Shown here piece after piece: positions 1-64,000 of a DNA stretch of 64,000 bases. The position numbers were made by a program, and so were the translations under genes. How positions within the stretch are numbered: position 1 is the stretch's first letter; each line of letters opens with the position of its first letter. The DNA is taken from assembly GCA_023957975.1 (NCBI GenBank), contig JAMLGM010000002.1, positions 124,001 through 188,000 of the forward strand, written 5' to 3'. The notes under the pieces were generated by a model. That model worked only from the letters and a program-made list of their open reading frames with translations. It was not told the origin of the DNA and did not search any database. Source of the stretch: Microthrixaceae bacterium (GTDB lineage Bacteria; Actinomycetota; Acidimicrobiia; Acidimicrobiales; Microtrichaceae).

Positions 1-2132
1 TCGAGTCGGCCGCTCACGCACTTGCTGCTGTCGAGCTGAATGGTCGGCGAGACGGTGACCTCCCGAGAGGCTGCGCACGGGCCCTGCACGCAGTGACGGA
101 AGCTGCCGCCGGATCCCGGGGCGATGCGGGCGGTGTTGATGTGTTTGACCGATGCCGAGGTGTAGGGGATCGGCGTACCGTCGGTGTGGTCGTGTGCCTT
201 GACGGTGATGGTGATGGCAGTGGCGCTCTGACCTGGGGTGAGGGTGCCCGACCATTGGAAGGCCAACGGGGTTTCGCCGGCGTTGCAGGTCGGATCCACC
301 GACGGGGTCCATCCGGTTGAGGTGGTGGAGACCACGGTGAAGTGTGCCGGCACACAGTCGGTCACGATCGGCTGCTGGAGCGAACCGGTCGCGTCGGCGG
401 AGTTGGACGCGGTGATGGTATAGGTCGCCTGGTCGCCGGGTTGCATGGTCGTGCGGCTGACGGTCTTGGCGATACCGGGGTGAGGCAGTGGTGACTCGAG
501 GAAGTACGGCGCCGACGAGGTGGCGGTGCGAAGCGCCTGATCGCGCGGGCTCACCTCGAGGGTCGAGGTGTTGGTGTATCGGCCGTAGTCGGTTGCGGCC
601 GGCGTTCCGATGGTGCCGACAACGCGCTGGCCGGTGGTGCTGAACACTCCCGAGAAGTCGGTCGACTCATCCCACACCCAACGGACGTGGCGATGGGCCG
701 GGTTCGGCCAGGCGATGGCCGCAGCGCCGCTGGCGACGCCGCTCGCGGCGGTCACCCAGGTGATCCCATCGGCGGAGGTTTCGATCGTCGCGGGGATTGC
801 GAGGTTCCACGTGCCGGGGGTGATCGAGGTGGGGGTGAAGCTGTCGGGGAACCCTCCGCCGGAGCGGTCGGGCGCGATATCGCCGTCGGCGAAGGTCCAG
901 GAGCCGTCGGACAACACGACCCGGTCGAGGGGGTAGTCGCTGTCGATCGTGGCGCTGAACTGGTACCGGCCGGTGTCGCCGTCGGTCACGTAGTAGTTGG
1001 AGGAGCCGGAGGCGTCGCGGAAGGACTTCGAGGTGCTGGCACCCCAGAAGCCGGGGGTGGCCAGGACGTGGTTCGTCGATGCGGTGCCGAGCGGAACTCC
1101 AGGAACCCCGCCCCCGTAGGAGCCCTCACCCGTGACGGTGTTCGCCTTGGCCGCCCCCGGGGTGTTTGAGGGGTGACTCGAATCGAACCGGCCGTTCACC
1201 TTCATGCGGAAACAGCCGTCGGAGCCGAGCGGCGGTCGATGGGAGGCATCGAAGGTCCACGTGATGGTTCCGGCACCATCGGAAACCAGGTCGGCGGGAT
1301 CCGGAGCAACGTTGTCGTCGAGGTACACACCGCCGTGTTTAACGGAGGTGACGGTGAAGCCGGCCGGGACGGTGTCGATGATCGTGTACTCGTTCCACAC
1401 GGCGCTGAACGCGTCGACGGCACACACCGAAACATTCCAGGTGTAGCCATAGTCGCGGCGAAGCGTGGTGCCGTTGGCGGCCGGTCCCGTCTTAAAGACC
1501 GTCCAGTTCGGAGTCGACCCCGTCACCGTGGTCGTTGCGGTCGGGCTGGTCGAGACGTTGGCGCCGAGCGTCGCGGTGGCGGTGTTGGACAGGGTCTGCG
1601 AGCCGGCGGGAATCTGATTGGCCGGAATCCGCGCCACGATCGTGATCACGCCGGAGGTGCCAGCCGCCCAGGTGCCGGCGGTGGCCACGACCCGCGGTGC
1701 GTTGGGGACCGAGGTGTCGAGGGAGGAGCCGGTGCTCCAGACCCCCGACGGAAAGTTCGCGCTCACGAACTCGAGGGGCACCGTCTCGCCGTACACGTTG
1801 GTGAACGTCGGCAGCGGATCGCTGAACGCCGCACCGTCGCAACCCTCGCCGGACTCGTCGTTGTTCGAACACGTGAAGTTGATGCTGTAGGTCAGCAGTT
1901 CACCCGGCTGCGCGGTCGCCTTGTTCACCGTCTTGGTCGTGAGCAGCGGGGTTGCGGCTCCGGCGGCGGCGGCCATGGGCAGGGGTGCGATGGCCATGCA
2001 CACTGTGGCCATCGCCGCCAGCTTCGCGACGAACGATCCGCGTCGGGCCCGGCGCTTTGGTCCCTTGGCGGGCTCGACAGGAACGATGGGTTCGATAGCA
2101 TCGTTGGGTTCGAAACGAGATGGGGTTGGCAT
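1..2132 (-). CDS. Secreted DUF11-like repeat surface protein, C-terminus cut by window edge
   Basis: An uninterrupted minus-strand frame of about 710 codons runs from an ATG at 2132 to the left edge with no stop. A ribosome site (AGAGGA) sits just upstream of the ATG. Residues 1-33 are polar and basic (KGPKRRARRG), followed by a hydrophobic segment ending in AAAAGAATP, which looks like a long Sec signal peptide. The rest is rich in Thr, Ser, Gly and Asp. It contains DUF11-type modules: two copies of a 'K-T-V-x(4-6)-T-x-Q-P-G-(E/D)' strand start (near residues 66 and 565) with later 'N-T-A' strands. Such beta-sandwich repeats occur in large cell-surface or stalk proteins. It is probably exported and wall-associated; ligand and anchoring are unknown because the C-terminus is missing. 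Confidence 0.85.
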   Translation of the reverse strand, partial: MPTPSRFEPNDAIEPIVPVEPAKGPKRRARRGSFVAKLAAMATVCMAIAPLPMAAAAGAATPLLTTKTVNKATAQPGELLTYSINFTCSNNDESGEGCDGAAFSDPLPTFTNVYGETVPLEFVSANFPSGVWSTGSSLDTSVPNAPRVVATAGTWAAGTSGVITIVARIPANQIPAGSQTLSNTATATLGANVSTSPTATTTVTGSTPNWTVFKTGPAANGTTLRRDYGYTWNVSVCAVDAFSAVWNEYTIIDTVPAGFTVTSVKHGGVYLDDNVAPDPADLVSDGAGTITWTFDASHRPPLGSDGCFRMKVNGRFDSSHPSNTPGAAKANTVTGEGSYGGGVPGVPLGTASTNHVLATPGFWGASTSKSFRDASGSSNYYVTDGDTGRYQFSATIDSDYPLDRVVLSDGSWTFADGDIAPDRSGGGFPDSFTPTSITPGTWNLAIPATIETSADGITWVTAASGVASGAAAIAWPNPAHRHVRWVWDESTDFSGVFSTTGQRVVGTIGTPAATDYGRYTNTSTLEVSPRDQALRTATSSAPYFLESPLPHPGIAKTVSRTTMQPGDQATYTITASNSADATGSLQQPIVTDCVPAHFTVVSTTSTGWTPSVDPTCNAGETPLAFQWSGTLTPGQSATAITITVKAHDHTDGTPIPYTSASVKHINTARIAPGSGGSFRHCVQGPCAASREVTVSPTIQLDSSKCVSGRL

Positions 2133-2315
2133 CAGGTCCTCTTTCGTACCGAGTGGAGGCCGCTGCGGCGCACCGTCGGGTGGACGGGCGCGTCGCGGCG
2201 TTCAATTCGATGGTGGGAAATTCAACGCCACTCGAATCGGCACAAGTCGGCCGGTGTTGAGCCGTCCGACCCAGAGCATCCGTGTATGTGACCGATGTCG
2301 CTGGTGCCTTCGGTG

Positions 2316-2351
2316 AAAACGACGAAGGGAGCGGCCGAACCGCTCCCTTCG
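2316..2351 (-). terminator. Intrinsic terminator after the NYN-S1-tail gene
   Basis: A perfect 12-bp stem (2323-2334 with 2340-2351) encloses a CCGAA loop. On the minus strand it is followed 3 bases later by TTTT. It begins about 35 bases past the stop of the gene at 2387-4117. Confidence 0.85.
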
Positions 2352-2386
2352 ATCGAACTCGTGCTGGCTTTCGCCGGCGGCCTAGG

Positions 2387-4117
2387 TCACTTGGTCGAGG
2401 CCTTCTTAGCCGGGGCCTTCTTGGCCGGGGCCTTTTTGGCAGGGGCCTTTGCCGCAGGTGCCTTCTTGGCAGGGGCCTTTGCCGCAGGTGCCTTCTTGGC
2501 GGGGGCCTTTGCCGCAGGTGCCTTCTTGGCGGGGGCCTTTGCCGCAGCCTTGGCGGGCGCCTTCTTCGCGGGCGCCTTCTTTGCCGCAGCCTTGGCGGGC
2601 GCCTTCTTTGCCGCAGCCTTGGCGGGCGCCTTCTTTGCCGCAGCCTTGGCGGGCGCCTTCTTGGCAGCAGCCTTGGCTGGGGCCTTCTTGGCTGAGGCCT
2701 TCTTAGCGGGCGCAGTCTTGGCTGGTGCCTTCTTGGCTGGTGCCTTGGCGGGTGCCTTCTTTGCGGGCGCAGCCTTGGACGCGCTTGGAGCCTTCTTGGC
2801 TGGTGCCTTGGCGGGTGCCTTCTTTGCGGGCGCAGCCTTGGACGCGCTTGGAGCCTTGGAGGCTGGGGCCTTGGAGGCAGGTGCCTTCTTGGCGGGTGCC
2901 TTCTTTGCCGGCGCCTTGGCTGGAGCCTTCTTGGCGGTGGTCTTGGTGGCCGGCGCCTTCTTAGCGGGCGCCTTTTTGGCCGGGGCCTTCGTAGCCAACG
3001 TTGCCTCCTCGGCGTGTTCGTCGGTTGCTTGCTGGTCATTGGTTGACGACGCGTTGGAACGCGGCGCTTCGCCGTTGGTCGCCGACTTCTCGACGACCGC
3101 AGGATCCGAGGATTCGGAACCGTCGGCGTGATGCAACCCGAGATCGACCCCGCGATGAGCGGTATCGAAGCGTTGCACCTCGAAGGAGCGAACCTCGCCG
3201 AGGGTCAACACATCGCGTGCTGACCGTGGCGGGGGTGACCCCAACGACTTGACCGGCACGTAGCAGCGGGTGTCACCCACCAGCACGTACGCACCGTGCG
3301 AGCTGAACTCCACGACCTCTCCGGTGACGACGTCGCCGAGCGAATACTCGGTGACGAAGTTGAGGAACGGAAGTGGTTCGTTGACCGGAGGCCGACTGGA
3401 CTTCGTCCGATCGGGTGTCCTGGCCGGAGTGGTTGCCGTCGCCGACGCCGTGCTGTCGGACTTGGTCCTGGTCGTGGACTTGGTGGCGCCGGGCTTGGTG
3501 GCGCTGGGCTCGGCGGCGCTGGTCTTGGCGGCGCTGGTCTTGGCAGCGCGGCGTTGGCCGGGCGGGGGAGTGGTCGGTACCGGAGGCGGTCCACTCGCAT
3601 CCGGCGATGCCTGGCGACGTCGCGACGACTCATTTGAAGCCGCGGACTTCTTGGCCGCCTTCTGCTTCGACTCGCGAACCGCTCGCCGGCTCGTCGGCCC
3701 GCGCACGGGGGTTCGGTCGATGAAGACCCAACCGATCGGCGGCACCGGCTTTCCGCCCACCAGGCGACCGGGTTCGAAAAGCCAGTCGTAGGTGCCGTGG
3801 AACTCCTGGAACGAATCGTTGGAGAACACGTTGGCACCGGCACGATCCGCGATCTGCAGGATGAACGCGTCGCCGCGACCGATGGCCCCGGCCGGCGGGG
3901 TGACGAGTTCGCCGTCGAGGACGGCCTCTTCGAAACGCGGGAGTTCGGAAGGATCGATCCGGTGACCGAACGTCGCGTCGACGACCACGATGACGACATC
4001 GTGGGGCCGTTCGGCGATGAACGCGGTGACGGCTTCGTCGAGTTGTTGGAGGCTGGGGACGGATCGGCCTTCGGTGGCGATGTTCGATCCGTCAACAACG
4101 AGTGTGGTCTCGGTCAT
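2387..4117 (-). CDS. NYN/Zc3h12a-like ribonuclease fused to S1-like domain and H1-like tail
   Basis: 576 residues in three parts. Residues 1-135 match the NYN/PIN-like fold of Zc3h12a-type RNases: VDGSN (D9, N12), VVDATFGH (D47), GRGDAF (D83) and SNDSF (D101) are the expected acidic metal-binding positions. A basic Ser/Ala/Pro linker (140-245) leads to an S1-like OB domain (about 258-328: GDVVTGEVVEFSSHGAYVLV). From about 375 to the end the protein is AKKAPAKKAP-type repeat, like histone H1 or mycobacterial HupB tails. Inferred role: a nucleic-acid-tethered RNase or RNA-processing factor. The tail is encoded by DNA repeats, so its length probably varies between strains. It stands alone, with its own terminator. 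Start is the ATG at 4117. Confidence 0.8.
   Translation of the reverse strand: MTETTLVVDGSNIATEGRSVPSLQQLDEAVTAFIAERPHDVVIVVVDATFGHRIDPSELPRFEEAVLDGELVTPPAGAIGRGDAFILQIADRAGANVFSNDSFQEFHGTYDWLFEPGRLVGGKPVPPIGWVFIDRTPVRGPTSRRAVRESKQKAAKKSAASNESSRRRQASPDASGPPPVPTTPPPGQRRAAKTSAAKTSAAEPSATKPGATKSTTRTKSDSTASATATTPARTPDRTKSSRPPVNEPLPFLNFVTEYSLGDVVTGEVVEFSSHGAYVLVGDTRCYVPVKSLGSPPPRSARDVLTLGEVRSFEVQRFDTAHRGVDLGLHHADGSESSDPAVVEKSATNGEAPRSNASSTNDQQATDEHAEEATLATKAPAKKAPAKKAPATKTTAKKAPAKAPAKKAPAKKAPASKAPASKAPSASKAAPAKKAPAKAPAKKAPSASKAAPAKKAPAKAPAKKAPAKTAPAKKASAKKAPAKAAAKKAPAKAAAKKAPAKAAAKKAPAKAAAKKAPAKKAPAKAAAKAPAKKAPAAKAPAKKAPAAKAPAKKAPAAKAPAKKAPAKKAPAKKASTK
2393..2990. repeat. Coding tandem repeats of the Lys/Ala/Pro tail
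   Basis: The region is built of nested in-frame repeats: about 30-bp units (2440-2540), about 27-bp units (2541-2660) and a perfect 63-bp duplication (2727-2789 and 2790-2852). All periods are multiples of three, so copy changes keep the frame. Confidence 0.85.
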
Positions 4118-4171
4118 GACAGGTACTAAGTGAAGCAGGTCGTGAAGTGAATACTGCGGACCGTCGCGACC

Positions 4172-4177
4172 TAGGGT
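4172..4177 (+). promoter_or_regulatory. -10 hexamer of HAD gene (leaderless)
   Basis: TAGGGT, 7 bases before the GTG at 4185. An alternative upstream GTG at 4176 overlaps this hexamer, which argues against it as start. Confidence 0.6.
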
Positions 4178-4184
4178 GCAGGCG

Positions 4185-4856
4185 GTGGATTTCGACGCAG
4201 TGTTTTTCGACTTCGGCGGTGTCGTGCTTTCCTCTCCGTTTGAAGCGTTCTCAGTCTATGAGCAACGCGCTGGTCTTCCACCGAATGCGGTCAGAACGAT
4301 CAACGCCACCAACCCCGATGCGAACGCCTGGGCGCAGTTTGAACGCAACGAGTTGAGTGTCGAGGAGTTCATCGAGCGCTTTGAAGCGGAGGGTCGGGAG
4401 CTGGGTTTCGACATCGACGGTGTTGAAGTGTTGCGCTGTCTCGACGGAGAGCTGCGCCCGGAGATGGTGGAGGTCGTGGGGCGGTGCCAGCAGATTGCGA
4501 CGACGGCGATGTTGACCAACAACGTCGTGTCGATGAGCGCGGCCGGCTTCGACGAGCGGTCCGGTGGTTCCGGTATCGGCACTGATGGTGTTGATATGTT
4601 CACCGAAGTGCTCGGATACTTCGACCACATCATCGAGAGCTCGGCGGTGGGGGTGCGAAAGCCGGAACGGCGTTTCTATGAGATCGCGTGCGAGGTCGCG
4701 CAGGTGGAGCCCTCGAGGGTCGTGTTTCTCGACGACCTCGGAATCAATCTCAAGCCGGCGCGCGAACTCGGCATGACGACGATCAAGGTCGTCGACCCCG
4801 CAATGGCGATCGACGACCTTGAAGCGGTGATGGGCGTTTCGTTGCGAGTTCTGTAG
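4185..4856 (+). CDS. HAD-superfamily hydrolase (subfamily IA-like)
   Basis: 223 residues from the GTG at 4185. Motif I is FFDFGGVV: the nucleophile Asp is present but the usual second Asp (D-x-D) is Gly, as in several HAD-IA branches. Motif II is the T in AMLTNN. The Lys is in VRKPERRFY and motif III is VFLDDLG. An insertion cap lies at about 15-95. Family knowledge supports a small-molecule phosphatase or dehalogenase-like hydrolase; the substrate cannot be read. The gene is monocistronic, and its TAG stop lies inside the left arm of the inverted repeat at 4848. It converges on kgd. Confidence 0.8.
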   Translation: MDFDAVFFDFGGVVLSSPFEAFSVYEQRAGLPPNAVRTINATNPDANAWAQFERNELSVEEFIERFEAEGRELGFDIDGVEVLRCLDGELRPEMVEVVGRCQQIATTAMLTNNVVSMSAAGFDERSGGSGIGTDGVDMFTEVLGYFDHIIESSAVGVRKPERRFYEIACEVAQVEPSRVVFLDDLGINLKPARELGMTTIKVVDPAMAIDDLEAVMGVSLRVL

Positions 4857-4897
4857 GTAATCCATGTCGCTATGGCGACGGGAATTACCTACAGAAC
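4848..4897. repeat. 50-bp structured inverted repeat, family A copy 1
   Basis: Outer arms of 14 bp (4848-4861 and 4884-4897; GTTCTGTAGGTAAT and its complement) flank a second 5-bp stem (4866-4870 with 4875-4879) with a TATG loop. It lies between the convergent HAD gene and kgd, and its left arm supplies the HAD stop codon. A bidirectional terminator or a REP-like element is possible; there is no T-run. Copy 2 is at 16575-16624. Confidence 0.85.
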
Positions 4898-4906
4898 GGC
4901 GGGGCG

Positions 4907-4934
4907 TGGAACCGGCTCAGTGGAACTGGCTCAG
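4907..4934. repeat. 14-bp tandem duplication that forms the kgd stop
   Basis: Two adjacent 14-bp units (one mismatch) span the last codons of kgd. On the minus strand the unit is CTGAGCC(A/G)GTTCCA. The first copy is read as Leu-Ser-Gln-Phe and the second copy, shifted by two bases, supplies the TGA stop. Confidence 0.8.
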
Positions 4935-7900
4935 TTCGCGCTGAGCGAGCGGAGCGAAGGCCTTGTCGAGGATCTCGTGTTGTTCCTGGGCGTGGATCGC
5001 CGCCTTGCCAGTCGCCGGTGATCCGCCCTCGGAGCGGCTGATGCGGCGGATCTCGTACTGGTTGCCGTGAGCCTCGAAGAGCCGGCCCTTGATCCCGTTC
5101 CAGGGGCCCATGTTCTCGGGTTCCTCCTGCAGCCACACGATCTCGGTGCAGTTGGGGTAGCGGGCAAGCTCCTCCTTGATGGCGGCATAGGGCCAAGGGA
5201 AGAGTTGCTCGACGCGCGCGACCGCGGCGTTCGCCCCGAGCGCGTCGCGCCGTGCTGCCGCCTCGTGGCCGACCTTGCCGCTCGCGAGCACCAAACGGGT
5301 GACCGAGTTCGGGTCGATCGGCGAAGCGTCGCCGATCAGCTCGCGGAACGTACCCGCGGTGAAATCGGAAACCGGGCTGCGATAGTTCTTCGCGCGGATG
5401 CCCGACTTCGGGGTGAACACGATGAGCGGCTTGCGCACCTCGCGGTGCATCTGGCGACGCAGCAGGTGGAAGAACTGTGCGGCCGTCGTCGGGTTGGCGA
5501 TCTGAATGTTGTCCTCGGCAGCCAGGGACATGAACCGTTCGATACGGGCCGAGGAGTGCTCCGGTCCCTGCCCCTCGTAGCCGTGGGGCAACAACATGAC
5601 CAACCCGGAGGTCTGGTTCCACTTGTCTTCTGCGGAGGTGATGTATTGATCGATGACGATCTGTGCCCCGTTCATGAAGTCGCCGAACTGGGCCTCCCAC
5701 ATGACCAGCGCCGCCGGGTTGGTCACCGAGTACCCGTACTCGAAGCCCAACACCGCGTACTCGCTGAGCAGGGAGTCGTAGATCCACAGCTTGGTCGTGT
5801 CGGAGGTGAGCAGCGACAGCGGAACGAACTCGTCGCCGTTGTGGTTGTCGACGAGGGTGGAGTGGCGGTGGCTGAAAGTGCCGCGGCGGCTGTCCTGGCC
5901 GGTCAGACGAATCGAGGTTCCCTCGAGCAGTGTCGTGCCGAACGCGAATGCTTCTCCGAGGGCCCAATCGACCTCACCGTCGCGATACATCTTGGTTCGG
6001 GTCTCAAATTGCTTGGCCAGCTTCGGGTGAACCGTGAATCCATCGGGATGTGAGGACAACGCCTCGTAGACGCGGTCGAGCATCTCCGCCGACACAGCGG
6101 TCTCCGCCGCAGGCAGCACCCCCTTGGCCGGTGGGTGGGGCTTGGCGATCACCTCGCCGACCGGTGCGGACTGACGTGTTTCTTCGAGTGCCGACTGCAG
6201 GCGCTCGTTGAAGTCGGCCAGGAAGACCTCGGCCTCCTCGATCGAGATATCGCCGCGGCGGACCAGGCTTTCGGTGTACACCTTGCGCACGCTGCGACGG
6301 GCGTCGATCGAGCGATACATGAGCGGCTGGGTGTAGCTCGGGTCGTCGCCCTCGTTGTGGCCGTGGCGCCGATAGCACACCATGTCGATCACGACGTCCT
6401 TGTTGAACTGCTGGCGATACCGCAACGCCAAGCGCGCCACGCGCACGCAGGCCTCGGGGTCGTCGCCGTTGACGTGGAAGATCGGCGCCTGAACGGTCTT
6501 GGCCACGTCGGTGCAGTATTCCGAACTGCGCGCAGCCGACGGGTCGGTGGTGAAGCCGAGTTGATTGTTGATGATGACGTGGATCGTGCCGCCGACCTTG
6601 TAACCCTTGATGAGGGAGAGATTCAGGGTTTCGGCCACCACACCCTGGCCGGCAAACGCGGCGTCGCCGTGCAACAGGATCGGCAACACCGGGAAGCGCA
6701 CCGCTCCCTCGCCCTCGGGGATGGCGTCCATCTTGGCGCGGGCCATGCCCTCCACGATCGGGTTCACCGTTTCGAGATGGCTCGGGTTCGCTGCCAACTC
6801 GACCGGAATCGTGCGTCCGGACCGGGCGGTGAAGGTGCCGTGTTGGCCGAGGTGATACTTCACGTCGCCCGAACCCTGGATGGAGTCGGGGTCGACGTGG
6901 CCCTCGAACTCCTTGAACAGCTTCGTGTAACTCTTGCCGACGATGTTGACGAGCACGTTGAGTCGCCCGCGGTGCGCCATACCCAACACGGCACCCGACA
7001 TCTCGCGGTCGGCTGCGCTGTCGAGGATCGCGTCGAGGATGGCGATGGTCGATTCGGCTCCCTCGAGTCCGAAGCGCTTCTGGCCCATCCACTTGGTGGC
7101 CAGGAACTTTTCGAGCGCCTCGGCCGCGTTGAGGGTGTTGAGGATGTGGCGCTGCTCGTCGGGTTCGAGGGTCTGCTTGGCCCCCTCGACCTGTTGCTGA
7201 ATCCAGCGCTTTTCGTCGGTGGAGGTGATGTGTGTGTACTCGATGCCGATCGTGCGGCAGTACGCATCGCGCAACACGCCGAGGATGTCGCCGAGCTTCA
7301 TGCGTTCGAGGCCGCCCACCGGCGCATACACCCCCGAGTTGAACCCGGTGAGGAATTCGCGCTCGAGGTCCCAGATCGTGAGCCCGTAGAACGCCGGGTC
7401 GAGTTCGGGGTGCATCTGTGGTGGTTCGGCCGCGAGCGGATCGAGATCGGCGATCAGGTGGCCGCGTACCCGGTACATGTTGATGAGGTTGGCCACCTTC
7501 ATCTGCTTTTCGATGGCGCCCTGCTCGCGGTCGGCCGGGTTGTCGTCTCGGTTCCAGTGCACGGCGGTGTAGGGCACGCCGATGGAGGCGAAGAGGCTCT
7601 CATAGAACCCCTCCTGGCCGAGGAGCAACTCGTTGACCTTTTTCAGGAACAGTCCGGACTCGGCACCCTGAATGATGCGGTGGTCATAGGTCGAACTGAT
7701 CGTCATGACCTTCGAGATGCCGAGATCCGCGATCGTGCGAGGATCCGCCGCGGCAAACCCGGTCGGGTAGGTGAGCGACCCGACCCCGATGATGGCGCCC
7801 TGTCCGGGCATGAGGCGGGGAACCGAACGCTCGGTGCCGATCGTGCCCGGGTTGGTGAGCGTGATCGTCGCTCCGGCGAAGTCTTCGACCGCCAACTTGT

Positions 7901-8675
7901 TCGACGACGCCTTGCGGACCAGTTCGTCGTAGGAGTTCACGAACGTCTGGAAGTCCATGGTGTCGGCGTGCTTGATCACCGGCACGATGAGCGAACGGGT
8001 GCCGTCCTTCTTTTCCTGATCGATCGCCAGGCCGAGATTGACCGGACGGTCCTTCAGCAGGCGGGGTTTGCCATCCGGGCCCTCGAGGAACGCGTTGTTC
8101 ATCTGCGGGAGGTGATCGGTGATGGCGCGCACGATGGCGAATCCGATGATGTGGGTGAAGCTGACCTTGCCGCCCCGGGTCCGGCCGAGATAGCCGTTGA
8201 TGACGTTGCGGTTGACCTCGAGGAGTCGGGCCGGAACCTCGCGGAAACTGGTCGCGGTCGGGACCTCGAGCGATGCCTGCATGTTCTGGGCGATCTTGGC
8301 GGCGACGCCTCGGATCGGTTCGCCCTCGGGGGCAGGAGCAGGCGCAGGTGTCGACGGTGCCGGGGCGGCAGCGCCCGCCGCGGCGGCTGCACCAGCAGGG
8401 GAGGCTGGTGCTGGCGCGGCCGGTGACGGCGCGGTCGGTGACGGCGCGGCCGGTGACGGCGCGGCCGGTGACGGCGCGGCCGGTGACGGCGCGGTGTCGG
8501 TGGTGTCATGGCTCACGACCGGCGACGGCGCCGCGCCCGGTGGCCGGTAGTCGGCGAAGAACTCCTGCCATGTAGCGCTCACGGAGGTGGGGTTGGCGAG
8601 GTACTGCTCGTACATCTCGTCGACCAACCAGGTGTTCGGACCCAACGGACGCGTCGAATTTTGATCGTCAGACAT
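4917..8675 (-). CDS. kgd: Multifunctional 2-oxoglutarate decarboxylase/dehydrogenase E1-E2 (Kgd/OdhA)
   Basis: 1252 residues, the usual size for actinobacterial Kgd/OdhA. Order: a short E1 helix (about 1-48), an Ala/Pro/Ser linker (about 50-118), an acyltransferase (E2) catalytic domain (about 120-350, with DHRIIQG near 332), then a thiamin-diphosphate E1 domain to the end (AHRGRLN near 568, GDAAFAGQG near 671, NNQLG near 704). There is no lipoyl domain, as is normal for this fused family, which borrows lipoyl groups from other E2 proteins. It catalyses the 2-oxoglutarate step of the TCA cycle. The ATG at 8675 is chosen because a TAGGCT lies 8 bases upstream; a TTG one codon earlier is less likely. 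It is divergent from xthA. Confidence 0.95.
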   Translation of the reverse strand: MSDDQNSTRPLGPNTWLVDEMYEQYLANPTSVSATWQEFFADYRPPGAAPSPVVSHDTTDTAPSPAAPSPAAPSPAAPSPTAPSPAAPAPASPAGAAAAAGAAAPAPSTPAPAPAPEGEPIRGVAAKIAQNMQASLEVPTATSFREVPARLLEVNRNVINGYLGRTRGGKVSFTHIIGFAIVRAITDHLPQMNNAFLEGPDGKPRLLKDRPVNLGLAIDQEKKDGTRSLIVPVIKHADTMDFQTFVNSYDELVRKASSNKLAVEDFAGATITLTNPGTIGTERSVPRLMPGQGAIIGVGSLTYPTGFAAADPRTIADLGISKVMTISSTYDHRIIQGAESGLFLKKVNELLLGQEGFYESLFASIGVPYTAVHWNRDDNPADREQGAIEKQMKVANLINMYRVRGHLIADLDPLAAEPPQMHPELDPAFYGLTIWDLEREFLTGFNSGVYAPVGGLERMKLGDILGVLRDAYCRTIGIEYTHITSTDEKRWIQQQVEGAKQTLEPDEQRHILNTLNAAEALEKFLATKWMGQKRFGLEGAESTIAILDAILDSAADREMSGAVLGMAHRGRLNVLVNIVGKSYTKLFKEFEGHVDPDSIQGSGDVKYHLGQHGTFTARSGRTIPVELAANPSHLETVNPIVEGMARAKMDAIPEGEGAVRFPVLPILLHGDAAFAGQGVVAETLNLSLIKGYKVGGTIHVIINNQLGFTTDPSAARSSEYCTDVAKTVQAPIFHVNGDDPEACVRVARLALRYRQQFNKDVVIDMVCYRRHGHNEGDDPSYTQPLMYRSIDARRSVRKVYTESLVRRGDISIEEAEVFLADFNERLQSALEETRQSAPVGEVIAKPHPPAKGVLPAAETAVSAEMLDRVYEALSSHPDGFTVHPKLAKQFETRTKMYRDGEVDWALGEAFAFGTTLLEGTSIRLTGQDSRRGTFSHRHSTLVDNHNGDEFVPLSLLTSDTTKLWIYDSLLSEYAVLGFEYGYSVTNPAALVMWEAQFGDFMNGAQIVIDQYITSAEDKWNQTSGLVMLLPHGYEGQGPEHSSARIERFMSLAAEDNIQIANPTTAAQFFHLLRRQMHREVRKPLIVFTPKSGIRAKNYRSPVSDFTAGTFRELIGDASPIDPNSVTRLVLASGKVGHEAAARRDALGANAAVARVEQLFPWPYAAIKEELARYPNCTEIVWLQEEPENMGPWNGIKGRLFEAHGNQYEIRRISRSEGGSPATGKAAIHAQEQHEILDKAFAPLAQRELSQFH
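8421..8495. repeat. Five 15-bp repeats encoding the Kgd linker
   Basis: Five copies of CGGTGACGGCGCGG(C/T) encode the PAAPS repeats of the Kgd interdomain linker on the minus strand. The period is a multiple of three, so copy changes alter linker length only. Confidence 0.85.
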
Positions 8676-8683
8676 CAACGATG

Positions 8684-8689
8684 AGCCTA
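8684..8689 (-). promoter_or_regulatory. -10 hexamer of kgd (leaderless)
   Basis: TAGGCT on the minus strand, 8 bases before the ATG at 8675. Confidence 0.65.
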
Positions 8690-8778
8690 ACCGTTCGGTT
8701 CCCCCGGGCGGTGGTGGCTCCGTGGGTGTTTGTCACGTCGCGCCGGCCGGGAAATGCGGCGCGAAAAACTCCAACGGG

Positions 8779-8784
8779 TAAGGT
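8779..8784 (+). promoter_or_regulatory. -10 hexamer of xthA (leaderless)
   Basis: TAAGGT, 7 bases before the GTG at 8792. Confidence 0.6.
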
Positions 8785-8791
8785 TCGCGGC

Positions 8792-9595
8792 GTGTTGATT
8801 GCCACGTGGAATGTGAACTCGCTGAACGCCCGGATGCCCCGTGTCGAGGAGTGGATCTCCACGGTGCAACCCGATGTGTTGTGCCTTCAGGAAACGAAGA
8901 TGTCCGACGCACAGTTCCCACACATGGCATTCAGTGCGCTCGGGTACGAATCGGTGCACCACGGGTTTGGGCGTTGGAACGGGGTGGCGATTCTTTCCAG
9001 GGTCGGTATCGACGATGTGGTCAGCGGATTCGATGACGGGCGCGACGACCCCGATCCGGACTCGCGCATCATCTGGGCGACCTGTGCGGGGGTGCGGGTC
9101 GCGTCGGTGTACGTTCCGAACGGACGAGAACTCGACCACGATCACTACCGCTACAAACTCGATTGGCTCGGACGCCTGCGCGAACACCTCGATCGACATC
9201 ACACCCCCGACGAGCTGTTGGTGGTGCTTGGCGACTGGAACATCTGCCCGACCTCGCTCGACGTGTGGGACGAATCGCGCTTCGCCGGGATGACCCACGT
9301 CAGCCAACTCGAGCGCGACGCCCTCGAAAACGTCGTCGAGTGGGGACTCGTCGACACGTTCCGTCAGCGCTACGGCGACGCCGGCGACCTTTTCAGCTAC
9401 TGGGACTACCGCAACGGGGACTTTCACAAACGGCGTGGACTGCGTATCGACTATCTGATGTCGAGCACCGCGTTGGCGCAGTTGTGTCGGGCCGACCTCG
9501 TCGATCGCAATGCCCGCAAGGGCGCCAAGCCCTCCGACCATGCGCCGGTTCTGGGATTGTTCGACGTCGTAGTTCCGACGGGGGAACCACGATGA
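8792..9595 (+). CDS. xthA: Exodeoxyribonuclease III (AP endonuclease)
   Basis: 267 residues, typical for ExoIII. It cuts DNA at abasic sites and trims 3' ends in base-excision repair. Visible motifs: TWNVNSLNAR at the N-terminus, CLQETK (metal-binding Glu), YVPNG, LGDWNICP (catalytic Asp/Asn), RIDYLM and SDHAPV (catalytic His). The GTG at 8792 is chosen because the conserved protein begins exactly there and a TAAGGT lies 7 bases upstream; the open frame extends further 5' without conserved residues. Its TGA overlaps the ATG of the thioesterase gene (ATGA), so the two are translationally coupled. Confidence 0.93.
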   Translation: MLIATWNVNSLNARMPRVEEWISTVQPDVLCLQETKMSDAQFPHMAFSALGYESVHHGFGRWNGVAILSRVGIDDVVSGFDDGRDDPDPDSRIIWATCAGVRVASVYVPNGRELDHDHYRYKLDWLGRLREHLDRHHTPDELLVVLGDWNICPTSLDVWDESRFAGMTHVSQLERDALENVVEWGLVDTFRQRYGDAGDLFSYWDYRNGDFHKRRGLRIDYLMSSTALAQLCRADLVDRNARKGAKPSDHAPVLGLFDVVVPTGEPR

Positions 9596-10371
9596 CGGCG
9601 TCACAGCCCAACGCCGATGGCTCGACCGAGGTGGCCCACAGCCCTCGGGTCGACGGTCTGCATGGACTGCCCGAGACGCAGCGCCGAGTCGCGATCCGTC
9701 GCCTCGCCGCGGTGGGTCGAGAGATGATCGAGACGATGAGCATCACCGACGCGACGAGCGCCCGTCTCGACGAGGCCGCAGCGGCGTTGGAAGCCGTGGT
9801 CGAATCGCTACGTCGCGAGCCGGTGGGTTCCGATTACGTGGGCCACGCCGAGGTCGCCACCGCCGGGTTGACCCTGGCCGAGCGCCAGGCGTTGGTCGAG
9901 GCCGGCGATCCCGAAGCGTGGGCGCAGTTCGACCACAGCCCGCTGATCGGCTTGGCCAACCCGATGTCTCCGCCGCTGTCGATGTACTACGAAGGCGCCC
10001 GCGTGATCGCCTCGGCAACCTTCGGGGCGGCCTTCGAAGGGCCTCCGAGTTGTGTGCACGGCGGCTACATCGCCGCGGCGTTCGATGAAGTGCTCGGTGC
10101 GGCACAGTCGATGTCGGGGGTGCAGGGGATGACCGCGAACCTGTCGGTGAATTACCGCTCGCCCACACCGCTGATGACGCCCTTGCGCATCGAGGCATGG
10201 TTGGATCGCATCGACGGCCGCAAGATCTTCGTTCGCGGCGAGATGTATGCGGGAGATCGGCTCACCGCGGACGCGACCGGATTGTTCATCGCGCCCGACC
10301 CGGAGGTGTTCGCTGCGCTCATGGAGGTTCGTGCCGACATGACCCGGGCGCGGCGCGAACGCGGCGCTTGA
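9592..10371 (+). CDS. PaaI-like hotdog-fold thioesterase
   Basis: 259 residues. The N-terminal 100 residues are helical and not recognised. The C-terminal half (about 105-235) carries a hotdog fold with the PaaI-type core CVHGGYIAAAFDEVLG and NLSVNYRSPTPL, where the family places the acyl-CoA thioester pocket. Probable role: hydrolysis of an acyl-CoA; the substrate is unknown. It starts at an ATG sharing four bases with the xthA stop, so it is in the same transcript although the function seems unrelated. The short Ala/Arg-rich C-terminus ends 17 bases from the convergent helicase gene. Confidence 0.8.
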   Translation: MTASQPNADGSTEVAHSPRVDGLHGLPETQRRVAIRRLAAVGREMIETMSITDATSARLDEAAAALEAVVESLRREPVGSDYVGHAEVATAGLTLAERQALVEAGDPEAWAQFDHSPLIGLANPMSPPLSMYYEGARVIASATFGAAFEGPPSCVHGGYIAAAFDEVLGAAQSMSGVQGMTANLSVNYRSPTPLMTPLRIEAWLDRIDGRKIFVRGEMYAGDRLTADATGLFIAPDPEVFAALMEVRADMTRARRERGA

Positions 10372-10388
10372 GCGCAGCGTCGTTCCGG

Positions 10389-12497
10389 TCAGCCGTGTGA
10401 GGCGATGATGCGCAGCAGGTCGTCGCCGTAGCGTTCGACCTTGACCGGCCCGACCCCGTTCACTGCCAGCAACTCGCGACGGTTGGACGGCGCGGTGCGA
10501 ACGATTTCGATGAGCGTCTGGTCGCTGAAGATGGTGAACGCCGGCGCGTTGGCGAGGCGTGCGAGGTCTTTACGCCAGGCCCTGAGTTCGTCCATCAGCT
10601 TTCGCTCCTCGGCGCTCAGATCGTCGAGCGCTGCGCCGCGGCGAGAGCGTTGAGGCCGTGGCCCGCCGTCGGTGCTGCGCAGCCTGGCGCGCTGTGCTCC
10701 AAGTGCTGCGATCGATGCCTGCAAGTCGACCGGGCGCGTGTTCTCGCGGAGCAGTTCGATGGCGAGTTCGACGGTGTCGAGCAGCGGTGAACGCTCGCGC
10801 GACTGGACGCGGGAACCGAAGGAACGCTTCTCGCACCACGACAGCCGGAGGTGACGCTCGGCTCGCGTGACCGCGACGTAGAAGAGGCGAATCTCCTCCG
10901 CGACCGACTCGGAGGTCTCGGCGTAGTGGATGGGGACGAGCCCTTTTTCGAGCCCGCACACGTACACCGTCGGCCACTCAAGGCCCTTGGCCGCGTGGAA
11001 CGTCGCCAGCTCGACCGCGTCGGTGCCGCCGGTTCCGTCGTCGCTGCGAAGCGAGGTGCGCAGGAACGAACCGAACCCCGCCACGTCACCGCCCGGTTCG
11101 AGGTCGAGATACTCCCGACCGAGGCGCACCAGTTCGGCGACATTGGCCAAGCGGTCCTCTGCGAGTCGCTCACCGTCCAGGTCTGCGCCTGAGGCGAGCG
11201 CCTCATCGAGATCGCTCAACCGCGTGGACAACTGCCCGCCCGAGCGTTTGAGCCGCGACAGCGCCGATTTGATTTCTGGCTGGTCGAGGAAGCGCCCCTT
11301 GCCCCGGCTGCGGAAGGGGATCCGCGCTTTCGAAAACGCCTCCTCGAACACGGCGAGCTGGGCATTTGTGCGCACGAGCACCGCCTGATCTCCCCACCGG
11401 TCGCCTGGGCGGTGAGCGTCACGTGCCGCTCGGGCGACCCCCTGAGCCTCCGCGGTTTCGGAGTCGTAGGAAGCGATCGTCGGAACTGCGCCGTCGGGGC
11501 GATTGGGCTGCAGGTCGAAGCGGCGCGACGGCGCGAGGGTGAGCACGGTGTTGGCCAGACCGAGGATCTGGGGGGTCGAGCGGTAATTGTCGGAGAGGTC
11601 GATGGTCTGGGCGCCCGGAAAGAGCGTTTCGAAATCGTCGAGGTAGCGGGAGTCAGCGCCGTTCCACGCATAGATCGCCTGGTTGGGGTCGCCGACGACG
11701 CACAGGTCGGGCACGCCGCCGACCCACGCTTGCAACAGGCGGAACTGCAAGGGGTTCACGTCCTGGAACTCGTCGACGAACAGGTGTCGGAAGCGCCACC
11801 GTCTCGCGGCTGCGTACTCGGCGTCGGCCTCGAGGTCGCGGGTGGCGAGACGCAAGATGTCGTCGAAGTCGACCATGCGGCGCGCCAACTTCTCCTGTTC
11901 GTACCGCTGATAAAGATCGGCGATCGCCGTCGCGTCGATCGGCAGGCGCCGTGCTGCAGCGGTTGCCTGCGCCGCGTAGTCGGACGCGGGAATCATTCGG
12001 GCCTTCGCCCATTCGATCTCGGAGATCACGTCGAGGGGCAGGGTGGCCGAACGGGCGTGATCTCGGGGCAACAGCGACGCCACGAGCCCGAACTTGCGGT
12101 CGAGCAGCGCTGGGGGAGCGATGCCGCGCTCCTCCCAGCGGCTGCGCAGCTGCGAGTAGGCAATGGAATGGAAGGTTCCGGCGTTTATTCCGCCGCGCAA
12201 GCCGAGGTGGTCGATGCGGTTGCGCAGCTCCGCTGCGGCCTTGCGGGTGAAGGTGACGGCGAGAACTCGGCGCGGGTCGACCTCGGTGTCGGCGACGCGC
12301 CGAGCGATTCGACGGGTGAGAACGCGGGTCTTTCCCGAACCGGCGCCGGCGATGATGCGCAGCACCGCAGCGTCGCTGAGCACCGCGGCTCGTTGGTTCG
12401 GGTTGAGCCCGCCGAGCAGCCGATCGCGCGTCGCGGTGAGCAGTGTGGGGTCGTTGCCGTCGGCGTCGTCGGGCAGGGTCGGTACCTCTAGATCCAT
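10389..12497 (-). CDS. UvrD/PcrA-like superfamily I helicase with HRDC domain (UvrD2-like)
   Basis: 702 residues. N-terminal SF1A ATPase: GAGSGKTRVLTRRI (Walker A), TFTRKAAAELRNR (Ia), VDEFQDVN (Walker B/II), VGDPNQAIYAWNG (III), SDNYRS (IV), FHAAKGLEW (V) and VAVTRAERHL (VI). The C-terminal 75 residues form an HRDC domain (LRAWRKDLARL, LLAVNGVGPVKVERYG). The layout matches mycobacterial UvrD2, a 3'-5' helicase of DNA repair. UvrD2 has a tetracysteine motif between the motor and HRDC; here that linker has no cysteine cluster. Start is the ATG at 12497, 8 bases after TAGGGT on the minus strand. Confidence 0.9.
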   Translation of the reverse strand: MDLEVPTLPDDADGNDPTLLTATRDRLLGGLNPNQRAAVLSDAAVLRIIAGAGSGKTRVLTRRIARRVADTEVDPRRVLAVTFTRKAAAELRNRIDHLGLRGGINAGTFHSIAYSQLRSRWEERGIAPPALLDRKFGLVASLLPRDHARSATLPLDVISEIEWAKARMIPASDYAAQATAAARRLPIDATAIADLYQRYEQEKLARRMVDFDDILRLATRDLEADAEYAAARRWRFRHLFVDEFQDVNPLQFRLLQAWVGGVPDLCVVGDPNQAIYAWNGADSRYLDDFETLFPGAQTIDLSDNYRSTPQILGLANTVLTLAPSRRFDLQPNRPDGAVPTIASYDSETAEAQGVARAARDAHRPGDRWGDQAVLVRTNAQLAVFEEAFSKARIPFRSRGKGRFLDQPEIKSALSRLKRSGGQLSTRLSDLDEALASGADLDGERLAEDRLANVAELVRLGREYLDLEPGGDVAGFGSFLRTSLRSDDGTGGTDAVELATFHAAKGLEWPTVYVCGLEKGLVPIHYAETSESVAEEIRLFYVAVTRAERHLRLSWCEKRSFGSRVQSRERSPLLDTVELAIELLRENTRPVDLQASIAALGAQRARLRSTDGGPRPQRSRRGAALDDLSAEERKLMDELRAWRKDLARLANAPAFTIFSDQTLIEIVRTAPSNRRELLAVNGVGPVKVERYGDDLLRIIASHG

Positions 12498-12505
12498 CGG
12501 GTACG

Positions 12506-12511
12506 ACCCTA
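12506..12511 (-). promoter_or_regulatory. -10 hexamer of the helicase gene (leaderless)
   Basis: TAGGGT on the minus strand, 8 bases before the ATG at 12497. Confidence 0.6.
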
Positions 12512-12528
12512 CCGAGCACCGCCGACAG

Positions 12529-12534
12529 TATCGT
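12529..12534 (+). promoter_or_regulatory. -10 hexamer of the PH-domain gene (leaderless)
   Basis: TATCGT, 6 bases before the GTG at 12541; it faces away from the helicase promoter 18 bases off. Confidence 0.6.
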
Positions 12535-12540
12535 GGGCAC

Positions 12541-13224
12541 GTGGCCTTTCCTCGATCGCACCTTCACGAGAACGAACAGATCGTCATCGACCGGTCCCCC
12601 CACTGGTGGTATCTGACACCGAGGGCGCTGTTGTTGGTCGTCGCCTCTGCGCTCGGGATCTGGGCACTGGTCTACGACTTCGAGGACGGATCGCGCTGGC
12701 AACAACCCGTGCGTGTGATCGTCGGGTTGTTGGTGGCGGCGGCGTTCCTGAACTTCCTCGTTCGGTTCATTCAGTGGCGCGCCACCCACTTCGTCATCAC
12801 GACCGATCGCTGCATCTATCGATCTGGCGTGCTCAAGAAGTCGGGAATCGAGATCCCACTCGAGCGCATCAACACCGTCTTGTTCTCCCAGACCGTGTTC
12901 GAACGGATCCTCGGAGCCGGCGATATCGCCATCGAGTCCGCAGGTGAGGGTTCGCGCCAGAACTTCTCCGACGTGAGCAATCCGGTTCAGGTGCAGAACA
13001 TGATCTATCGACAGATCGAGGAGAACGAGAACCGCAAGTACGACCGCATCGGGGTCGAGGCGCGCGAGGCGGCAGCGGCCTCGGCAGCCGCCTCGGGGAT
13101 CCCTCAGCCGACGGCGGTGCTGAGCGTCGCCGAACAGCTCCACAAGCTGGCCGAGCTGCGCGATCGCGGCGTGCTCACCGAGGAGCAGTTCGAAACTCAG
13201 AAGCGGGCGTTGCTCGGCGAGTAG
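12541..13224 (+). CDS. Membrane protein with bacterial PH (bPH2) and SHOCT domains
   Basis: 227 residues. Two membrane segments lie at about 25-42 and 57-75. The bPH2-type domain follows (RATHFVITTDRCIYRSGVLKK, IPLERINTVLF, GDIAIES). After an Ala-rich linker the C-terminus is a SHOCT module (LHKLAELRDRGVLTEEQFETQK), a short helical motif found at the ends of many bacterial membrane proteins. The family is widespread in Actinobacteria and its role is unknown; a protein-interaction scaffold at the membrane is a reasonable guess. The start is the GTG at 12541, 6 bases after TATCGT; the open frame upstream overlaps the helicase gene and is not used. Confidence 0.85.
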   Translation: MAFPRSHLHENEQIVIDRSPHWWYLTPRALLLVVASALGIWALVYDFEDGSRWQQPVRVIVGLLVAAAFLNFLVRFIQWRATHFVITTDRCIYRSGVLKKSGIEIPLERINTVLFSQTVFERILGAGDIAIESAGEGSRQNFSDVSNPVQVQNMIYRQIEENENRKYDRIGVEAREAAAASAAASGIPQPTAVLSVAEQLHKLAELRDRGVLTEEQFETQKRALLGE

Positions 13225-13240
13225 CCGGAACCCGGCCGGG

Positions 13241-13283
13241 GCCGGCTCAGTCCGGTGCCGGCTCAGTTCAAGAGCCGGCTCAG
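13241..13283. repeat. Three GCCGGCTCAG repeats at the galK 3' end
   Basis: GCCGGCTCAG occurs at 13241-13250, 13257-13266 and 13274-13283. The last copy contains the galK stop codon (minus strand). The same CTGAGCCGG core is duplicated at the kgd stop (4907-4934). Confidence 0.75.
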
Positions 13284-14341
13284 CCCAAGAGCCGAACTCC
13301 CTCGTTGGGGCGAACCTCCCAGCTCGCGAGTCCGTCGGGGGTCGGGTCGAGTCCGGCGCGGCACAGCGCAACCACGCAACCGCCGAAGCCAGCGCCGGTC
13401 ATCCGCGCACCGTACACGCCGTCGGTGGCGCGCAGGTGGGCGATGAGGTCGTCGACGACGGGGGTCGAGGTGTCGAAGTCCTCGGCCAGGCTGCGGTGGC
13501 CGCGCCACAAGGCGTCGCCGGCGCCCTCGAGGTCGCCGCGTCCGAAGGCGTCGATGACCTCGTCGACCCGTGCGTTCTCGGTCACGACATGGCGGGCACG
13601 GCGCAGCAACGTGTCGTGGTCGTGGTCGTGGTCGTGGTCCGCGCGTTCGGCGAGCGGGGCGAGATCGTCGAGCGTGGCCTTGCGCAGCGGGCCGACGATG
13701 CGTTCGGCTGCCTCACATTGTCGGCGGCGTCGCGCATACTCGGAGGTCGCGAGCTCGCGGCTCTGACCGGAGTGGATCACGCGGATCGTGGCATCCTCCG
13801 GCACCGCGACGAGACGGGTGGCGAGGTCGTGGCAATCGATCCGTACGGCGGCCCCGGCCGCCCCGCAGGCGATCGCCAACTGATCCATGATTCCGCACGG
13901 AACCCCGGTGGAGGCCTGCTCGCCTCGTTGGGCGGCGAGTGCGAGCTCGCGCCGGTCCCACTCCTGGCCGGCCGCCGTTTTGAACGCCGCCGCCACGCCC
14001 ACCGACAGTGCGGCCGATGACGAGAGTCCGGCCCCGAGCGGCAGTGTCGACGAGATGGTTCCGGTGATGCCGGTCGTCGCCCCGATCGCCTGGGCCGCAC
14101 CGGCGACGTAGCGGCCCCACGCCGGCGTGATCTCCGCGACGCTGTCGTTGGGGTCGATCGGGAGATCGAGGCGTAGGACCCCGGCCTCGGCGTCGCTGAG
14201 CAGCTCGATGCGGGCTTCGCAGGCGTCGACCTCCACGGTCACGCCGAGTTGGATGGCGAAGGGCAACACCAACCCCCCGAGATAGTCGGTGTGGTCGCCG
14301 ATCAGGTTCACCCGACCGGGAGCGAAGACTCGAAATGTCAT
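13280..14341 (-). CDS. galK: Galactokinase (GHMP kinase)
   Basis: 353 residues, close to the usual 380. It phosphorylates galactose with ATP (Leloir pathway). The galactokinase signature is at residues 9-18 (GRVNLIGDHTDY, with Asp where Glu is common). The GHMP ATP-binding loop is LPLGAGLSSSAALS (about 101-114), then GIMDQ with the catalytic Asp, and GAGFGGC near the C-terminus. No other gal gene lies nearby, so another sugar substrate is possible. The segment DHDHDHDHD (about 236-244) is encoded by a 6-bp tandem repeat. Start is the ATG at 14341, 8 bases after TAGCTT. Confidence 0.88.
   Translation of the reverse strand: MTFRVFAPGRVNLIGDHTDYLGGLVLPFAIQLGVTVEVDACEARIELLSDAEAGVLRLDLPIDPNDSVAEITPAWGRYVAGAAQAIGATTGITGTISSTLPLGAGLSSSAALSVGVAAAFKTAAGQEWDRRELALAAQRGEQASTGVPCGIMDQLAIACGAAGAAVRIDCHDLATRLVAVPEDATIRVIHSGQSRELATSEYARRRRQCEAAERIVGPLRKATLDDLAPLAERADHDHDHDHDTLLRRARHVVTENARVDEVIDAFGRGDLEGAGDALWRGHRSLAEDFDTSTPVVDDLIAHLRATDGVYGARMTGAGFGGCVVALCRAGLDPTPDGLASWEVRPNEGVRLLG
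13614..13637. repeat. Four 6-bp repeats inside galK
   Basis: Four copies of TCGTGG encode an alternating Asp-His run on the minus strand. The hexanucleotide period keeps the frame. Confidence 0.85.
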
Positions 14342-14349
14342 GACCTTCG

Positions 14350-14355
14350 AAGCTA
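14350..14355 (-). promoter_or_regulatory. -10 hexamer of galK (leaderless)
   Basis: TAGCTT on the minus strand, 8 bases before the ATG at 14341. Confidence 0.55.
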
Positions 14356-14491
14356 CCGGCCCGGCACGCGGAATCCGGCGATCGGACGCCGGCGATCGGG
14401 GGTCACCGCTCGGAAGCCGCCGCTCGCATCCTCACCCGGAGCCAGGTTCTCACGACGTGGTCGATGGTTCGCCGCGGTCGTGGTGAGCGCG

Positions 14492-14497
14492 TAACGT
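14492..14497 (+). promoter_or_regulatory. Possible -10 hexamer of the CoA-transferase gene
   Basis: TAACGT about 100 bases before the ATG at 14598. If used, the 11-bp repeat array at 14526 would lie in the 5' untranslated RNA. Confidence 0.35.
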
Positions 14498-14525
14498 CGG
14501 GACACATTTCGCCGTGCACCGGCAC

Positions 14526-14579
14526 GCACCGTGCACGCACCGTGCACGCACCGTGCACGCACCGTGCACGCACCGTGCA
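14526..14579. repeat. 11-bp tandem array upstream of the CoA-transferase gene
   Basis: Almost five perfect copies of GCACCGTGCAC. Each holds the palindrome GTGCAC, spaced 11 bp apart (close to one helical turn). The array ends 6 bases before the ribosome site (GGGGAGG) of the gene at 14598. Confidence 0.9.
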
Positions 14580-14597
14580 ACGACAGGGGAGGACACC

Positions 14598-15746
14598 ATG
14601 GGACCGCTCGACGGCATCAGGATCATCGAGGTCGCAGGAATCGGGCCGGGTCCGTACACGGCCATGATGCTGGCCGACATGGGCGCGGACGTGATTCGTG
14701 TCGACCGGGCGGCTCAGGTCCGTGGCGGCGACCCGGCCCTTCCGCCGGGGGATTCACTCAATCGAGGCCGTCGCTCGATCGGGCTCGACCTCAAGTCGCC
14801 CGAGGGCGTCGAGACCCTGCTGCGGCTCTGCGAGAACGCGGACGGCCTGATCGAAGGGTTCCGCCCGGGGGTCGCCGAGCGGCTCGGCTTCGGTCCCGAC
14901 GTCGTCGCGGCCCGAAACCCCAGGCTGGTGTTCGGCCGGATGACCGGTTGGGGTCAGGAAGGTCCCTATGCGCACACGGCCGGCCACGACATCAACTACA
15001 TCGCCCTCGCCGGGGTGCTCGACAGCCTTCGCCGCGACGGTGCCCAGCCCACACCGCCCATCAACCTGATCGGAGATTTCGGCGGCGGCGGCATGTTGTT
15101 GGCCTTCGGCATGGTGTGTGGCCTGCTGTCGGCTCGCACCACCGGCAGCGGCCAGGTCGTCGACGCGGCGATGGTCGACGGGGCGGCCTCGCTCATGAGC
15201 ATGATCTGGGCGTTCAAGGCCATGGGAATCTGGAACTCCGATCGCCCTGGCACCAACATGTTGGACACCGGCACGCACTACTACGACACCTACGAGTGTG
15301 CCGACGGAAAGTGGGTGTCGATCGGCTCGATCGAGCCCCAGTTCTATGCGGAACTGCTGCATCACACCGGCCTTGAGGGCGAGGAGTTGCCGGACCAGAA
15401 CGACGCTTCCCAATGGGGTGCGATGAAGGAGCGCCTCGCCGCGATCTTCAAGACCAGGACCCGTGACGAATGGTCGGAGGTCATGGAGGGCACCGACATC
15501 TGTTTCGCCCCGGTGCTGTCGATGGACGAGGCGACCCGGCACCCGCACAACGTCGAGCGAGGCACGTTCATCGAGCTCAACGGCATCACCCAGCCGGCAC
15601 CGGCGCCCCGGTTCAGTGCGACGCCCGGAGCGGTCCAGCGTCCGCCCGCCCATGCCGGCCAACACAGCGATGAGATTCTCGAAGACTGGCTCGGCCTCGA
15701 TTCCGCCGAGATCGAGTCGCTGCGCGAGAGCGGCACGGTGGCCTGA
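14598..15746 (+). CDS. CaiB/BaiF family CoA-transferase, alpha-methylacyl-CoA racemase-like
   Basis: 382 residues. The sequence follows 2-methylacyl-CoA racemases: GPLDGIRIIEVAGIGPGPYT at the N-terminus, then the expected catalytic positions His in AGHDINYIALAG, Asp in LIGDFGGGGM and a Glu in YDTYECADGKW. These enzymes invert the 2-methyl centre of branched acyl-CoAs before beta-oxidation. A CoA-transferase role cannot be excluded, but the conserved His/Asp/Glu set favours racemase. The ATG at 14598 has a good ribosome site; upstream in-frame codons come only from the repeat array. Its TGA abuts the GTG of the next gene. Confidence 0.88.
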   Translation: MGPLDGIRIIEVAGIGPGPYTAMMLADMGADVIRVDRAAQVRGGDPALPPGDSLNRGRRSIGLDLKSPEGVETLLRLCENADGLIEGFRPGVAERLGFGPDVVAARNPRLVFGRMTGWGQEGPYAHTAGHDINYIALAGVLDSLRRDGAQPTPPINLIGDFGGGGMLLAFGMVCGLLSARTTGSGQVVDAAMVDGAASLMSMIWAFKAMGIWNSDRPGTNMLDTGTHYYDTYECADGKWVSIGSIEPQFYAELLHHTGLEGEELPDQNDASQWGAMKERLAAIFKTRTRDEWSEVMEGTDICFAPVLSMDEATRHPHNVERGTFIELNGITQPAPAPRFSATPGAVQRPPAHAGQHSDEILEDWLGLDSAEIESLRESGTVA

Positions 15747-16550
15747 GTGGCCACGATCGTCTTCTTCCACGCCCATCCCGACGACGAGTGCATCGGCTCG
15801 GGCGGCACGATGGCAAAGGCGGCGGCGGACGGTCACCGGGTGGTGCTGGTGGTCGCCACCCGGGGTGAGCACGGCGAGGTCGTCCCCGGTGTCGTGGTCT
15901 CCGGCGGGCAACTCGGCATCCACCGGGTCGCCGAGACGTTCGCGTCGGCCGAGGTGCTCGGCGTGCAGCGGATCGAGTTTCTCGGCTACATCGATTCGGG
16001 CATGATCGGGACCCCCGAAAACGACGCCCCGTACAGCTTCTGGGGAGCCGACGTCGATGACGCGGCATCGCGTCTGGCAGCGATCCTGCGCGACGAGGAG
16101 GCGGACGTTTTGGTGGCCTATGACCCCAACGGAAACTACGGTCACCCGGATCACATCCAGGTGCACCGGGTGGGCTATCGGGCGGCGGAGTTGGCCGGAA
16201 CGCCACGTGTCTATGAGATGACCATCAACCGAGACCGGATGATCGAGGCGTTCCTCGCCCGACGCGACACCGCCACGGCCGAGGAACTCGAACAACTCCC
16301 CGAGATCGACCCCGACAGTTTCCAGATGGGAATGCCCGATGCGGAGATCACCCATTCGATCGATGTGCAGGCACTGACGGCGACAAAGCGGGCGGCAATG
16401 CGTTGCCACGCCAGCCAGATCGGCGAGGACCACTTCTTCCTGACGCTGTCGGATGACGATTTCGCACTGGCGTTCGGCACCGAGTGGTTCATCGACCGGT
16501 CCCGGCCCCGGGGCGCAGGCGAGGCGTATCTCACCGATCTGTTCACCTGA
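15747..16550 (+). CDS. PIG-L/LmbE family deacetylase (mycothiol-type MshB/Mca-like)
   Basis: 267 residues from a GTG directly after the previous stop. The zinc motif AHPDDE (His10, Asp13) and the distal YGHPDHIQVH give the metal site of the LmbE fold. The family hydrolyses N-acetyl or amide bonds on glucosaminyl compounds: MshB in mycothiol synthesis, Mca in detoxification. The long central insertion and the C-terminal HASQIG segment resemble actinobacterial members of this pair, but which one cannot be told from one sequence. It is co-transcribed with the racemase-like gene. The next element downstream is an inverted repeat at 16575. Confidence 0.85.
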   Translation: MATIVFFHAHPDDECIGSGGTMAKAAADGHRVVLVVATRGEHGEVVPGVVVSGGQLGIHRVAETFASAEVLGVQRIEFLGYIDSGMIGTPENDAPYSFWGADVDDAASRLAAILRDEEADVLVAYDPNGNYGHPDHIQVHRVGYRAAELAGTPRVYEMTINRDRMIEAFLARRDTATAEELEQLPEIDPDSFQMGMPDAEITHSIDVQALTATKRAAMRCHASQIGEDHFFLTLSDDDFALAFGTEWFIDRSRPRGAGEAYLTDLFT

Positions 16551-16574
16551 ACCCGGTCGCCGCTCCGATTGCCC

Positions 16575-16624
16575 GTTCTGTAGGTAATCGCGGTGGCTAT
16601 GGCCGCAGAATGTACCTACAGAAC
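16575..16624. repeat. 50-bp structured inverted repeat, family A copy 2
   Basis: Outer arms 16575-16586 and 16613-16624 (GTTCTGTAGGTA and complement) flank an inner stem 16593-16597/16602-16606 with a TATG loop. Spacing is identical to the copy at 4848: 18 bases on each side of the inner hairpin. The inner stem differs by a C-G to G-C swap. It lies between convergent genes. Confidence 0.85.
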
Positions 16625-16636
16625 CCGGTCGCTCGG

Positions 16637-16954
16637 TTAGCCGAACTGCGATTCGTCGAATCCGTCGAGCAGACCGGCTCCTCGAAACACCAGGCTGTTG
16701 TCGACCCAACGCACGAGCGCCGCCTCACCCTGCATTGGAGTGAGGGTGAGTGCACCGGATTCCTCGACCCCGGTGATCGAGCGAAACGCCAGAAGATGAA
16801 TCGCCTGGGCGACCGGTTCGGGGTCGATGGTGTGCAAGACGAGTTCCCAGTCGATCGTTCCCTCGCGATCGACGACCTGGAGGGTGCCATAACGCAGGGG
16901 GAGCGAGCGGGTGCCGAGTTGGATATCCGCGATGTGGAACTGCGCGTGTCGCAT
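16637..16954 (-). CDS. Conserved-looking hypothetical protein, 105 residues
   Basis: Not recognised. The protein begins MRHAQFHIADIQLG and has alternating beta-like stretches (SLPLRYGTLQVVD, DWELVLHTID, GALTLTPMQ, EAALVRWVDNSLVFRGAG). It has no signal, no membrane segment and no cysteine, so it is probably a small cytoplasmic beta-rich protein. The start is well supported: ATG at 16954 with TAGGCT 9 bases upstream. It is divergent from the membrane gene at 16997, and the two promoters lie in the same 42-bp gap. The codon pattern is like its neighbours. Confidence 0.7.
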   Translation of the reverse strand: MRHAQFHIADIQLGTRSLPLRYGTLQVVDREGTIDWELVLHTIDPEPVAQAIHLLAFRSITGVEESGALTLTPMQGEAALVRWVDNSLVFRGAGLLDGFDESQFG

Positions 16955-16963
16955 CGTCGGCCA

Positions 16964-16969
16964 AGCCTA
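16964..16969 (-). promoter_or_regulatory. -10 hexamer of the 105-residue gene (leaderless)
   Basis: TAGGCT on the minus strand, 9 bases before the ATG at 16954. Confidence 0.6.
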
Positions 16970-16984
16970 CGTTGCTGTCGTCGG

Positions 16985-16990
16985 TAGGCT
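16985..16990 (+). promoter_or_regulatory. -10 hexamer of the four-helix membrane gene (leaderless)
   Basis: TAGGCT, 6 bases before the GTG at 16997. Confidence 0.65.
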
Positions 16991-16996
16991 GACACG

Positions 16997-17359
16997 GTGA
17001 GCGTTCAAGACCTGCATGGGGACCTGGCGTGGGCGGTCGTGGTGGCCAATGGGTTGGTCGGGTCGTGGGCGCTCGGTGCGCACTGGCTTGCCGCGCTGCG
17101 TCGGCGGGCGTTGTGGTGGTTCGTCGTCGCGTCGCAGGTCTTGATCTTCCCGCAGATGGCTTTCGGCGTCTGGCTGATGGCGGTCGACGGGGTGGAGCCG
17201 CCGAGCATGCACACGTTCTACGGGTTCCTGCTGCCCTTCACCGTGTTGATCCTGTTCGGATACAGCCGGACCTCGGTGCGTTCGTATCTGTACCTGCTGT
17301 ACGGACTCGGCGGATGGTTCCTCATGGGCTTGGGGATCCGGGCGATGATCCTGCACTGA
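16997..17359 (+). CDS. Small four-helix integral membrane protein
   Basis: 120 residues with four hydrophobic segments at about 10-30, 40-62, 72-88 and 96-116. The loops hold LRRRAL, VDGVEPPSMHTFYG and YSRTSVRS. The family is not identified from sequence alone, though the HTFYGFLLP segment looks conserved. The GTG at 16997 has TAGGCT 6 bases upstream and no ribosome site, so translation is probably leaderless. The gene is monocistronic and is followed by short C-rich repeats and a 50-bp palindrome before the convergent pckG. Confidence 0.75.
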   Translation: MSVQDLHGDLAWAVVVANGLVGSWALGAHWLAALRRRALWWFVVASQVLIFPQMAFGVWLMAVDGVEPPSMHTFYGFLLPFTVLILFGYSRTSVRSYLYLLYGLGGWFLMGLGIRAMILH

Positions 17360-17364
17360 TCCGG

Positions 17365-17405
17365 CCCCAGAACCGCCCCAAAAACCGCCCCAAAACCGCC
17401 CCAAG
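17365..17405. repeat. Imperfect 11-12 bp C/A-rich tandem repeat
   Basis: About three copies of CCCCAAAACCG-type units fill the space between the membrane gene and the palindrome at 17412. Confidence 0.65.
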
Positions 17406-17411
17406 AATGCC

Positions 17412-17461
17412 GTTCTCCGATAACCAGTGGTCGTGATCACGACCACTGGTTATCGGAGAAC
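17412..17461. repeat. 50-bp perfect palindrome, family B copy 1
   Basis: Arms 17412-17436 and 17437-17461 are exact reverse complements over 25 bp with no spacer. The ends are GTTCT/AGAAC, as in family A, and the centre is GTGATCAC. An identical copy is at 59431-59480. It sits between convergent genes. Confidence 0.95.
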
Positions 17462-17484
17462 AGGCAGGAGCCGGCAACCGCCGG

Positions 17485-17514
17485 GCAGGTACAGGCAGGT
17501 ACAGGCAGGTGCCT
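17485..17514. repeat. 10-bp tandem repeat at the pckG stop
   Basis: Three units of GCAGGTACAG (the last diverged to GCAGGTGCCT). The last unit runs into the pckG stop codon (minus strand, 17513-17515). Confidence 0.6.
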
Positions 17515-19318
17515 AGTTGGCGAGACGCTTTTCGAGGTCGGCGAGTTCGTCGCGCATCTCGGTCGGCAGGCGCTCTCCGATGAATGCGAAATGGCCCTCC
17601 ACGAGTGGGACCTCCTGGCGCCACGCGTCGTTGTCGACCTCGAGGATCTTCGCCATCATCTCGTCGTCGATGTCGAGGCCGGTCCGGTCGATCGCGTCGA
17701 CGGTCGGCACGTTGCCGATAGCGGTCTCGGTCGCGTCGGCGGAACCATCGAGGCGTTCGAGCACCCACTTGAGGACACGGCTGTTGTCGCCGTAGCCCGG
17801 CCACATGAACTTGCCGTCGGAGTCCTTGCGGAACCAGTTGACCCAGAACATCTTCGGAAGCTTCTCGGCATCGGCGCCCTCGCCGATCTCAAGCCAGTGC
17901 TTGATGTAGTCGCCGACGTTGTAGCCCATGAACGGCAACATCGCGAACGGGTCGAAGCGAACCTCGCCGACGGTTCCGGCGGCCGCAGCCGTCTTTTCCG
18001 AGGACATGATCGAGCCGAGGAACACGCCGTGTTGCCAGTCTCGGGCCTCGGTCACCAGCGGCACGTTGGTGGCGCGGCGGCCACCGAACAGGATCGCCGA
18101 GATCGGCACGCCGGCTGGGTCTTCCCACTCGGGGGCGATGACCGGGCACTGTGAGGCCGGAGCGGTGAAGCGGGCGTTGGGATGGGCGGCCGGGGTGTCG
18201 GAGGCCGGGGTCCAGTCGTTGCCCTTCCAGTCGATGAGGTGTGCCGGCGGTTCGGGGGTCATCTCCTCCCACCAGACGTCGCCGTCGTCGGTCTTGGCGA
18301 CGTTGGTGAAGATCGAGTTGCCGTAGATCGAGGCCATGGCGTTGGAGTTGGTCTCGTCGTTGGTGCCCGGTGCCACACCGAAGAACCCGGCCTCGGGGTT
18401 GATGGCATACAGACGACCGTCTTCGCCGAACTTCATCCAGGCGATGTCGTCTCCGACGGTTTCGACCTTGTACCCCGGCAGCGTCGGGATGAGCATGGCC
18501 ATGTTGGTCTTTCCGCAGGCCGACGGGAACGCGGCCGCGATGTACTTCTTTTCGCCATTGGGCGGGGTGATGCCGAGAATCAGCATGTGCTCGGCCATCC
18601 AGCCCTCGTCGCGGGCCATGGTCGAGGCGATGCGCAGGGCGAAGCACTTCTTGCCCAGCAGGGCGTTGCCCCCGTAGCCGGAACCGTAGGACCAGATCTC
18701 GCGGGTCTCGGGGAAGTGGCTGATGTATTTGGTGTCGTTGGACGGCCAGCGGACGTCGTCACGGGTGGTGCCGTCGGCCAACTCGAGCGGGTAGCCGACC
18801 GAGTGCAGGCACGGCACCCATTCGCCGGTCTCTCCCAAGACGTCGAGGGCTCGTTGGCCCATGCGGGTCATGATCCGCATGTTCACCGCCGCGTAGGCGG
18901 AATCGGTGAGCTGCACACCGATGTGGGCGATGGGGGAGCCGAGCGGGCCCATCGAAAACGGCACGACGTACATCGTGCGGCCCTTCATGACCCCCTTGTA
19001 GAGCTCGAGCATCTCGGCACGAAGCTCGTCGGGGTTGCGCCAGTGGTTCGTCGGGCCGGCATCGATTTCCAACTCGGAGGAGATGAAGGTGCGGTCCTCG
19101 ACACGGGCGACGTCTCCCGGGTCGGACAGCGCCAGGTAGCTGTTGGGGCGCTTGGCGTCATCGAGGCGTTCGAACACGCCGGCGTCGACGAGTTCCTGAC
19201 ACATCCGGTCGTATTCCTCGGCGGTCCCATCGCACCAGTAGACGTCATCCGGTTCGAAGATGGATCGCCAGTGCTCGACCCAGTCGAGCAGCTTCTGGTT
19301 ATTGGTCGTGCCTGGCAT
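17513..19318 (-). CDS. pckG: Phosphoenolpyruvate carboxykinase (GTP)
   Basis: 601 residues, the normal size of GTP-dependent PEPCK. It interconverts oxaloacetate and PEP, the gateway to gluconeogenesis. Diagnostic motifs: [13 protein letters not shown] (kinase-1a loop with the reactive Cys of the GTP enzyme), [10 protein letters not shown] (kinase-2 and metal site), [14 protein letters not shown], and a C-terminal GTP pocket ([18 protein letters not shown]). The ATG at 19318 is preceded by GGAGGAAAC. An in-frame codon 19 triplets earlier lacks such a site. This gene therefore has a real 5' leader, unlike most neighbours. Confidence 0.96.
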
Positions 19319-19445
19319 GTTTCCTCCGGATTCGCTGGTGGCGATGTCGTTCGTTGGACTTACCGCGGAGAGCACGTCTGTGCAACCCGCATTTGGGCCC
19401 AGTGGGAAAGGTCACATGACCCGTCGAACCGGGCGGGAAAAAGAA

Positions 19446-19473
19446 AACAGGGCCGTAGGGCCCCGTTTCGGTG
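19446..19473 (-). terminator. Intrinsic terminator after the cold-shock-like gene
   Basis: A 9-bp stem (19446-19454 with 19459-19467, one G-T pair) and a 4-base loop. On the minus strand it is followed by TTTCTTTTTC-like T-rich sequence (19436-19445). It ends the rpmB transcript. Confidence 0.75.
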
Positions 19474-19481
19474 ATCGATTG

Positions 19482-19745
19482 TCAGGTCTCGTCGGCGACG
19501 GGCTCAGCGCTCGGCAGCGACTCGAAGAACCCGGGCGTGCCCATGTCGACCTCGGACCCGAAACGCAGGTCGGCGGCGAGGCCGTCGTCATTCACGGTGA
19601 ACAACAGGCGCTGCCCCTGGCGAACGAAACGCAGGCCGGCAGCGGCGACAGCGCCCGGTGCGAGGTCATAGGAAACGAAGTCGGTGTCGCCCACGATCGT
19701 CCCGTCGTCGGTGCCGGGATCGTAGGACTTGATGACGCCCTGCAT
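19482..19745 (-). CDS. Cold-shock-like OB-fold protein
   Basis: 87 residues. The N-terminus MQGVIKSYDPGTDDGTIVGD resembles the first strands of a cold-shock domain (G-x-I-K-x-Y-x-P-x-x-G-x-G-x-I). The typical RNP aromatic patches (FGFI, VFVH) are only partly kept (TDFVSYDL), so nucleic-acid binding is likely but not assured. The C-terminal 20 residues are acidic. It starts 9 bases after the rpmB stop on the same strand, so the two form an operon ending at the terminator near 19446. Confidence 0.7.
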   Translation of the reverse strand: MQGVIKSYDPGTDDGTIVGDTDFVSYDLAPGAVAAAGLRFVRQGQRLLFTVNDDGLAADLRFGSEVDMGTPGFFESLPSAEPVADET

Positions 19746-19754
19746 CGCAGTGAC

Positions 19755-19961
19755 TCAGGGAATCTGGCGGGCGACGGGCTTTTGCACCTTGCCGGACTTG
19801 AGGCAGCCGGTGCACACGTTGACCCGCTTGGGTGAGCCGTTCACCACGGCGCGCACGCGCTGAATGTTCGGATTCCAGCGGCGCTTGTTGCGGCGGTGGG
19901 AGTGGCTGAGGCTCATGCCGAAGCCGGGCTTCTTTGCGCAGATGTCGCAGACGGAGGACAT
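19755..19961 (-). CDS. rpmB: 50S ribosomal protein L28
   Basis: 68 residues. SVCDICAKKPGFGMSLSHS and VCTGCLKSGKV carry the two Cys pairs of the zinc-binding (C+) form of L28, and RRNKRRWNPNIQRVRA is the RNA-binding core. The ATG at 19961 is preceded by a ribosome site (CAGGAATCC). The longer open frame upstream has no L28 homology. Divergent from the DAK2-domain gene, as in other Actinobacteria. Confidence 0.95.
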   Translation of the reverse strand: MSSVCDICAKKPGFGMSLSHSHRRNKRRWNPNIQRVRAVVNGSPKRVNVCTGCLKSGKVQKPVARQIP

Positions 19962-20114
19962 GGTGGATTCCTGATCTTCACGAAATGAGGGGATGATGCG
20001 CCCGCCGGGTAGGTCGGATGCGTCGAGTGGTGCGCCGGCGCGAGAGTCCGAACGCTCCGCAGACGTTAGCACCGTTGCCGGGTGGGCACGAAGCCACGGG
20101 CCTCAATGCTCGGA

Positions 20115-20120
20115 TAGGTT
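20115..20120 (+). promoter_or_regulatory. -10 hexamer of the DAK2-like gene (leaderless)
   Basis: TAGGTT, 7 bases before the ATG at 20128. Confidence 0.6.
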
Positions 20121-20127
20121 CGTCGAG

Positions 20128-21063
20128 ATGGAACCGCTCCGCCAACTTCGATCCGACGACGTCTCGGAGTTTCTTCGGGCCGCTGCGGTGTCGGCCCGCG
20201 CCCATGCCCCGGGGATCGATCACCTCGATCACCTGGACCAACTCGAGGGCATCGAGGGTGGCAACGCCGGCTCGAACGTGGCTGCCACGCTGGAGGCACT
20301 CGTGGCCCGGCTGACCGCGGGAGAGACCCTGACCGGGTTGGCCTCGCTGCTCGAGGGAGCGCGGGCGGACGCCGTCGGGACGGCCGGCAACATGGTCGCG
20401 GAGTTTCTCGCCGGGCTGGGCGAGCTGTGCCGAAATACCGACGCGCTCGATCCCACCCGCCTGGCCATGGGATTCGAGGTTGGGGTCGAACGGCTCGTCG
20501 ACGTCGTCGGCGAGGAGCGGCCAGGAGGAATCCCGAGCGTTGCGACGGTTGCGGCGCGCACGGCGCTTCGCCTTGCCGATGAGGGCATCGGCATGGCGGA
20601 TCTGGTGCTCGCAGTCGCCGAGGATGCGCTCGACGCACTCGAGGCCACCACCGATCTGTGGCCCCCGCTCGCCGAGGCGGGTGTCGTCGACGCTGGAGCG
20701 GCGGCGTTCGTCGTGGTGTTGGACGCACTGGTGGCGACGGTGCACGGCGAAGACCCCGAGGTTCCGGAGTGGGAGTTCGTGGAGAACCTCGACCCTGAGC
20801 TGTCGGAATCGGAGCGGTTCCGCTACGTGGTGAGCCTTCGTTTGGCGGTGCCGGAGCGCGTCGGGACGCCGCGTTCTGCCGAGGAGATGTTGGCGCACCT
20901 GACCGCGGCGTGGCGGGCGCTGGGCGACGAGGTCACCACCGGGTTCGCCGACGACGGCGCAGTGTGGGCGTCGATCGCCACCGACGACATCGGCCCCGTC
21001 ATCGAGGCGGCGATCGGGGTCGGTCGCCCCTACAACATCGCGGTCGACGACACGCGTGGCTGA
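20128..21063 (+). CDS. DAK2/DhaL-like domain protein, active-site motif degenerate
   Basis: 311 residues. Its place between rpmB and recG and its helical pattern match the actinobacterial DAK2-domain gene of this locus. DhaL and FakA kinases carry a D-G-D-T-G-T-N-M loop whose Asp residues hold Mg-ATP. Here the corresponding loop reads GIEGGNAGSNVAATLE (about 38-53), so the acidic residues are gone while the small residues and Asn stay. It is also shorter than FakA and lacks its C-terminal fatty-acid-binding half. An inactive or altered member is inferred. The start is fixed by TAGGTT 7 bases before the ATG. Its last 8 bases overlap recG. Confidence 0.7.
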   Translation: MEPLRQLRSDDVSEFLRAAAVSARAHAPGIDHLDHLDQLEGIEGGNAGSNVAATLEALVARLTAGETLTGLASLLEGARADAVGTAGNMVAEFLAGLGELCRNTDALDPTRLAMGFEVGVERLVDVVGEERPGGIPSVATVAARTALRLADEGIGMADLVLAVAEDALDALEATTDLWPPLAEAGVVDAGAAAFVVVLDALVATVHGEDPEVPEWEFVENLDPELSESERFRYVVSLRLAVPERVGTPRSAEEMLAHLTAAWRALGDEVTTGFADDGAVWASIATDDIGPVIEAAIGVGRPYNIAVDDTRG

Positions 21064-23233
21064 GCGCCCGACCACCCCGCCGACCGCCCACGCGGCTGCC
21101 CCGCCGATCACGCTGCACGACCTGGCGGCGATGCCGGTCGACCGCCTGGCTCGTGTCGGGCCGAAGAAGCTGCAGGCGTTGCACGCCAGCGGGTTCCGGT
21201 CGCTGTTGGATCTGTTGATGCACTATCCGCGCCGACACCTCGACCGGACCCGCCAAGCGGCGATTCGCGAGATGGCGCCGGGCGATGAGGCGATGGTGCT
21301 CGGTCGGGTCACCGAGATCGGCTCGCAGCGGGTGCGCGGCAACCGGGTCATGGTGAACGCGAAGGTGTCGGACGGCTCCGACGTCATGCGCGTGTCGTTC
21401 TTCAACCAGCGTTGGCGGGAGAAACAACTCGCCGTCGGAACGAACGCGGTGTTCTACGGCAAGGTCGAGGTGTTTCGGAACCAGCGTCAGATGACCAACC
21501 CGGTCGTCGATCTGGTCGGCGACCGCACCGGGCGGATTCTGCCCGTGTATCCGCAACACGAAAAGGCCGGGATCTCGACCTGGGACCTGGCCGGCATGAT
21601 CGAACAGATTCTGCATCGTTGTGAACAGCGCGGCATCGCCGATCCGATGCCGGAGGCGCTGCTCGACCGGTTCGACCTGCTGAGTCGGCGCGACGCGTTC
21701 TGGGGGATCCACCTTCCGCAGTCGATGGCCGAGACTGTTGCTGCGCGAAAGCGGCTGGTGTTCGATGAGTTGTTGCGCATCCAACTCGCCCTGGTTCGGC
21801 AAAAGCGCGAGCTCGAAGCCACCGCCGTGGGGATCCGCCACGAGGTCGACGGCGAGTTGTTGCGGCGCTATCGAGACCGGCTCGCGTTCGGGCTGACCGG
21901 TGCTCAGGAGCGGGCGATCGGCGAGATCTCCCGCGACCTGGCCAAGCCGGCGCCGATGCATCGCCTGCTGCAGGGTGACGTGGGTGCCGGCAAGACCGTG
22001 GTGGCGATCGCAACCCTGCTGACCGCGGTGGAGGGCGGACATCAGGCGGCGTTGATGGCCCCGACCGAGGTGCTCGCCGAACAGCATGCGATCGGGTTGC
22101 GCCGCGACCTCGAGGGGTTGCAGGTTCCGGCCGGGTCCGGATCGCTGTTCGAGGACCGGGAGCTTCGCATCGCGTTGTTGTCGAAGCGGGTGACCGCGGC
22201 GGAGCGGCGCCGGATCATCGCCGATCTCGCGGCGGGGGAGATCGACATTGCCGTCGGCACTCATGCGCTCATCCAGGAGGCGGTCACGTTCCGGTCGCTC
22301 GGCGCGGTGGTGATCGACGAGCAGCATCGTTTCGGGGTGGAACAGCGTGCCGCGTTGCGTGAGGCGAACGCAGACGGTTCCGCCCCCGACGTTCTGGTGA
22401 TGACCGCGACGCCGATCCCGCGCACCGCGGCGATGACGGTCTATGGCGACCTCGACGTGAGCGTGCTCGACGAACTCCCGCCGGGGCGTACCCCGATCGC
22501 CACGACCTGGGCGCGAACCGATCCCGACGTCGATGCGGCCTGGGACCTGGTGCGTCGGGAGGTCGAGGCCGGACGTCAGGCCTATGTGGTGTGCCCGCTG
22601 ATCGAGGAGTCCGAGAAGCTCGAGGTGTCGTCGGCGACCGAGACCTTCGAGCGGCTCGGCGCGGTCGACCTCGCCGGTCTTCGCCTCGGCCTGTTGCACG
22701 GCCGCATGCCCGCCGAGGACAAGGAGGCCACGATGTCGGCGTTTCGTCGCGGAGATCTCGATGTCCTGGTGGCCACGACGGTGATCGAGGTCGGCGTCGA
22801 CGTTCCCAATGCGACGGTCATGGTCATCCTCGATGCCGACCGTTTCGGTATCGCCCAGCTTCACCAGCTTCGTGGCCGCGTGGGGCGTGGCGCGGCGGCG
22901 AGCCACTGCGTGCTCGTGGCGGCGGAGCCGAGCCCTGATGGCATCGAGCGGCTCGAGGCGATGGTTCGCACCACCGACGGATTCGAGTTGGCCGAGGTCG
23001 ACCTCGACCTGCGCGGGGAGGGCACGATCATGGGGGAGCGCCAAAAGGGTCGTAACGATCTGCGGCTCGCGTCGCTTCGCCGCGACCGGGAGTGGGTGCG
23101 GATCGCCCGGGAGGTCGCGTTCGAACTGGTCGACTCGCCAGATCCGGCCGCGGCGATTGCGCTCGAAGCGTTGGTGGGCGAACTCGACCTGTTCCTGGAG
23201 GAGGACGACGAGGCGTTCCTGCTCAAGGGCTGA
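21056..23233 (+). CDS. recG: ATP-dependent DNA helicase RecG
   Basis: 725 residues. The N-terminal wedge/OB domain (about 25-200, LLDLLMHYPRRHLDR, MVLGRVTEI) binds branched DNA. The SF2 motor follows: LLQGDVGAGKTVVA (Walker A), VVIDEQHRFG (II, the DEQH of RecG), MTATPIPRT (III), VATTVIEVGVDVPNA (V) and QLHQLRGRVGRG (VI). It regresses stalled forks and branch-migrates Holliday junctions. The GTG at 21056 overlaps the previous gene by 8 bases, so it is probably translationally coupled. It is about average length for the family. Confidence 0.96.
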   Translation: MAERPTTPPTAHAAAPPITLHDLAAMPVDRLARVGPKKLQALHASGFRSLLDLLMHYPRRHLDRTRQAAIREMAPGDEAMVLGRVTEIGSQRVRGNRVMVNAKVSDGSDVMRVSFFNQRWREKQLAVGTNAVFYGKVEVFRNQRQMTNPVVDLVGDRTGRILPVYPQHEKAGISTWDLAGMIEQILHRCEQRGIADPMPEALLDRFDLLSRRDAFWGIHLPQSMAETVAARKRLVFDELLRIQLALVRQKRELEATAVGIRHEVDGELLRRYRDRLAFGLTGAQERAIGEISRDLAKPAPMHRLLQGDVGAGKTVVAIATLLTAVEGGHQAALMAPTEVLAEQHAIGLRRDLEGLQVPAGSGSLFEDRELRIALLSKRVTAAERRRIIADLAAGEIDIAVGTHALIQEAVTFRSLGAVVIDEQHRFGVEQRAALREANADGSAPDVLVMTATPIPRTAAMTVYGDLDVSVLDELPPGRTPIATTWARTDPDVDAAWDLVRREVEAGRQAYVVCPLIEESEKLEVSSATETFERLGAVDLAGLRLGLLHGRMPAEDKEATMSAFRRGDLDVLVATTVIEVGVDVPNATVMVILDADRFGIAQLHQLRGRVGRGAAASHCVLVAAEPSPDGIERLEAMVRTTDGFELAEVDLDLRGEGTIMGERQKGRNDLRLASLRRDREWVRIAREVAFELVDSPDPAAAIALEALVGELDLFLEEDDEAFLLKG

Positions 23234-23279
23234 CCGCCGCCCGGCCCCGACCCCGACCACCTGGCGGGGTGTGGGCGGC

Positions 23280-23285
23280 TAACGT
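23280..23285 (+). promoter_or_regulatory. -10 hexamer of rsmD (leaderless)
   Basis: TAACGT, 9 bases before the ATG at 23295. Confidence 0.5.
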
Positions 23286-23294
23286 CGGCGCCCG

Positions 23295-23846
23295 ATGAGA
23301 GTGGTCGCCGGAACAGCGCGCGGGCGCAGCCTGCAAACCCCGCCCGGCCGCACCACTCGACCGACCTCGGATCGGGTCCGCGAGGCGGTGTTCAACGCCC
23401 TCAACAGCCTCGATGCCCTCGCGGATGCCACGGTGCTGGACGGGTTCGCCGGGTCGGGGGCGATGGGGATCGAGGCGTTGTCCCGCGGCGCACGTCACGT
23501 CACCTTCGTCGAGGCCGATCGTCGAGCCGTCGCCACCATCCATGCCAACCTCGCCGCCACCGGATTCACCGATCGGGCCACGGTGGTGCCGCAACGCCTC
23601 GAGTCGTTTCTGGCCCGTCCGCAGCCAGCGCTGCCCTGGGACCTCGTCGTGTTGGATCCGCCGTATGTGTTCGACGCCTGGGACGACCTGCTGGCGACGA
23701 TTCGCGGTCGCGTGGTCGTGATCGAATCCGATCGACCCGTTAGTGTTCCGAAGCCTTGGGATGTCGTGAGGGATCGCAGCTACGGAACTACGGTGGTGAG
23801 GATCGCCGAGTGGCGAAGCACCCCATCAGCGCAAGCCCCGTCGTGA
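23295..23846 (+). CDS. rsmD: 16S rRNA (guanine-966-N2)-methyltransferase RsmD
   Basis: 183 residues. MRVVAGTARGR at the N-terminus is the family's rRNA-binding strand. The SAM pocket is VLDGFAGSGAMGIEALSRGA, and the catalytic N-methyltransferase motif is LDPPY (DPPY). It methylates G966 of 16S rRNA during small-subunit assembly. The ATG at 23295 follows TAACGT by 9 bases. It is followed by coaD, the usual partner. Its stop codon begins a 15-bp tandem repeat. Confidence 0.93.
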   Translation: MRVVAGTARGRSLQTPPGRTTRPTSDRVREAVFNALNSLDALADATVLDGFAGSGAMGIEALSRGARHVTFVEADRRAVATIHANLAATGFTDRATVVPQRLESFLARPQPALPWDLVVLDPPYVFDAWDDLLATIRGRVVVIESDRPVSVPKPWDVVRDRSYGTTVVRIAEWRSTPSAQAPS

Positions 23847-23889
23847 CCGTTCATCCCGCACCCGTTCAGCCCGTGACCCTTCAATCCGT
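23845..23889. repeat. Three diverged 15-bp repeats between rsmD and coaD
   Basis: Units at 23845-23859, 23860-23874 and 23875-23889 share a (C)CCGTTCA(G/T)CCCGT core. The first unit overlaps the rsmD stop codon. Confidence 0.65.
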
Positions 23890-23916
23890 GCAAGACCAAT
23901 TCGAGGAGCAACCCCT

Positions 23917-24399
23917 GTGACCGTCGTTCTCTACCCGGGGTCGTTCGATCCCGTGCACAACGGACACGTCGAGATCGTGGAGACCGCAGCGCGACTGTTC
24001 GACCGTGTGATCGTCGCCGCGGTGCGCAACCCACAAAAGGGCGCTCCGCTGTTCACGCTCGAGGAACGTCAGGCGATGATCGAGGAATCCTTCGCTCACC
24101 TGCCGAATGTCGAAGTCACCCTCTTCAGCTCCCTGGTGGTCGACCTGGCCAAGCAAAAGGGAGCCGACTTCATCGTGAAGGGTCTGCGGGCGGTGTCGGA
24201 TTTCGAATCCGAACTGCAGATGGCCCAGATGAATCGCCGGATCTCCGGCGTCGATACCCTGTTCATCCCGACCACCTCGTCGCATTCGTTCCTGGCATCG
24301 AAACTCATCCGTGAGATCGCCCGGTTCGGCGGCGATGTGACCTCGATGGTTCCCGAGCCGGTCAATCGGCGGTTGAGTGGAAAGTACGTCAATGACTAA
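23917..24399 (+). CDS. coaD: Phosphopantetheine adenylyltransferase
   Basis: 160 residues, the standard size. It adenylylates 4'-phosphopantetheine in coenzyme A synthesis. The nucleotidyltransferase motif is PGSFDPVHNGHVEIV (T/H-x-G-H type), and the second signature is TSSHSFLASKLIREIA. KGLRAVSDFESELQMAQMN matches the substrate loop. The start is a GTG at 23917 with GGAG about 14 bases upstream (GAGGAGCAACCCCT). The last 8 bases overlap the next gene. Confidence 0.96.
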   Translation: MTVVLYPGSFDPVHNGHVEIVETAARLFDRVIVAAVRNPQKGAPLFTLEERQAMIEESFAHLPNVEVTLFSSLVVDLAKQKGADFIVKGLRAVSDFESELQMAQMNRRISGVDTLFIPTTSSHSFLASKLIREIARFGGDVTSMVPEPVNRRLSGKYVND

Positions 24400-24985
24400 G
24401 CCGATCGAAGAAGAACTCGACGAACTCACGGCGGAGGGCAACGACGCCTTTCGGACCGAGGGCCTGATCCGCCAACTCATCGAGATGGTGGAGGTCGCAC
24501 GCGCGATGCCGATGTCATCGTCGGTGATGGTGCACCGTGACGAGATGCTCGACATCCTCGACGACCTGCTCGCCGGACTGCCCGATGAGTTGCGCGCGGC
24601 GAGTTGGCTGCTGAAAGAGCGCGAGGAGGTGCTCGAGCGTGCCAATCGCGACCGTGCCAACCTCATCAACGACGCGAAGACGCGGGTGGCCCACATGGTC
24701 GAACAGCGCGAGATCACCAAACAGGCGCATCTGCGCGCCGAGCGGATTCGCGACGAGGCCGACGCCGAGGCGCGCCGGATGCGGCGCGAAGCGGAGGACT
24801 ACTGCGACCAGAAGCTCGCGAGCTTCGAGGTGGTGCTCGACCGGCTGTCCAAACAGGTGGCGGCGGGACGGCGCAAGCTCGCTGTGACGATCTCGGAGTC
24901 GGAGGCGCCGCGTCCTCAGGTCGGCATCTACACTGACGACGCCGATTCCGATGCGGCCGCGTTCTTCGACCAGGAAGTCGACTGA
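24392..24985 (+). CDS. Coiled-coil DivIVA/SepIVA-like protein
   Basis: 197 residues. Residues about 70-160 form a long charged coiled coil (LLKEREEVLERANRDRANLI, RAERIRDEADAEARRMRREA), preceded by a helical N-terminal region. Locus and pattern match the DivIVA-like protein SepIVA (Rv2927c type) found between coaD and DUF177 in Actinobacteria. That protein affects septation and polar growth in mycobacteria. Function here is by analogy only. The ATG overlaps the coaD stop by 8 bases. The C-terminus is acidic. Confidence 0.75.
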   Translation: MTKPIEEELDELTAEGNDAFRTEGLIRQLIEMVEVARAMPMSSSVMVHRDEMLDILDDLLAGLPDELRAASWLLKEREEVLERANRDRANLINDAKTRVAHMVEQREITKQAHLRAERIRDEADAEARRMRREAEDYCDQKLASFEVVLDRLSKQVAAGRRKLAVTISESEAPRPQVGIYTDDADSDAAAFFDQEVD

Positions 24986-24996
24986 GTCGGCGACGA

Positions 24997-25044
24997 ACGG
25001 TAGGTCACGGTAGGTCGCTGACATGACGGTAGGTCGCTGACATG
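24997..25044 (+). repeat. Tandemly duplicated -10/start-codon cassette
   Basis: A 19-bp unit, ACGGTAGGTCGCTGACATG, is repeated head to tail at 25007-25025 and 25026-25044, after a partial copy (24997-25006). Each full unit has TAGGTC, 6 bases, then ATG, the spacing used by leaderless genes in this window. The first ATG opens a 5-codon ORF ending at 25040; the second is the DUF177 start. Confidence 0.85.
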
Positions 25045-25554
25045 GTTGCCGGGAACCCGTTGCTGATCAACGTGGTGGACGTTCGGCGCGTGCCGGGTTC
25101 GACCCGCGACGTCACCGCCGAGGTCGAACTCGCCGGGTTGGAATTGTCGAGCGCTCGCGTCGCCGAGGACTCGCCGCTGTCGATCGATCTGACGCTGGAG
25201 TCGGTGTCGGGCGGGGTGACCGCTGCCGGCACGATCACGACAACCTGGCAGGGGGAGTGTCGACGCTGCCTCGGCTTGGTGGTCGGTGAGCTTGTGCTCG
25301 ATTGCGAGGAGGTCTTCGAGGACCGCCCGGTCGAGGGGGAGACCTACCCGATCGAACACGACCAGATCGACCTCGAACCGATGGTTCGTGAACAGGTGCT
25401 GCTGTCGCTGCCGCAGAACCCGTTGTGCTCTGCGACCTGTGAGGGTCCGATACCCGAGGAATTGCCGGTTCTGGTCGCCGATGACGACGAGGGATCCGTT
25501 TCGCCCAAAGACCCGCGCTGGGCGGCCCTCGACGACCTCCGCCTCGACCGGTAG
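25042..25554 (+). CDS. DUF177 (YceD-like) protein
   Basis: 170 residues. The Cys pattern CRRCLGLVVGELVLDCEE and LCSATCEG near the middle and C-terminus is the zinc-ribbon-like signature of DUF177. It lies directly before rpmF, the conserved position of this family, whose bacterial members are linked to 23S rRNA maturation. The start is the second ATG of a duplicated 19-bp cassette. A 5-codon ORF (25023-25040) ends one base before this ATG and might couple translation. There is no purine-rich ribosome site. Confidence 0.88.
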   Translation: MVAGNPLLINVVDVRRVPGSTRDVTAEVELAGLELSSARVAEDSPLSIDLTLESVSGGVTAAGTITTTWQGECRRCLGLVVGELVLDCEEVFEDRPVEGETYPIEHDQIDLEPMVREQVLLSLPQNPLCSATCEGPIPEELPVLVADDDEGSVSPKDPRWAALDDLRLDR

Positions 25555-25641
25555 GGCGCGCTCGACCAACCCCGCGGCGACCTCTGGTCACGGTGACAGC
25601 GCCGGAACGGTGAGGATTCGGACACGGCACTGACGGTGGAC

Positions 25642-25647
25642 TATGCT
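25642..25647 (+). promoter_or_regulatory. -10 hexamer upstream of rpmF
   Basis: TATGCT, 9 bases before a GTG at 25657 that is in frame with rpmF. The accepted start (25729) lies 72 bases further on. Confidence 0.55.
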
Positions 25648-25728
25648 TTGGCCCCTGTGTGCACCCGCCGCGGATGCGGGTGGTGCGCGCGGTTGACAAG
25701 TCCCTCCCCAGATTGCACAGGAACGACG

Positions 25729-25908
25729 ATGGCCGTCCCAAAGAAGAAGATGTCGAAGGCGAAGACCCGCATGCGCCGTGCGTCCGCCTGGAAGCTGTCC
25801 GCTCCGCCGCAGAGTGTCTGCCCGCGCTGCAACATCACCAAGTTGCCCCACGTCGTGTGCGGTAACTGCGGGTGGTACCACGGTCGTCAGGCGATCGAGG
25901 TCGACTGA
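25729..25908 (+). CDS. rpmF: 50S ribosomal protein L32
   Basis: 59 residues. AVPKKKMSKAKTRMRRA is the usual N-terminus. VCPRCNITKLPHVVCGNCGWY holds the four zinc-binding Cys. The ATG at 25729 has AGGAA 8 bases upstream. The frame stays open upstream to a GTG at 25657 that sits 9 bases after TATGCT. Use of that start would add 24 residues with four Cys; the standard start is preferred because L32 normally begins AVPKKK. Confidence 0.95.
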   Translation: MAVPKKKMSKAKTRMRRASAWKLSAPPQSVCPRCNITKLPHVVCGNCGWYHGRQAIEVD

Positions 25909-25941
25909 TCCAAATCCCCACCCCAGGTGGCACCGGCGCGA

Positions 25942-25947
25942 TAACAT
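25942..25947 (+). promoter_or_regulatory. Possible -10 hexamer of acpP
   Basis: TAACAT about 100 bases before the acpP ATG, giving a structured GC-rich leader with a ribosome site GAGGAG. Confidence 0.4.
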
Positions 25948-26046
25948 TCCGCCCGTCACACCCGGTGGCGCGGCGCGTTGAGGCGACGAGGCGGACCGCA
26001 CCACGGTGTTTCCCGTCCGAGCACACCGCCGTAGAGGAGATCGTCG

Positions 26047-26334
26047 ATGCCAGCCGAAACGCATACGCATTCCGCTCCCCTCGACCGGTCCCGGGTGTTG
26101 GAAATCGTGCAGGACCTGCTGGGTGAGATCCTCGAGATCGACCCGGGCTCGGTCTCCGAGTCGGACTCCCTCGTCGAAGACCTTCATGCCGACTCGATCG
26201 CCCAGTACCAACTGGTTGAGGCGTTGATCAGCGAGTTCGGGGAGCGCACCGTATCCGACTTTGAGACCGACGAGTTCGACGACATCGAACTCGTCAGTGA
26301 CGCGGTCGACTATGTCGTCGCGCGACTTGGCTGA
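26047..26334 (+). CDS. acpP: Acyl carrier protein
   Basis: 95 residues. The phosphopantetheine serine is in DLHADSIAQYQLVEAL (DSI rather than the common DSL). The four-helix acidic pattern is typical. It carries growing acyl chains in fatty-acid synthesis. GAGGAG lies 8 bases before the ATG. An N-terminal extension of about 12 residues (ETHTHSAPLDRS) is unusual for AcpP. Location between rpmF and rnc is common in bacteria. The start of rnc lies inside its last codons. Confidence 0.9.
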   Translation: MPAETHTHSAPLDRSRVLEIVQDLLGEILEIDPGSVSESDSLVEDLHADSIAQYQLVEALISEFGERTVSDFETDEFDDIELVSDAVDYVVARLG

Positions 26335-27106
26335 CGGGGGGCGCGCCGCCCGGCTCGAGGCGCTGAGCGAGCAGCTCGGGTACGTGTTCGGTTCGCCCGA
26401 CCTGCTCGAAGCCGCCCTGTTGCACCGGTCGTGGTGCGCCGAGAACGGCGGGGTGCCCAGCAACGAGCGACTCGAGTTCTTGGGCGATGCGGTGTTGCAA
26501 TTGGTCATCACCGACCGGCTCTTTTCCGCCGAACCGCCGCTGCCCGAGGGGGTGCTGGCCCAGCGCCGCGCCGCCCTGGTCAACACCCGAACCCTCGCCG
26601 GAGCGGCCCGCCGGGTCGATCTGGGTGGGGTCATCCGGCTCGGTCGGGGAGAGGCCTCCACCGGTGGCGCCGACAAGGATTCGATCCTCGCCGATGCCAC
26701 CGAGGCGGTACTCGGGGCCGTCTACCTCGACGGTGGTCTCGACGTGGCCACCGAGGTGACGACGCGCTGGTTGTCCGGCGATATCGAACGAATCGAAGCC
26801 GGTGGCGATCTCGGCGACGCGAAGTCGAAGCTTCAGGAACTCACCGCCCACGGCCTCGAGGCGGTTCCCCACTACGAAGTGTGGGGTAGCGGACCCGAGC
26901 ACGCCCTCGACTTCCAGGCACGGGTACGGCTCGTGCCCGCCGAGATCGATCCCGCAGATTTCGATGTTGCCGTAGCCACCGGAGCGGCGGCGACGGTGTG
27001 GGGCGAGGGGCTCGGCCGCACGAAAAAGGACGCCGAACAAGCAGCTGCGACCGCTGCCCTGAAACGACTGGTCGACGAAGGGAAACTGAACGATGAGCAT
27101 GCCTGA
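26312..27106 (+). CDS. rnc: Ribonuclease III
   Basis: 264 residues. The RNase III signature NERLEFLGDAVLQLV and the second metal cluster DATEAVLGAVYLDGG give the catalytic Glu and Asp. A dsRNA-binding domain follows (SKLQELTAHGLEAVPHYEV, GEGLGRTKKDAEQAAATAAL). It processes rRNA precursors and double-stranded RNA. The ATG at 26312 overlaps acpP by 23 bases; a later TTG is possible but the overlap fits tight coupling. The 3' end overlaps mutM. Confidence 0.94.
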   Translation: MSSRDLADGGRAARLEALSEQLGYVFGSPDLLEAALLHRSWCAENGGVPSNERLEFLGDAVLQLVITDRLFSAEPPLPEGVLAQRRAALVNTRTLAGAARRVDLGGVIRLGRGEASTGGADKDSILADATEAVLGAVYLDGGLDVATEVTTRWLSGDIERIEAGGDLGDAKSKLQELTAHGLEAVPHYEVWGSGPEHALDFQARVRLVPAEIDPADFDVAVATGAAATVWGEGLGRTKKDAEQAAATAALKRLVDEGKLNDEHA

Positions 27107-27926
27107 GCTGCCCGAGCTGGAGATCCTTCGGCGAGACCTCGACAAAGAGGTCACCGGCAAGAAGATCAAGTCGGTGGAGATCACCGGAACTCAGACCACC
27201 AAACGCGGCGGAACGAAGAAGTCGCTGCTGGCCCGCCTCGACGGACACAAGATCGATTCGGTGAGCCGCAAGGGAACCTGGATCGTCCTCGGGCTCGATT
27301 CGGGGGAGAAGGCGATGATTTCGCTCGGTGCCGGCGCCGGGCTTCGGCGAAACCAGGCCAAAGACGCCCCGCAGCCGGGTCTTGCGGTGAACATCACGTT
27401 CACCCAGGGTGGGCAGCTGCGCCTGCTCGACCCGAAGAAGTCGTGTGAGTTTTTCGTCGTCGGCGAGGACGAGGTGGCCGACGTGGTCGGCGAGATCGGC
27501 TTCGACCTGGTGGAGGAGGCGATCCCGTGGACCAAGTTCGGTGAGCAGCTGCTACGACGCAACGCCAAGCTGAAGGCGATACTGATGGACCCGACGTTCC
27601 TCGTCGGCATCGGACCGATGTACTCCGATGAGATCCTCTTCGAGTCGGGCCTGCGCTACGACCGCACCCCCGAGGGGCTGTCGACCCAGGAACTTCGTCG
27701 CCTCAGCCGTGCTGCGGTCGAGATCGTGCACGATTCGATCAAACACGGCGGTGCCTCGGTCGGGCCGGACGGCTGGGTCAACCTCCACGGCGAGGCCGGG
27801 TCGTACAACGAATTCATCAACGTTCACCATCGCGACGGCGAAATGAGCCCTCGTGCCCGCGGCCCGATCGTGAAGGCGAAGTTCCAAGGCGCCTACACGT
27901 ATTTCTGCGAGCAGACCCAGGTCTGA
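27099..27926 (+). CDS. mutM: Fpg/Nei family DNA glycosylase, zinc-finger cysteines lost
   Basis: 275 residues from the ATG at 27099. This start is required because the catalytic Pro must follow Met (MPELPELE); an ATG two codons earlier would bury it. The H2TH region is LMDPTFLVGIGPMYSDEILF, with Pro in place of the usual Asn after GIG. The family removes oxidised bases and cuts abasic sites. The C-terminal finger normally has C-x2-C and C-x2-C; here it reads RDGEMSPRARGP ... YTYFCEQTQV, keeping one Cys. A zinc-free finger as in some eukaryotic relatives is inferred. It overlaps rnc by 8 bases. Confidence 0.87.
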   Translation: MPELPELEILRRDLDKEVTGKKIKSVEITGTQTTKRGGTKKSLLARLDGHKIDSVSRKGTWIVLGLDSGEKAMISLGAGAGLRRNQAKDAPQPGLAVNITFTQGGQLRLLDPKKSCEFFVVGEDEVADVVGEIGFDLVEEAIPWTKFGEQLLRRNAKLKAILMDPTFLVGIGPMYSDEILFESGLRYDRTPEGLSTQELRRLSRAAVEIVHDSIKHGGASVGPDGWVNLHGEAGSYNEFINVHHRDGEMSPRARGPIVKAKFQGAYTYFCEQTQV

Positions 27927-27945
27927 GCGGCTCAGGTCGTCGCTG

Positions 27946-27951
27946 TAGGCT
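27946..27951 (+). promoter_or_regulatory. -10 hexamer of smc (leaderless)
   Basis: TAGGCT, 6 bases before the GTG at 27958. Confidence 0.65.
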
Positions 27952-27957
27952 CGCTTC

Positions 27958-30900
27958 GTGTTCCTCAAGACGCTGCAGATCAGGGGCTTCAAGTCCTTTG
28001 CTGATGTGGCCTCGCTTCAACTCGAACCCGGGGTCACCGTCGTGGTCGGCCCCAACGGTTCCGGCAAGTCGAACGTGGTCGATGCGATCGGCTGGGTGCT
28101 CGGTGCCCAGGCGCCCTCTGCGGTGCGTTCCCAGAAGATGGATGACGTCATTTTCGCCGGGTCGGCGAAACGGCCGGCTCTCGGTCGCGCCGAGGTCAGC
28201 CTCACGATCGACAACACCTCGGCCACCCTGCCGATCGAGTTCAACGAGGTCACCATCACCCGCACCCTGTTTCGTTCGGGTGACAGCGAATACCAGATCA
28301 ACGGCGTGTCGTGTCGATTGCTCGACATTCAGGAGCTTCTGAGCGACTCGGGGGTCGGGCGCCAACAACACGTCATCATCAGCCAGGGTCAGATCGATGC
28401 GGTGCTGAACGCCAAGCCGGAGGACCGGCGCCTCATCATCGAGGAGGCGGCCGGGGTGTTGAAATTCCGGCGTCGCAAGGAGAAGTCCGAACGGCGCCTC
28501 AACGCCACCGAGGGCAACCTGTTGCGCATCCAGGACCTGTTGCGCGAGGTGCGCCGCCAGCTTCGTCCGCTCGAACGCCAGGCCGATGCGGCCCGCCGCC
28601 ACGAAGCGGTGATCACCGAGTTGACGGCGTTGCGGTTGCACCTCGTGGGTCGCGAACTGTTTCGGCTCCGCCAGCAGTTGCAGGAGTCGACCCGCACTCA
28701 GAACGAGCTTCGCACCACCGACCGCGAAATTCGGCGCCGCCTCGCCGGCCTCGACGCCGAGATTCTCGCGACCGAGGCGCAACTGTCGGCGATGGGCGGC
28801 GACGACTTCGGCGATGCGCTCGTTCGCTACGAGTCGTTGCGTGAACGCGCCAAGGGGATGCAGTCGTTGCTGATCGAGCGGCGCCGTGGCATCGAACGCG
28901 ATCGCAACGCGTTTGTCGATCAGGCGGTCGTGGCGACCCTCGAAGCCGAACACGCACAGTTGACGGGTGAGTTGGCCCAGGTGGTCGCCGATGAGGCGGC
29001 GGCCATCTCCAACACGGCCGCGCTCGAGGCCGCCGAAGTGGAGTTGGCCGAGGCCCGCCGCGAATTCGAGTCCGACTGGGGCGACGGTGTTGCTCCGCCG
29101 CCGAGCGAGGCTGCGGAGATCCGAGGCGAACTCGCAGCGTTGCGCGCCACCATGGAGCGCACCGAGGCCGACAGCCGCCGGCTCAACACCCAACGCGAGA
29201 GCGCCCGCACCAAGCTCGAGCGCATCGTCGACGAGTCGCAACGCCTCGTCACCCAGCACGCCGAGGCGGAGGCGAACGTTGCACAGTTCGGGACGAGCGC
29301 CGAGCGGACCGAACGAGAACGGGCCGAGGCGGAGTCAGCGATCGTCGAGGTCGAGGAGCGCGCCGCGAACGCGTCGGCCGAACTGCACAGCTGGACCGCA
29401 CGGGCCGAGGCATTGTCCCTCGCCCTCGACGACGCCCGTAAGAAGGCCGGTGCGAAGCACCTCGCCGGACTCGATGGGGTCGTGGGCACCCTGCTCGACA
29501 TCGTCGAGGTCGACGAAGGGTGGCAGAGCGCATTCGAGGCGGCGGCGGGCGAGGCGCTGAGCGCGGTGGTCGTAGCCGACGGCACCACCGGGCGTGCGGC
29601 GTTGGCGGCGCTGAACAACAACACGTTGTCCGGAGCGGTTCTGGCCATTACCCAGGCGGTGAGTCAGACCCGCGGCGCCGAGGTGTCCGCCGGAATCGGC
29701 GAGGCGTTGCGTCAACACGTCAAGGGGCTGAGCCCGGATGTGGAGCCGCTGCTCGACGCGCTGTTGAGCGGGGTGGTGGTCGTCGACGGCGACTGGACCG
29801 CTGCCCTCGACGCAGCGCTGGCACATCCGGACGCGACGATCGTGAGTCGAAGTGGCGACCGCTTCGGCCGTACCGGTTGGCGGGTCGGCCAAACCGGAAC
29901 CGGGGCTACCGGCGCGGCGCTGGTCGAGGCGCAGGAGCACCTTGGCACCGCACGCGAGGCGGCCGAACAGACCGCGGCTGAGTTGAAACTCGCCAAGGAA
30001 CGTCTGGCCCAGTTGCGTCGCGACGCCAACGATGCCGAAAAGGCCGACGACCAGAACACCTCGCGGGTGCGCAGCCTGGCCGATGCGCTCCGGCGTACCG
30101 AACGCGACCGGGTCGAGTCCGAACGAGAGATGGCGACGGTCGACCAGCACCTCGCCGACCTCTCCGAGCGCATCGAGCGCGAATCGGCGCGGCGCACCGA
30201 ACTCGAACAGCGGCTGCCAGCGCTCGAGGCGGTCGAGGCGGAGATGTCCGAGCGGGCCCGGAAGATGGCCGAGGCGCGGCGAGAGCTCGAGGCGAAGGCC
30301 TCGCGGGTCGGAGCGCTGCGCACCGACGTGCAGGTCAAGGTGAAGGGTCTCGCGGATCGTAAGCGCTTCCTCACCGAGCGCATCGCGCAGGTGGACGAGC
30401 GCTTGAGCCGCAACCAGGCCGAGCGCCTCGCTGCCGAACAGCGCCGCCTGCAACTCGACGCCCGCGCCGAGGTCACCGACGTGCTCGTCGCCTTTGTCGC
30501 CGATCGTCTCGTCGAGGTCGAAGCCGGCCTGGCGGTGTTGCGAGATGCCCGGCGGAGACAGTCCGAAAAGACCCGTGCGGTGACCGCCACGCTCGAGGAT
30601 CTTCGCCGGTCCCGCGCCGGGGCCGAACGAGAACTGGAGGAGAACCGCGAGCGGATGCAGCGGGCCGAGATCGCGGACGCCGAGACCCGCATGAGGCTCG
30701 AGGCCGCGACCGAGCAGGTCCGCACCGAACTCGATGCTGAGCCCGAGGTAGCGATTCGCGCCGAGTGCCCCGAACTCCCCGACGGAGTGACCCCGCAGGC
30801 CCGCCTGCGTGAACTCGAACGCGACCTCAAGTTGATGGGGCCGATCAACCCGCTCGCGCTGCAGGAGTTCGAGGCGCTCCAGGAGCGCCATCAGTTCCTC

Positions 30901-31440
30901 GAGAGCCAGCTCGAAGACATCCGCTCGACCCGCAAGGAACTCACGAAGGTGATCCGGGCGATCGACGAGGAGATCGTCAACGTGTTCGCCGCCGCGTATG
31001 CGGATGTGGCGATGAACTTCAAGGAACTGTTCGAGCTGTTGTTCCCCGGCGGCCAGGGTGGGTTGACGCTGACCGACCCGAACGACCTGCTGAGCACCGG
31101 CATCGAGATCGAGGCGCGGCCCTCGGGTAAGAACGTCCGCAAGCTGTCGCTGTTGTCCGGCGGTGAGCGCTCGCTGGTGGCGTTGGCGTATCTGTTTGCG
31201 GTGTTCCGTAGCCGCCCTTCGCCGTTCTACGTGATGGACGAGGTGGAGGCGGCGCTCGACGACGTGAACCTGCACCGGTTCCTGTCGCTCGTGGCCGAGT
31301 TCCGTTCGACCGCACAGTTGATCATCGTGAGTCACCAGAAGCGCACGATGGAGGCCGCAGATGTGCTCTACGGCGTGACGATGGAGCCCGGCGGGTCCTC
31401 GAAGGTTCTCAGCGAGAAGGTCGGCGCCGCACGCTCCTGA
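27958..31440 (+). CDS. smc: Chromosome segregation protein SMC
   Basis: 1160 residues, normal length. The N-terminal head has Walker A (GPNGSGKSNVVDAIGWVLG, about 31-50). Two long coiled coils flank a hinge at about 490-650 (LDGVVGTLLD). The C-terminal head has the signature LSGGERSLVALAYLF and Walker B YVMDEVEAALDD. SMC dimers with ScpA/ScpB load on and organise the chromosome. The GTG at 27958 has TAGGCT 6 bases upstream. In Actinobacteria ftsY usually follows; here a block of minus-strand genes intervenes. Confidence 0.97.
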   Translation: MFLKTLQIRGFKSFADVASLQLEPGVTVVVGPNGSGKSNVVDAIGWVLGAQAPSAVRSQKMDDVIFAGSAKRPALGRAEVSLTIDNTSATLPIEFNEVTITRTLFRSGDSEYQINGVSCRLLDIQELLSDSGVGRQQHVIISQGQIDAVLNAKPEDRRLIIEEAAGVLKFRRRKEKSERRLNATEGNLLRIQDLLREVRRQLRPLERQADAARRHEAVITELTALRLHLVGRELFRLRQQLQESTRTQNELRTTDREIRRRLAGLDAEILATEAQLSAMGGDDFGDALVRYESLRERAKGMQSLLIERRRGIERDRNAFVDQAVVATLEAEHAQLTGELAQVVADEAAAISNTAALEAAEVELAEARREFESDWGDGVAPPPSEAAEIRGELAALRATMERTEADSRRLNTQRESARTKLERIVDESQRLVTQHAEAEANVAQFGTSAERTERERAEAESAIVEVEERAANASAELHSWTARAEALSLALDDARKKAGAKHLAGLDGVVGTLLDIVEVDEGWQSAFEAAAGEALSAVVVADGTTGRAALAALNNNTLSGAVLAITQAVSQTRGAEVSAGIGEALRQHVKGLSPDVEPLLDALLSGVVVVDGDWTAALDAALAHPDATIVSRSGDRFGRTGWRVGQTGTGATGAALVEAQEHLGTAREAAEQTAAELKLAKERLAQLRRDANDAEKADDQNTSRVRSLADALRRTERDRVESEREMATVDQHLADLSERIERESARRTELEQRLPALEAVEAEMSERARKMAEARRELEAKASRVGALRTDVQVKVKGLADRKRFLTERIAQVDERLSRNQAERLAAEQRRLQLDARAEVTDVLVAFVADRLVEVEAGLAVLRDARRRQSEKTRAVTATLEDLRRSRAGAERELEENRERMQRAEIADAETRMRLEAATEQVRTELDAEPEVAIRAECPELPDGVTPQARLRELERDLKLMGPINPLALQEFEALQERHQFLESQLEDIRSTRKELTKVIRAIDEEIVNVFAAAYADVAMNFKELFELLFPGGQGGLTLTDPNDLLSTGIEIEARPSGKNVRKLSLLSGGERSLVALAYLFAVFRSRPSPFYVMDEVEAALDDVNLHRFLSLVAEFRSTAQLIIVSHQKRTMEAADVLYGVTMEPGGSSKVLSEKVGAARS

Positions 31441-31464
31441 ACTGTGCGTTGAGTGCGGTACCGG

Positions 31465-31500
31465 CGGCGGGGACAGCGGCGGGGACCGCGGCGGGGACGC
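31465..31500. repeat. Three 12-bp repeats after smc
   Basis: Three copies of CGGCGGGGAC plus two variable bases lie between the convergent ends of smc and the lipoprotein gene. Confidence 0.7.
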
Positions 31501-31540
31501 GGATGGTCCTGGATGCGCCGCGGCGTTCGCAGTGGCGGCC

Positions 31541-32017
31541 TCAGTTGCCCGAGCGAGTTCCGAGCGAGGTGGTCGTTCGGTCCGAGGCGCGCGTGGTCGT
31601 GGTTCGACCCGTCTCAGAGGTGGCCCCGTCGCGTGCGGTCGTCGTGGCTCGCGATTCGCCCGCGGGTTCGGTGGTTGTCGATTTCGACGGCGAGGCGGTG
31701 GTCGTGGTCACGGCGGAAATGGGTTGGCCGTCCTCATCGAGCTCCAGGCCGAGGAGACATGCCGCGATGGTTCTCGACATCGTGCGGGCCGCGGCGTCGG
31801 AGATCTGATCGTTCGGGCCGCCGGTTCGTCGCAGCTCGGCCATGATGTCGGCGTCGTCGCGGATGCCGTCGTAGGTGCATCGAGCGACGTCTTCAGTGAC
31901 CCCGTTTGCGGTGACCTGCTTGACGAACTCGTCCTCGGGGAAGGAGTCGTCGTCACCCCCGCATCCCGTTGTGAACAAGATTGCGGCCACCGCGAGCGCA
32001 CCGATGAGTCGCTTCAT
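31541..32017 (-). CDS. Small lipoprotein with Thr/Ser-rich tail
   Basis: 158 residues. The signal peptide MKRLIGALAVAAILFTTGCGG ends in a lipobox (TTGC), so it is probably lipid-anchored outside the membrane. A short folded part (about 27-95) has two Cys (VARCTYDGI and TIAACLLGLE) that could form a disulfide. The last 60 residues are Thr, Ser, Arg-rich and look disordered or glycosylated. No family recognised, though the DEFV...C...C pattern resembles small actinobacterial lipoproteins. The ATG at 32017 lies 8 bases after TACAGT. Confidence 0.8.
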   Translation of the reverse strand: MKRLIGALAVAAILFTTGCGGDDDSFPEDEFVKQVTANGVTEDVARCTYDGIRDDADIMAELRRTGGPNDQISDAAARTMSRTIAACLLGLELDEDGQPISAVTTTTASPSKSTTTEPAGESRATTTARDGATSETGRTTTTRASDRTTTSLGTRSGN

Positions 32018-32025
32018 AGGGGCCA

Positions 32026-32031
32026 ACTGTA
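32026..32031 (-). promoter_or_regulatory. -10 hexamer of the lipoprotein gene (leaderless)
   Basis: TACAGT on the minus strand, 8 bases before the ATG at 32017. Confidence 0.55.
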
Positions 32032-32187
32032 TCTGGCCCGACCCATGGTGCCGTGCCTGAGCACCCGCTCGCTTTAGGGGCGCGCCGATGCCCACGCAGT
32101 TGCGTTGTGGACCGAGAGTTGGAGGTTCAGACGGCTGGGCAGGTCCGGGCTTGTCCGGGCTTGTCCTGAGGAGTCGCAATCGCCGGT

Positions 32188-33678
32188 TCATTGGCGTATC
32201 GGTGGTTGGGGTGGTTTGGTCGGGGTGAGGGAGAGTTGCCCGACTGTGGGGCGCCCGGCCCTCGTCGCTCCACCGGTTCGGCTGCTCCTGCCCGAGTTTC
32301 GGTGGGTGCGGGCGTCGTGGGGTCGGTACATGCGGGTGTTGGGGGTGGCGGCCATGCGGTCGTAGCGGTGTCGGATGGTGGCGATCGCGTCGGCCAAATC
32401 GACGGTTCCGCCGCGGACTTTCACCTTCGGTCGGGCCGGTGGTTCGGGTTGGGTGGCGAGTTCTTCGGGGATGGGGCCTTGGCGTTGTACCCCGTGTTGT
32501 TGTCCCCAGATCGTGATGCCACAGGGGTGGGTGTAGAGGGTCCATCCGTCGGTGGTGATGTGCATGGCCCATCCGACGCGGTGCACCAGGCCGTGGTGGT
32601 GTCGGCACAGACACGCCAGGTTGTTCACCGCGGTGGCGCCGCCGTTGCGGTGATGGCGAACATGGTGGGCTTCGGTCTGTTGGACCGGTGCTTCACAGCC
32701 GGGGAAACAACACCCCCCATCCCGGGCGGCGAGTGCGGCGCGTTGAGCGTCGGTCGCCAACCGCACGGAGTGGCCGACATCCAACGGTTGGCCCAGGCTG
32801 TCCAACAGGACGGCGCGGAGTTCTGGGTCGCACATCATCCGTTCGATCACGTCCGCGGTGAGTGGATCACCGGTAGGCGAATACGCGCGTGGTTGGCCGT
32901 GTTCGTCGTGTTGCAGAATCACTGTGACTTCGGCGGTTCCTGGCCGGTAGTTGCCCGACAGGGTGAACTGGGTGCCGAACCGGCACAGGTCCATCAACGC
33001 TTTAGCCCGCAACTGCGATTCTGATGTCGTCGGTGACCGGTCGAATTGTTCGGCGTCGTTGCGGACAGCTTTGCGGTGACGGTTGGTGGCGTCGGTGATG
33101 GCTTGGCGGACGACCTCGGCGTAGTCGCCGAAGAACTCTCCGACGATCTCTACACCGATGACACCGTCGGGGCCGTGGATGTCGCGCAGGTCGAGCCAGG
33201 ACTCCTCTGCAGGTGGGGCGGGTTCGGTGCCGTCGGTGTCGACGAGTCGTGCCAACGCGGCGATGACCTTTTCCCATTTCGCGAACGTCAAATGCTCCGC
33301 CAAATCCAACATGGGCCCGGCGTTGTCGGACCAGGTGGGTTCGATCCGCGGGTTCGACCACCGTCCGATCACGACCAGGTGATCAAACCCCACGACACCC
33401 GACCGCAGGCGGTCCAATACCTCGGGTCGATACCGGCGTCGTACCGCCCGAGCGACCGAAACGCGTCGGGCGGCGGTCACACCGGAACAACGAGCGGTCT
33501 TGGACACCCACGCTTTGGTGGACAGGCCCTCGACGACGTCGGTCATCCCAACAGCATCCAACTCGCCCACCACGTCGATCATGTGCAGATCCAAACGGCG
33601 TTGCAGTTCGAACAACACCGCAACATCGTCGATCCCGGAACCCAGGTTATTCAGGTCGCTGTCGAAGCCCTCGAACAT
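32188..33678 (-). CDS. DUF222/HNH endonuclease of the 13E12 repeat family
   Basis: 496 residues. The N-terminal two thirds is a DUF222-type helical domain. The C-terminal HNH nuclease has CCFPGCEAP, then TEAHHVRHHRNGG, LACLCRHHHGLVH, with the zinc-binding Cys and the catalytic His. In mycobacteria such '13E12' genes are multicopy and suspected to be mobile or selfish; the biological role is unknown. A Pro-rich basic tail of 100 residues follows. The ATG at 33678 is preceded by TAGAGT 7 bases upstream; the longer frame upstream is not needed. No terminal repeats or target duplications were seen. Confidence 0.88.
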   Translation of the reverse strand: MFEGFDSDLNNLGSGIDDVAVLFELQRRLDLHMIDVVGELDAVGMTDVVEGLSTKAWVSKTARCSGVTAARRVSVARAVRRRYRPEVLDRLRSGVVGFDHLVVIGRWSNPRIEPTWSDNAGPMLDLAEHLTFAKWEKVIAALARLVDTDGTEPAPPAEESWLDLRDIHGPDGVIGVEIVGEFFGDYAEVVRQAITDATNRHRKAVRNDAEQFDRSPTTSESQLRAKALMDLCRFGTQFTLSGNYRPGTAEVTVILQHDEHGQPRAYSPTGDPLTADVIERMMCDPELRAVLLDSLGQPLDVGHSVRLATDAQRAALAARDGGCCFPGCEAPVQQTEAHHVRHHRNGGATAVNNLACLCRHHHGLVHRVGWAMHITTDGWTLYTHPCGITIWGQQHGVQRQGPIPEELATQPEPPARPKVKVRGGTVDLADAIATIRHRYDRMAATPNTRMYRPHDARTHRNSGRSSRTGGATRAGRPTVGQLSLTPTKPPQPPIRQ

Positions 33679-33685
33679 GTGTATG

Positions 33686-33691
33686 ACTCTA
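33686..33691 (-). promoter_or_regulatory. -10 hexamer of the DUF222/HNH gene (leaderless)
   Basis: TAGAGT on the minus strand, 7 bases before the ATG at 33678. Confidence 0.55.
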
Positions 33692-33792
33692 AACGCGACC
33701 CCTGACACTGAAGCCGGGTGGGCCAGATCTTCGGGAACCACGAACGCCCGATGAACCAGACGAGCCCGAAATGCTCAGGGCCGACCAGCCGA

Positions 33793-34767
33793 CTACGGCA
33801 GGCGCTGGTACCACCACAGCGACAGCACGCTCGACAACGCGAGCAACCCGAGGCCCCAGCCGAGGACCTTCGCGGTGATCTCGACCCGTTCGATGTCGTA
33901 ACCGATCGAGCTGCCCAACTCCTCGTAGACCTTGGTGAGGTCCTTGGTGGAGGCGGCTTCGAAGAACTGTCCGTGGGTCTGTTCGGCGAGGTTCCCGAGG
34001 GCGTCGGTGTCGACCGGGACCGGCACGATCTCGGTGTTGCCCGTTCCCGTTCCGTCGTCGACCTCGACGTATCCGTCGGCGGTGCCAAAGGCGATGGTGT
34101 AGACGGGCACGCCGGCGTCGAGCGCCGGCTGAATCGCATCCTCGGTGGGCGTGCCGACGGTGGTCATCCCGTCGGAGAGCAATACGATGACCGCCGGCGG
34201 GCGTTCGCCGTCGCTGTCGGCAGGCACCGAGGCGATGGCCTTCAGTGAGGTGTTTACGGCATCGCCGATCGCGGTTCCCTCGCCGAGTTCCAAACCGTCG
34301 ATCGCGGTCACCGCCTGGCGACGGTTGGTCGTCGGCGGCACCAACAAGGAGGTGCTGCCGTTGAAACTCACCACCCCGAGCTGCAGGTTGGCAGGAACCG
34401 ACTCGACGAAATCGACGGCGGCGGACTTGGCCGATTCGATGCGCGACGGGTCGACGTCGGTGGCGTACATCGACAGCGACGTGTCGATCGCCAAGATGAT
34501 CGTGGTCCGTTCCCGGGGCACCCGCTGTTCGTTCTGCGGTCGGGCATAGGCGGTGACGAGCACGGCGAGCGCACACAGGTGCAACGCCGCGACGAGGTGG
34601 CGTTTCCAGCCGGGGCTCTTCGGTGCGATCTTGTCGATCAGGTTGACGTTGCTGAACCGCACGGCGCTTCGCCGACGACGAAACTGCACCGCGATGTAGC
34701 CGACGACGAGCGCAGCGACGGCCACCAGCCACCACAGGCGCTGGGCATCGAGAAACTTCCAATCCAT
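33793..34767 (-). CDS. BatA-like membrane protein with von Willebrand factor A domain
   Basis: 324 residues. A membrane helix at about 10-28 and another at about 57-75 precede a VWA domain (about 88-275) with the MIDAS motif DTSLS and the later LLSDGMTTVG Asp. A C-terminal helix (about 300-320) closes the protein, giving a membrane-bound metal-adhesion domain as in BatA. With the DUF58 and MoxR genes upstream it forms a MoxR-DUF58-VWA set. In other bacteria such sets assemble or mature envelope complexes or metalloenzymes; the client here is unknown. It is the last gene of the minus-strand operon. Confidence 0.87.
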   Translation of the reverse strand: MDWKFLDAQRLWWLVAVAALVVGYIAVQFRRRRSAVRFSNVNLIDKIAPKSPGWKRHLVAALHLCALAVLVTAYARPQNEQRVPRERTTIILAIDTSLSMYATDVDPSRIESAKSAAVDFVESVPANLQLGVVSFNGSTSLLVPPTTNRRQAVTAIDGLELGEGTAIGDAVNTSLKAIASVPADSDGERPPAVIVLLSDGMTTVGTPTEDAIQPALDAGVPVYTIAFGTADGYVEVDDGTGTGNTEIVPVPVDTDALGNLAEQTHGQFFEAASTKDLTKVYEELGSSIGYDIERVEITAKVLGWGLGLLALSSVLSLWWYQRLP

Positions 34768-34790
34768 CGGTGTTTCCTCAGTTCCTTCCC

Positions 34791-34850
34791 GGGGCGAGTT
34801 CTGGGGCGAGTCCCAGGGCGAATTCCAGTGCGAGTTCCAGTGGGGGTTTC
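34791..34850. repeat. Degenerate 12-bp tandem repeat between DUF58 and VWA genes
   Basis: About five copies of a GGGGCGAGTTCC-like unit fill the 108-bp gap between the two genes. It is not part of either reading frame. Confidence 0.7.
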
Positions 34851-34875
34851 AGCGCGGCGGCGATCATGGCGGGTG

Positions 34876-35838
34876 CTACCGCCCGCCCATCGTTAGGTGG
34901 CGCCGGTTCGACGCAACGAATTGGGCGAGGGCCAACAGCCAGTCCTCGTCGGTGCGTAACCGGAGATGGTGGGCCCCCGACGAGGTGATGGCCGCAGCGA
35001 TAGCGCGACGCTGTTCGGCGGCGACGCGGGCATAGTCGGCGCGCAGTCGCCGCGACGAGGTGTCGACCTCGCGCAGTCGCCCGGTCTCGGTGTCGTGCAG
35101 GGTGACGACGCCGACGTCGGGCAATTCGAGTTCGCGGGGGTCGATGACCTCCACGGCGAGGACTTCGTGGCGCACCGCGAGGGTGGCCAACTGGTGCCGC
35201 CAGTGCTCAGGCTCATCCAGCCAATCGGAGATCACCACCACGAGCGCTCGCCGCCGCGCGACTGCGGTCGCCTGCTTGAGCAGCAGCCCGATGCGGGTGG
35301 TTGTGGCATCTCGCGGCGACGCATCGACCCGCTGGAGAATCGACATCAGATGCTTGCGGCCCTGTCGTGCGGGGATGGTGACGGCGCGGTCTGCGGTGGA
35401 GATCACCGCGCCCACGCGGTTTCCGGAGCGGGCGGTCAGGAAGCCGACCCCGGCTGCGGCGGCCAACGCCAGGTCGCGCTTCTCCCACTCCGCCGTGCCG
35501 AAGTCGAGGCTGGCGGAACGGTCGGCGACGATCCACGTTTCGAGTTCCCGATCGGCGATCGTCTCACGGATGTGGGTCTGGGCGGTTCGAGCGGTGACCG
35601 TCCAGTCGATCCGTCGAACGTCGTCGCCCGGCGCGTAGACGCGGGCCTCTCCCGGTTCTGAGCCGTGTCCGGGAACCAGCCCGCGGTGGTCGCCGTGCAA
35701 GATGCCGTCGAGCCGTCGGGTGATCGACATCTCGAGTCGGCGCAACACCTCGGCGGAACGTCGATCGCTCGCGACGGCATCGGCGAGCGATCCGCCCTCG
35801 GGCGGGGTGATGGTGTTGGCGTTGGTGCGCTTGGCCAC
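34876..35838 (-). CDS. DUF58 domain protein of MoxR-VWA operon
   Basis: 320 residues from a GTG at 35838. The DUF58 core motif is YAPGDDVRRIDWTVTAR (about 68-84), followed by a VWA-like fold whose metal site is WIVADRSASLDFG. There are no membrane segments, so it is cytoplasmic or peripheral. The family is almost always next to MoxR AAA ATPases and VWA membrane proteins and probably bridges the two. Only 18 bases separate it from moxR upstream. Confidence 0.88.
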   Translation of the reverse strand: MAKRTNANTITPPEGGSLADAVASDRRSAEVLRRLEMSITRRLDGILHGDHRGLVPGHGSEPGEARVYAPGDDVRRIDWTVTARTAQTHIRETIADRELETWIVADRSASLDFGTAEWEKRDLALAAAAGVGFLTARSGNRVGAVISTADRAVTIPARQGRKHLMSILQRVDASPRDATTTRIGLLLKQATAVARRRALVVVISDWLDEPEHWRHQLATLAVRHEVLAVEVIDPRELELPDVGVVTLHDTETGRLREVDTSSRRLRADYARVAAEQRRAIAAAITSSGAHHLRLRTDEDWLLALAQFVASNRRHLTMGGR

Positions 35839-35856
35839 GGTCGCGACGATTCGGTT

Positions 35857-37068
35857 CTACAGGTAGGTCGGCGGAATCGGCGTCGTCGGCGACGATGCGG
35901 GAGCCGCCGGGGGGATCGCTCCGGACCCGACCCCAGACCCGACCCCTGGGGCGGCGGTGGCGGCGGTGGCGGCGTGCGAGGGCGCCGCGACGGAGGGCTG
36001 GGTCGGAGCGTACGGGTTCGTCGGCGGGGTCGTGGCGGCCCGCGCGTGAACCGGTTGCACCGCCGCAGCGGGGACCGAGGACAGGATCCGTGCCAGCACG
36101 GTTTCGGAGTCGACCTCGGCTGCGAGCGCCTCGTAGGTCAACACCAGTCGGTGGCGCAGGATCTCGGGGGCGACGTCGTAGATGTCCTGTGGCACCGCGT
36201 AGTCGCGGCCGCGCATCAACGCCATCGCCCGACCGGCACGAACCAGGCCGAGGCTGGCTCGAGGGCTGGCTCCGAACTCGATGAACGGTGCGAGGTCGGC
36301 CAGGCCGTAGTTCTGCGGTGTACGCGTCGCGAACACGAGGTTGACGGCGTACTCCAGCACGGCCCGGTCGCAATAGACCGCCTCGGCGTGCCGTTGCAGG
36401 GTGGCCACATCAGCCAGCGCCAGCACCTCGTGGGTCTCGGGCGGCGACACCCCCATGCGGTTCACGATCTCGAGTTCCTCGGTCGGGCTCGGATATCCGA
36501 GGACGATCTTCATGAGGAACCGGTCGCGCTGGGCCTCGGGGAGGGGATAGACCCCCTCGTTCTCGATCGGGTTCTGGGTGGCCAACACGAGGAACGGGTC
36601 CGGGGCCGGGTAGGTCTGGCCGCCGATCGTCACGTGGCGTTCCGCCATCACCTCGAGCAGCGCGCTCTGCACCTTCGCTGGCGCTCGGTTGATCTCATCG
36701 GCGAGGAGGAAGTTGGCGAAAACCGGACCGAGTTCGACATCGAACTCCTCGGTGGAGGCGCGAAAGATCCGGGTGCCGACGATGTCGGAGGGCAACAGGT
36801 CGGGGGTGAACTGGATCCGGTTGAACGTGCCGCCGACGGAGCGGGCCATCGTCTCCACCGACAGGGTTTTGGCGAGGCCCGGGACGCTTTCCAACAGGCA
36901 GTGACCGTTGGCGACGAGACACACGATCATCCGCTCGATCGCCCGCTCCTGGCCGACCACGACCTTGCGCATCTCGAACAGGAGACGTTCCAGCATCTCA
37001 TGGGGGGTGGAGGTGTTGCGGGGTGGTGCCGCCGGATCGTCGGATGACAGGGCGTCGGTCGTGGACAT
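35857..37068 (-). CDS. MoxR-family AAA+ ATPase
   Basis: 403 residues. AAA+ core: VVVGQERAIERM, ESVPGLAKT (Walker A of the MoxR type), FLLADEINRAPAKVQSALLE (Walker B), VLATQNPIE (sensor 1) and SPRASLGLVRAGRAMA (sensor 2). The last 70 residues are Ala/Pro/Thr/Ser-rich and low in complexity, an unusual extension. It acts as a chaperone-like ATPase on VWA partners, here the two genes downstream. The ATG at 37068 has a CAGGAGAGCC ribosome site. It faces away from ftsY. Confidence 0.92.
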   Translation of the reverse strand: MSTTDALSSDDPAAPPRNTSTPHEMLERLLFEMRKVVVGQERAIERMIVCLVANGHCLLESVPGLAKTLSVETMARSVGGTFNRIQFTPDLLPSDIVGTRIFRASTEEFDVELGPVFANFLLADEINRAPAKVQSALLEVMAERHVTIGGQTYPAPDPFLVLATQNPIENEGVYPLPEAQRDRFLMKIVLGYPSPTEELEIVNRMGVSPPETHEVLALADVATLQRHAEAVYCDRAVLEYAVNLVFATRTPQNYGLADLAPFIEFGASPRASLGLVRAGRAMALMRGRDYAVPQDIYDVAPEILRHRLVLTYEALAAEVDSETVLARILSSVPAAAVQPVHARAATTPPTNPYAPTQPSVAAPSHAATAATAAPGVGSGVGSGAIPPAAPASSPTTPIPPTYL

Positions 37069-37292
37069 GGGCTCTCCTGGTCGATCTCTCTTCGGGGCCG
37101 GCTGTGGTGAGGATGCCGATGCGCTACGCCGTCCCGCGGGCCGACCCGGTTGGCGCCACACCTGGCGACGCCAGGTGGAAGGGTACGGCGAAGCCGAGCG
37201 CGAGTGGGGTTTCTGCGCTGAGATGCGACTCAGAGGTGTCGTGGCTCCGGGCGCTCGGTCGGTTCGCCGATTCGGCGTCGTGGCGGCTCACC

Positions 37293-37298
37293 TAGTCT
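37293..37298 (+). promoter_or_regulatory. -10 hexamer of ftsY (leaderless)
   Basis: TAGTCT, 7 bases before the ATG at 37306. The preceding 200 bases (37069-37290) show no other feature beyond the moxR ribosome site. Confidence 0.55.
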
Positions 37299-37305
37299 CT
37301 ACGCC

Positions 37306-38538
37306 ATGAACACCGTGTTGTTTCTGATCCTGATAGCGGTCCTGCTGATCGCGGTTGCGTCGGTCGCCTTCGTCGGTCTCACCAACCGCAAGCCCGGCGA
37401 CGTCGGCGGCTCGTTGATCCCGGACCAGACCCAGGAACCCACCCTGCCGGCGACAGCGGTCGATGCCTCCGAGACCGCACAGGACGCCTTCGGTTCGGCG
37501 ATCGACACCGAGATGGAACGCATCGGCGACACCGGTCCGTTGCTCGACGACGGGGTGGAGGCGCCGGCCGACGTTTCGGGTCTCGATGCCACCGTGGTCG
37601 AGCCGGGGCTGATCGAACCCGAGGTCGTCGTCGACAAGCCGACCTTCCGCGACCGCCTCGCCCGGGCCCGCAGCGCATTCAGCGGTGCGCTCGGTTCCAT
37701 CCGCGGACGCTCGACGATCGACCAGGACACCTGGGACGACCTCGAGGAGGCGCTGTTGCGTGCCGATGTCGGCATCGGGCCAGCGACCGAGCTGCTCGAA
37801 TCGGTGCGGGCGACGGTGAAGGCGAACGGGTTGACCACCTCGGACGAACTCATCGACGCGGTCAAGGACGAGATGAAGTCACGCCTGCGGGGTCCGTCGA
37901 TCGAGCTGGCCGAGAGCGCCGAGGGGCCCACGATCTGGTTGTTCGTCGGCGTCAACGGCGTGGGTAAGACCACCACGATCGGCAAGGTGGGCAAGCGACT
38001 CACCGATGAGGGCCGCAGCGTCGTCATGGCGGCCGGCGACACCTTCCGCGCCGCCGCAGCCGAGCAGCTCGATACGTGGGCGCAGCGCTGTGGCGCCGAT
38101 ATCGTGCGCGGTGCCGAAGGGTCGGATCCGAGCTCGGTCATCTTCGACGGCGTGGCCAAGGCCGCCGCGCAGGGCAGCGAGTTCGTGCTCGCGGACACCG
38201 CCGGTCGTCTCCACACCAAGTCGAACCTGATGGACGAGCTCGGCAAGGTGCGTCGAGTGGCCGACAAGGGCGCCGGTTCGGTGACCGAGGTGCTGTTGGT
38301 GCTCGACGCGACCACCGGCCAGAACGGGCTCATCCAGGCTCAGCAGTTCACCGACGCGGTCGACCTCACCGGAGTGGTGCTCACCAAGCTCGACGGCTCG
38401 GCGAAGGGCGGCATCGTGTTCGCCATTCAGAGCCAGCTGGGAATCCCGGTCAAACTCGTCGGACTCGGCGAAAGCGCCCAGGACCTCGTCGACTTCGACG
38501 CGGATCAGTTCGTCGACGCCCTGTTCGCGGAGGACTGA
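37306..38538 (+). CDS. ftsY: Signal recognition particle receptor FtsY
   Basis: 410 residues. An N-terminal membrane helix (about 3-25) precedes an acidic linker (about 28-105), as in Actinobacteria. The NG GTPase domain follows: VGVNGVGKTTTIGKVG (G1), GDTFRAAAAEQL (G2), LADTAGRL (G3), TKLDGSAKGG (G4). It docks SRP-ribosome complexes at the membrane with Ffh, encoded 71 bases downstream. Start at the ATG 7 bases after TAGTCT. Confidence 0.96.
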   Translation: MNTVLFLILIAVLLIAVASVAFVGLTNRKPGDVGGSLIPDQTQEPTLPATAVDASETAQDAFGSAIDTEMERIGDTGPLLDDGVEAPADVSGLDATVVEPGLIEPEVVVDKPTFRDRLARARSAFSGALGSIRGRSTIDQDTWDDLEEALLRADVGIGPATELLESVRATVKANGLTTSDELIDAVKDEMKSRLRGPSIELAESAEGPTIWLFVGVNGVGKTTTIGKVGKRLTDEGRSVVMAAGDTFRAAAAEQLDTWAQRCGADIVRGAEGSDPSSVIFDGVAKAAAQGSEFVLADTAGRLHTKSNLMDELGKVRRVADKGAGSVTEVLLVLDATTGQNGLIQAQQFTDAVDLTGVVLTKLDGSAKGGIVFAIQSQLGIPVKLVGLGESAQDLVDFDADQFVDALFAED

Positions 38539-38594
38539 CCCGCACCGGGTCGGTGCGCCCCGCACGGAGTCACCGGATCTCGCACCGAGTCACG

Positions 38595-38600
38595 TAGGCT
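38595..38600 (+). promoter_or_regulatory. -10 hexamer of ffh (leaderless)
   Basis: TAGGCT, 9 bases before the ATG at 38610. Confidence 0.6.
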
Positions 38601-38609
38601 GATCACGCC

Positions 38610-40094
<1,485 letters not shown>

Positions 40095-40108
40095 GTCTGC
40101 GTCCCGAC

Positions 40109-40138
40109 GACCGGAGGGGTACCCCGACCCGGTCTTTT
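40109..40138 (+). terminator. Intrinsic terminator after ffh
   Basis: GACCGG (40109-40114) pairs with CCGGTC (40129-40134), with GGGGTACCCC nested inside, followed directly by TTTT. Confidence 0.8.
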
Positions 40139-40174
40139 CGGCCTCGGGTGGCCCACTCGGGTGCCGCCATGGCC

Positions 40175-40180
40175 TAGGAT
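40175..40180 (+). promoter_or_regulatory. -10 hexamer of the rpsP operon
   Basis: TAGGAT, giving a leader of about 110 bases before the rpsP GTG. This operon, unlike most here, has a 5' untranslated region. Confidence 0.5.
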
Positions 40181-40298
40181 CGTTCCCCGTGTCCGGGCAG
40201 CGGGAGTTGCCCGGTACCCCGATCACCGATCACAATGTTCCATCGCCGCGCTTGTTCGCATTCCCCGCGGCACCTCGACTGAAGATAAGAGAGAAACT

Positions 40299-40568
40299 GT
40301 GGCAGTCCGTCTCCGCCTCATGCGCATGGGCAAAAAGAAGCAGCCCACCTACCGAATCGTCGCCGCCGATGCCCGCTCGCCACGCGACGGGCGCTTCATC
40401 GAGATCGTCGGCACCTACGATCCGCGCCGTGAGCCCTCCGCCATCGCCCTCGACAACGAAAAGGCTGTCAAGTGGCTTCGCAACGGCGCCCAGCCGAGCG
40501 AGCGCGTCGAGAAGCTTCTGAAGATCTCGGGCGTCTGGGACGAGTTCCAGGCCTCCAAGTCGAAATGA
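40299..40568 (+). CDS. rpsP: 30S ribosomal protein S16
   Basis: 89 residues from a [24 protein letters not shown] is the usual start of S16, then [20 protein letters not shown]. The upstream frame is open for 46 codons without homology, so the GTG at 40299 is used; GAGAGAAA is a weak ribosome site. The TGA overlaps the ATG of khpA by three bases (ATGA). Confidence 0.96.
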
Positions 40569-40822
40569 GCGGCACCGAGGTGAGCGAACGCGCTGAAGAC
40601 GTCGTGCGTCACGTGGTGACCGCGATCGTCGATCATCCCGACGTCGTGCGGGTCTCCACCGACACTGACCGCGATCCCGCCCGAATCAACATCGAAGTGG
40701 GCGAGGGCGACATGGGCCGGGTCATCGGCCGCCGCGGCCGCGTCGCGAACGCCATTCGCGCGCTGGGCCGTGCCGCTGCGGCGATCGACGGCGAGGACGT
40801 CGACGTCGAATTCGTCGACTGA
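40565..40822 (+). CDS. khpA: KH-domain RNA-binding protein KhpA
   Basis: 85 residues. A single KH domain with the GxxG loop in [20 protein letters not shown]. It is an RNA-binding protein that in other bacteria pairs with KhpB/Jag. Position between rpsP and rimM is conserved across Gram-positives. Starts in the rpsP stop (ATGA). Confidence 0.92.
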
Positions 40823-40838
40823 GCAACGACGACATCCC

Positions 40839-41363
40839 ATGGCACTGCTGGAGGTCGGCCGGATCGGCAAGGCCCACGGGCTGCGGGGTGAGGTGAGCGT
40901 TCGACTGATCTCCGATCGGCTCGAACGTGTCGCTCCAGGATCACAGTTGCAGACGAACCGCGGTGTGCTCACCGTGGTTTCGTCGCGCCCACACCAGAAT
41001 CGTTGGATCGTCCAGTTCGAGGGGGTTGCGGGCCGCACCGCAGCCGAGGAACTGCAGGGCACCGTGTTGTCGGCCGAGGCGATCGACGATCCGAGTGCGC
41101 TGTTCGTCCACGACCTGATCGGCGCCCACGTGGTCGACGCCGACGGTATCGACCGGGGCGTGGTTCGTGCAGTCCAAGCGAACCCGGCGAGCGACCTGTT
41201 GGTGCTCGACGGCGACGTATTGGTTCCGATGGTCTTCATCGTCGGCGACGTCGAACGGGCCGACGGCGGTGATGGTGGCGACGGCGCCGATGGTGGCGAT
41301 GGCGGTGGTAGTGAGCGCCGAGTCGTGCGCGTCGAGGTTCCCGACGGTCTTTTCGACCTGTAG
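40839..41363 (+). CDS. rimM: Ribosome maturation factor RimM with Gly/Asp insertion
   Basis: 174 residues. MALLEVGRIGKAHGLRGEVSV is the family start. The N-terminal RimM fold is followed by a PRC-barrel (FVHDLIGAHVVDADG ... VLVPMVFIVGDVE ... VRVEVPDGLFDL). It helps assemble the 30S head with S19. Between the last two barrel strands is a run of Gly, Asp and Ala (about 142-157) encoded by near-repeats of GGTGGCGAT. That loop should be surface-exposed and its length probably varies. The ATG at 40839 follows khpA by 16 bases. Confidence 0.93.
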   Translation: MALLEVGRIGKAHGLRGEVSVRLISDRLERVAPGSQLQTNRGVLTVVSSRPHQNRWIVQFEGVAGRTAAEELQGTVLSAEAIDDPSALFVHDLIGAHVVDADGIDRGVVRAVQANPASDLLVLDGDVLVPMVFIVGDVERADGGDGGDGADGGDGGGSERRVVRVEVPDGLFDL

Positions 41364-41372
41364 GCATCCGTG

Positions 41373-42125
41373 ATGCGCATCGATGTGTTCAGCATCTTTC
41401 CCGAGATGATCCGCGGGTTCGCCGAACACTCGCTGCTCGGCAAAGCCCGCGGCAACGGTCTCGTCGACCTGCGGGCCTACGACCTGCGCGATCACGCCCC
41501 AGACCGTCACAAGACCACCGACGATGCGCCGTTCGGCGGAGGTGCCGGGATGGTGATGACCCCGGGGCCGATCTTCGCTGCGGTGGAGGCGGCCGACGCG
41601 CCCCGTCCGTTGCTGTATCTGTCCCCGTCGGGGCGGCGCTTCGACCAGGAGATGGCCGAGGAGTTGGCCGGAGGCGAGGGCTTCTCGCTGCTGTGTGGGC
41701 GATACGAGGGCGTGGATCAGCGCGTGATCGACCACCTGTGCGACGGTGAGGTGTCGATCGGCGACTACGTCCTCAACGGTGGCGAGGTGGCGGCGCTGGT
41801 GATGATCGAGGCGGTGACGCGACTCGTGCCCGGCGTGATGGGCAATGCCGAGTCGGGCCTCGACGAGTCGTTTTCCTCGGGGCTCTTGGAGTATCCCCAC
41901 TACACCAGGCCCGCGGAGTTTCACGGGTGGTCGGTGCCGGCGGTGTTGAGAAGCGGCGATCACGGCCGCATCGAGCGGTGGCGACGGGCTGAGGCGCTCG
42001 CCAAGACGTTGCGCAGGCGGCCCGATCTGATCGCCGGCGCCGCGTTGAGCGATCAGGACCGCGCGTTGTTGGCCGACCACGGCTATGATCTCCTCGGCCT
42101 TCCCACGGGTGAATCCGCCTCCTGA
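41373..42125 (+). CDS. trmD: tRNA (guanine-37-N1)-methyltransferase
   Basis: 250 residues. MRIDVFSIFPEMI is the usual start, so the ATG at 41373 is preferred to the GTG one codon before. The trefoil-knot SAM site shows in LLCGRYEGVDQRV and VSIGDYVLNGGEVAALVMIEA. DDAPFGGGAGMVM is the substrate loop. It methylates G37 next to the anticodon and prevents frameshifting. It follows rimM by 9 bases. Confidence 0.96.
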   Translation: MRIDVFSIFPEMIRGFAEHSLLGKARGNGLVDLRAYDLRDHAPDRHKTTDDAPFGGGAGMVMTPGPIFAAVEAADAPRPLLYLSPSGRRFDQEMAEELAGGEGFSLLCGRYEGVDQRVIDHLCDGEVSIGDYVLNGGEVAALVMIEAVTRLVPGVMGNAESGLDESFSSGLLEYPHYTRPAEFHGWSVPAVLRSGDHGRIERWRRAEALAKTLRRRPDLIAGAALSDQDRALLADHGYDLLGLPTGESAS

Positions 42126-42191
42126 ACGCGATGCTCTGCGTCGCTTCGTCGGGGTCGGGGCTCGGTCTTGGTGCCGAGAGCCGTGGACGAG

Positions 42192-42197
42192 TAGGCT
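42192..42197 (+). promoter_or_regulatory. -10 hexamer of rplS
   Basis: TAGGCT, implying a transcript start near 42204 and a leader of about 55 bases ahead of rplS. Confidence 0.5.
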
Positions 42198-42260
42198 CTC
42201 ATCCCTGTGCGCCCGCAGGCGCGCCCCAGTTCGAAACATCCCCGCAGGAGCTACCGCGCC

Positions 42261-42602
42261 ATGAAGCCGACCGACGTTGTCGACCAGAAGAGCATGCGAG
42301 ACGACGTACCCGACTTTGCCCCGGGCGACACCCTGAAGGTGCACGTGCGAGTCGTCGAAGGCACTCGTGAGCGTGTCCAGGTGTTCCAGGGCGCCGTCAT
42401 CCGTCGTCAAGGTGGCGGAATCAACGAGACCTTCACCGTTCGCAAGGTGAGCTTCGGCGTGGGCGTCGAGCGAACGTTTCCGGTTCACTCGCCGACGATC
42501 GCGAAGATCGAGGTCTTCACCCGCGGCGATGTGCGACGGGCGAAGCTCTACTACCTGCGCGACCGCGTCGGTAAGGCGGCCAAGATCAAGGAAAAGCGCT
42601 AA
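42261..42602 (+). CDS. rplS: 50S ribosomal protein L19
   Basis: 113 residues. [28 protein letters not shown] and the C-terminal [30 protein letters not shown] are L19 hallmarks at the 30S-50S bridge. The ATG at 42261 has a CAGGAG ribosome site 10 bases upstream. In most Actinobacteria lepB and rnhB follow; here yraN is the next gene. Confidence 0.97.
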
Positions 42603-42615
42603 GCGCAATCCTGTG

Positions 42616-42635
42616 GCCACCTCACAACAGGTGGC
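42616..42635 (+). terminator. Weak hairpin after rplS
   Basis: A 7-bp stem (GCCACCT/AGGTGGC) with a 6-base loop 14 bases after the rplS stop. There is no T-run, so termination is uncertain. Confidence 0.35.
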
Positions 42636-42747
42636 GACGTCACCCGCCTCGGAGATGGCGATGGCGTGACAACGACTTCTCCTCCCGTGTTGTTCCCCGG
42701 CCAGGTCCGGCGATCGACACGACGCCGACAACGAGGCAAGGGGAGAC

Positions 42748-43119
42748 ATGTCGACACAACGTTCAACGATTGGCCGCGATGGAGAAACCGTCGCGGCCAA
42801 TTGGTATCTGAGGGCGGGATACGAAATCGAGGCTCGGAACTGGCACTGCCGCGAGGGCGAACTCGACATCGTCGCCCATCGCATCGACGAACGCGGAGTC
42901 GCCTGCGTCGTGGTGTGCGAGGTCAAGACCCGATCGTCGGCTCGATTCGGATCGGCGGCCGAGGCGGTGACCCGGTCGAAGCAGTACAAGATCCGTGCCG
43001 CGACGGTGCGTTACCTCGCTCAACGCGATGGCGGGCCGTGTTCGATCCGCTTCGACGTTGCGGTCGTCGATCGATCACCGCACGGGTATGGAGTGCGTGT
43101 GATCGAGGGTGCGTTCTGA
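42748..43119 (+). CDS. YraN-like UPF0102 putative endonuclease
   Basis: 123 residues. GRDGETVAANWYLRAGYEI, then RNWHCREGELDIVAHR and VVVCEVKTRSSARFGSAAEAV give the restriction-endonuclease-like core (E-x-D and E-x-K). The family sits near comM and dprA in many bacteria and its role is unknown. AAGGGGAGA lies just before the ATG. Confidence 0.9.
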   Translation: MSTQRSTIGRDGETVAANWYLRAGYEIEARNWHCREGELDIVAHRIDERGVACVVVCEVKTRSSARFGSAAEAVTRSKQYKIRAATVRYLAQRDGGPCSIRFDVAVVDRSPHGYGVRVIEGAF

Positions 43120-43174
43120 GCGGGGCCCGGGTCAGCGCCAACCCTTCCAGCGCGGCAACCCTGCCGGCGCGGCG

Positions 43175-43294
43175 TCAGATTCCGGTGCCGAGCAAGGCCC
43201 AGGCCACCGCGGCGACGGCGATCGCCACGGCGGCGACGATGAGCCAGACATCGATCGGGCGGCGTTTGTACTTGTGGTGCGGGTTGAACCCCAT
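43175..43294 (-). CDS. 39-residue single-pass membrane protein
   Basis: A short minus-strand ORF starts MGFNPHHKYKRRPID and ends in one hydrophobic helix (VWLIVAAVAIAVAAVAWALL) and GTGI. The positive N-terminus would stay inside. A GAGG ribosome site lies 9 bases upstream. It fits neatly between yraN and the yceH-like gene on the opposite strand. No family recognised; the clean start, basic region and helix make it convincing despite its size. Confidence 0.7.
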   Translation of the reverse strand: MGFNPHHKYKRRPIDVWLIVAAVAIAVAAVAWALLGTGI

Positions 43295-43332
43295 GGTGAA
43301 CCTCGGTGCCCTCGCAGCGATAGGACCCCCAG

Positions 43333-43338
43333 TATTGT
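43333..43338 (+). promoter_or_regulatory. -10 hexamer of the yceH-like gene (leaderless)
   Basis: TATTGT, 6 bases before the ATG at 43345. Confidence 0.55.
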
Positions 43339-43344
43339 GCGGAC

Positions 43345-44094
43345 ATGAGCGACCTTTCGACCCCCGACGATCCGGCAGCAGAGAACGGCGCCGGGGGCGG
43401 TGATGAGACCGCCGGGATGCTGACCGAGGAGCAGGCTCGTGTGCTCGGCAGCCTGATCGAGAAATCGCGCACCACCCCCGACGACTACCCGCTGACGGCG
43501 AACGCGTTGATGCGTGCGTGCAACCAGAGCACCTCGCGCGACCCCGTGGTGAACTACGACCAGCGCCAGGTCGAACGGGTCGTCGCGGAGTTGAAGGCGA
43601 TGGGGCTCGTCCGGTTCGTCCACATGGCGACCGGTCGTGCGGTGACCAAGTACCGACACGTGGTCGATGAGGCGTGGGGACTCGACCCGCAGGAGACCGC
43701 GATCGTCGGATTGTTGTTGTTGCGCGGCGCCCAGACGGTTCCGGAACTGAAGTCGCGTTCGGAGCGCTATGGCGGGATTGAGTCGCTTGAACAGGCGGCC
43801 ACCACGCTGCAACGCCTGGCGGATCGACCCGAAGGATGGGTCGTGCGGCTCGACCGCCAGGTCGGCCAACGCGAGGACCGCTGGACGCACACCTTTCACG
43901 GAACTCCGCTCATCTCGGCCGGTGAGGGCGGCGATCGGCCAGGCGGCGGCGCCGGAGCGGCACGCGGTGCAGCGTCGCAGTTGGCCACAGAACAGGCTGC
44001 TCGCATCGAGGCCTTGGAATCCGAGGTGGCGCGACTCGCTGCACTGCTCGCCGAGGTGCGCAGCGAACTCGGCCTCGACAGCGCCGAGGGGTGA
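43345..44094 (+). CDS. YceH-like (DUF480) double winged-helix protein
   Basis: 249 residues. LTEEQARVLGSLIEKSRTTPD and YPLTANALMRACNQ(S/K)TSRDPV are the DUF480 signature, followed by a second winged helix (GAQTVPELKSRSERYG). The C-terminal 30 residues form a coiled coil (QAARIEALESEVARLAALL). The family is conserved and of unknown function. A Gly/Asp-rich linker (about 186-205) is specific to this copy. Start by TATTGT 6 bases upstream. Confidence 0.88.
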   Translation: MSDLSTPDDPAAENGAGGGDETAGMLTEEQARVLGSLIEKSRTTPDDYPLTANALMRACNQSTSRDPVVNYDQRQVERVVAELKAMGLVRFVHMATGRAVTKYRHVVDEAWGLDPQETAIVGLLLLRGAQTVPELKSRSERYGGIESLEQAATTLQRLADRPEGWVVRLDRQVGQREDRWTHTFHGTPLISAGEGGDRPGGGAGAARGAASQLATEQAARIEALESEVARLAALLAEVRSELGLDSAEG

Positions 44095-44269
44095 GCCAGT
44101 CATAGGACCGGTCAGACCGACCCGATCGAGGACACGTCCATTCTGAGTGTCATGGGTCGGCGATACGCTTCGGTCGTCATCTCATCGGGGACGGTGTCGG
44201 CCCCGACTCGCAGCTTCGCTGCCTCACGTTCACGAATCTCGGCCCAGGCTCGGGCCGCTGGAGGCAGCG

Positions 44270-45793
44270 ATGTTGGCAACAGTGCAGGCGGCGACCCTTT
44301 TGGGCGTGCGGGGCTCGCCGGTTCGAGTCGAGGTTCACGTCAGCAACGGAATCCCTGGGCTGAACATCGTCGGGCTTCCGGACGCCTCGTGTCGCGAGGC
44401 CCGAGACCGGGTTCGCGCCGCGGTCATCACCAGCGGGTTCAAGTGGGGCGAGTTTCGCGTCACGGTGAACCTTGCCCCTTCCGCGATTCGCAAGGTCGGT
44501 TCGGGCCTCGATCTCGCGATCGCCGTCGGATTTCTGCGGGCGACCAAGCAGGTCCCCAACCCCGAATGCGGCGACGACTCGATGGCCTTTCTGGGCGAAC
44601 TCGGCCTCGACGGAACGCTGCGGCAGATCGTGGGGGTCGTCCCTCTGGCCGCGTGCATCGAGACCCCCGAGCTCGTCGTGCCGCCACGCAACGCCCGCGA
44701 AGCTCAGGTGCTTTCGCGCCACCGAGTTCTCACCGCGGAGTCCTTGGGCGAGGTGGTCGCCTGTCTGAAGGGTGACTCGCCGTGGGGTGTTCCTGGGCCG
44801 ATGGAGCCCGACCCGACCCCGCCGCCTCCCGACCTGGCCGACGTGCGAGGCAATCGCTTTGCCCGGTTCGCACTCGAGGTGGCGGCTGCTGGTGGCCATC
44901 ACCTGCTGTATGTCGGCCCGCCAGGGAGCGGCAAGACGATGTTGGCCGAGCGCATGCCCGGAGTGCTCGGCCGGCTCAGCGCGGATGAGGCGATCGACGT
45001 GACCACCGTCCACAGTGCGGCCGGCGAAACACTCCCCGCCAACGGCCTCATCGAGATGCCGCCCTTTCGAGCGCCGCATCACACGGTGTCGAATGTTGCA
45101 CTCGTCGGCGGAGGGTCGCACGCGCTGCGTCCGGGCGAGATCAGCCTCGCCCACAACGGTGTGTTGTTTCTCGACGAGCTCGGCGAGTTCAGCGCCGTGG
45201 CACTCGACGCGCTGCGCCAGCCCCTCGAATCGGGAGTCATCCACATCAGCCGCGCCCATGCGTCGGCGGCCATGCCCGCGTCGTTTCAGCTGATTGCGGC
45301 CATGAATCCGTGCCCGTGCGGGTTCGCCGGGGCTCGACGCCAAGAGTGTCGCTGCACCCCTGCGGCGCTCAACCGATACTCACGGCGGTTGTCGGGGCCG
45401 CTGCTCGACCGGTTCGATCTACGCCTGCGCGTCGAGCCGACCGACACCATCGACCTGCTGTCGGTCGAGCGTGGCGAGCCGACCGTCGAGGTCGCCGAGC
45501 GAGTTGCCAAGGTGCGCGAACGCTCGGCTCGGCGCGGGGCTCGGGTCAATCGGCTCTTGAGCTCGACCGAGTTGGACCGGCTCGTCGGATTGGAGGCTCC
45601 GGCGCGCGAATTGCTCGACGATGCGCTGGCCTCGGGAAGGCTGTCGGGCCGTGGGCTTCGGCGGATCAAATCGGTCGGGCTCACCCTCGACGATCTTCGC
45701 GGTGGCGACGGCACACTCGATGCGGGAGTGATCGCACACGCGCTCTCGCTGCGAGCGGATCTGCGATTCGGTGAAGCGGCGGTGATGTCGTGA
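44270..45793 (+). CDS. comM: YifB/ComM family Mg-chelatase-like AAA+ ATPase
   Basis: 507 residues. The N-terminal ChlI-like domain ([19 protein letters not shown]) is followed by the AAA core: [17 protein letters not shown] (Walker A), [11 protein letters not shown] (Walker B), AAMNPCPCG (sensor 1), and a C-terminal lid. In naturally competent bacteria ComM is a branch-migration helicase for integration of incoming DNA. dprA overlaps its end. The ATG at 44270 has a GGAGG ribosome site. A GTGA overlap joins it to dprA. Confidence 0.94.
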
Positions 45794-47157
45794 GCGACAA
45801 CGGGTCGGCGTCGCCGCGCGAGCTGCTGATGGCGAGCACTCAGCCCGGGCCGGGTGCGGGTGCGGGTGCGGGTGTGAGTGTGAGTGTGGGTGCGGATGTG
45901 AGTGTGAGTGTGAGCGCGGCGACTGCCACCCACGAGTTGTTCGAGGCGTGGATCGGGCTGAGTGCGCTCGACGGCATCGGCGCTGGAACCATGTGGCAGA
46001 TCGAGGCGCAAGGCGGGCTCGAGGCAGAGTGGCAACGGCTGATCGGCGGCGGGCCCCCGTCTTTTCGGGTGCGGCAGGAGCATCGAGCCACGTGGGCCCG
46101 GCATCTGAGTTCTGCCGCGGTCGAAGAGGTTCGCGCCCAGGCGCGTCGTCACGTCGAGTTCGGCGTGACGCTGACTCGCCACGGGACGGCTGCTCACCCG
46201 TCGATCGACATCGGAGACCCACACGTTCCCGCAGTACTCGCGTGGTTGGGAAGTCCGGTGGGTCAGGAGTCGCCCCGGGTCGGCATCGTCGGCACCCGCC
46301 GTGCGAGTCGGCTGGGTGCCGAGATCGCAAGCGAACTTGCGGCCGAGCTGACCAGGCGAGGGGTCGCCGTGGTGTCGGGCCTCGCGGCGGGAATCGACGC
46401 CGCAGCGCATCGGGGCGCACTCTCGCGCCTGGGATCGTCCGAGCCGGGTCGAGTGGCGGCGGCTGGGGCGCCGACTGGGGCGGCGGCGCCGATCGGGGTG
46501 GTGGGCACCGGCCTGGATGTTGCCTACCCGCAGCGAAACACCGACCTCTATGAGCGGGTCTCGTCGGTCGGGGCGCTGTGCAGCGAATACCCCCTGGGAA
46601 CGGCACCGGCGCCTTGGCGCTTCCCTGCCCGCAACCGCATCCTGGTGGCGTTGTGCGACGTGCTGGTCGTCGTGGAGAGCAGATCGAGCGGGGGGTCGCT
46701 CATCACGGCCGGCATCGCCGGAGAGCGCGGGGTTCCGGTGCTCGCCGTTCCCGGCTCGATCCGTTCTCACAACGCCACCGGCACGAACCGTCTGATCGCC
46801 GATGGCTGCGCGCCATGTCTCGGTGTGGACGACGTGCTCGACGTTCTGGGCCAGACGACGCCGAGTGTCGGTCACCAGGGAGCATCGAGACGAGGCCACG
46901 ACATCGCAGCTCCGGAGGCCGGGTCGGGAGCCGGGAACCACTCGGCCGTCGGCCACGGGCCTTCCTCCGCACCGGCAGCGTTGAGTGCGACGGAACTCGA
47001 CGTCCTCGACGCGCTCGGTTGGGAGCCGGCCAGCATCGAGATGCTGGCGATTCGCTGTTCGGCGCTGTCGTTGGGGGAGGTCACACTCGCGGTTCAACAG
47101 CTGCTGCGCAGCGGGGCGGTCGTCGACTCCGACGGGTGGATCGAGCGGAGGAGGTGA
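45790..47157 (+). CDS. dprA: DNA-processing protein DprA (Smf)
   Basis: 455 residues. The Rossmann-like core has [64 protein letters not shown] and GSLITAGIA, as in DprA. A C-terminal winged-helix domain follows (about 390-450). DprA loads RecA on incoming single-stranded DNA. Two unusual insertions appear: residues 19-45, a Gly-Ala then Val-Ser run from 6-bp DNA repeats, and an Ala/Gly run at about 220-232. Start is a GTG in the comM stop. Confidence 0.94.
45853..45918. repeat. Hexanucleotide tandem repeat in dprA
   Basis: About eleven 6-bp units of GGTGCG and AGTGTG type encode Gly-Ala and Val-Ser runs near the DprA N-terminus. In-frame contraction or expansion would be tolerated. Confidence 0.85.
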
Positions 47158-47187
47158 TGTGCGCTGCCGGACTGGGCAGAGACTGGG

Positions 47188-47193
47188 TAGCCT
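47188..47193 (+). promoter_or_regulatory. -10 hexamer of the SBP-VWA operon (leaderless)
   Basis: TAGCCT, 6 bases before the GTG of the leader ORF at 47200. Confidence 0.6.
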
Positions 47194-47199
47194 GAGCAC

Positions 47200-47271
47200 G
47201 TGAATCCTCGGCCCCCGGCGTGCTGCGCACCCGCCGTCGCACCCGCCGTTGCGCACGGCGATACCCGATGA
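47200..47271 (+). CDS. Possible 23-residue leader peptide
   Basis: A GTG lies 6 bases after TAGCCT, the same layout as the leaderless genes here, and opens a 23-codon ORF rich in Pro, Ala and Cys (NPRPPACCAPAVAPAV, then AHGDTR). Its TGA overlaps the ATG of the next gene (ATGA, 47268-47271). A regulatory leader or coupling ORF is inferred; whether it is translated is unproven. Confidence 0.5.
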   Translation: MNPRPPACCAPAVAPAVAHGDTR

Positions 47272-48272
47272 AGGCGGCGATCGGGCGCCTGGCCGCCGTG
47301 GCCATCGCCATCGCCATGGTGACCCTGGCGATTTGGTTCGTGCGGCCAGGAGACGATGACGGCACGTCGGGTTCGAGAGGGTCGGGCAGCGGGCGTGGTG
47401 ACGGAGCCTTCGACCTCGCATGTGCCGAGGACCTTGCCGAACTGTGTGCGGCCGTCGAGAAGGAACTCGACCCGAAGCGGGTCACCGTCGTGGTGGAGAC
47501 GCCATCGAAGACCATCGAGCGTTACGCGTCGGCCGATCCGCCCCACGCCTGGCTCACGGCCACGCCCTGGCCCGGCCTTGCCGAGGCGCGACTCGCCGAG
47601 GCCGGTCGTTCGACGGTGTTTGACGGTGCCGACGAGCGACTGGCGAGTCGCCCGGTCGAAGTCGCGGTCGCACTGGGTAGATGGACCGACGTGGTGCGGG
47701 GGAGATGTGGAGCAGTTCCCACCTGGGGCTGTCTGGTCGATGCAGTCGATGAAGGTGCATTGACGATCGGGGTGGCTTCGCCGGAGACGACCGACGGGGT
47801 CGCGGCAATTGGAGCACTCGTCGATGGATGGTTCGCCTCGCTCGACCCCCCGCTGAGCAATTACGACATTCTCGATATCGACGAACTTTTCTCCACTCGG
47901 CTTCTGGCGCTGCGCGACGGAGCAGGTCGATCACGGCGGTCGCCGCTGGACAGCATCTTGACTGCGGGCGGCTCCTATGGGGCGGTCGTGGTGACCAGTG
48001 CGACGATGCGCCTCGGGGCGCTCGGTCGTCAGGGGGATCTCACCGTCCTCACCCCAACCCCCGCAGCGTCGGTTTCGGTCGTACTTGTGGCCTCGAGCGC
48101 TGAGGCGCGCCGCGAGGTGCTCAAACGGATTTCCACCGAGAGGATCTCCGAGCTGGCGCGCCGCCAGCAGTGGGGCAACCCCGATGACGACCCCGCCAAC
48201 GACACCGCGAACGACGGGCTGACCCCGGCCCATATCCTCGACCCTGTGATCACGAAATGGACCCGGCCATGA
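47268..48272 (+). CDS. Membrane-anchored, solute-binding-protein-like gene
   Basis: 334 residues. An N-terminal membrane anchor (MKAAIGRLAAVAIAIAMVTLAIWFV) without a lipobox Cys leads to a Gly/Ser/Asp linker and a type-2 periplasmic-binding-like fold (CAEDLAELCAAVEKEL, WLTATPWPGLAEARL, TIGVASPETTDGVAAIGALV). Cys pairs occur near 51 and 58 and again near 145 and 152. The ATG at 47268 is chosen because the anchor begins there and the leader ORF stops over it; an upstream in-frame GTG would add 16 Arg-rich residues. It ends in the start of the lipoprotein gene (ATGA). Partner role in an extracellular sensing or transport complex is inferred. Confidence 0.72.
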   Translation: MKAAIGRLAAVAIAIAMVTLAIWFVRPGDDDGTSGSRGSGSGRGDGAFDLACAEDLAELCAAVEKELDPKRVTVVVETPSKTIERYASADPPHAWLTATPWPGLAEARLAEAGRSTVFDGADERLASRPVEVAVALGRWTDVVRGRCGAVPTWGCLVDAVDEGALTIGVASPETTDGVAAIGALVDGWFASLDPPLSNYDILDIDELFSTRLLALRDGAGRSRRSPLDSILTAGGSYGAVVVTSATMRLGALGRQGDLTVLTPTPAASVSVVLVASSAEARREVLKRISTERISELARRQQWGNPDDDPANDTANDGLTPAHILDPVITKWTRP

Positions 48273-50152
48273 TCCGACGATTTCTCCAGCGCTCAAGCCA
48301 ACCCGCGGACGGCGGGTCGCGATACCACGGCCGTTCGGCGGTTCTGATGGCGATCGCCGCAACGACGCTGCTGCTCGCCGGCTGCTTCGGCGACGACGGC
48401 GACGGCTCGATGTCGTCGGGGTCGGATCTCGAGGATCCCGGCGATTGCGTCGCGGTCGATGTCGCGGTGTCCTCCGAGAAAATCGACCTGTTGAAGGATC
48501 TGGCGAGCACGTTCAACGGGCAGAAGAACACCGTTGCGGACGGAACGTGCATCTTCGTGCGGCCCGTGTCGAAGGCCTCCGGTGGTGCGGCGACCCGCCT
48601 GGCCGAGGGCTGGGATGAAGACGAGGACGGTCCGCGTCCGGTCATCTGGTCTCCGGCCGCCGCGTCCTGGGGTGCGGTGCTCAACCAGAAGCTGGCCGAC
48701 CGAGGCCAGCCGGCCATGGCCCCGGCCGACGCTGAACCGCTGATGTTGACGCCGCTCGTCATCGCCATGCCCGAACCGATGGCCGAGGCGCTGGGCTACC
48801 CCGACACCCCGATCGGGTGGGCCGACCTCGCCCGCCTCGCCACCGACCCCGAGGGTTGGGCGGCTCACGGCCACCCCGAGTGGGGTGCGTTCCGGTTGGG
48901 TAAGACGAACCCGAACTTTTCCACCTCCGGCATTTCCGCCCTCATCGCCCAGACCTACGCCGCGGCAGGAAAGACCGGTGGGCTGAGCACCGAGGACCTC
49001 AACAATCCCGCGGTGTTGGAGTTCTCCCGTCAGATCGAGAGTTCGGTCGTCCACTACGGCGACATCACGATGACCTTCCTGAACAACTGGTTTGCCGCCG
49101 ACCGTCGCGGCACCTCGTTGACCTATGCGTCGGCGGTCGCGGTCGAGGAAAAGTCGGTCATCGACTACAACAGCGGCAACCCCGACGGCGTCTTGAGCGC
49201 AGGGGAGACCCCCAGGGAACCGAACGTGAAACTCGTGTCGATCTACCCGACCGAGGGCACGCTGTACTCCGACAGCCCCTTTTACATCCTCGACGCGGAG
49301 TGGGTGAGCGACGCGGAACGCGACGGCGCCGAGCAGTTCACCGAGTTCGTGCTCCAAGCCGACAATCAGCGGCGAGTCCTCGACTACGGGTTCCGTCCCG
49401 CGAACCCTGCGGTGGCCCTCGGTGCGCCGATCGTGGCGGACAACGGCGTCGACCCGGCACAACCCTCCACACTGCTCGAGGTGCCCGCGCCGTCGGTGAT
49501 GGTCGACCTGTTGGACCTGTGGGCGGCGAATCGCAAGCAGGCGCGGGTGCTCATCGTGTTGGACGTGTCCGGTTCAATGGGCGACTCGGTGGATGGGGGC
49601 GATGGCGACACGAAGCTCGAGTTGGCCAAGGACGCGGTCATCGGCGCGCTGGGCGATTTCAATCCCGGCGACGAGGTGGGGTTGCGAATCTTCAGCACGG
49701 GGCTCGGACCGAACGAGGACCTCGACTTTCAAGACCTGCAGCCCATCGAGGCCATCGCCGCCAACGCCGAACGACTCCGCTCGTCGATCCGCTCGTTGGT
49801 CCCCGTCGCCGGAACCCCCCTCTACACCGTGGCCAAGGCGGCCTACGACGAGATGCAGCAGGGCTATGACCCGACCAAGATCAATGCCGTCATCTTGTTG
49901 ACCGATGGGGCCAACGAGGACGGAGACGATAGCGACGACCGTCGCCAGTTGAACGAGCTCGTGGAGTCGTTGCGGGCATCCAGTACGGGCGAGTTGGCCC
50001 GACCGATTCGCATGTTCACCGTCGGCTACGGCCAGGGTGCACAAACCGACGTCCTCAACCAGATCGCGTCGGCTTCGGCAGGCGCCGCCTACAACGCGAA
50101 GGATGCGTCGACGATCTCAAAGGTCTTCGAGCAGGTGGTGAGCAACTTCTGA
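48269..50152 (+). CDS. Lipoprotein fusing a substrate-binding domain to a VWA domain
   Basis: 627 residues. After a basic N-terminus the signal VLMAIAATTLLLAGCFG has a lipobox (LAGC). Residues about 50-400 form a bacterial extracellular solute-binding domain of the type 2 class (VIWSPAAASWGAVL, TPIGWADLARLATDPEGWA, TNPNFSTSGISALIAQTYA, FFLL-poor C-lobe). The rest (about 425-615) is a VWA domain with MIDAS motif DVSGSMGDS, the Thr in PVAGTPLY and Asp in LLTDGANEDGDD. The fusion suggests metal-dependent adhesion controlled by a bound ligand. It overlaps both neighbours by 1-4 bases, so it is part of one operon. Confidence 0.87.
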   Translation: MIRRFLQRSSQPADGGSRYHGRSAVLMAIAATTLLLAGCFGDDGDGSMSSGSDLEDPGDCVAVDVAVSSEKIDLLKDLASTFNGQKNTVADGTCIFVRPVSKASGGAATRLAEGWDEDEDGPRPVIWSPAAASWGAVLNQKLADRGQPAMAPADAEPLMLTPLVIAMPEPMAEALGYPDTPIGWADLARLATDPEGWAAHGHPEWGAFRLGKTNPNFSTSGISALIAQTYAAAGKTGGLSTEDLNNPAVLEFSRQIESSVVHYGDITMTFLNNWFAADRRGTSLTYASAVAVEEKSVIDYNSGNPDGVLSAGETPREPNVKLVSIYPTEGTLYSDSPFYILDAEWVSDAERDGAEQFTEFVLQADNQRRVLDYGFRPANPAVALGAPIVADNGVDPAQPSTLLEVPAPSVMVDLLDLWAANRKQARVLIVLDVSGSMGDSVDGGDGDTKLELAKDAVIGALGDFNPGDEVGLRIFSTGLGPNEDLDFQDLQPIEAIAANAERLRSSIRSLVPVAGTPLYTVAKAAYDEMQQGYDPTKINAVILLTDGANEDGDDSDDRRQLNELVESLRASSTGELARPIRMFTVGYGQGAQTDVLNQIASASAGAAYNAKDASTISKVFEQVVSNF

Positions 50153-51042
50153 TGCCCGCGTTTCGCGACCGCTTCTACGCCCCGGCGGTGGCTCGGGCGA
50201 TGACCTCCTCCTCGGGCATCCTCGCGGCCGGAGCGGGGGCCAGCGCCGGCATCCTCGCCGGTGGCGGGGGCGTTTGGAGCATCGTCGGCGCCGTGGTCGG
50301 CGCCCTGGCGGGGTGGGGCGCGCGGGTGGCTACGGCGATTCCGCGCCGTCCAGAGCGCGATCGCTTCGACGTCGACGGTCTCACCGAACCGTGGCGGCAC
50401 CTGGTGCTCGATGCCCAAGCCGCTCGCGATCAGTTTCTGGAGACGAGTCGCTGGGCCAGGGCCGGCCCCATGCGCGACCGGTTGATGGCGCTCGGCGCAC
50501 GGATCGAGGCGTCGGTGGGCGAGGTGTACAACGTCGCTCGGGCGGGAGAGGAGCTACTCAGAGCGCGGGCGCGCATCGACACGGCGGCTGCACAGCGCGA
50601 TCTCGATCGGGTGGGGGCGAAGGCGAGCAGCGGGGTGATGTCGGCGACGACCGAGGCGACGATCCGATCGCTGCAGTCACAGATCGCAGCTGCTCAGCGT
50701 ATGGACGCGACCATCAATGCCAGCGTCGAGCGCCTCGAGTTTCTCAACGCTCGCCTCGACGAGGTGGTTGCCGCGGGGATCGAGTTGTCGATTTCCTCGG
50801 TGGCTCCCGACGAATTCGAGTCGGTCGAGACGATGGTGTCGTCGATTTCCGACGAACTCGAGGCGGTGCGTTCTGCGTTCGAGGACACCCCGACGGGGCG
50901 CCCGCAACGCGACGCTGCGGTCGAGTCCCAAGGTTTGGCGCAGCCACAGCTGCAGCCGCAGCCACCATCGCAGCCACAGCCCCAGCCACAGCCGCGGCCG
51001 CAAACACAGCCCGGATCGCAAGCGCCACGCCCGCGGCCTTGA
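50152..51042 (+). CDS. Membrane coiled-coil protein with Gln/Pro-rich tail
   Basis: 296 residues, not recognised. Two Gly/Ala-rich hydrophobic stretches (about 20-40 and 42-60) form a probable hairpin. A long charged coiled coil spans about 80-245 (RARIDTAAAQRDLDRV, MDATINASVERLEFLNARLD). The last 45 residues are Gln-Pro repeats. The topology suggests a cytoplasmic rod anchored at the membrane, perhaps linking the outer SBP-VWA lipoprotein to the cell interior. It starts in the previous stop (TGATG), so co-expression is clear. PspA- or XpaC-like families are alternatives but no motif is decisive. Confidence 0.65.
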   Translation: MPAFRDRFYAPAVARAMTSSSGILAAGAGASAGILAGGGGVWSIVGAVVGALAGWGARVATAIPRRPERDRFDVDGLTEPWRHLVLDAQAARDQFLETSRWARAGPMRDRLMALGARIEASVGEVYNVARAGEELLRARARIDTAAAQRDLDRVGAKASSGVMSATTEATIRSLQSQIAAAQRMDATINASVERLEFLNARLDEVVAAGIELSISSVAPDEFESVETMVSSISDELEAVRSAFEDTPTGRPQRDAAVESQGLAQPQLQPQPPSQPQPQPQPRPQTQPGSQAPRPRP

Positions 51043-51050
51043 CGGCGCAC

Positions 51051-51069
51051 CCCGGTAACCGCCGGGTTT
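51051..51069 (+). terminator. Weak hairpin after the SBP-VWA operon
   Basis: CCCGG/CCGGG with a 6-base loop followed by TTT, 9 bases after the stop of the coiled-coil gene. The stem is short. Confidence 0.35.
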
Positions 51070-51123
51070 CACCGCGGTTCGCGCGAAGAGTGAACGGTCG
51101 TGCACGCAGAGCGATGTCAGGTG

Positions 51124-51129
51124 TACCGT
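51124..51129 (+). promoter_or_regulatory. -10 hexamer of the xerC-like gene (leaderless)
   Basis: TACCGT, 6 bases before the ATG at 51136. Confidence 0.55.
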
Positions 51130-51135
51130 GTCTGC

Positions 51136-52035
51136 ATGGCCTGGGACCTCGACGCATTTGAGCGATCGTTGTTGTCGGTGGCAGCGTCGACCCGCGGCGC
51201 ATACGTCCGCGACATGGCGGCCTTTGCGCAGTGGGCGGGCGAAGCCGGCAGCGACGCTCCGGAGTCGGTGGATCGCCTGTTGGTGCGGCGGTATCTCGCC
51301 GAGCAGGCCGGTCACGGCGTCGCCGCCTCCGCGAAATCACCGGCGACGGTTCGTCGCCGCCTCGCATCGTTGCGTCGCTACTACGGCTGGATGGCCCGAC
51401 AGGGTCGCATCGAGGTCGACCCGACCTCGAATATTTCGGCACCGCGTGGTGACAAAAAGCTGCCCCGGGTCCTCAGCGCCGACCAGCTGCACCAGATGCT
51501 CGACGAATCCGCCGAGTCGCCCCACCGAAGCGACGACCCGGCCAAGCAGGCCCGCGACGACGCGATCCTCGAGCTGCTGTACGGCTCCGGGTTGCGGGTC
51601 AGTGAGCTCTGCGGGCTGGGCCCCGACGACATCGACCTGGCTCAGCGGGCCGTCACTGTCTGGGGAAAGGGCGCCAAACAACGACGCGTTCCGATCTCCA
51701 CGCCAGCCGTCGATGCCCTACACCGCCACCTCCGCGCACGAGATGGCCACACCTCGACCGAAGCGGTCGACCGAGGCGCGTTGTTCGTCAACAACCGAGG
51801 TCGACGGCTCACCCCGCGAGACGCTCAGCGAATTCTCGATCGACGCTCGCCGGTTCCCACTCACCCCCACACGTTGCGCCATTCTTTCGCGACTCATCTT
51901 TTGGACGGCGGTGCCGATCTAAGAGTCGTTCAAGAGCTGCTCGGGCACTCGGATCTGGCAACCACCCAGATCTACACCCATGTGTCCAAGGAGCGGCTGC
52001 GAACGGTGTACGACACGACTCATCCGAGGGCCTGA
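51136..52035 (+). CDS. xerC: XerC/XerD-type tyrosine recombinase
   Basis: 299 residues. N-terminal SAM-like core-binding domain, then the catalytic set: Arg in GSGLRVSELCGL, Lys in GKGAKQRRVP, His-x-x-Arg in HTLRHSFATHLL, His in ELLGHSDLATT and Tyr in TQIYTHV. It resolves chromosome dimers at dif. Position beside dprA and whiG favours XerC, but XerD cannot be excluded from sequence. The ATG at 51136 follows TACCGT by 6 bases; the frame upstream lacks homology. Confidence 0.93.
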   Translation: MAWDLDAFERSLLSVAASTRGAYVRDMAAFAQWAGEAGSDAPESVDRLLVRRYLAEQAGHGVAASAKSPATVRRRLASLRRYYGWMARQGRIEVDPTSNISAPRGDKKLPRVLSADQLHQMLDESAESPHRSDDPAKQARDDAILELLYGSGLRVSELCGLGPDDIDLAQRAVTVWGKGAKQRRVPISTPAVDALHRHLRARDGHTSTEAVDRGALFVNNRGRRLTPRDAQRILDRRSPVPTHPHTLRHSFATHLLDGGADLRVVQELLGHSDLATTQIYTHVSKERLRTVYDTTHPRA

Positions 52036-52038
52036 CGC

Positions 52039-52833
52039 ATGCAAGGAAAGCCAACGATCACCGTTGACACCGATATCAATGCCGTGTGGGCTCGATACGC
52101 AGACACCCGTGATCCCGGGCTTCGCGATGCGTTGATCCTCAACTACTCACCGCTGGTGAAGTTCGTGGCGGGCCGTGTTGCAGTGGGGTTGCCCCAGAAC
52201 GTCGAACAGGCCGACCTCGTGAGCTACGGGATGTTCGGCCTCATCGATGCGATCGACAAGTTCGAACCAGAGCGCGGCTTCAAGTTCGAGACCTACGCGA
52301 TGAGCCGCATCAAGGGCGCCATCCTCGACGAGCTGCGTTCGATCGACTGGGTGCCTCGCTCCGTGCGTTCGAAGGTGCGCGCGGTCGAAAAGGCCTTCGC
52401 CAAACTCGAAGCCCGCGAGGGGCGTTCCCCGAGTGAGGAGGAGGTCGCCGCCGAGCTCGGTTGGACCGACGAGCAGTTCAAACAGGTGTTGTCACAGATC
52501 TCGGTGACCGGCATGGCGGCGCTCGATGAGATTCTCTCGGTGGGCAGCGAACGCGGTGAGGCCATCACCCTTGGCGACACCATTGCGGATTCGGCCGCGG
52601 GACCCACCGGTGTGTTCGAGGTTGCCGAGACCCGCCAACTACTCAGCCAGGCGATCAACGGGATGCCAGAGCGCGAAAAGGTCGTCCTGACGCTCTATTA
52701 CTACGAGAATCTCACGTTGAACGAGATCGGTCGCGTGCTCGGCGTCACCGAGTCGCGGGTGTGTCAGATCCACACCAAGGCGATGATCCAACTTCGGACC
52801 AGGTTGTCGAACCTGGAGCGCGATCACGGCTGA
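52039..52833 (+). CDS. whiG: Sigma-28-type sigma factor (WhiG/FliA family)
   Basis: 264 residues with sigma-70 regions 2, 3 and 4: PLVKFVAGRVAVGLPQNVEQADLVSYGMFGLIDAI (region 2), ARSPS-like EGRSPSEEEVAAELGWT (region 3) and LNEIGRVLGVTESRVCQIHTKA (region 4 helix-turn-helix). WhiG controls sporulation in Streptomyces and FliA controls flagella elsewhere; no flagellar or sporulation genes are in this window. It follows xerC by 3 bases and is probably in the same transcript. Confidence 0.92.
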   Translation: MQGKPTITVDTDINAVWARYADTRDPGLRDALILNYSPLVKFVAGRVAVGLPQNVEQADLVSYGMFGLIDAIDKFEPERGFKFETYAMSRIKGAILDELRSIDWVPRSVRSKVRAVEKAFAKLEAREGRSPSEEEVAAELGWTDEQFKQVLSQISVTGMAALDEILSVGSERGEAITLGDTIADSAAGPTGVFEVAETRQLLSQAINGMPEREKVVLTLYYYENLTLNEIGRVLGVTESRVCQIHTKAMIQLRTRLSNLERDHG

Positions 52834-52854
52834 GTTCGCGATCCCCGAGGCTGA

Positions 52855-52860
52855 TACGGT
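52855..52860 (+). promoter_or_regulatory. -10 hexamer of the ankyrin gene (leaderless)
   Basis: TACGGT, 8 bases before the ATG at 52869. Confidence 0.55.
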
Positions 52861-52868
52861 CTCGCCCG

Positions 52869-53300
52869 ATGACCGACGCCCCGTCCGACCCGACGACCGA
52901 ACCATCCGACGAGCCATCCGATGTCGCGGTGGTGGCATTGGCCCAGAAGTTGTTCGACGCCGCACGCCGCGGTGAGACCGAATTGCTCGCGGCCTACGTC
53001 GACGCCGGGGCTCCGGTCGATCTCGCCGGGGCCACCGGCGACACGTTGTTGATGCTCGCCGCCTACCACGGCCACGCCGACACGGTGGTGGCGCTCATCG
53101 CCCGCGGCGCGGAGGTCAACGCGCCGAACGCGAAGGGGCAGGTTCCGGTCGCCGGGGCGACGTTCAAGGGATTCTCCGACGTCGTGGAGGTCTTGATTTC
53201 GGCCGGAGCGAACCCCGACCTCGGGACGCCGACCGCTCGCGAAACGGCGCGCATGTTCGAACGCTCCGACCTGCTCGCTCTGTTCGATCACACCGACTGA
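52869..53300 (+). CDS. Ankyrin-repeat protein
   Basis: 143 residues with an acidic, Pro-rich N-terminus and about three ankyrin repeats (GATGDTLLMLAAYHGHADTV, GAEVNAPNAKGQVPVAGATF, GFSDVVEVLISAGANPDLGT). Similar short ankyrin proteins act as protein-binding modules in bacteria; the partner here is unknown. TACGGT lies 8 bases before the ATG, and in-frame codons upstream overlap whiG without conserved sequence. Confidence 0.88.
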   Translation: MTDAPSDPTTEPSDEPSDVAVVALAQKLFDAARRGETELLAAYVDAGAPVDLAGATGDTLLMLAAYHGHADTVVALIARGAEVNAPNAKGQVPVAGATFKGFSDVVEVLISAGANPDLGTPTARETARMFERSDLLALFDHTD

Positions 53301-53392
53301 ATCCGGGTCACACCCCACAATCGTCACCGCCCGTCGGGCACTCGGAGGCAGACCTCCTCGCAACCATCGAATCTTCGCTGCGAAGGAGTCCC

Positions 53393-53905
53393 GTGTTCGA
53401 TCAGATGCTGCAATCCCGCCGTTTCGGCCACCGCCGCCGAGCCGTGGGCATCGTCCTGGTCCTGCTCGCCCAGGTCATCACGCCGATCTTCCTTGCGCCG
53501 ACCGAGGCGCCGATCGTCGAACGTTTCGACCACGATGCGGGGCGTTACGGGCCCGGAAATCGGGGCATCTCCTTCGAAACCCCCGCCGGATCGGTGGTGA
53601 GCGCCATCGGTGACGGGGTCGTGACCTTCGCAGGTCCGGTTGCGGGTGCGGTATGGGTCACGGTCATGCACACCGGCGTCGAGACCGCGACCGCCGGGTA
53701 CCCCGCCGGCCTGCGTTCGACGGTCGGGCCGATGGCGAGCATCGACGTCGCAGCGGGGGAGCAGGTGATCGCCGGCCAACGCCTCGGTACGAGTGCGGGG
53801 CGGGTGGGGCTCACCATTCGCGACGGCGACACCTACCTCGATCCCGAGCCGTTCATCGCCCGGGTGCGCATGACGGCGCGCCTGGTGCCCGTTCCTCCGA
53901 GGTGA
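53393..53905 (+). CDS. Degenerate LytM/M23-like exported protein
   Basis: 170 residues. A basic N-terminus and one hydrophobic segment (about 17-33) precede an M23 beta-fold ([22 protein letters not shown]). Active M23 peptidases have H-x3-D and H-x-H zinc sites. Here the first reads NRGIS (His to Asn, Asp to Ser) and the second is ATAGYPAGL, with no His pair. It is therefore probably non-catalytic. Its place just before rpsB matches the M23-like gene at this locus in mycobacteria. GTG start with GAAGGAG ribosome site. Confidence 0.82.
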
Positions 53906-53966
53906 ATCACCGCCCGGATTCGCCGGCAGGTCGAAGCGGATTCGAAGGTGGGGGCGCCGCGGGGAC

Positions 53967-53972
53967 TATGAT
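53967..53972 (+). promoter_or_regulatory. -10 hexamer of the rpsB operon
   Basis: TATGAT, giving a leader of about 125 bases before rpsB. A ribosomal-protein autoregulatory site could lie there, but no clear fold is read. Confidence 0.5.
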
Positions 53973-54104
53973 GGCACCTCGGCGCGGCCACGCTGCCGCG
54001 CTCGTACACCTTCCCGTACCTACTACTCAATCAGCACCAGGGCGCATCCCCGGTCGCACCGTCGTGGTGTGCCGCGTCCTGGCCGCCAACCGAAGGGACC
54101 TTTC

Positions 54105-55046
54105 ATGACCGCAGTCATCACCATGAAGCAGCTCATCGACGCCGGTGTGCATTTCGGCCACCAGACCCGGCGCTGGAACCCGAAGATGCAGCGCTTCATC
54201 CACGGCGAGCAGAACGGCATCTACATCATCGATCTGCGCATCACGATGGAACGCCTGGCACAGGCGTACACCTACGTGCGCGACCTCACCGCCGATGGCG
54301 GCACCATCTTGTTCGTCGGCACCAAGCGCCAGGCCCAGGAATCGGTCGAGGGTTGGGCGAACAAGTGCGGCATGCCGTATGTGAACCAGCGCTGGCTCGG
54401 CGGCATGTTGACCAACTTCGAGACGATCTCCAAGCGCATCGCCAAGATGAAGGAATACCAGCGCATGCGCGACTCGGGGGAGTTCGAGTCCATGCCGAAG
54501 AAGGAAGCGCTGCTGCTGAGCCGTGAACTCGTCAAGCTCGAGCGCAACCTCGGCGGCATGCGCCACCTCGACAAGGCGCCCGATGCGGTGTTCATCCTCG
54601 ACACCAAGAAGGAAGACATCGCGGTGACCGAGGCGAACAAGCTCGGTATTCCGATCGTCGCGGTGGTCGACACCAACTGCGACCCCGACGTCATCCAGTA
54701 CGTCATCCCCGGCAATGATGACGCGATCCGCGCCGGCGATCTCATGGCCCGGGTCATCGCGGACGCCGTCGAGGAGGGTCGTCAGATCCGTGCCGCACGC
54801 ACCGGTCAGCCCGTCGTGATGCCGCGCACCCCGGAAGAGGACGCGGCGAAGGCCCGCGAGCAGGCCGAGGCCCGCCGTCAGGCCGCCGCTGCCGCTGCCG
54901 AGCGCGAGGCCCGCGTCGTTGCGGCCAAGGAAGCCTCGACCGAGGCCGCCGCAGAGGCGACCGCTGCAGAGGCGCCTGCTGCAGAGGCACCGGCGGAGGC
55001 CGCCACCGAAGCTGCCGCCGATGCCGGCGAGCAGGCCGAGGCCTGA
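54105..55046 (+). CDS. rpsB: 30S ribosomal protein S2
   Basis: 313 residues, about 60 longer than usual. [22 protein letters not shown] and [25 protein letters not shown] are S2 signatures. From about residue 255 the protein is an Ala/Glu-rich helix ([20 protein letters not shown] ...), an extension not needed for the S2 fold. GAAGGGACC lies just before the ATG. tsf follows. Confidence 0.96.
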
Positions 55047-55051
55047 TCTGC

Positions 55052-55068
55052 GAGATCGACGAGATCTC
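55052..55068 (+). other. Small hairpin between rpsB and tsf
   Basis: GAGATC/GATCTC with a 5-base loop in the 68-bp gap. It might reduce read-through or shield the rpsB 3' end; no T-run follows. Confidence 0.3.
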
Positions 55069-55114
55069 CTTCCCCCACACACAACGAGACGACAACACAA
55101 AGTTCAGGAGAGTC

Positions 55115-56639
<1,525 letters not shown>

Positions 56640-56736
56640 CCCCGGGTGCAGTCCGCCTGGCTGGCCGCAGCGGGTGGAGTTGTCGGGGGTCGATCAGGCG
56701 ATCAGCGCTTGTCACCGCCGAAGGGCGCGAGTGTGT

Positions 56737-56742
56737 CAGGCT
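56737..56742 (+). promoter_or_regulatory. Possible -10 hexamer of frr
   Basis: CAGGCT, 7 bases before the frr ATG. It fits the leaderless layout except for the first base (C for T). Confidence 0.35.
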
Positions 56743-56749
56743 GTGGCGC

Positions 56750-57319
56750 ATGAGTGAAGAGTTTCTTGCCGCGGTGCGTGAGGACGCGGAAGCACGGATG
56801 TCCAAGGCGGTTGCCCATGCGCGAAGTGAGTTCGCCTCGATCCGCAGCGGACGGGCGAACCCGGGCCTCGTCGAGCGGATCCAGGTCGATTACTACGGCG
56901 CGATGACCCCGCTGCAACAGCTCGCATCGTTCTCGGTACCCGAGGCCCGCCTGTTGGTGGTGAGCCCGTTCGACAAGGGATCGCTGAACGCCATCGAGCG
57001 GGCAATTCGCGAATCGAACCTCGGCCTGAACCCGTCCAACGACGGTGTGCAGATTCGCTTGGCGTTCCCAGCGTTGACCGAAGAGCGGCGCAAGGAGTTC
57101 GTGAAGATGGCCAAGACCAAGGCCGAGGACGCGAAAACCCAGGTCCGGGCGGCGCGACGCGACGCCCGCAAAGACCTCGATGCGCTTCAGAAGGACGGTG
57201 AGATCACCGAGGACGAACTGCGCCGGGGCGAGGATGCGGTCGACAAGTCGACGAAGACCTTCGAGGCCGAGATCGATGTTGCGCTGGAGACCAAGACCGT
57301 CGAATTGATGGAGGGCTGA
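56750..57319 (+). CDS. frr: Ribosome recycling factor
   Basis: 189 residues. RSGRANPGLVERIQVDYYGAMTPLQQLAS and the C-terminal coiled coil (KTQVRAARRDARKDLDAL) are diagnostic. It splits post-termination ribosomes with EF-G. Its TGA overlaps the cdsA ATG. Confidence 0.97.
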   Translation: MSEEFLAAVREDAEARMSKAVAHARSEFASIRSGRANPGLVERIQVDYYGAMTPLQQLASFSVPEARLLVVSPFDKGSLNAIERAIRESNLGLNPSNDGVQIRLAFPALTEERRKEFVKMAKTKAEDAKTQVRAARRDARKDLDALQKDGEITEDELRRGEDAVDKSTKTFEAEIDVALETKTVELMEG

Positions 57320-59304
57320 TGGCATCGGATGGTTTCGACGAGGAAGAGCAGGTCCGCACCTCTCAACGGCTGCCCACCGAAGGGGTGCGCATCATCGGCG
57401 CGCAGGAGGCCGGACAGGCCGTCGGTCGTGCTGCTGACGGGCCGCGTTGGGCCGACGAGGACGACGCTGCGAACGGTTCGAGTTCTGCCTACGGTGCGAC
57501 GTCGGGCCCGGACGAAATCGATGAGCTCGATGTCGAGGACCTCGCCGGCTCCGCGGCGCGCCGGGGCTACGACGGGATGATCGACACCGACTACGGACAG
57601 GTCGACTTCTCCGATGACGAGCCGATCGATTTCGGTGACCCGAATCCGGCTGTAGGTGGTACTGGCGGCGACGCCACCCGCGTCCATCAGACGGTCGACG
57701 CTGAGCCGGTGAACCCGGAGCACGCGTTCGAGCTGCCGCACTACTCCGACCCGCCGACCGGACAGGTTCCTCAGGTCGTGCTGGGCGAGGACTCTGACGC
57801 CCGCTGGGCCGACCTCGCCGACCAACCTCGCTGGCGGGACACCGAGCATCACTTCGACGAACAAGGGGGCTTCGCAGAACTCGTGTCGGAGGAGGAACGG
57901 GTCGCATTGACCGGCGAGCATCGAGCGATTCCGATCGGCTTCGACGACGAGGACCTCGGCCATCCCGACACCACGGACTTCGTCGAGGACCCCGAAGCCG
58001 AACTCGATGACGATTATCTCGATGACGACTATCTCGACGACGAGTATCTCGAGGATGGGGCCGGGCGAACGACGGCGACCGCCGTGGGTGCGGGCGCCGG
58101 GGAGTCCGATCCCGCGGCTGATGCTCGGTCGCAACGTCCGCTCGTGCGGATCGGCGTGCCGGACGATCCGACGCCGACTCCGGCCGCTGCACCGTTCGAC
58201 GGTGACCTCGACGACTTCGGGGCCGGCGATCTCGGCGATGACGATCTCGACGACGGCCAGTTCGTTACCGACGGCCGCAGCACCGATGGTCGCGGGGATG
58301 ATGACTTCGCTGCAGCGCCGGCGCGACCGGTTCGTCGCCGGCCGTCAGAGGCCGACCCTTCGGCCCAGCGTCAACGTCAACAGCGACCGGCCGGGTCGCG
58401 TCAGGGGGCGCAGCGTCGGGTCGCACGGGGGGCCGATTCCGGTGATGGTGAGCGAAACCTGCCGCTGGCTGTCGGCGTCGGTGTGGCACTGGTCGTCATC
58501 GGCGTGCTCTGTTTCAGCGCCGGTGCTCTGCCGACCACGATTCTCATCACCGTGGTGCTCGCCCTGTGTGCGAAGGAGTTTTTCGAGTCGGTGAACGAGG
58601 CGGGGATTCGGGCCTCGGGGATCGTGGGGGTGGTCGCCGTTGCTGGGCTGGCCCTTGCCCCGTTGTGGCAGCGCACGTATGCGTATCCGATCATCGCGGC
58701 CTTGACCGTCATCGTCGGCTTCGCGTGGTACACGTTCGCGCAACCGGGAAAGCACATGGTGCGTAACCTCGGCACGACCCTGCTGGGCGTCGCCTACATC
58801 GGCGGTCTGGGCAGTTTCGCGACGCTGCTGTTGGGTCAGGCCCGGCTGGTCGAGACCGACAAGACCACCAATCAGGGCATCGGCGTGATCATCGCTGCGG
58901 TGATGGTGACGGTGAGCTACGACGTCGGCGCGTACTTCATCGGCAAGTCCTTCGGCCGCACGCCGCTGTCGGCGACGAGCCCGAACAAGACCCAAGAGGG
59001 GCTGTTCGGCGGTGTTGCGGTCGCGGTGGTGCTGCCGTTCCTGGTGCTCTGGCTGAGCGAATGGGACCCGGTCGGCGTCGATGCCAAGACCGCGATCGGA
59101 TTCACCCTCATCTGTGCGTTGATGGCGCCGGTCGGCGACATGTGTGAGTCTGCGCTCAAGCGAGATCTCGGCGTCAAGGACATGGGGAGCCTGTTGCCCG
59201 GCCACGGCGGTGTCCTCGACCGCTTCGATGCGCTGTTGTTCGTGCTGCCGACGGCCTACTTCATGGCGCGGCTGCTCGAGCTGGGCACACCGCCCCTGTT
59301 CTGA
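57319..59304 (+). CDS. cdsA: Phosphatidate cytidylyltransferase with long acidic N-terminus
   Basis: 661 residues; the usual CdsA is about 270. The C-terminal 280 residues are the enzyme: about eight membrane helices and the signature ALKRDLGVKDMGSLLPGHGG then DRFD. It makes CDP-diacylglycerol for phospholipids. The first 370 residues are acidic and low in complexity, with RW-containing motifs (PRWADEDD, ARWADLADQPRWRD), a GVRIIGAQEA segment and DDDYLDDDYLDDEYL repeats. This part would be cytoplasmic. Actinobacterial CdsA often has such a tail, but this one is long. The ATG overlaps the frr stop. Confidence 0.93.
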   Translation: MASDGFDEEEQVRTSQRLPTEGVRIIGAQEAGQAVGRAADGPRWADEDDAANGSSSAYGATSGPDEIDELDVEDLAGSAARRGYDGMIDTDYGQVDFSDDEPIDFGDPNPAVGGTGGDATRVHQTVDAEPVNPEHAFELPHYSDPPTGQVPQVVLGEDSDARWADLADQPRWRDTEHHFDEQGGFAELVSEEERVALTGEHRAIPIGFDDEDLGHPDTTDFVEDPEAELDDDYLDDDYLDDEYLEDGAGRTTATAVGAGAGESDPAADARSQRPLVRIGVPDDPTPTPAAAPFDGDLDDFGAGDLGDDDLDDGQFVTDGRSTDGRGDDDFAAAPARPVRRRPSEADPSAQRQRQQRPAGSRQGAQRRVARGADSGDGERNLPLAVGVGVALVVIGVLCFSAGALPTTILITVVLALCAKEFFESVNEAGIRASGIVGVVAVAGLALAPLWQRTYAYPIIAALTVIVGFAWYTFAQPGKHMVRNLGTTLLGVAYIGGLGSFATLLLGQARLVETDKTTNQGIGVIIAAVMVTVSYDVGAYFIGKSFGRTPLSATSPNKTQEGLFGGVAVAVVLPFLVLWLSEWDPVGVDAKTAIGFTLICALMAPVGDMCESALKRDLGVKDMGSLLPGHGGVLDRFDALLFVLPTAYFMARLLELGTPPLF

Positions 59305-59367
59305 TCACGGCTTGATCACGGACTCATCACGGGCTGATCACGGGCTGATCACGGGCTGATCACGGCT
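59302..59367. repeat. 11-bp tandem array starting at the cdsA stop
   Basis: Six units of TGATCACGGGC type at 59302-59312, 59313-59323, 59324-59334, 59335-59345, 59346-59356 and 59357-59367. The first TGA is the cdsA stop. Each unit except the third holds TGATCA in 11-bp phase. Confidence 0.9.
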
Positions 59368-59430
59368 CGCCCGCGGGTGAGTCGAGGCGAGCCTGCCCGC
59401 CAGCCGCGCCCGCCGGCCGTTCCAGCCGGC

Positions 59431-59480
59431 GTTCTCCGATAACCAGTGGTCGTGATCACGACCACTGGTTATCGGAGAAC
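59431..59480. repeat. 50-bp perfect palindrome, family B copy 2
   Basis: Identical base for base to 17412-17461. It lies between the co-directional cdsA and dxr, so a role only at convergent ends does not fit. Confidence 0.95.
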
Positions 59481-59551
59481 GGGTCCGGGGTGGCAGGCGC
59501 GGGCTGACACGGTGCTCAGGAGCCAGCGGCCAGAGTGTCCGTACTCGGCGA

Positions 59552-59557
59552 TACGAT
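59552..59557 (+). promoter_or_regulatory. -10 hexamer of dxr (leaderless)
   Basis: TACGAT, 9 bases before the ATG at 59567. Confidence 0.55.
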
Positions 59558-59566
59558 GCGGGGATC

Positions 59567-60739
59567 ATGACGACGATTGCAGTGATGGGGTCGACCGGTT
59601 CGATCGGGACCCAGACCCTTGAGGTCATCGCAACCGATCCGCAGCGGTTTCAGGTCGATTCGCTCGGGGCGTTCGGCGGCAATCTCGATCTCTTGGCCAA
59701 ACAGGCCAACACGGTTCGTCCACGCGTCGTCGCTCTTGCTGACGACGCCAAGGCCGCGGAACTCAAGGAGCGACTCGATCCAGGGATCGAACTGGTCGCC
59801 GGCCCGGATTCGCTTGCGGAGGTGTCCACGGCGGCCGATGTCACGATCAACGGGGTGGTCGGATTCGCCGGTCTCGGCGTGACCATGGAGGTGCTGGGCG
59901 CCGGCAAGCGCCTCGGACTCGCCAACAAGGAGTCGTTGATCGCCGCAGGCCCGGTCGTGCAACCGCTGCGTGCAACCCCGGGCGCCGAGCTGATCCCGGT
60001 CGACTCCGAGCATTGCGCGATCCACCAATGTCTTCGCTCCGGAGCACAAGGTGCTGGCGGCCCTCGCCTCAAGCGAATCGTGCTCACCGCCTCGGGCGGG
60101 CCGTTTCGAGGGCGATCGCTTCGCGAACTCGAGTCGGTGACGGTGCAAGAGGCGCTCGCGCATCCGACCTGGTCGATGGGCCCGAAGATCACCGTCGACT
60201 CCTCCACGCTGGTGAACAAGGGCCTTGAGGTGATCGAGGCCCACGAACTGTTCGGCATCGACTACGACCACATCGACGTCGTGGTGCATCCGAGTTCGAT
60301 CGTCCACTCGATGGCGACGTTCAGCGACGGTTCAACGATCGCCCAGCTGTCGAACCCGACGATGCACCTGCCGATCGGATATGCGCTGGCCTGGCCCGAT
60401 CGGCTCCCGACCGCCTTCGGCGAAATCGACTGGACACAGCCGCTCGAGCTGCGTTTCGACCCGCCCGACCTCGAGGCGTTCCCGTGCCTTGGTCTTGCCT
60501 TCGACGCCGGACGCGCCGGCGGCACCGCTCCAGCCTGGTTCTCCGCGGCGAACGAGGTGGTGGTCGACGCGTTCCTGGCGGGGCGAGTCCGCTGGGTCGA
60601 CATCGCGGCGCTCAACGCGGCCGCACTCGATGCCTGGGACGGGCTCGCGGCCGACAGCGTCGAAGCCGTTCTGCATGCGGACCGCGAGGCCCGCCGTCAC
60701 GCCGAGTCATTGCTTCTCAACGCCGAGGTTCCCTCATGA
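59567..60739 (+). CDS. dxr: 1-deoxy-D-xylulose 5-phosphate reductoisomerase
   Basis: 390 residues. NADPH site AVMGSTGSIGTQTLEV, LANKESLIAAG, PVDSEHCAI (metal), TASGGPFRG and SNPTMHLPIGYAL. It is the second step of the MEP isoprenoid pathway; ispG is two genes downstream. ATG start 9 bases after TACGAT. The stop overlaps the next ATG. Confidence 0.97.
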   Translation: MTTIAVMGSTGSIGTQTLEVIATDPQRFQVDSLGAFGGNLDLLAKQANTVRPRVVALADDAKAAELKERLDPGIELVAGPDSLAEVSTAADVTINGVVGFAGLGVTMEVLGAGKRLGLANKESLIAAGPVVQPLRATPGAELIPVDSEHCAIHQCLRSGAQGAGGPRLKRIVLTASGGPFRGRSLRELESVTVQEALAHPTWSMGPKITVDSSTLVNKGLEVIEAHELFGIDYDHIDVVVHPSSIVHSMATFSDGSTIAQLSNPTMHLPIGYALAWPDRLPTAFGEIDWTQPLELRFDPPDLEAFPCLGLAFDAGRAGGTAPAWFSAANEVVVDAFLAGRVRWVDIAALNAAALDAWDGLAADSVEAVLHADREARRHAESLLLNAEVPS

Positions 60740-62430
60740 CGACTCCGATCGACCACACGGATAATGCGGGCACCGAACCGGCTGGCACCGAACCGGTTGG
60801 CACCGAACCGGTTGGCACCGAACCGGTTGCTGCCGCGGCCGCTGCCGCAGCGGTCGATCCCGACGATCTCGGCCGCAGCGGTGTGCGCGGCGAACGCGCC
60901 GAAATTGGCAAGCCGTACGTGCGTTGGAGCCGGCTGTCGATTCTCGTCGCCCTGTTGGCAGCGGTGGGCATCTGGCAGGGCTGGCGCACGCTGCTGCTCA
61001 TCGGCGCCGTCATCGTGATGATCTTCTTCCATGAGCTCGGCCACTTCGTGATGGCGCGGCGTGCTGACATGAAGGTCACCGAGTTCATGATCGGGTTCGG
61101 TCCTCGCATCGCTTCGTTTCGCCGCGGTGATGTCGAATACGGGCTCAAAGCCATTCCTGCCGGGGCGTATGTGAAGATCATCGGAATGGCCAACATCGAG
61201 GAGGTCGCTCCCGGTGACGAGGACCGAACCTACCGCCAGAAGGGGTATTGGCAGCGCATGGGCGTGGCGGTCGCTGGTTCGGCGATGCACTTCATCATGG
61301 CCCTGTTGCTGATCGGATCGTCGCTCGTGTTCATCGGCCTCGGCGATCCGTCGAACTGGATGGTCGACAACATCTCTCCGGGGAGCGCGGCTGAACGTGC
61401 CGGGGTGCGGCTTGGCGACAAGGTGGTCGAGTTCGGAGGCGTGAGCGTCGATTCTTGGGCTGCCATGTCGGCAGAGGCACGAGCCAACCCCGACCGCCGA
61501 GTCGAGGTGGTGGTCGAGCGCGACGGTGAAAACATCCCGCTCGAGGTTCAGGTGACGTCGCGTTTCGCGGTCGTGGGTCTCAACGGCAACGAGTTTCAGG
61601 TCTTCAGCGGCGAAGAAGGTGAGCCGATCGTGTCGGTGCGGCCTCTTAGCGGTGCGGCGAGCGCCGGCATTGTCGACGGTGCACAGATCACGTCGGTGAA
61701 CGGGCGCCCCGTGGAGAAGTCGGCCGATGTCGTGGCAGCGCTGGAGGACGAAACGCTCGTGCCGACCACCGAGGTCACCTTCGGTCAGGTCGATGCTCAA
61801 GGCGCGGCGAGTGAGTCGACGGTGAACTTTGGATCGCGCGTCGGAGTCACCAAGCAGGTCGGGTTCTTCGGAGTGGGGGAGGAGCGTACGATCGTGAAGT
61901 ACTCGCCCATCGCAGCTGTTCCGAAGTCCTTCGAGTGGTTCGGCGAGGTGGCCAAGGCCTCGGTGGTGGGCGTGTGGAACTTCTTTCGCCCGTCGAACGT
62001 GTGGGGCTTCGTCGAGCGCGTGTTCACCACGACCCCGAGCGGGGAATCGACCCGCGACGAACCGGCGCCGAATCGCACGCAGGCCGAGCGGACCATGGAG
62101 GACGACGCAAACCGCATGGTCTCCATCGTCGGCGCGGTGGGTCTCGGTTCCCAGCTCACCGAGGATGGGCTCGGCCCGCTGTTGCAGTTCCTCGCCCTGC
62201 TCAACATGGCGATCGGCATCTTCAACCTGATCCCGCTGCCCCCGTTCGACGGCGGCCATGTCCTGATCGGCACCTACGAAAAGATCCGGGAGTTGTTGCG
62301 TCGCGACGGTCGTCGGTATCTCGCCGACTACGCCAAGATCATGCCGGTCGCGACAGGTGTGGTGATCATCATGGCGGCGATCGGGCTGATGGCCATCTAT
62401 CTCGATATTGCAGATCCGGTGCAGATTTGA
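60736..62430 (+). CDS. rseP: RseP/Rip1-type site-2 intramembrane metalloprotease
   Basis: 564 residues. Zinc site FFHELGHFVMARR (HExxH) in the first helix and the third ligand in PPFDGGHVLIG (LDG type) near the C-terminus. Two PDZ-like modules lie between (GSAAERAGVRLGD and SGAASAGIVDGAQI). It cleaves anti-sigma or membrane regulators. The N-terminus has four GTEP(V/A)-type repeats encoded by 15-bp units plus a poly-Ala run, which would be cytoplasmic. It starts in the dxr stop. Confidence 0.95.
   Translation: MTTPIDHTDNAGTEPAGTEPVGTEPVGTEPVAAAAAAAAVDPDDLGRSGVRGERAEIGKPYVRWSRLSILVALLAAVGIWQGWRTLLLIGAVIVMIFFHELGHFVMARRADMKVTEFMIGFGPRIASFRRGDVEYGLKAIPAGAYVKIIGMANIEEVAPGDEDRTYRQKGYWQRMGVAVAGSAMHFIMALLLIGSSLVFIGLGDPSNWMVDNISPGSAAERAGVRLGDKVVEFGGVSVDSWAAMSAEARANPDRRVEVVVERDGENIPLEVQVTSRFAVVGLNGNEFQVFSGEEGEPIVSVRPLSGAASAGIVDGAQITSVNGRPVEKSADVVAALEDETLVPTTEVTFGQVDAQGAASESTVNFGSRVGVTKQVGFFGVGEERTIVKYSPIAAVPKSFEWFGEVAKASVVGVWNFFRPSNVWGFVERVFTTTPSGESTRDEPAPNRTQAERTMEDDANRMVSIVGAVGLGSQLTEDGLGPLLQFLALLNMAIGIFNLIPLPPFDGGHVLIGTYEKIRELLRRDGRRYLADYAKIMPVATGVVIIMAAIGLMAIYLDIADPVQI
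60769..60828. repeat. Four 15-bp repeats at the start of rseP
   Basis: Four units of GGCACCGAACCGG(T/C)T encode Gly-Thr-Glu-Pro-(Val/Ala) repeats in the N-terminal tail. Confidence 0.85.
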
Positions 62431-62462
62431 GCCGCTGGGTCATGATCGTCGTTCAGACTCGG

Positions 62463-62468
62463 TAGGTT
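62463..62468 (+). promoter_or_regulatory. -10 hexamer of ispG (leaderless)
   Basis: TAGGTT, 7 bases before the ATG at 62476. Confidence 0.6.
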
Positions 62469-62475
62469 CAGTCCC

Positions 62476-63699
62476 ATGGAAGCCGGTTCGATCTCGTTCC
62501 CCCGTCGCAATACCCGCCAGGTGATGGTCGGCAAGGTGCCGGTCGGTGGTGGCGCGCCGATTTCGGTGCAGTCGATGACGACCACAAAGACTGCGGATGT
62601 CGATGGCACGCTGCAGCAGATCTACGCCCTCGCGGCTGCCGGCTGCGACATCGTGCGCTGTACCTGCAACGAACAGGAGGCGGCCGAGGGGCTGGCCCGC
62701 ATCGTGCCGCGCAGCCCGGTGCCGATCGTCGCCGACATCCATCACCAATACAAGATGGCACTCGCTGCGCTCGAGGCCGGAGTGGCCTGCCTTCGGTTGA
62801 ACCCGGGCAACATCCGCAAGCCCGAACACATCAAGTTGGTGGCGGCCGAATGTCGTGACCGGGGCGTGCCCATCCGTATCGGGGTGAACGGGGGTTCGCT
62901 CGACCCGGATCTGTATGAGAAGTACGGCGGCAAGGTCACCCCCGAGGCGATGGTCGAGTCGGCGATGACCGAGCTTCGCTACTTCGAGGAGGTCGGCTTC
63001 GATGACGTGAAGATCTCGGTGAAGGCGTCGAATGTTCCGCTGATGATCGCCGCATACCGCATGCTGGCCGACGCCTGCGACTACCCGCTGCATCTCGGCG
63101 TGACCGAGGCGGGGCCCGGAAGTAGCGGGCTGCTGAAGGCGACGGCGGGGATCGCCACGTTGCTCGCGGAGGGCATCGGCGACACGATCCGCTATTCGCT
63201 CACCGCCGATCCGGTGGAGGAGGCCCGTGCCGGCCGCCAACTGCTCGAGGCGCTGGGGTTGCGTGAGCGCAAGAACGTCGACCTCATCGCCTGCCCGAGT
63301 TGTGGCCGTGCCGAGGTCGACGTGATCGCGGTGGCAGAGGCGGCACAACGGGCGTTCGGCGATCGCCAGATTCCGCTGCAGGTTGCGGTGATGGGCTGCG
63401 TTGTGAACGGTCCGGGTGAGGCCCGCGACGCCGATATCGGCATCGCTGCGGGCAACAAGCGTGGTCACCTGTTCGTGCGAGGTACCAACGTCGCGGTTGT
63501 GCCGGAGGACGAGATGGTCGACACGCTCGTCGAATGGGCGGAGTTCATCGTCGAACACGGCGTTGAGCGCGCGCTCGAGCGCGGTGATCTGCAGGCGGCG
63601 AAGGAGGCGGCCGAACGCGATCGCCTGCAACTGCTCGACGACAAGGGCGCGGATGCGAACGCCTCGGAGCAGCGGGTCGAATTGATCCGCAAGCTGTGA
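62476..63699 (+). CDS. ispG: 4-hydroxy-3-methylbut-2-enyl diphosphate synthase
   Basis: 407 residues. The TIM-barrel part (VQSMTTTKTADVDGTL, CNEQEAAEGL, NPGNIRKPEHI) and the iron-sulfur cluster domain (CPSCGRAEVD, then MGCVVNGPGEARDADIGIA with the third Cys and the Glu ligand) are complete. It is the penultimate MEP-pathway enzyme. ATG 7 bases after TAGGTT. The stop overlaps the next gene's ATG (TGATG). Confidence 0.97.
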   Translation: MEAGSISFPRRNTRQVMVGKVPVGGGAPISVQSMTTTKTADVDGTLQQIYALAAAGCDIVRCTCNEQEAAEGLARIVPRSPVPIVADIHHQYKMALAALEAGVACLRLNPGNIRKPEHIKLVAAECRDRGVPIRIGVNGGSLDPDLYEKYGGKVTPEAMVESAMTELRYFEEVGFDDVKISVKASNVPLMIAAYRMLADACDYPLHLGVTEAGPGSSGLLKATAGIATLLAEGIGDTIRYSLTADPVEEARAGRQLLEALGLRERKNVDLIACPSCGRAEVDVIAVAEAAQRAFGDRQIPLQVAVMGCVVNGPGEARDADIGIAAGNKRGHLFVRGTNVAVVPEDEMVDTLVEWAEFIVEHGVERALERGDLQAAKEAAERDRLQLLDDKGADANASEQRVELIRKL

Positions 63700-64000
63700 T
63701 GGGTCCGCGGTTGGGGTCGGGTTCGCCGGCGGTCCGGGTGTCTGCAGTCGCTTTGTCGGCGGTGTTCGTCTGCGCAATGGCGACGGCATGCGGCGGCGAT
63801 GACGACGCGGGGGTTCCTGCTTCGACGACCGAGTTCGTCATGCCCACGACGACGTCCACATCCGGTTCAGAGCCGGGCGTGGAGCCAGATGTGGAGTCGG
63901 GTTTGGAGGGCGACGAGGACGTATCCGACGGCGATTTCTACGCTGAGTTGGGATTCACCGACGAGGAGATTTCCTGTCTCCTCGCAAGCCCCATCCACGC
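63699..64000 (+). CDS. Lipoprotein, C-terminus cut by window edge
   Basis: An ATG overlapping the ispG stop opens a frame of 100 codons to the right edge. The signal ends in AMATACGGDDD, a lipobox-type Cys. A Thr/Ser/Glu-rich linker follows, then the start of a folded part (FYAELGFTDEEISCLLASP). A Cys occurs there. The style resembles the lipoprotein at 31541, but the two are not obvious paralogues over the visible part. Confidence 0.75.
   Translation, partial: MGPRLGSGSPAVRVSAVALSAVFVCAMATACGGDDDAGVPASTTEFVMPTTTSTSGSEPGVEPDVESGLEGDEDVSDGDFYAELGFTDEEISCLLASPIH

Follow-up and report, generated by a model that had tools for sequence, protein, structure and literature searches.

What three overlapping genes (X, Y, and Z) do between dprA and xerC is the question raised by the window analyzed here, a 64,000-nucleotide stretch of a Microthrixaceae genome. 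A preliminary description of this DNA took them for an operon encoding an anchored binding-like protein, a lipoprotein that joins a solute-binding (SBP) fold to a VWA domain, and a coiled-coil membrane protein, and it proposed a ligand-gated adhesion or envelope-stress sensor. Comparison with related genomes makes it probable, in our view, that X-Y-Z serve as sensor and adaptor within a phage-shock-protein (PSP)-type envelope-stress system that takes its extracytoplasmic input through the SBP-VWA protein. The locus comprises the following features:

45790 to 47157, + strand: dprA, left flank, directly beside xerC in 16 relatives
47268 to 48272, + strand: gene X (334 amino acids), N-terminal membrane anchor and divergent type II periplasmic-binding-protein domain, by homology and hydropathy
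48269 to 50152, + strand: gene Y (627 to 631 amino acids), SBP-VWA lipoprotein, first possible ATG at 48257
48374 to 48385, + strand: lipobox LAGC of Y (in LLAGC, with C43), residues 40 to 43, read from the sequence, Cys nearly invariant in homologues
48458 to 49396, + strand: SBP_bac_11 domain of Y, residues 68 to 380, with near-invariant motifs around LGKTNPNFSTSG, VVHYGD, and AVAVEEKSVIDYN
49547 to 50134, + strand: VWA domain of Y, residues 431 to 626, by Pfam, model, and structure match
49562 to 49588, + strand: MIDAS core DVSGSMGDS of Y, by homologue alignment
50152 to 51042, + strand: gene Z (296 amino acids), membrane hairpin and helical bundle, no Pfam family
50209 to 50337, + strand: glycine-rich hydrophobic membrane hairpin of Z, residues ~20 to 62, by model and hydropathy
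50392 to 50886, + strand: helical bundle of Z, residues ~81 to 245, predicted structure, mostly with pLDDT over 90
50939 to 51039, + strand: Gln/Pro-rich C-terminal tail of Z, particular to the window sequence and not conserved in the family
51136 to 52035, + strand: xerC, right flank

X and Y overlap by 4 bases, and the TGA of Y shares 1 base with the ATG of Z, as previously described. All gene coordinates hold except the start of X, which is best placed at ATG 47268 and not at ~47200, on the basis of the family N-terminus MxRLLAxxxAVAMV; its stop is at 48270 to 48272. For Y, the ATGA overlap with X favors a start at 48269 over the ATG at 48257. The reading of the central gene as a lipoprotein with an SBP domain and a VWA domain bearing an intact MIDAS is borne out. 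Its SBP half matches SBP_bac_11 (E = 4.6e-14; PF13531, 53 bits against a cutoff of 25), its VWA half exceeds the Pfam cutoff (E = 3.9e-12), and MIDAS residues D436, S438, S440, T520, and D550, in the pattern of DxSxS plus a distal Thr and Asp, are invariant in 70 homologues. An AF2 model (pLDDT 89, pTM 0.86) confidently assigns the SBP and VWA folds. Conservation is higher in the SBP half than in the VWA half, with a mean majority-residue frequency of 0.73 versus 0.65 and 88 versus 35 near-invariant positions, which suggests that the binding half may take one conserved ligand.

X has a single N-terminal anchor, and its own sequence yielded no convincing match in a Pfam scan; 3 of 23 members of its family match SBP_bac_11, with a best value of 5.3e-5. 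A profile of X nonetheless aligns with the N-terminal two-thirds of Y, up to Y residue 426 (hhalign probability 96.8, E = 2.3e-10, 329 columns). The upstream gene thus encodes an anchored binding-like protein, as had been described, and by this alignment it is a divergent stand-alone paralogue of the SBP half of Y. Relatives share ~25% identity with the window protein for X and ~60% for Y, and few residues of X are kept other than the family-invariant Cys52, Cys60, Cys147, and Cys155. Because X does not retain the LGKTNPNFSTSG motif of Y, a structural or regulatory role beside Y is more likely for it than that of a further receptor.

Z has no convincing match to any Pfam family in the scan, and PspB, PspC, LiaI, and PspM are not among the 25 of 61 Z Pfam matches listed. 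Its description as a membrane hairpin with a coiled coil and a Gln-Pro tail stands for the hairpin; what follows the hairpin is predicted to be a helical bundle, and the tail is present. Kinship of Z with PspA was rejected (hhalign probability 1.2), and a structural search for the fold returned generic helical bundles only, the best at Z 14.2, in a range that is uninformative for helical models. A Z-like gene (2e-8) also lies directly after Y on a Miltoncostaea megaplasmid. At one locus (L105, 4512 to 5492), a Z-type bundle, one member of the Z alignment, is apparently fused to an RDD membrane domain (PF06271, 5.8e-11), which suggests that such bundles could be mobile modules of the cytosol.

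The preliminary description would be refuted if the three genes rarely co-occurred elsewhere, which proved not to be the case. Relatives of Y are encoded in 500 stretches detected by scanning GTDB genomes, among them the cultured acidimicrobiial isolates Desertimonas flava and strain IMCC26207; among the best 80 of these 500 loci, which by title belong to Acidimicrobiia or other Actinomycetota apart from a few odd labels, Y was called in 76. Y is immediately preceded by X in 68 of the 76 Actinomycetota loci and immediately followed by Z in 68. Kept in dozens of loci, the X-Y-Z arrangement is far beyond chance. In the window genome and 60 relatives (61 genomes), searches at the single-sequence level detected Z in 42, Y in 34, and X in 20.

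The gene order common to relatives is proA / AAA+-X-Y-Z-MurJ-like-PspA / proB-obg, and the commonest spacing is -4 for AAA-X, X-Y, and Z-MurJ. An AAA+ gene is present in 53 of the 76 loci, PspA in 52, and a MurJ-like gene in 35; contig ends truncate many of these loci. Pfam assigns these families clearly (PspA_IM30, PF04012, 7.7e-26; MurJ, 1e-61; AAA, 2e-16; AAA_lid_6, 6.1e-21). The AAA+ protein is nearest to SpoVK, EccA, and CbbX, yet falls under the cutoffs of all three; a TerB-like N-terminal domain suspected by eye had no Pfam support in 10 members. The earlier statement that no permease or ATPase is present therefore holds within the window but not, for the ATPase, in relatives, where the same operon includes the AAA+ protein and often a MurJ-like flippase. 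No PspF, ClgR, or LiaRS regulator was recognized among the recurrent neighbors; single unknown genes were scanned in part.

PspA is a hallmark protein of envelope stress and membrane repair. It was found in 52 of the 61 genomes, nearly always as a single copy, and it is present in every genome with Y (34/34, Fisher P = 2.7e-4; per genus, P = 0.022) and in every genome with Z (42/42, P = 5e-6; per genus, 7e-4), with phylogeny entering these values through the genus count only and some genomes being incomplete. Both Y and Z are absent from the nine genomes that lack PspA. Y and PspA share a contig in 25 of the 34 genomes with Y, and in 24 of these 25 they lie within 8 kb. At seven loci (L071, L095, L096, L097, L099, L100, and L103) Z accompanies PspA where X and Y are missing, and this persistence suggests that Z is the partner of PspA. 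The envelope-stress part of the earlier proposal gains from the operon and the co-occurrence, which also independently support the view that the genes do not encode a transporter; for ligand-gated adhesion, nothing emerged beyond the VWA domain and its MIDAS.

The association with PspA extends to more distant Actinomycetota families, where Y, Z, and PspA occur together (L220 to L224); at L230, Y and PspA flank a gene that occupies the place of Z and is unmatched by the Z model. A few Acidimicrobiia loci (L165, L166, L168, and L176) carry X-Y-Z without PspA, as an intact cassette elsewhere, and PspA is missing from the surroundings of many distant SBP-VWA homologues, such as those in Streptomyces.

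The constancy of PspA and the optional nature of the MurJ-like gene lead us to rank three other explanations below a PSP-type system. One is a lipid II or cell wall module in which X-Y-Z control or serve the MurJ-like flippase, for example by detecting an external precursor, undecaprenyl-linked or of the wall, and tying flipping to the repair of the membrane, with PspA as the repair arm. Where the flippase gene occurs it is almost always directly after Z (33 loci), with the -4 coupling noted above, and in the window genome the corresponding protein comes in addition to another full MurJ. The genes that occupy the slot between Z and PspA (L071, 7267 to 8928, and other loci) belong to two MurJ clades set far apart in the tree, with connecting branches of 2.9 and 2.0 changes per column; this suggests gene replacement in place, as if the slot itself mattered. 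However, PspA directly follows Z in 20 of the 76 loci, making the MurJ-like gene optional, and no MurJ accompanies the X-Y-Z copy in the window. We regard such a module as unlikely.

It is very improbable that X and Y are orphan solute-binding proteins, whether supplying a transporter whose genes lie at another site or scavenging a nutrient. The structures nearest to the SBP half of the Y model are binders of sugar phosphate, sulfate, and ferric iron (AfuA, sulfate-binding protein, and FbpA). At one locus (L178, 444 to 7366), genes in the order Y-Z-X directly follow what look like genes for ABC transport of the iron/B12 type, a binding protein included. This is the one case seen with an adjacent system: no ABC importer permease or ATPase was found in the window or in nearly all other loci, and a role as orphan binding proteins would leave unexplained both the fused VWA domain and the coupling to Z and PspA.

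That the genes encode a device for surface adhesion or for pilus-type assembly, in which Y would be a metal-dependent adhesin, is an outside chance at best. The intact MIDAS would suit such a role, the only sequence match to Y among solved structures is the VWA domain of a secreted hemolysin-type/LapA adhesin (9no5), and many loci have genes of the Tad pilus type on the far side of proB-obg. But Y is a lipoprotein in which we saw no cell wall sorting feature, the Tad genes are separated from the operon by proB and obg and run in the opposite orientation, and PspA is far more constant than they are.

Under a PSP-type arrangement, anchored X and lipoprotein Y would sit at the external side of the cytoplasmic membrane, where the binding half of Y would take up its ligand and the MIDAS-bearing VWA domain would bind a partner, which may be X, the MurJ-like protein, or an envelope component, in a metal-dependent manner. 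Z would have its hairpin inserted in the membrane and its helical bundle in the cytosol, and would relay this state and dock PspA at the membrane; the AAA+ protein would remodel the PspA polymer. Somewhat more tentatively, at close to even odds, this could be a new PSP type in Acidimicrobiia and other Actinomycetota, in which the SBP-VWA lipoprotein and a degenerate SBP partner give PspA a small-molecule- and metal-dependent extracytoplasmic input through a new adaptor family, Z, together with an AAA+ protein for remodelling and, in many cases, a MurJ-like flippase dedicated to the system. The nature of the signal for PSP systems is a question of long standing. Should Y be the input, the high conservation of its binding half would put that signal within reach of ordinary ligand screening, and Z would be a new family of PspA anchors.

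The window genome has one Y and one PspA, and the two are apart. In place of the operon seen in relatives, its sole PspA lies on another contig (C10, locus L071), in what corresponds to the ancestral arrangement without X and Y: AAA+, a Z paralogue, a MurJ-like gene, and PspA. The preliminary description had dprA and xerC as usual neighbors or near-neighbors; their adjacency is confirmed in those 16 relatives, where no X-Y-Z intervenes. In trees, the window Y groups with two genomes of the same family (G022 and G011; 96/97), and the two Z genes of the window genome share one clade (99/99), with weak support for pairing them directly (83/39). These placements led us to reject distant transfer as the origin of the window copy. 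Taken together with the dprA-xerC adjacency and the C10 locus, they are explained most simply if X-Y-Z moved to the dprA-xerC junction inside the lineage and Z was duplicated, one copy staying with each half; the placement is, on this evidence, a lineage-specific relocation. That the moved cassette and the old locus each keep a Z fits a role of Z as adaptor. The moved cassette would have to act on PspA in trans, and the window genome thereby offers a natural experiment in which a sensor cassette is separated from PspA. A search for mobile-element borders at 47.2 and 51.1 kb gave short, chance-like repeats only, and a role in defense was dismissed after no PADLOC match was obtained.

Known PSP systems, among them pspFABC, ClgR-PspAMN, and LiaIH, have been surveyed (Ravi et al. 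2024, PMC11237479). The main text of that survey includes operons of PspA/Snf7 with AAA+ proteins, one with a solute-binding PBPB-OmpA protein, and the terms Willebrand, substrate-binding, SBP, MurJ, and Acidimicrob are absent from that main text. Literature searches pairing PspA with VWA, SBP, or MurJ found no paper on such an arrangement. In relatives, the X-Y-Z operon shares with PSP systems PspA as its core and, as in some lineages, a dedicated AAA+ ATPase, and Z would be a putative membrane partner of PspA, but it differs in its extracytoplasmic X/Y pair with an SBP-VWA lipoprotein, in its frequent MurJ-like gene without an ABC transporter, and in Z, which lacks a Pfam family. The nearest precedent for the proposed docking role of Z is LiaI, which recruits the PspA orthologue LiaH to the membrane (PMC12791056); PspBC and PspM may be likened to it as well. 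The architecture of Y is already named in RefSeq as "substrate-binding and VWA domain-containing protein" (WP_332880827.1, Streptomyces; 37% identity over 91%), an entry that as far as we found is a name only and has no PspA annotated in its neighborhood. With relatives of Y in 500 stretches of public genomes, the module is widespread, yet as far as we could find it is undescribed.

Two other groups of VWA proteins were compared. BatB (3ibs) of the BatA/BatB-MoxR systems is the top-ranked VWA structure for the VWA half of Y, which also matches a CMG2-type VWA; in contrast to those systems, the X-Y-Z operon has no MoxR or DUF58 gene, and the VWA domain of Y is fused to an SBP domain in a lipoprotein. 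Elsewhere in the window (33793 to 37068, - strand), a separate cluster resembles, from translations read by eye, a BatA-type VWA protein, a DUF58 protein, and a MoxR ATPase. VWA proteins also feature in the Ter/Tel tellurite-type stress systems, a link to which had been suggested earlier. TelA (PF05816) occurred in 0 of 41 genomes, while the same search was positive in 3 of 14 control genomes, and membership in a Ter/Tel system was rejected.

Several further observations concern distant homologues of Y. Beside one of them, a gene (L225, 9272 to 10276) encodes a protein whose N-terminal domain is joined by a membrane segment and a helical region at the C-terminus; the helical region has no Pfam match, and the protein could be an alternative partner of Y. 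On Thiodictyon plasmid pTs417 (L273, 5881 to 9912), the gene for a gammaproteobacterial SBP-VWA homologue (28.8%) precedes genes for another SBP and for a small secreted protein that looks helical; the set may be a distant analogue of X-Y-Z. An SBP-VWA homologue is also encoded on an unverified faecal scaffold labelled "Bacteriophage sp." (L275, MT838053.1, 1847 to 3652), a record that may be mislabelled since its other genes look bacterial. Within the window, dprA itself contains a low-complexity Gly-Ala/Ser-Val repeat near its N-terminus (~45830 to 45920).
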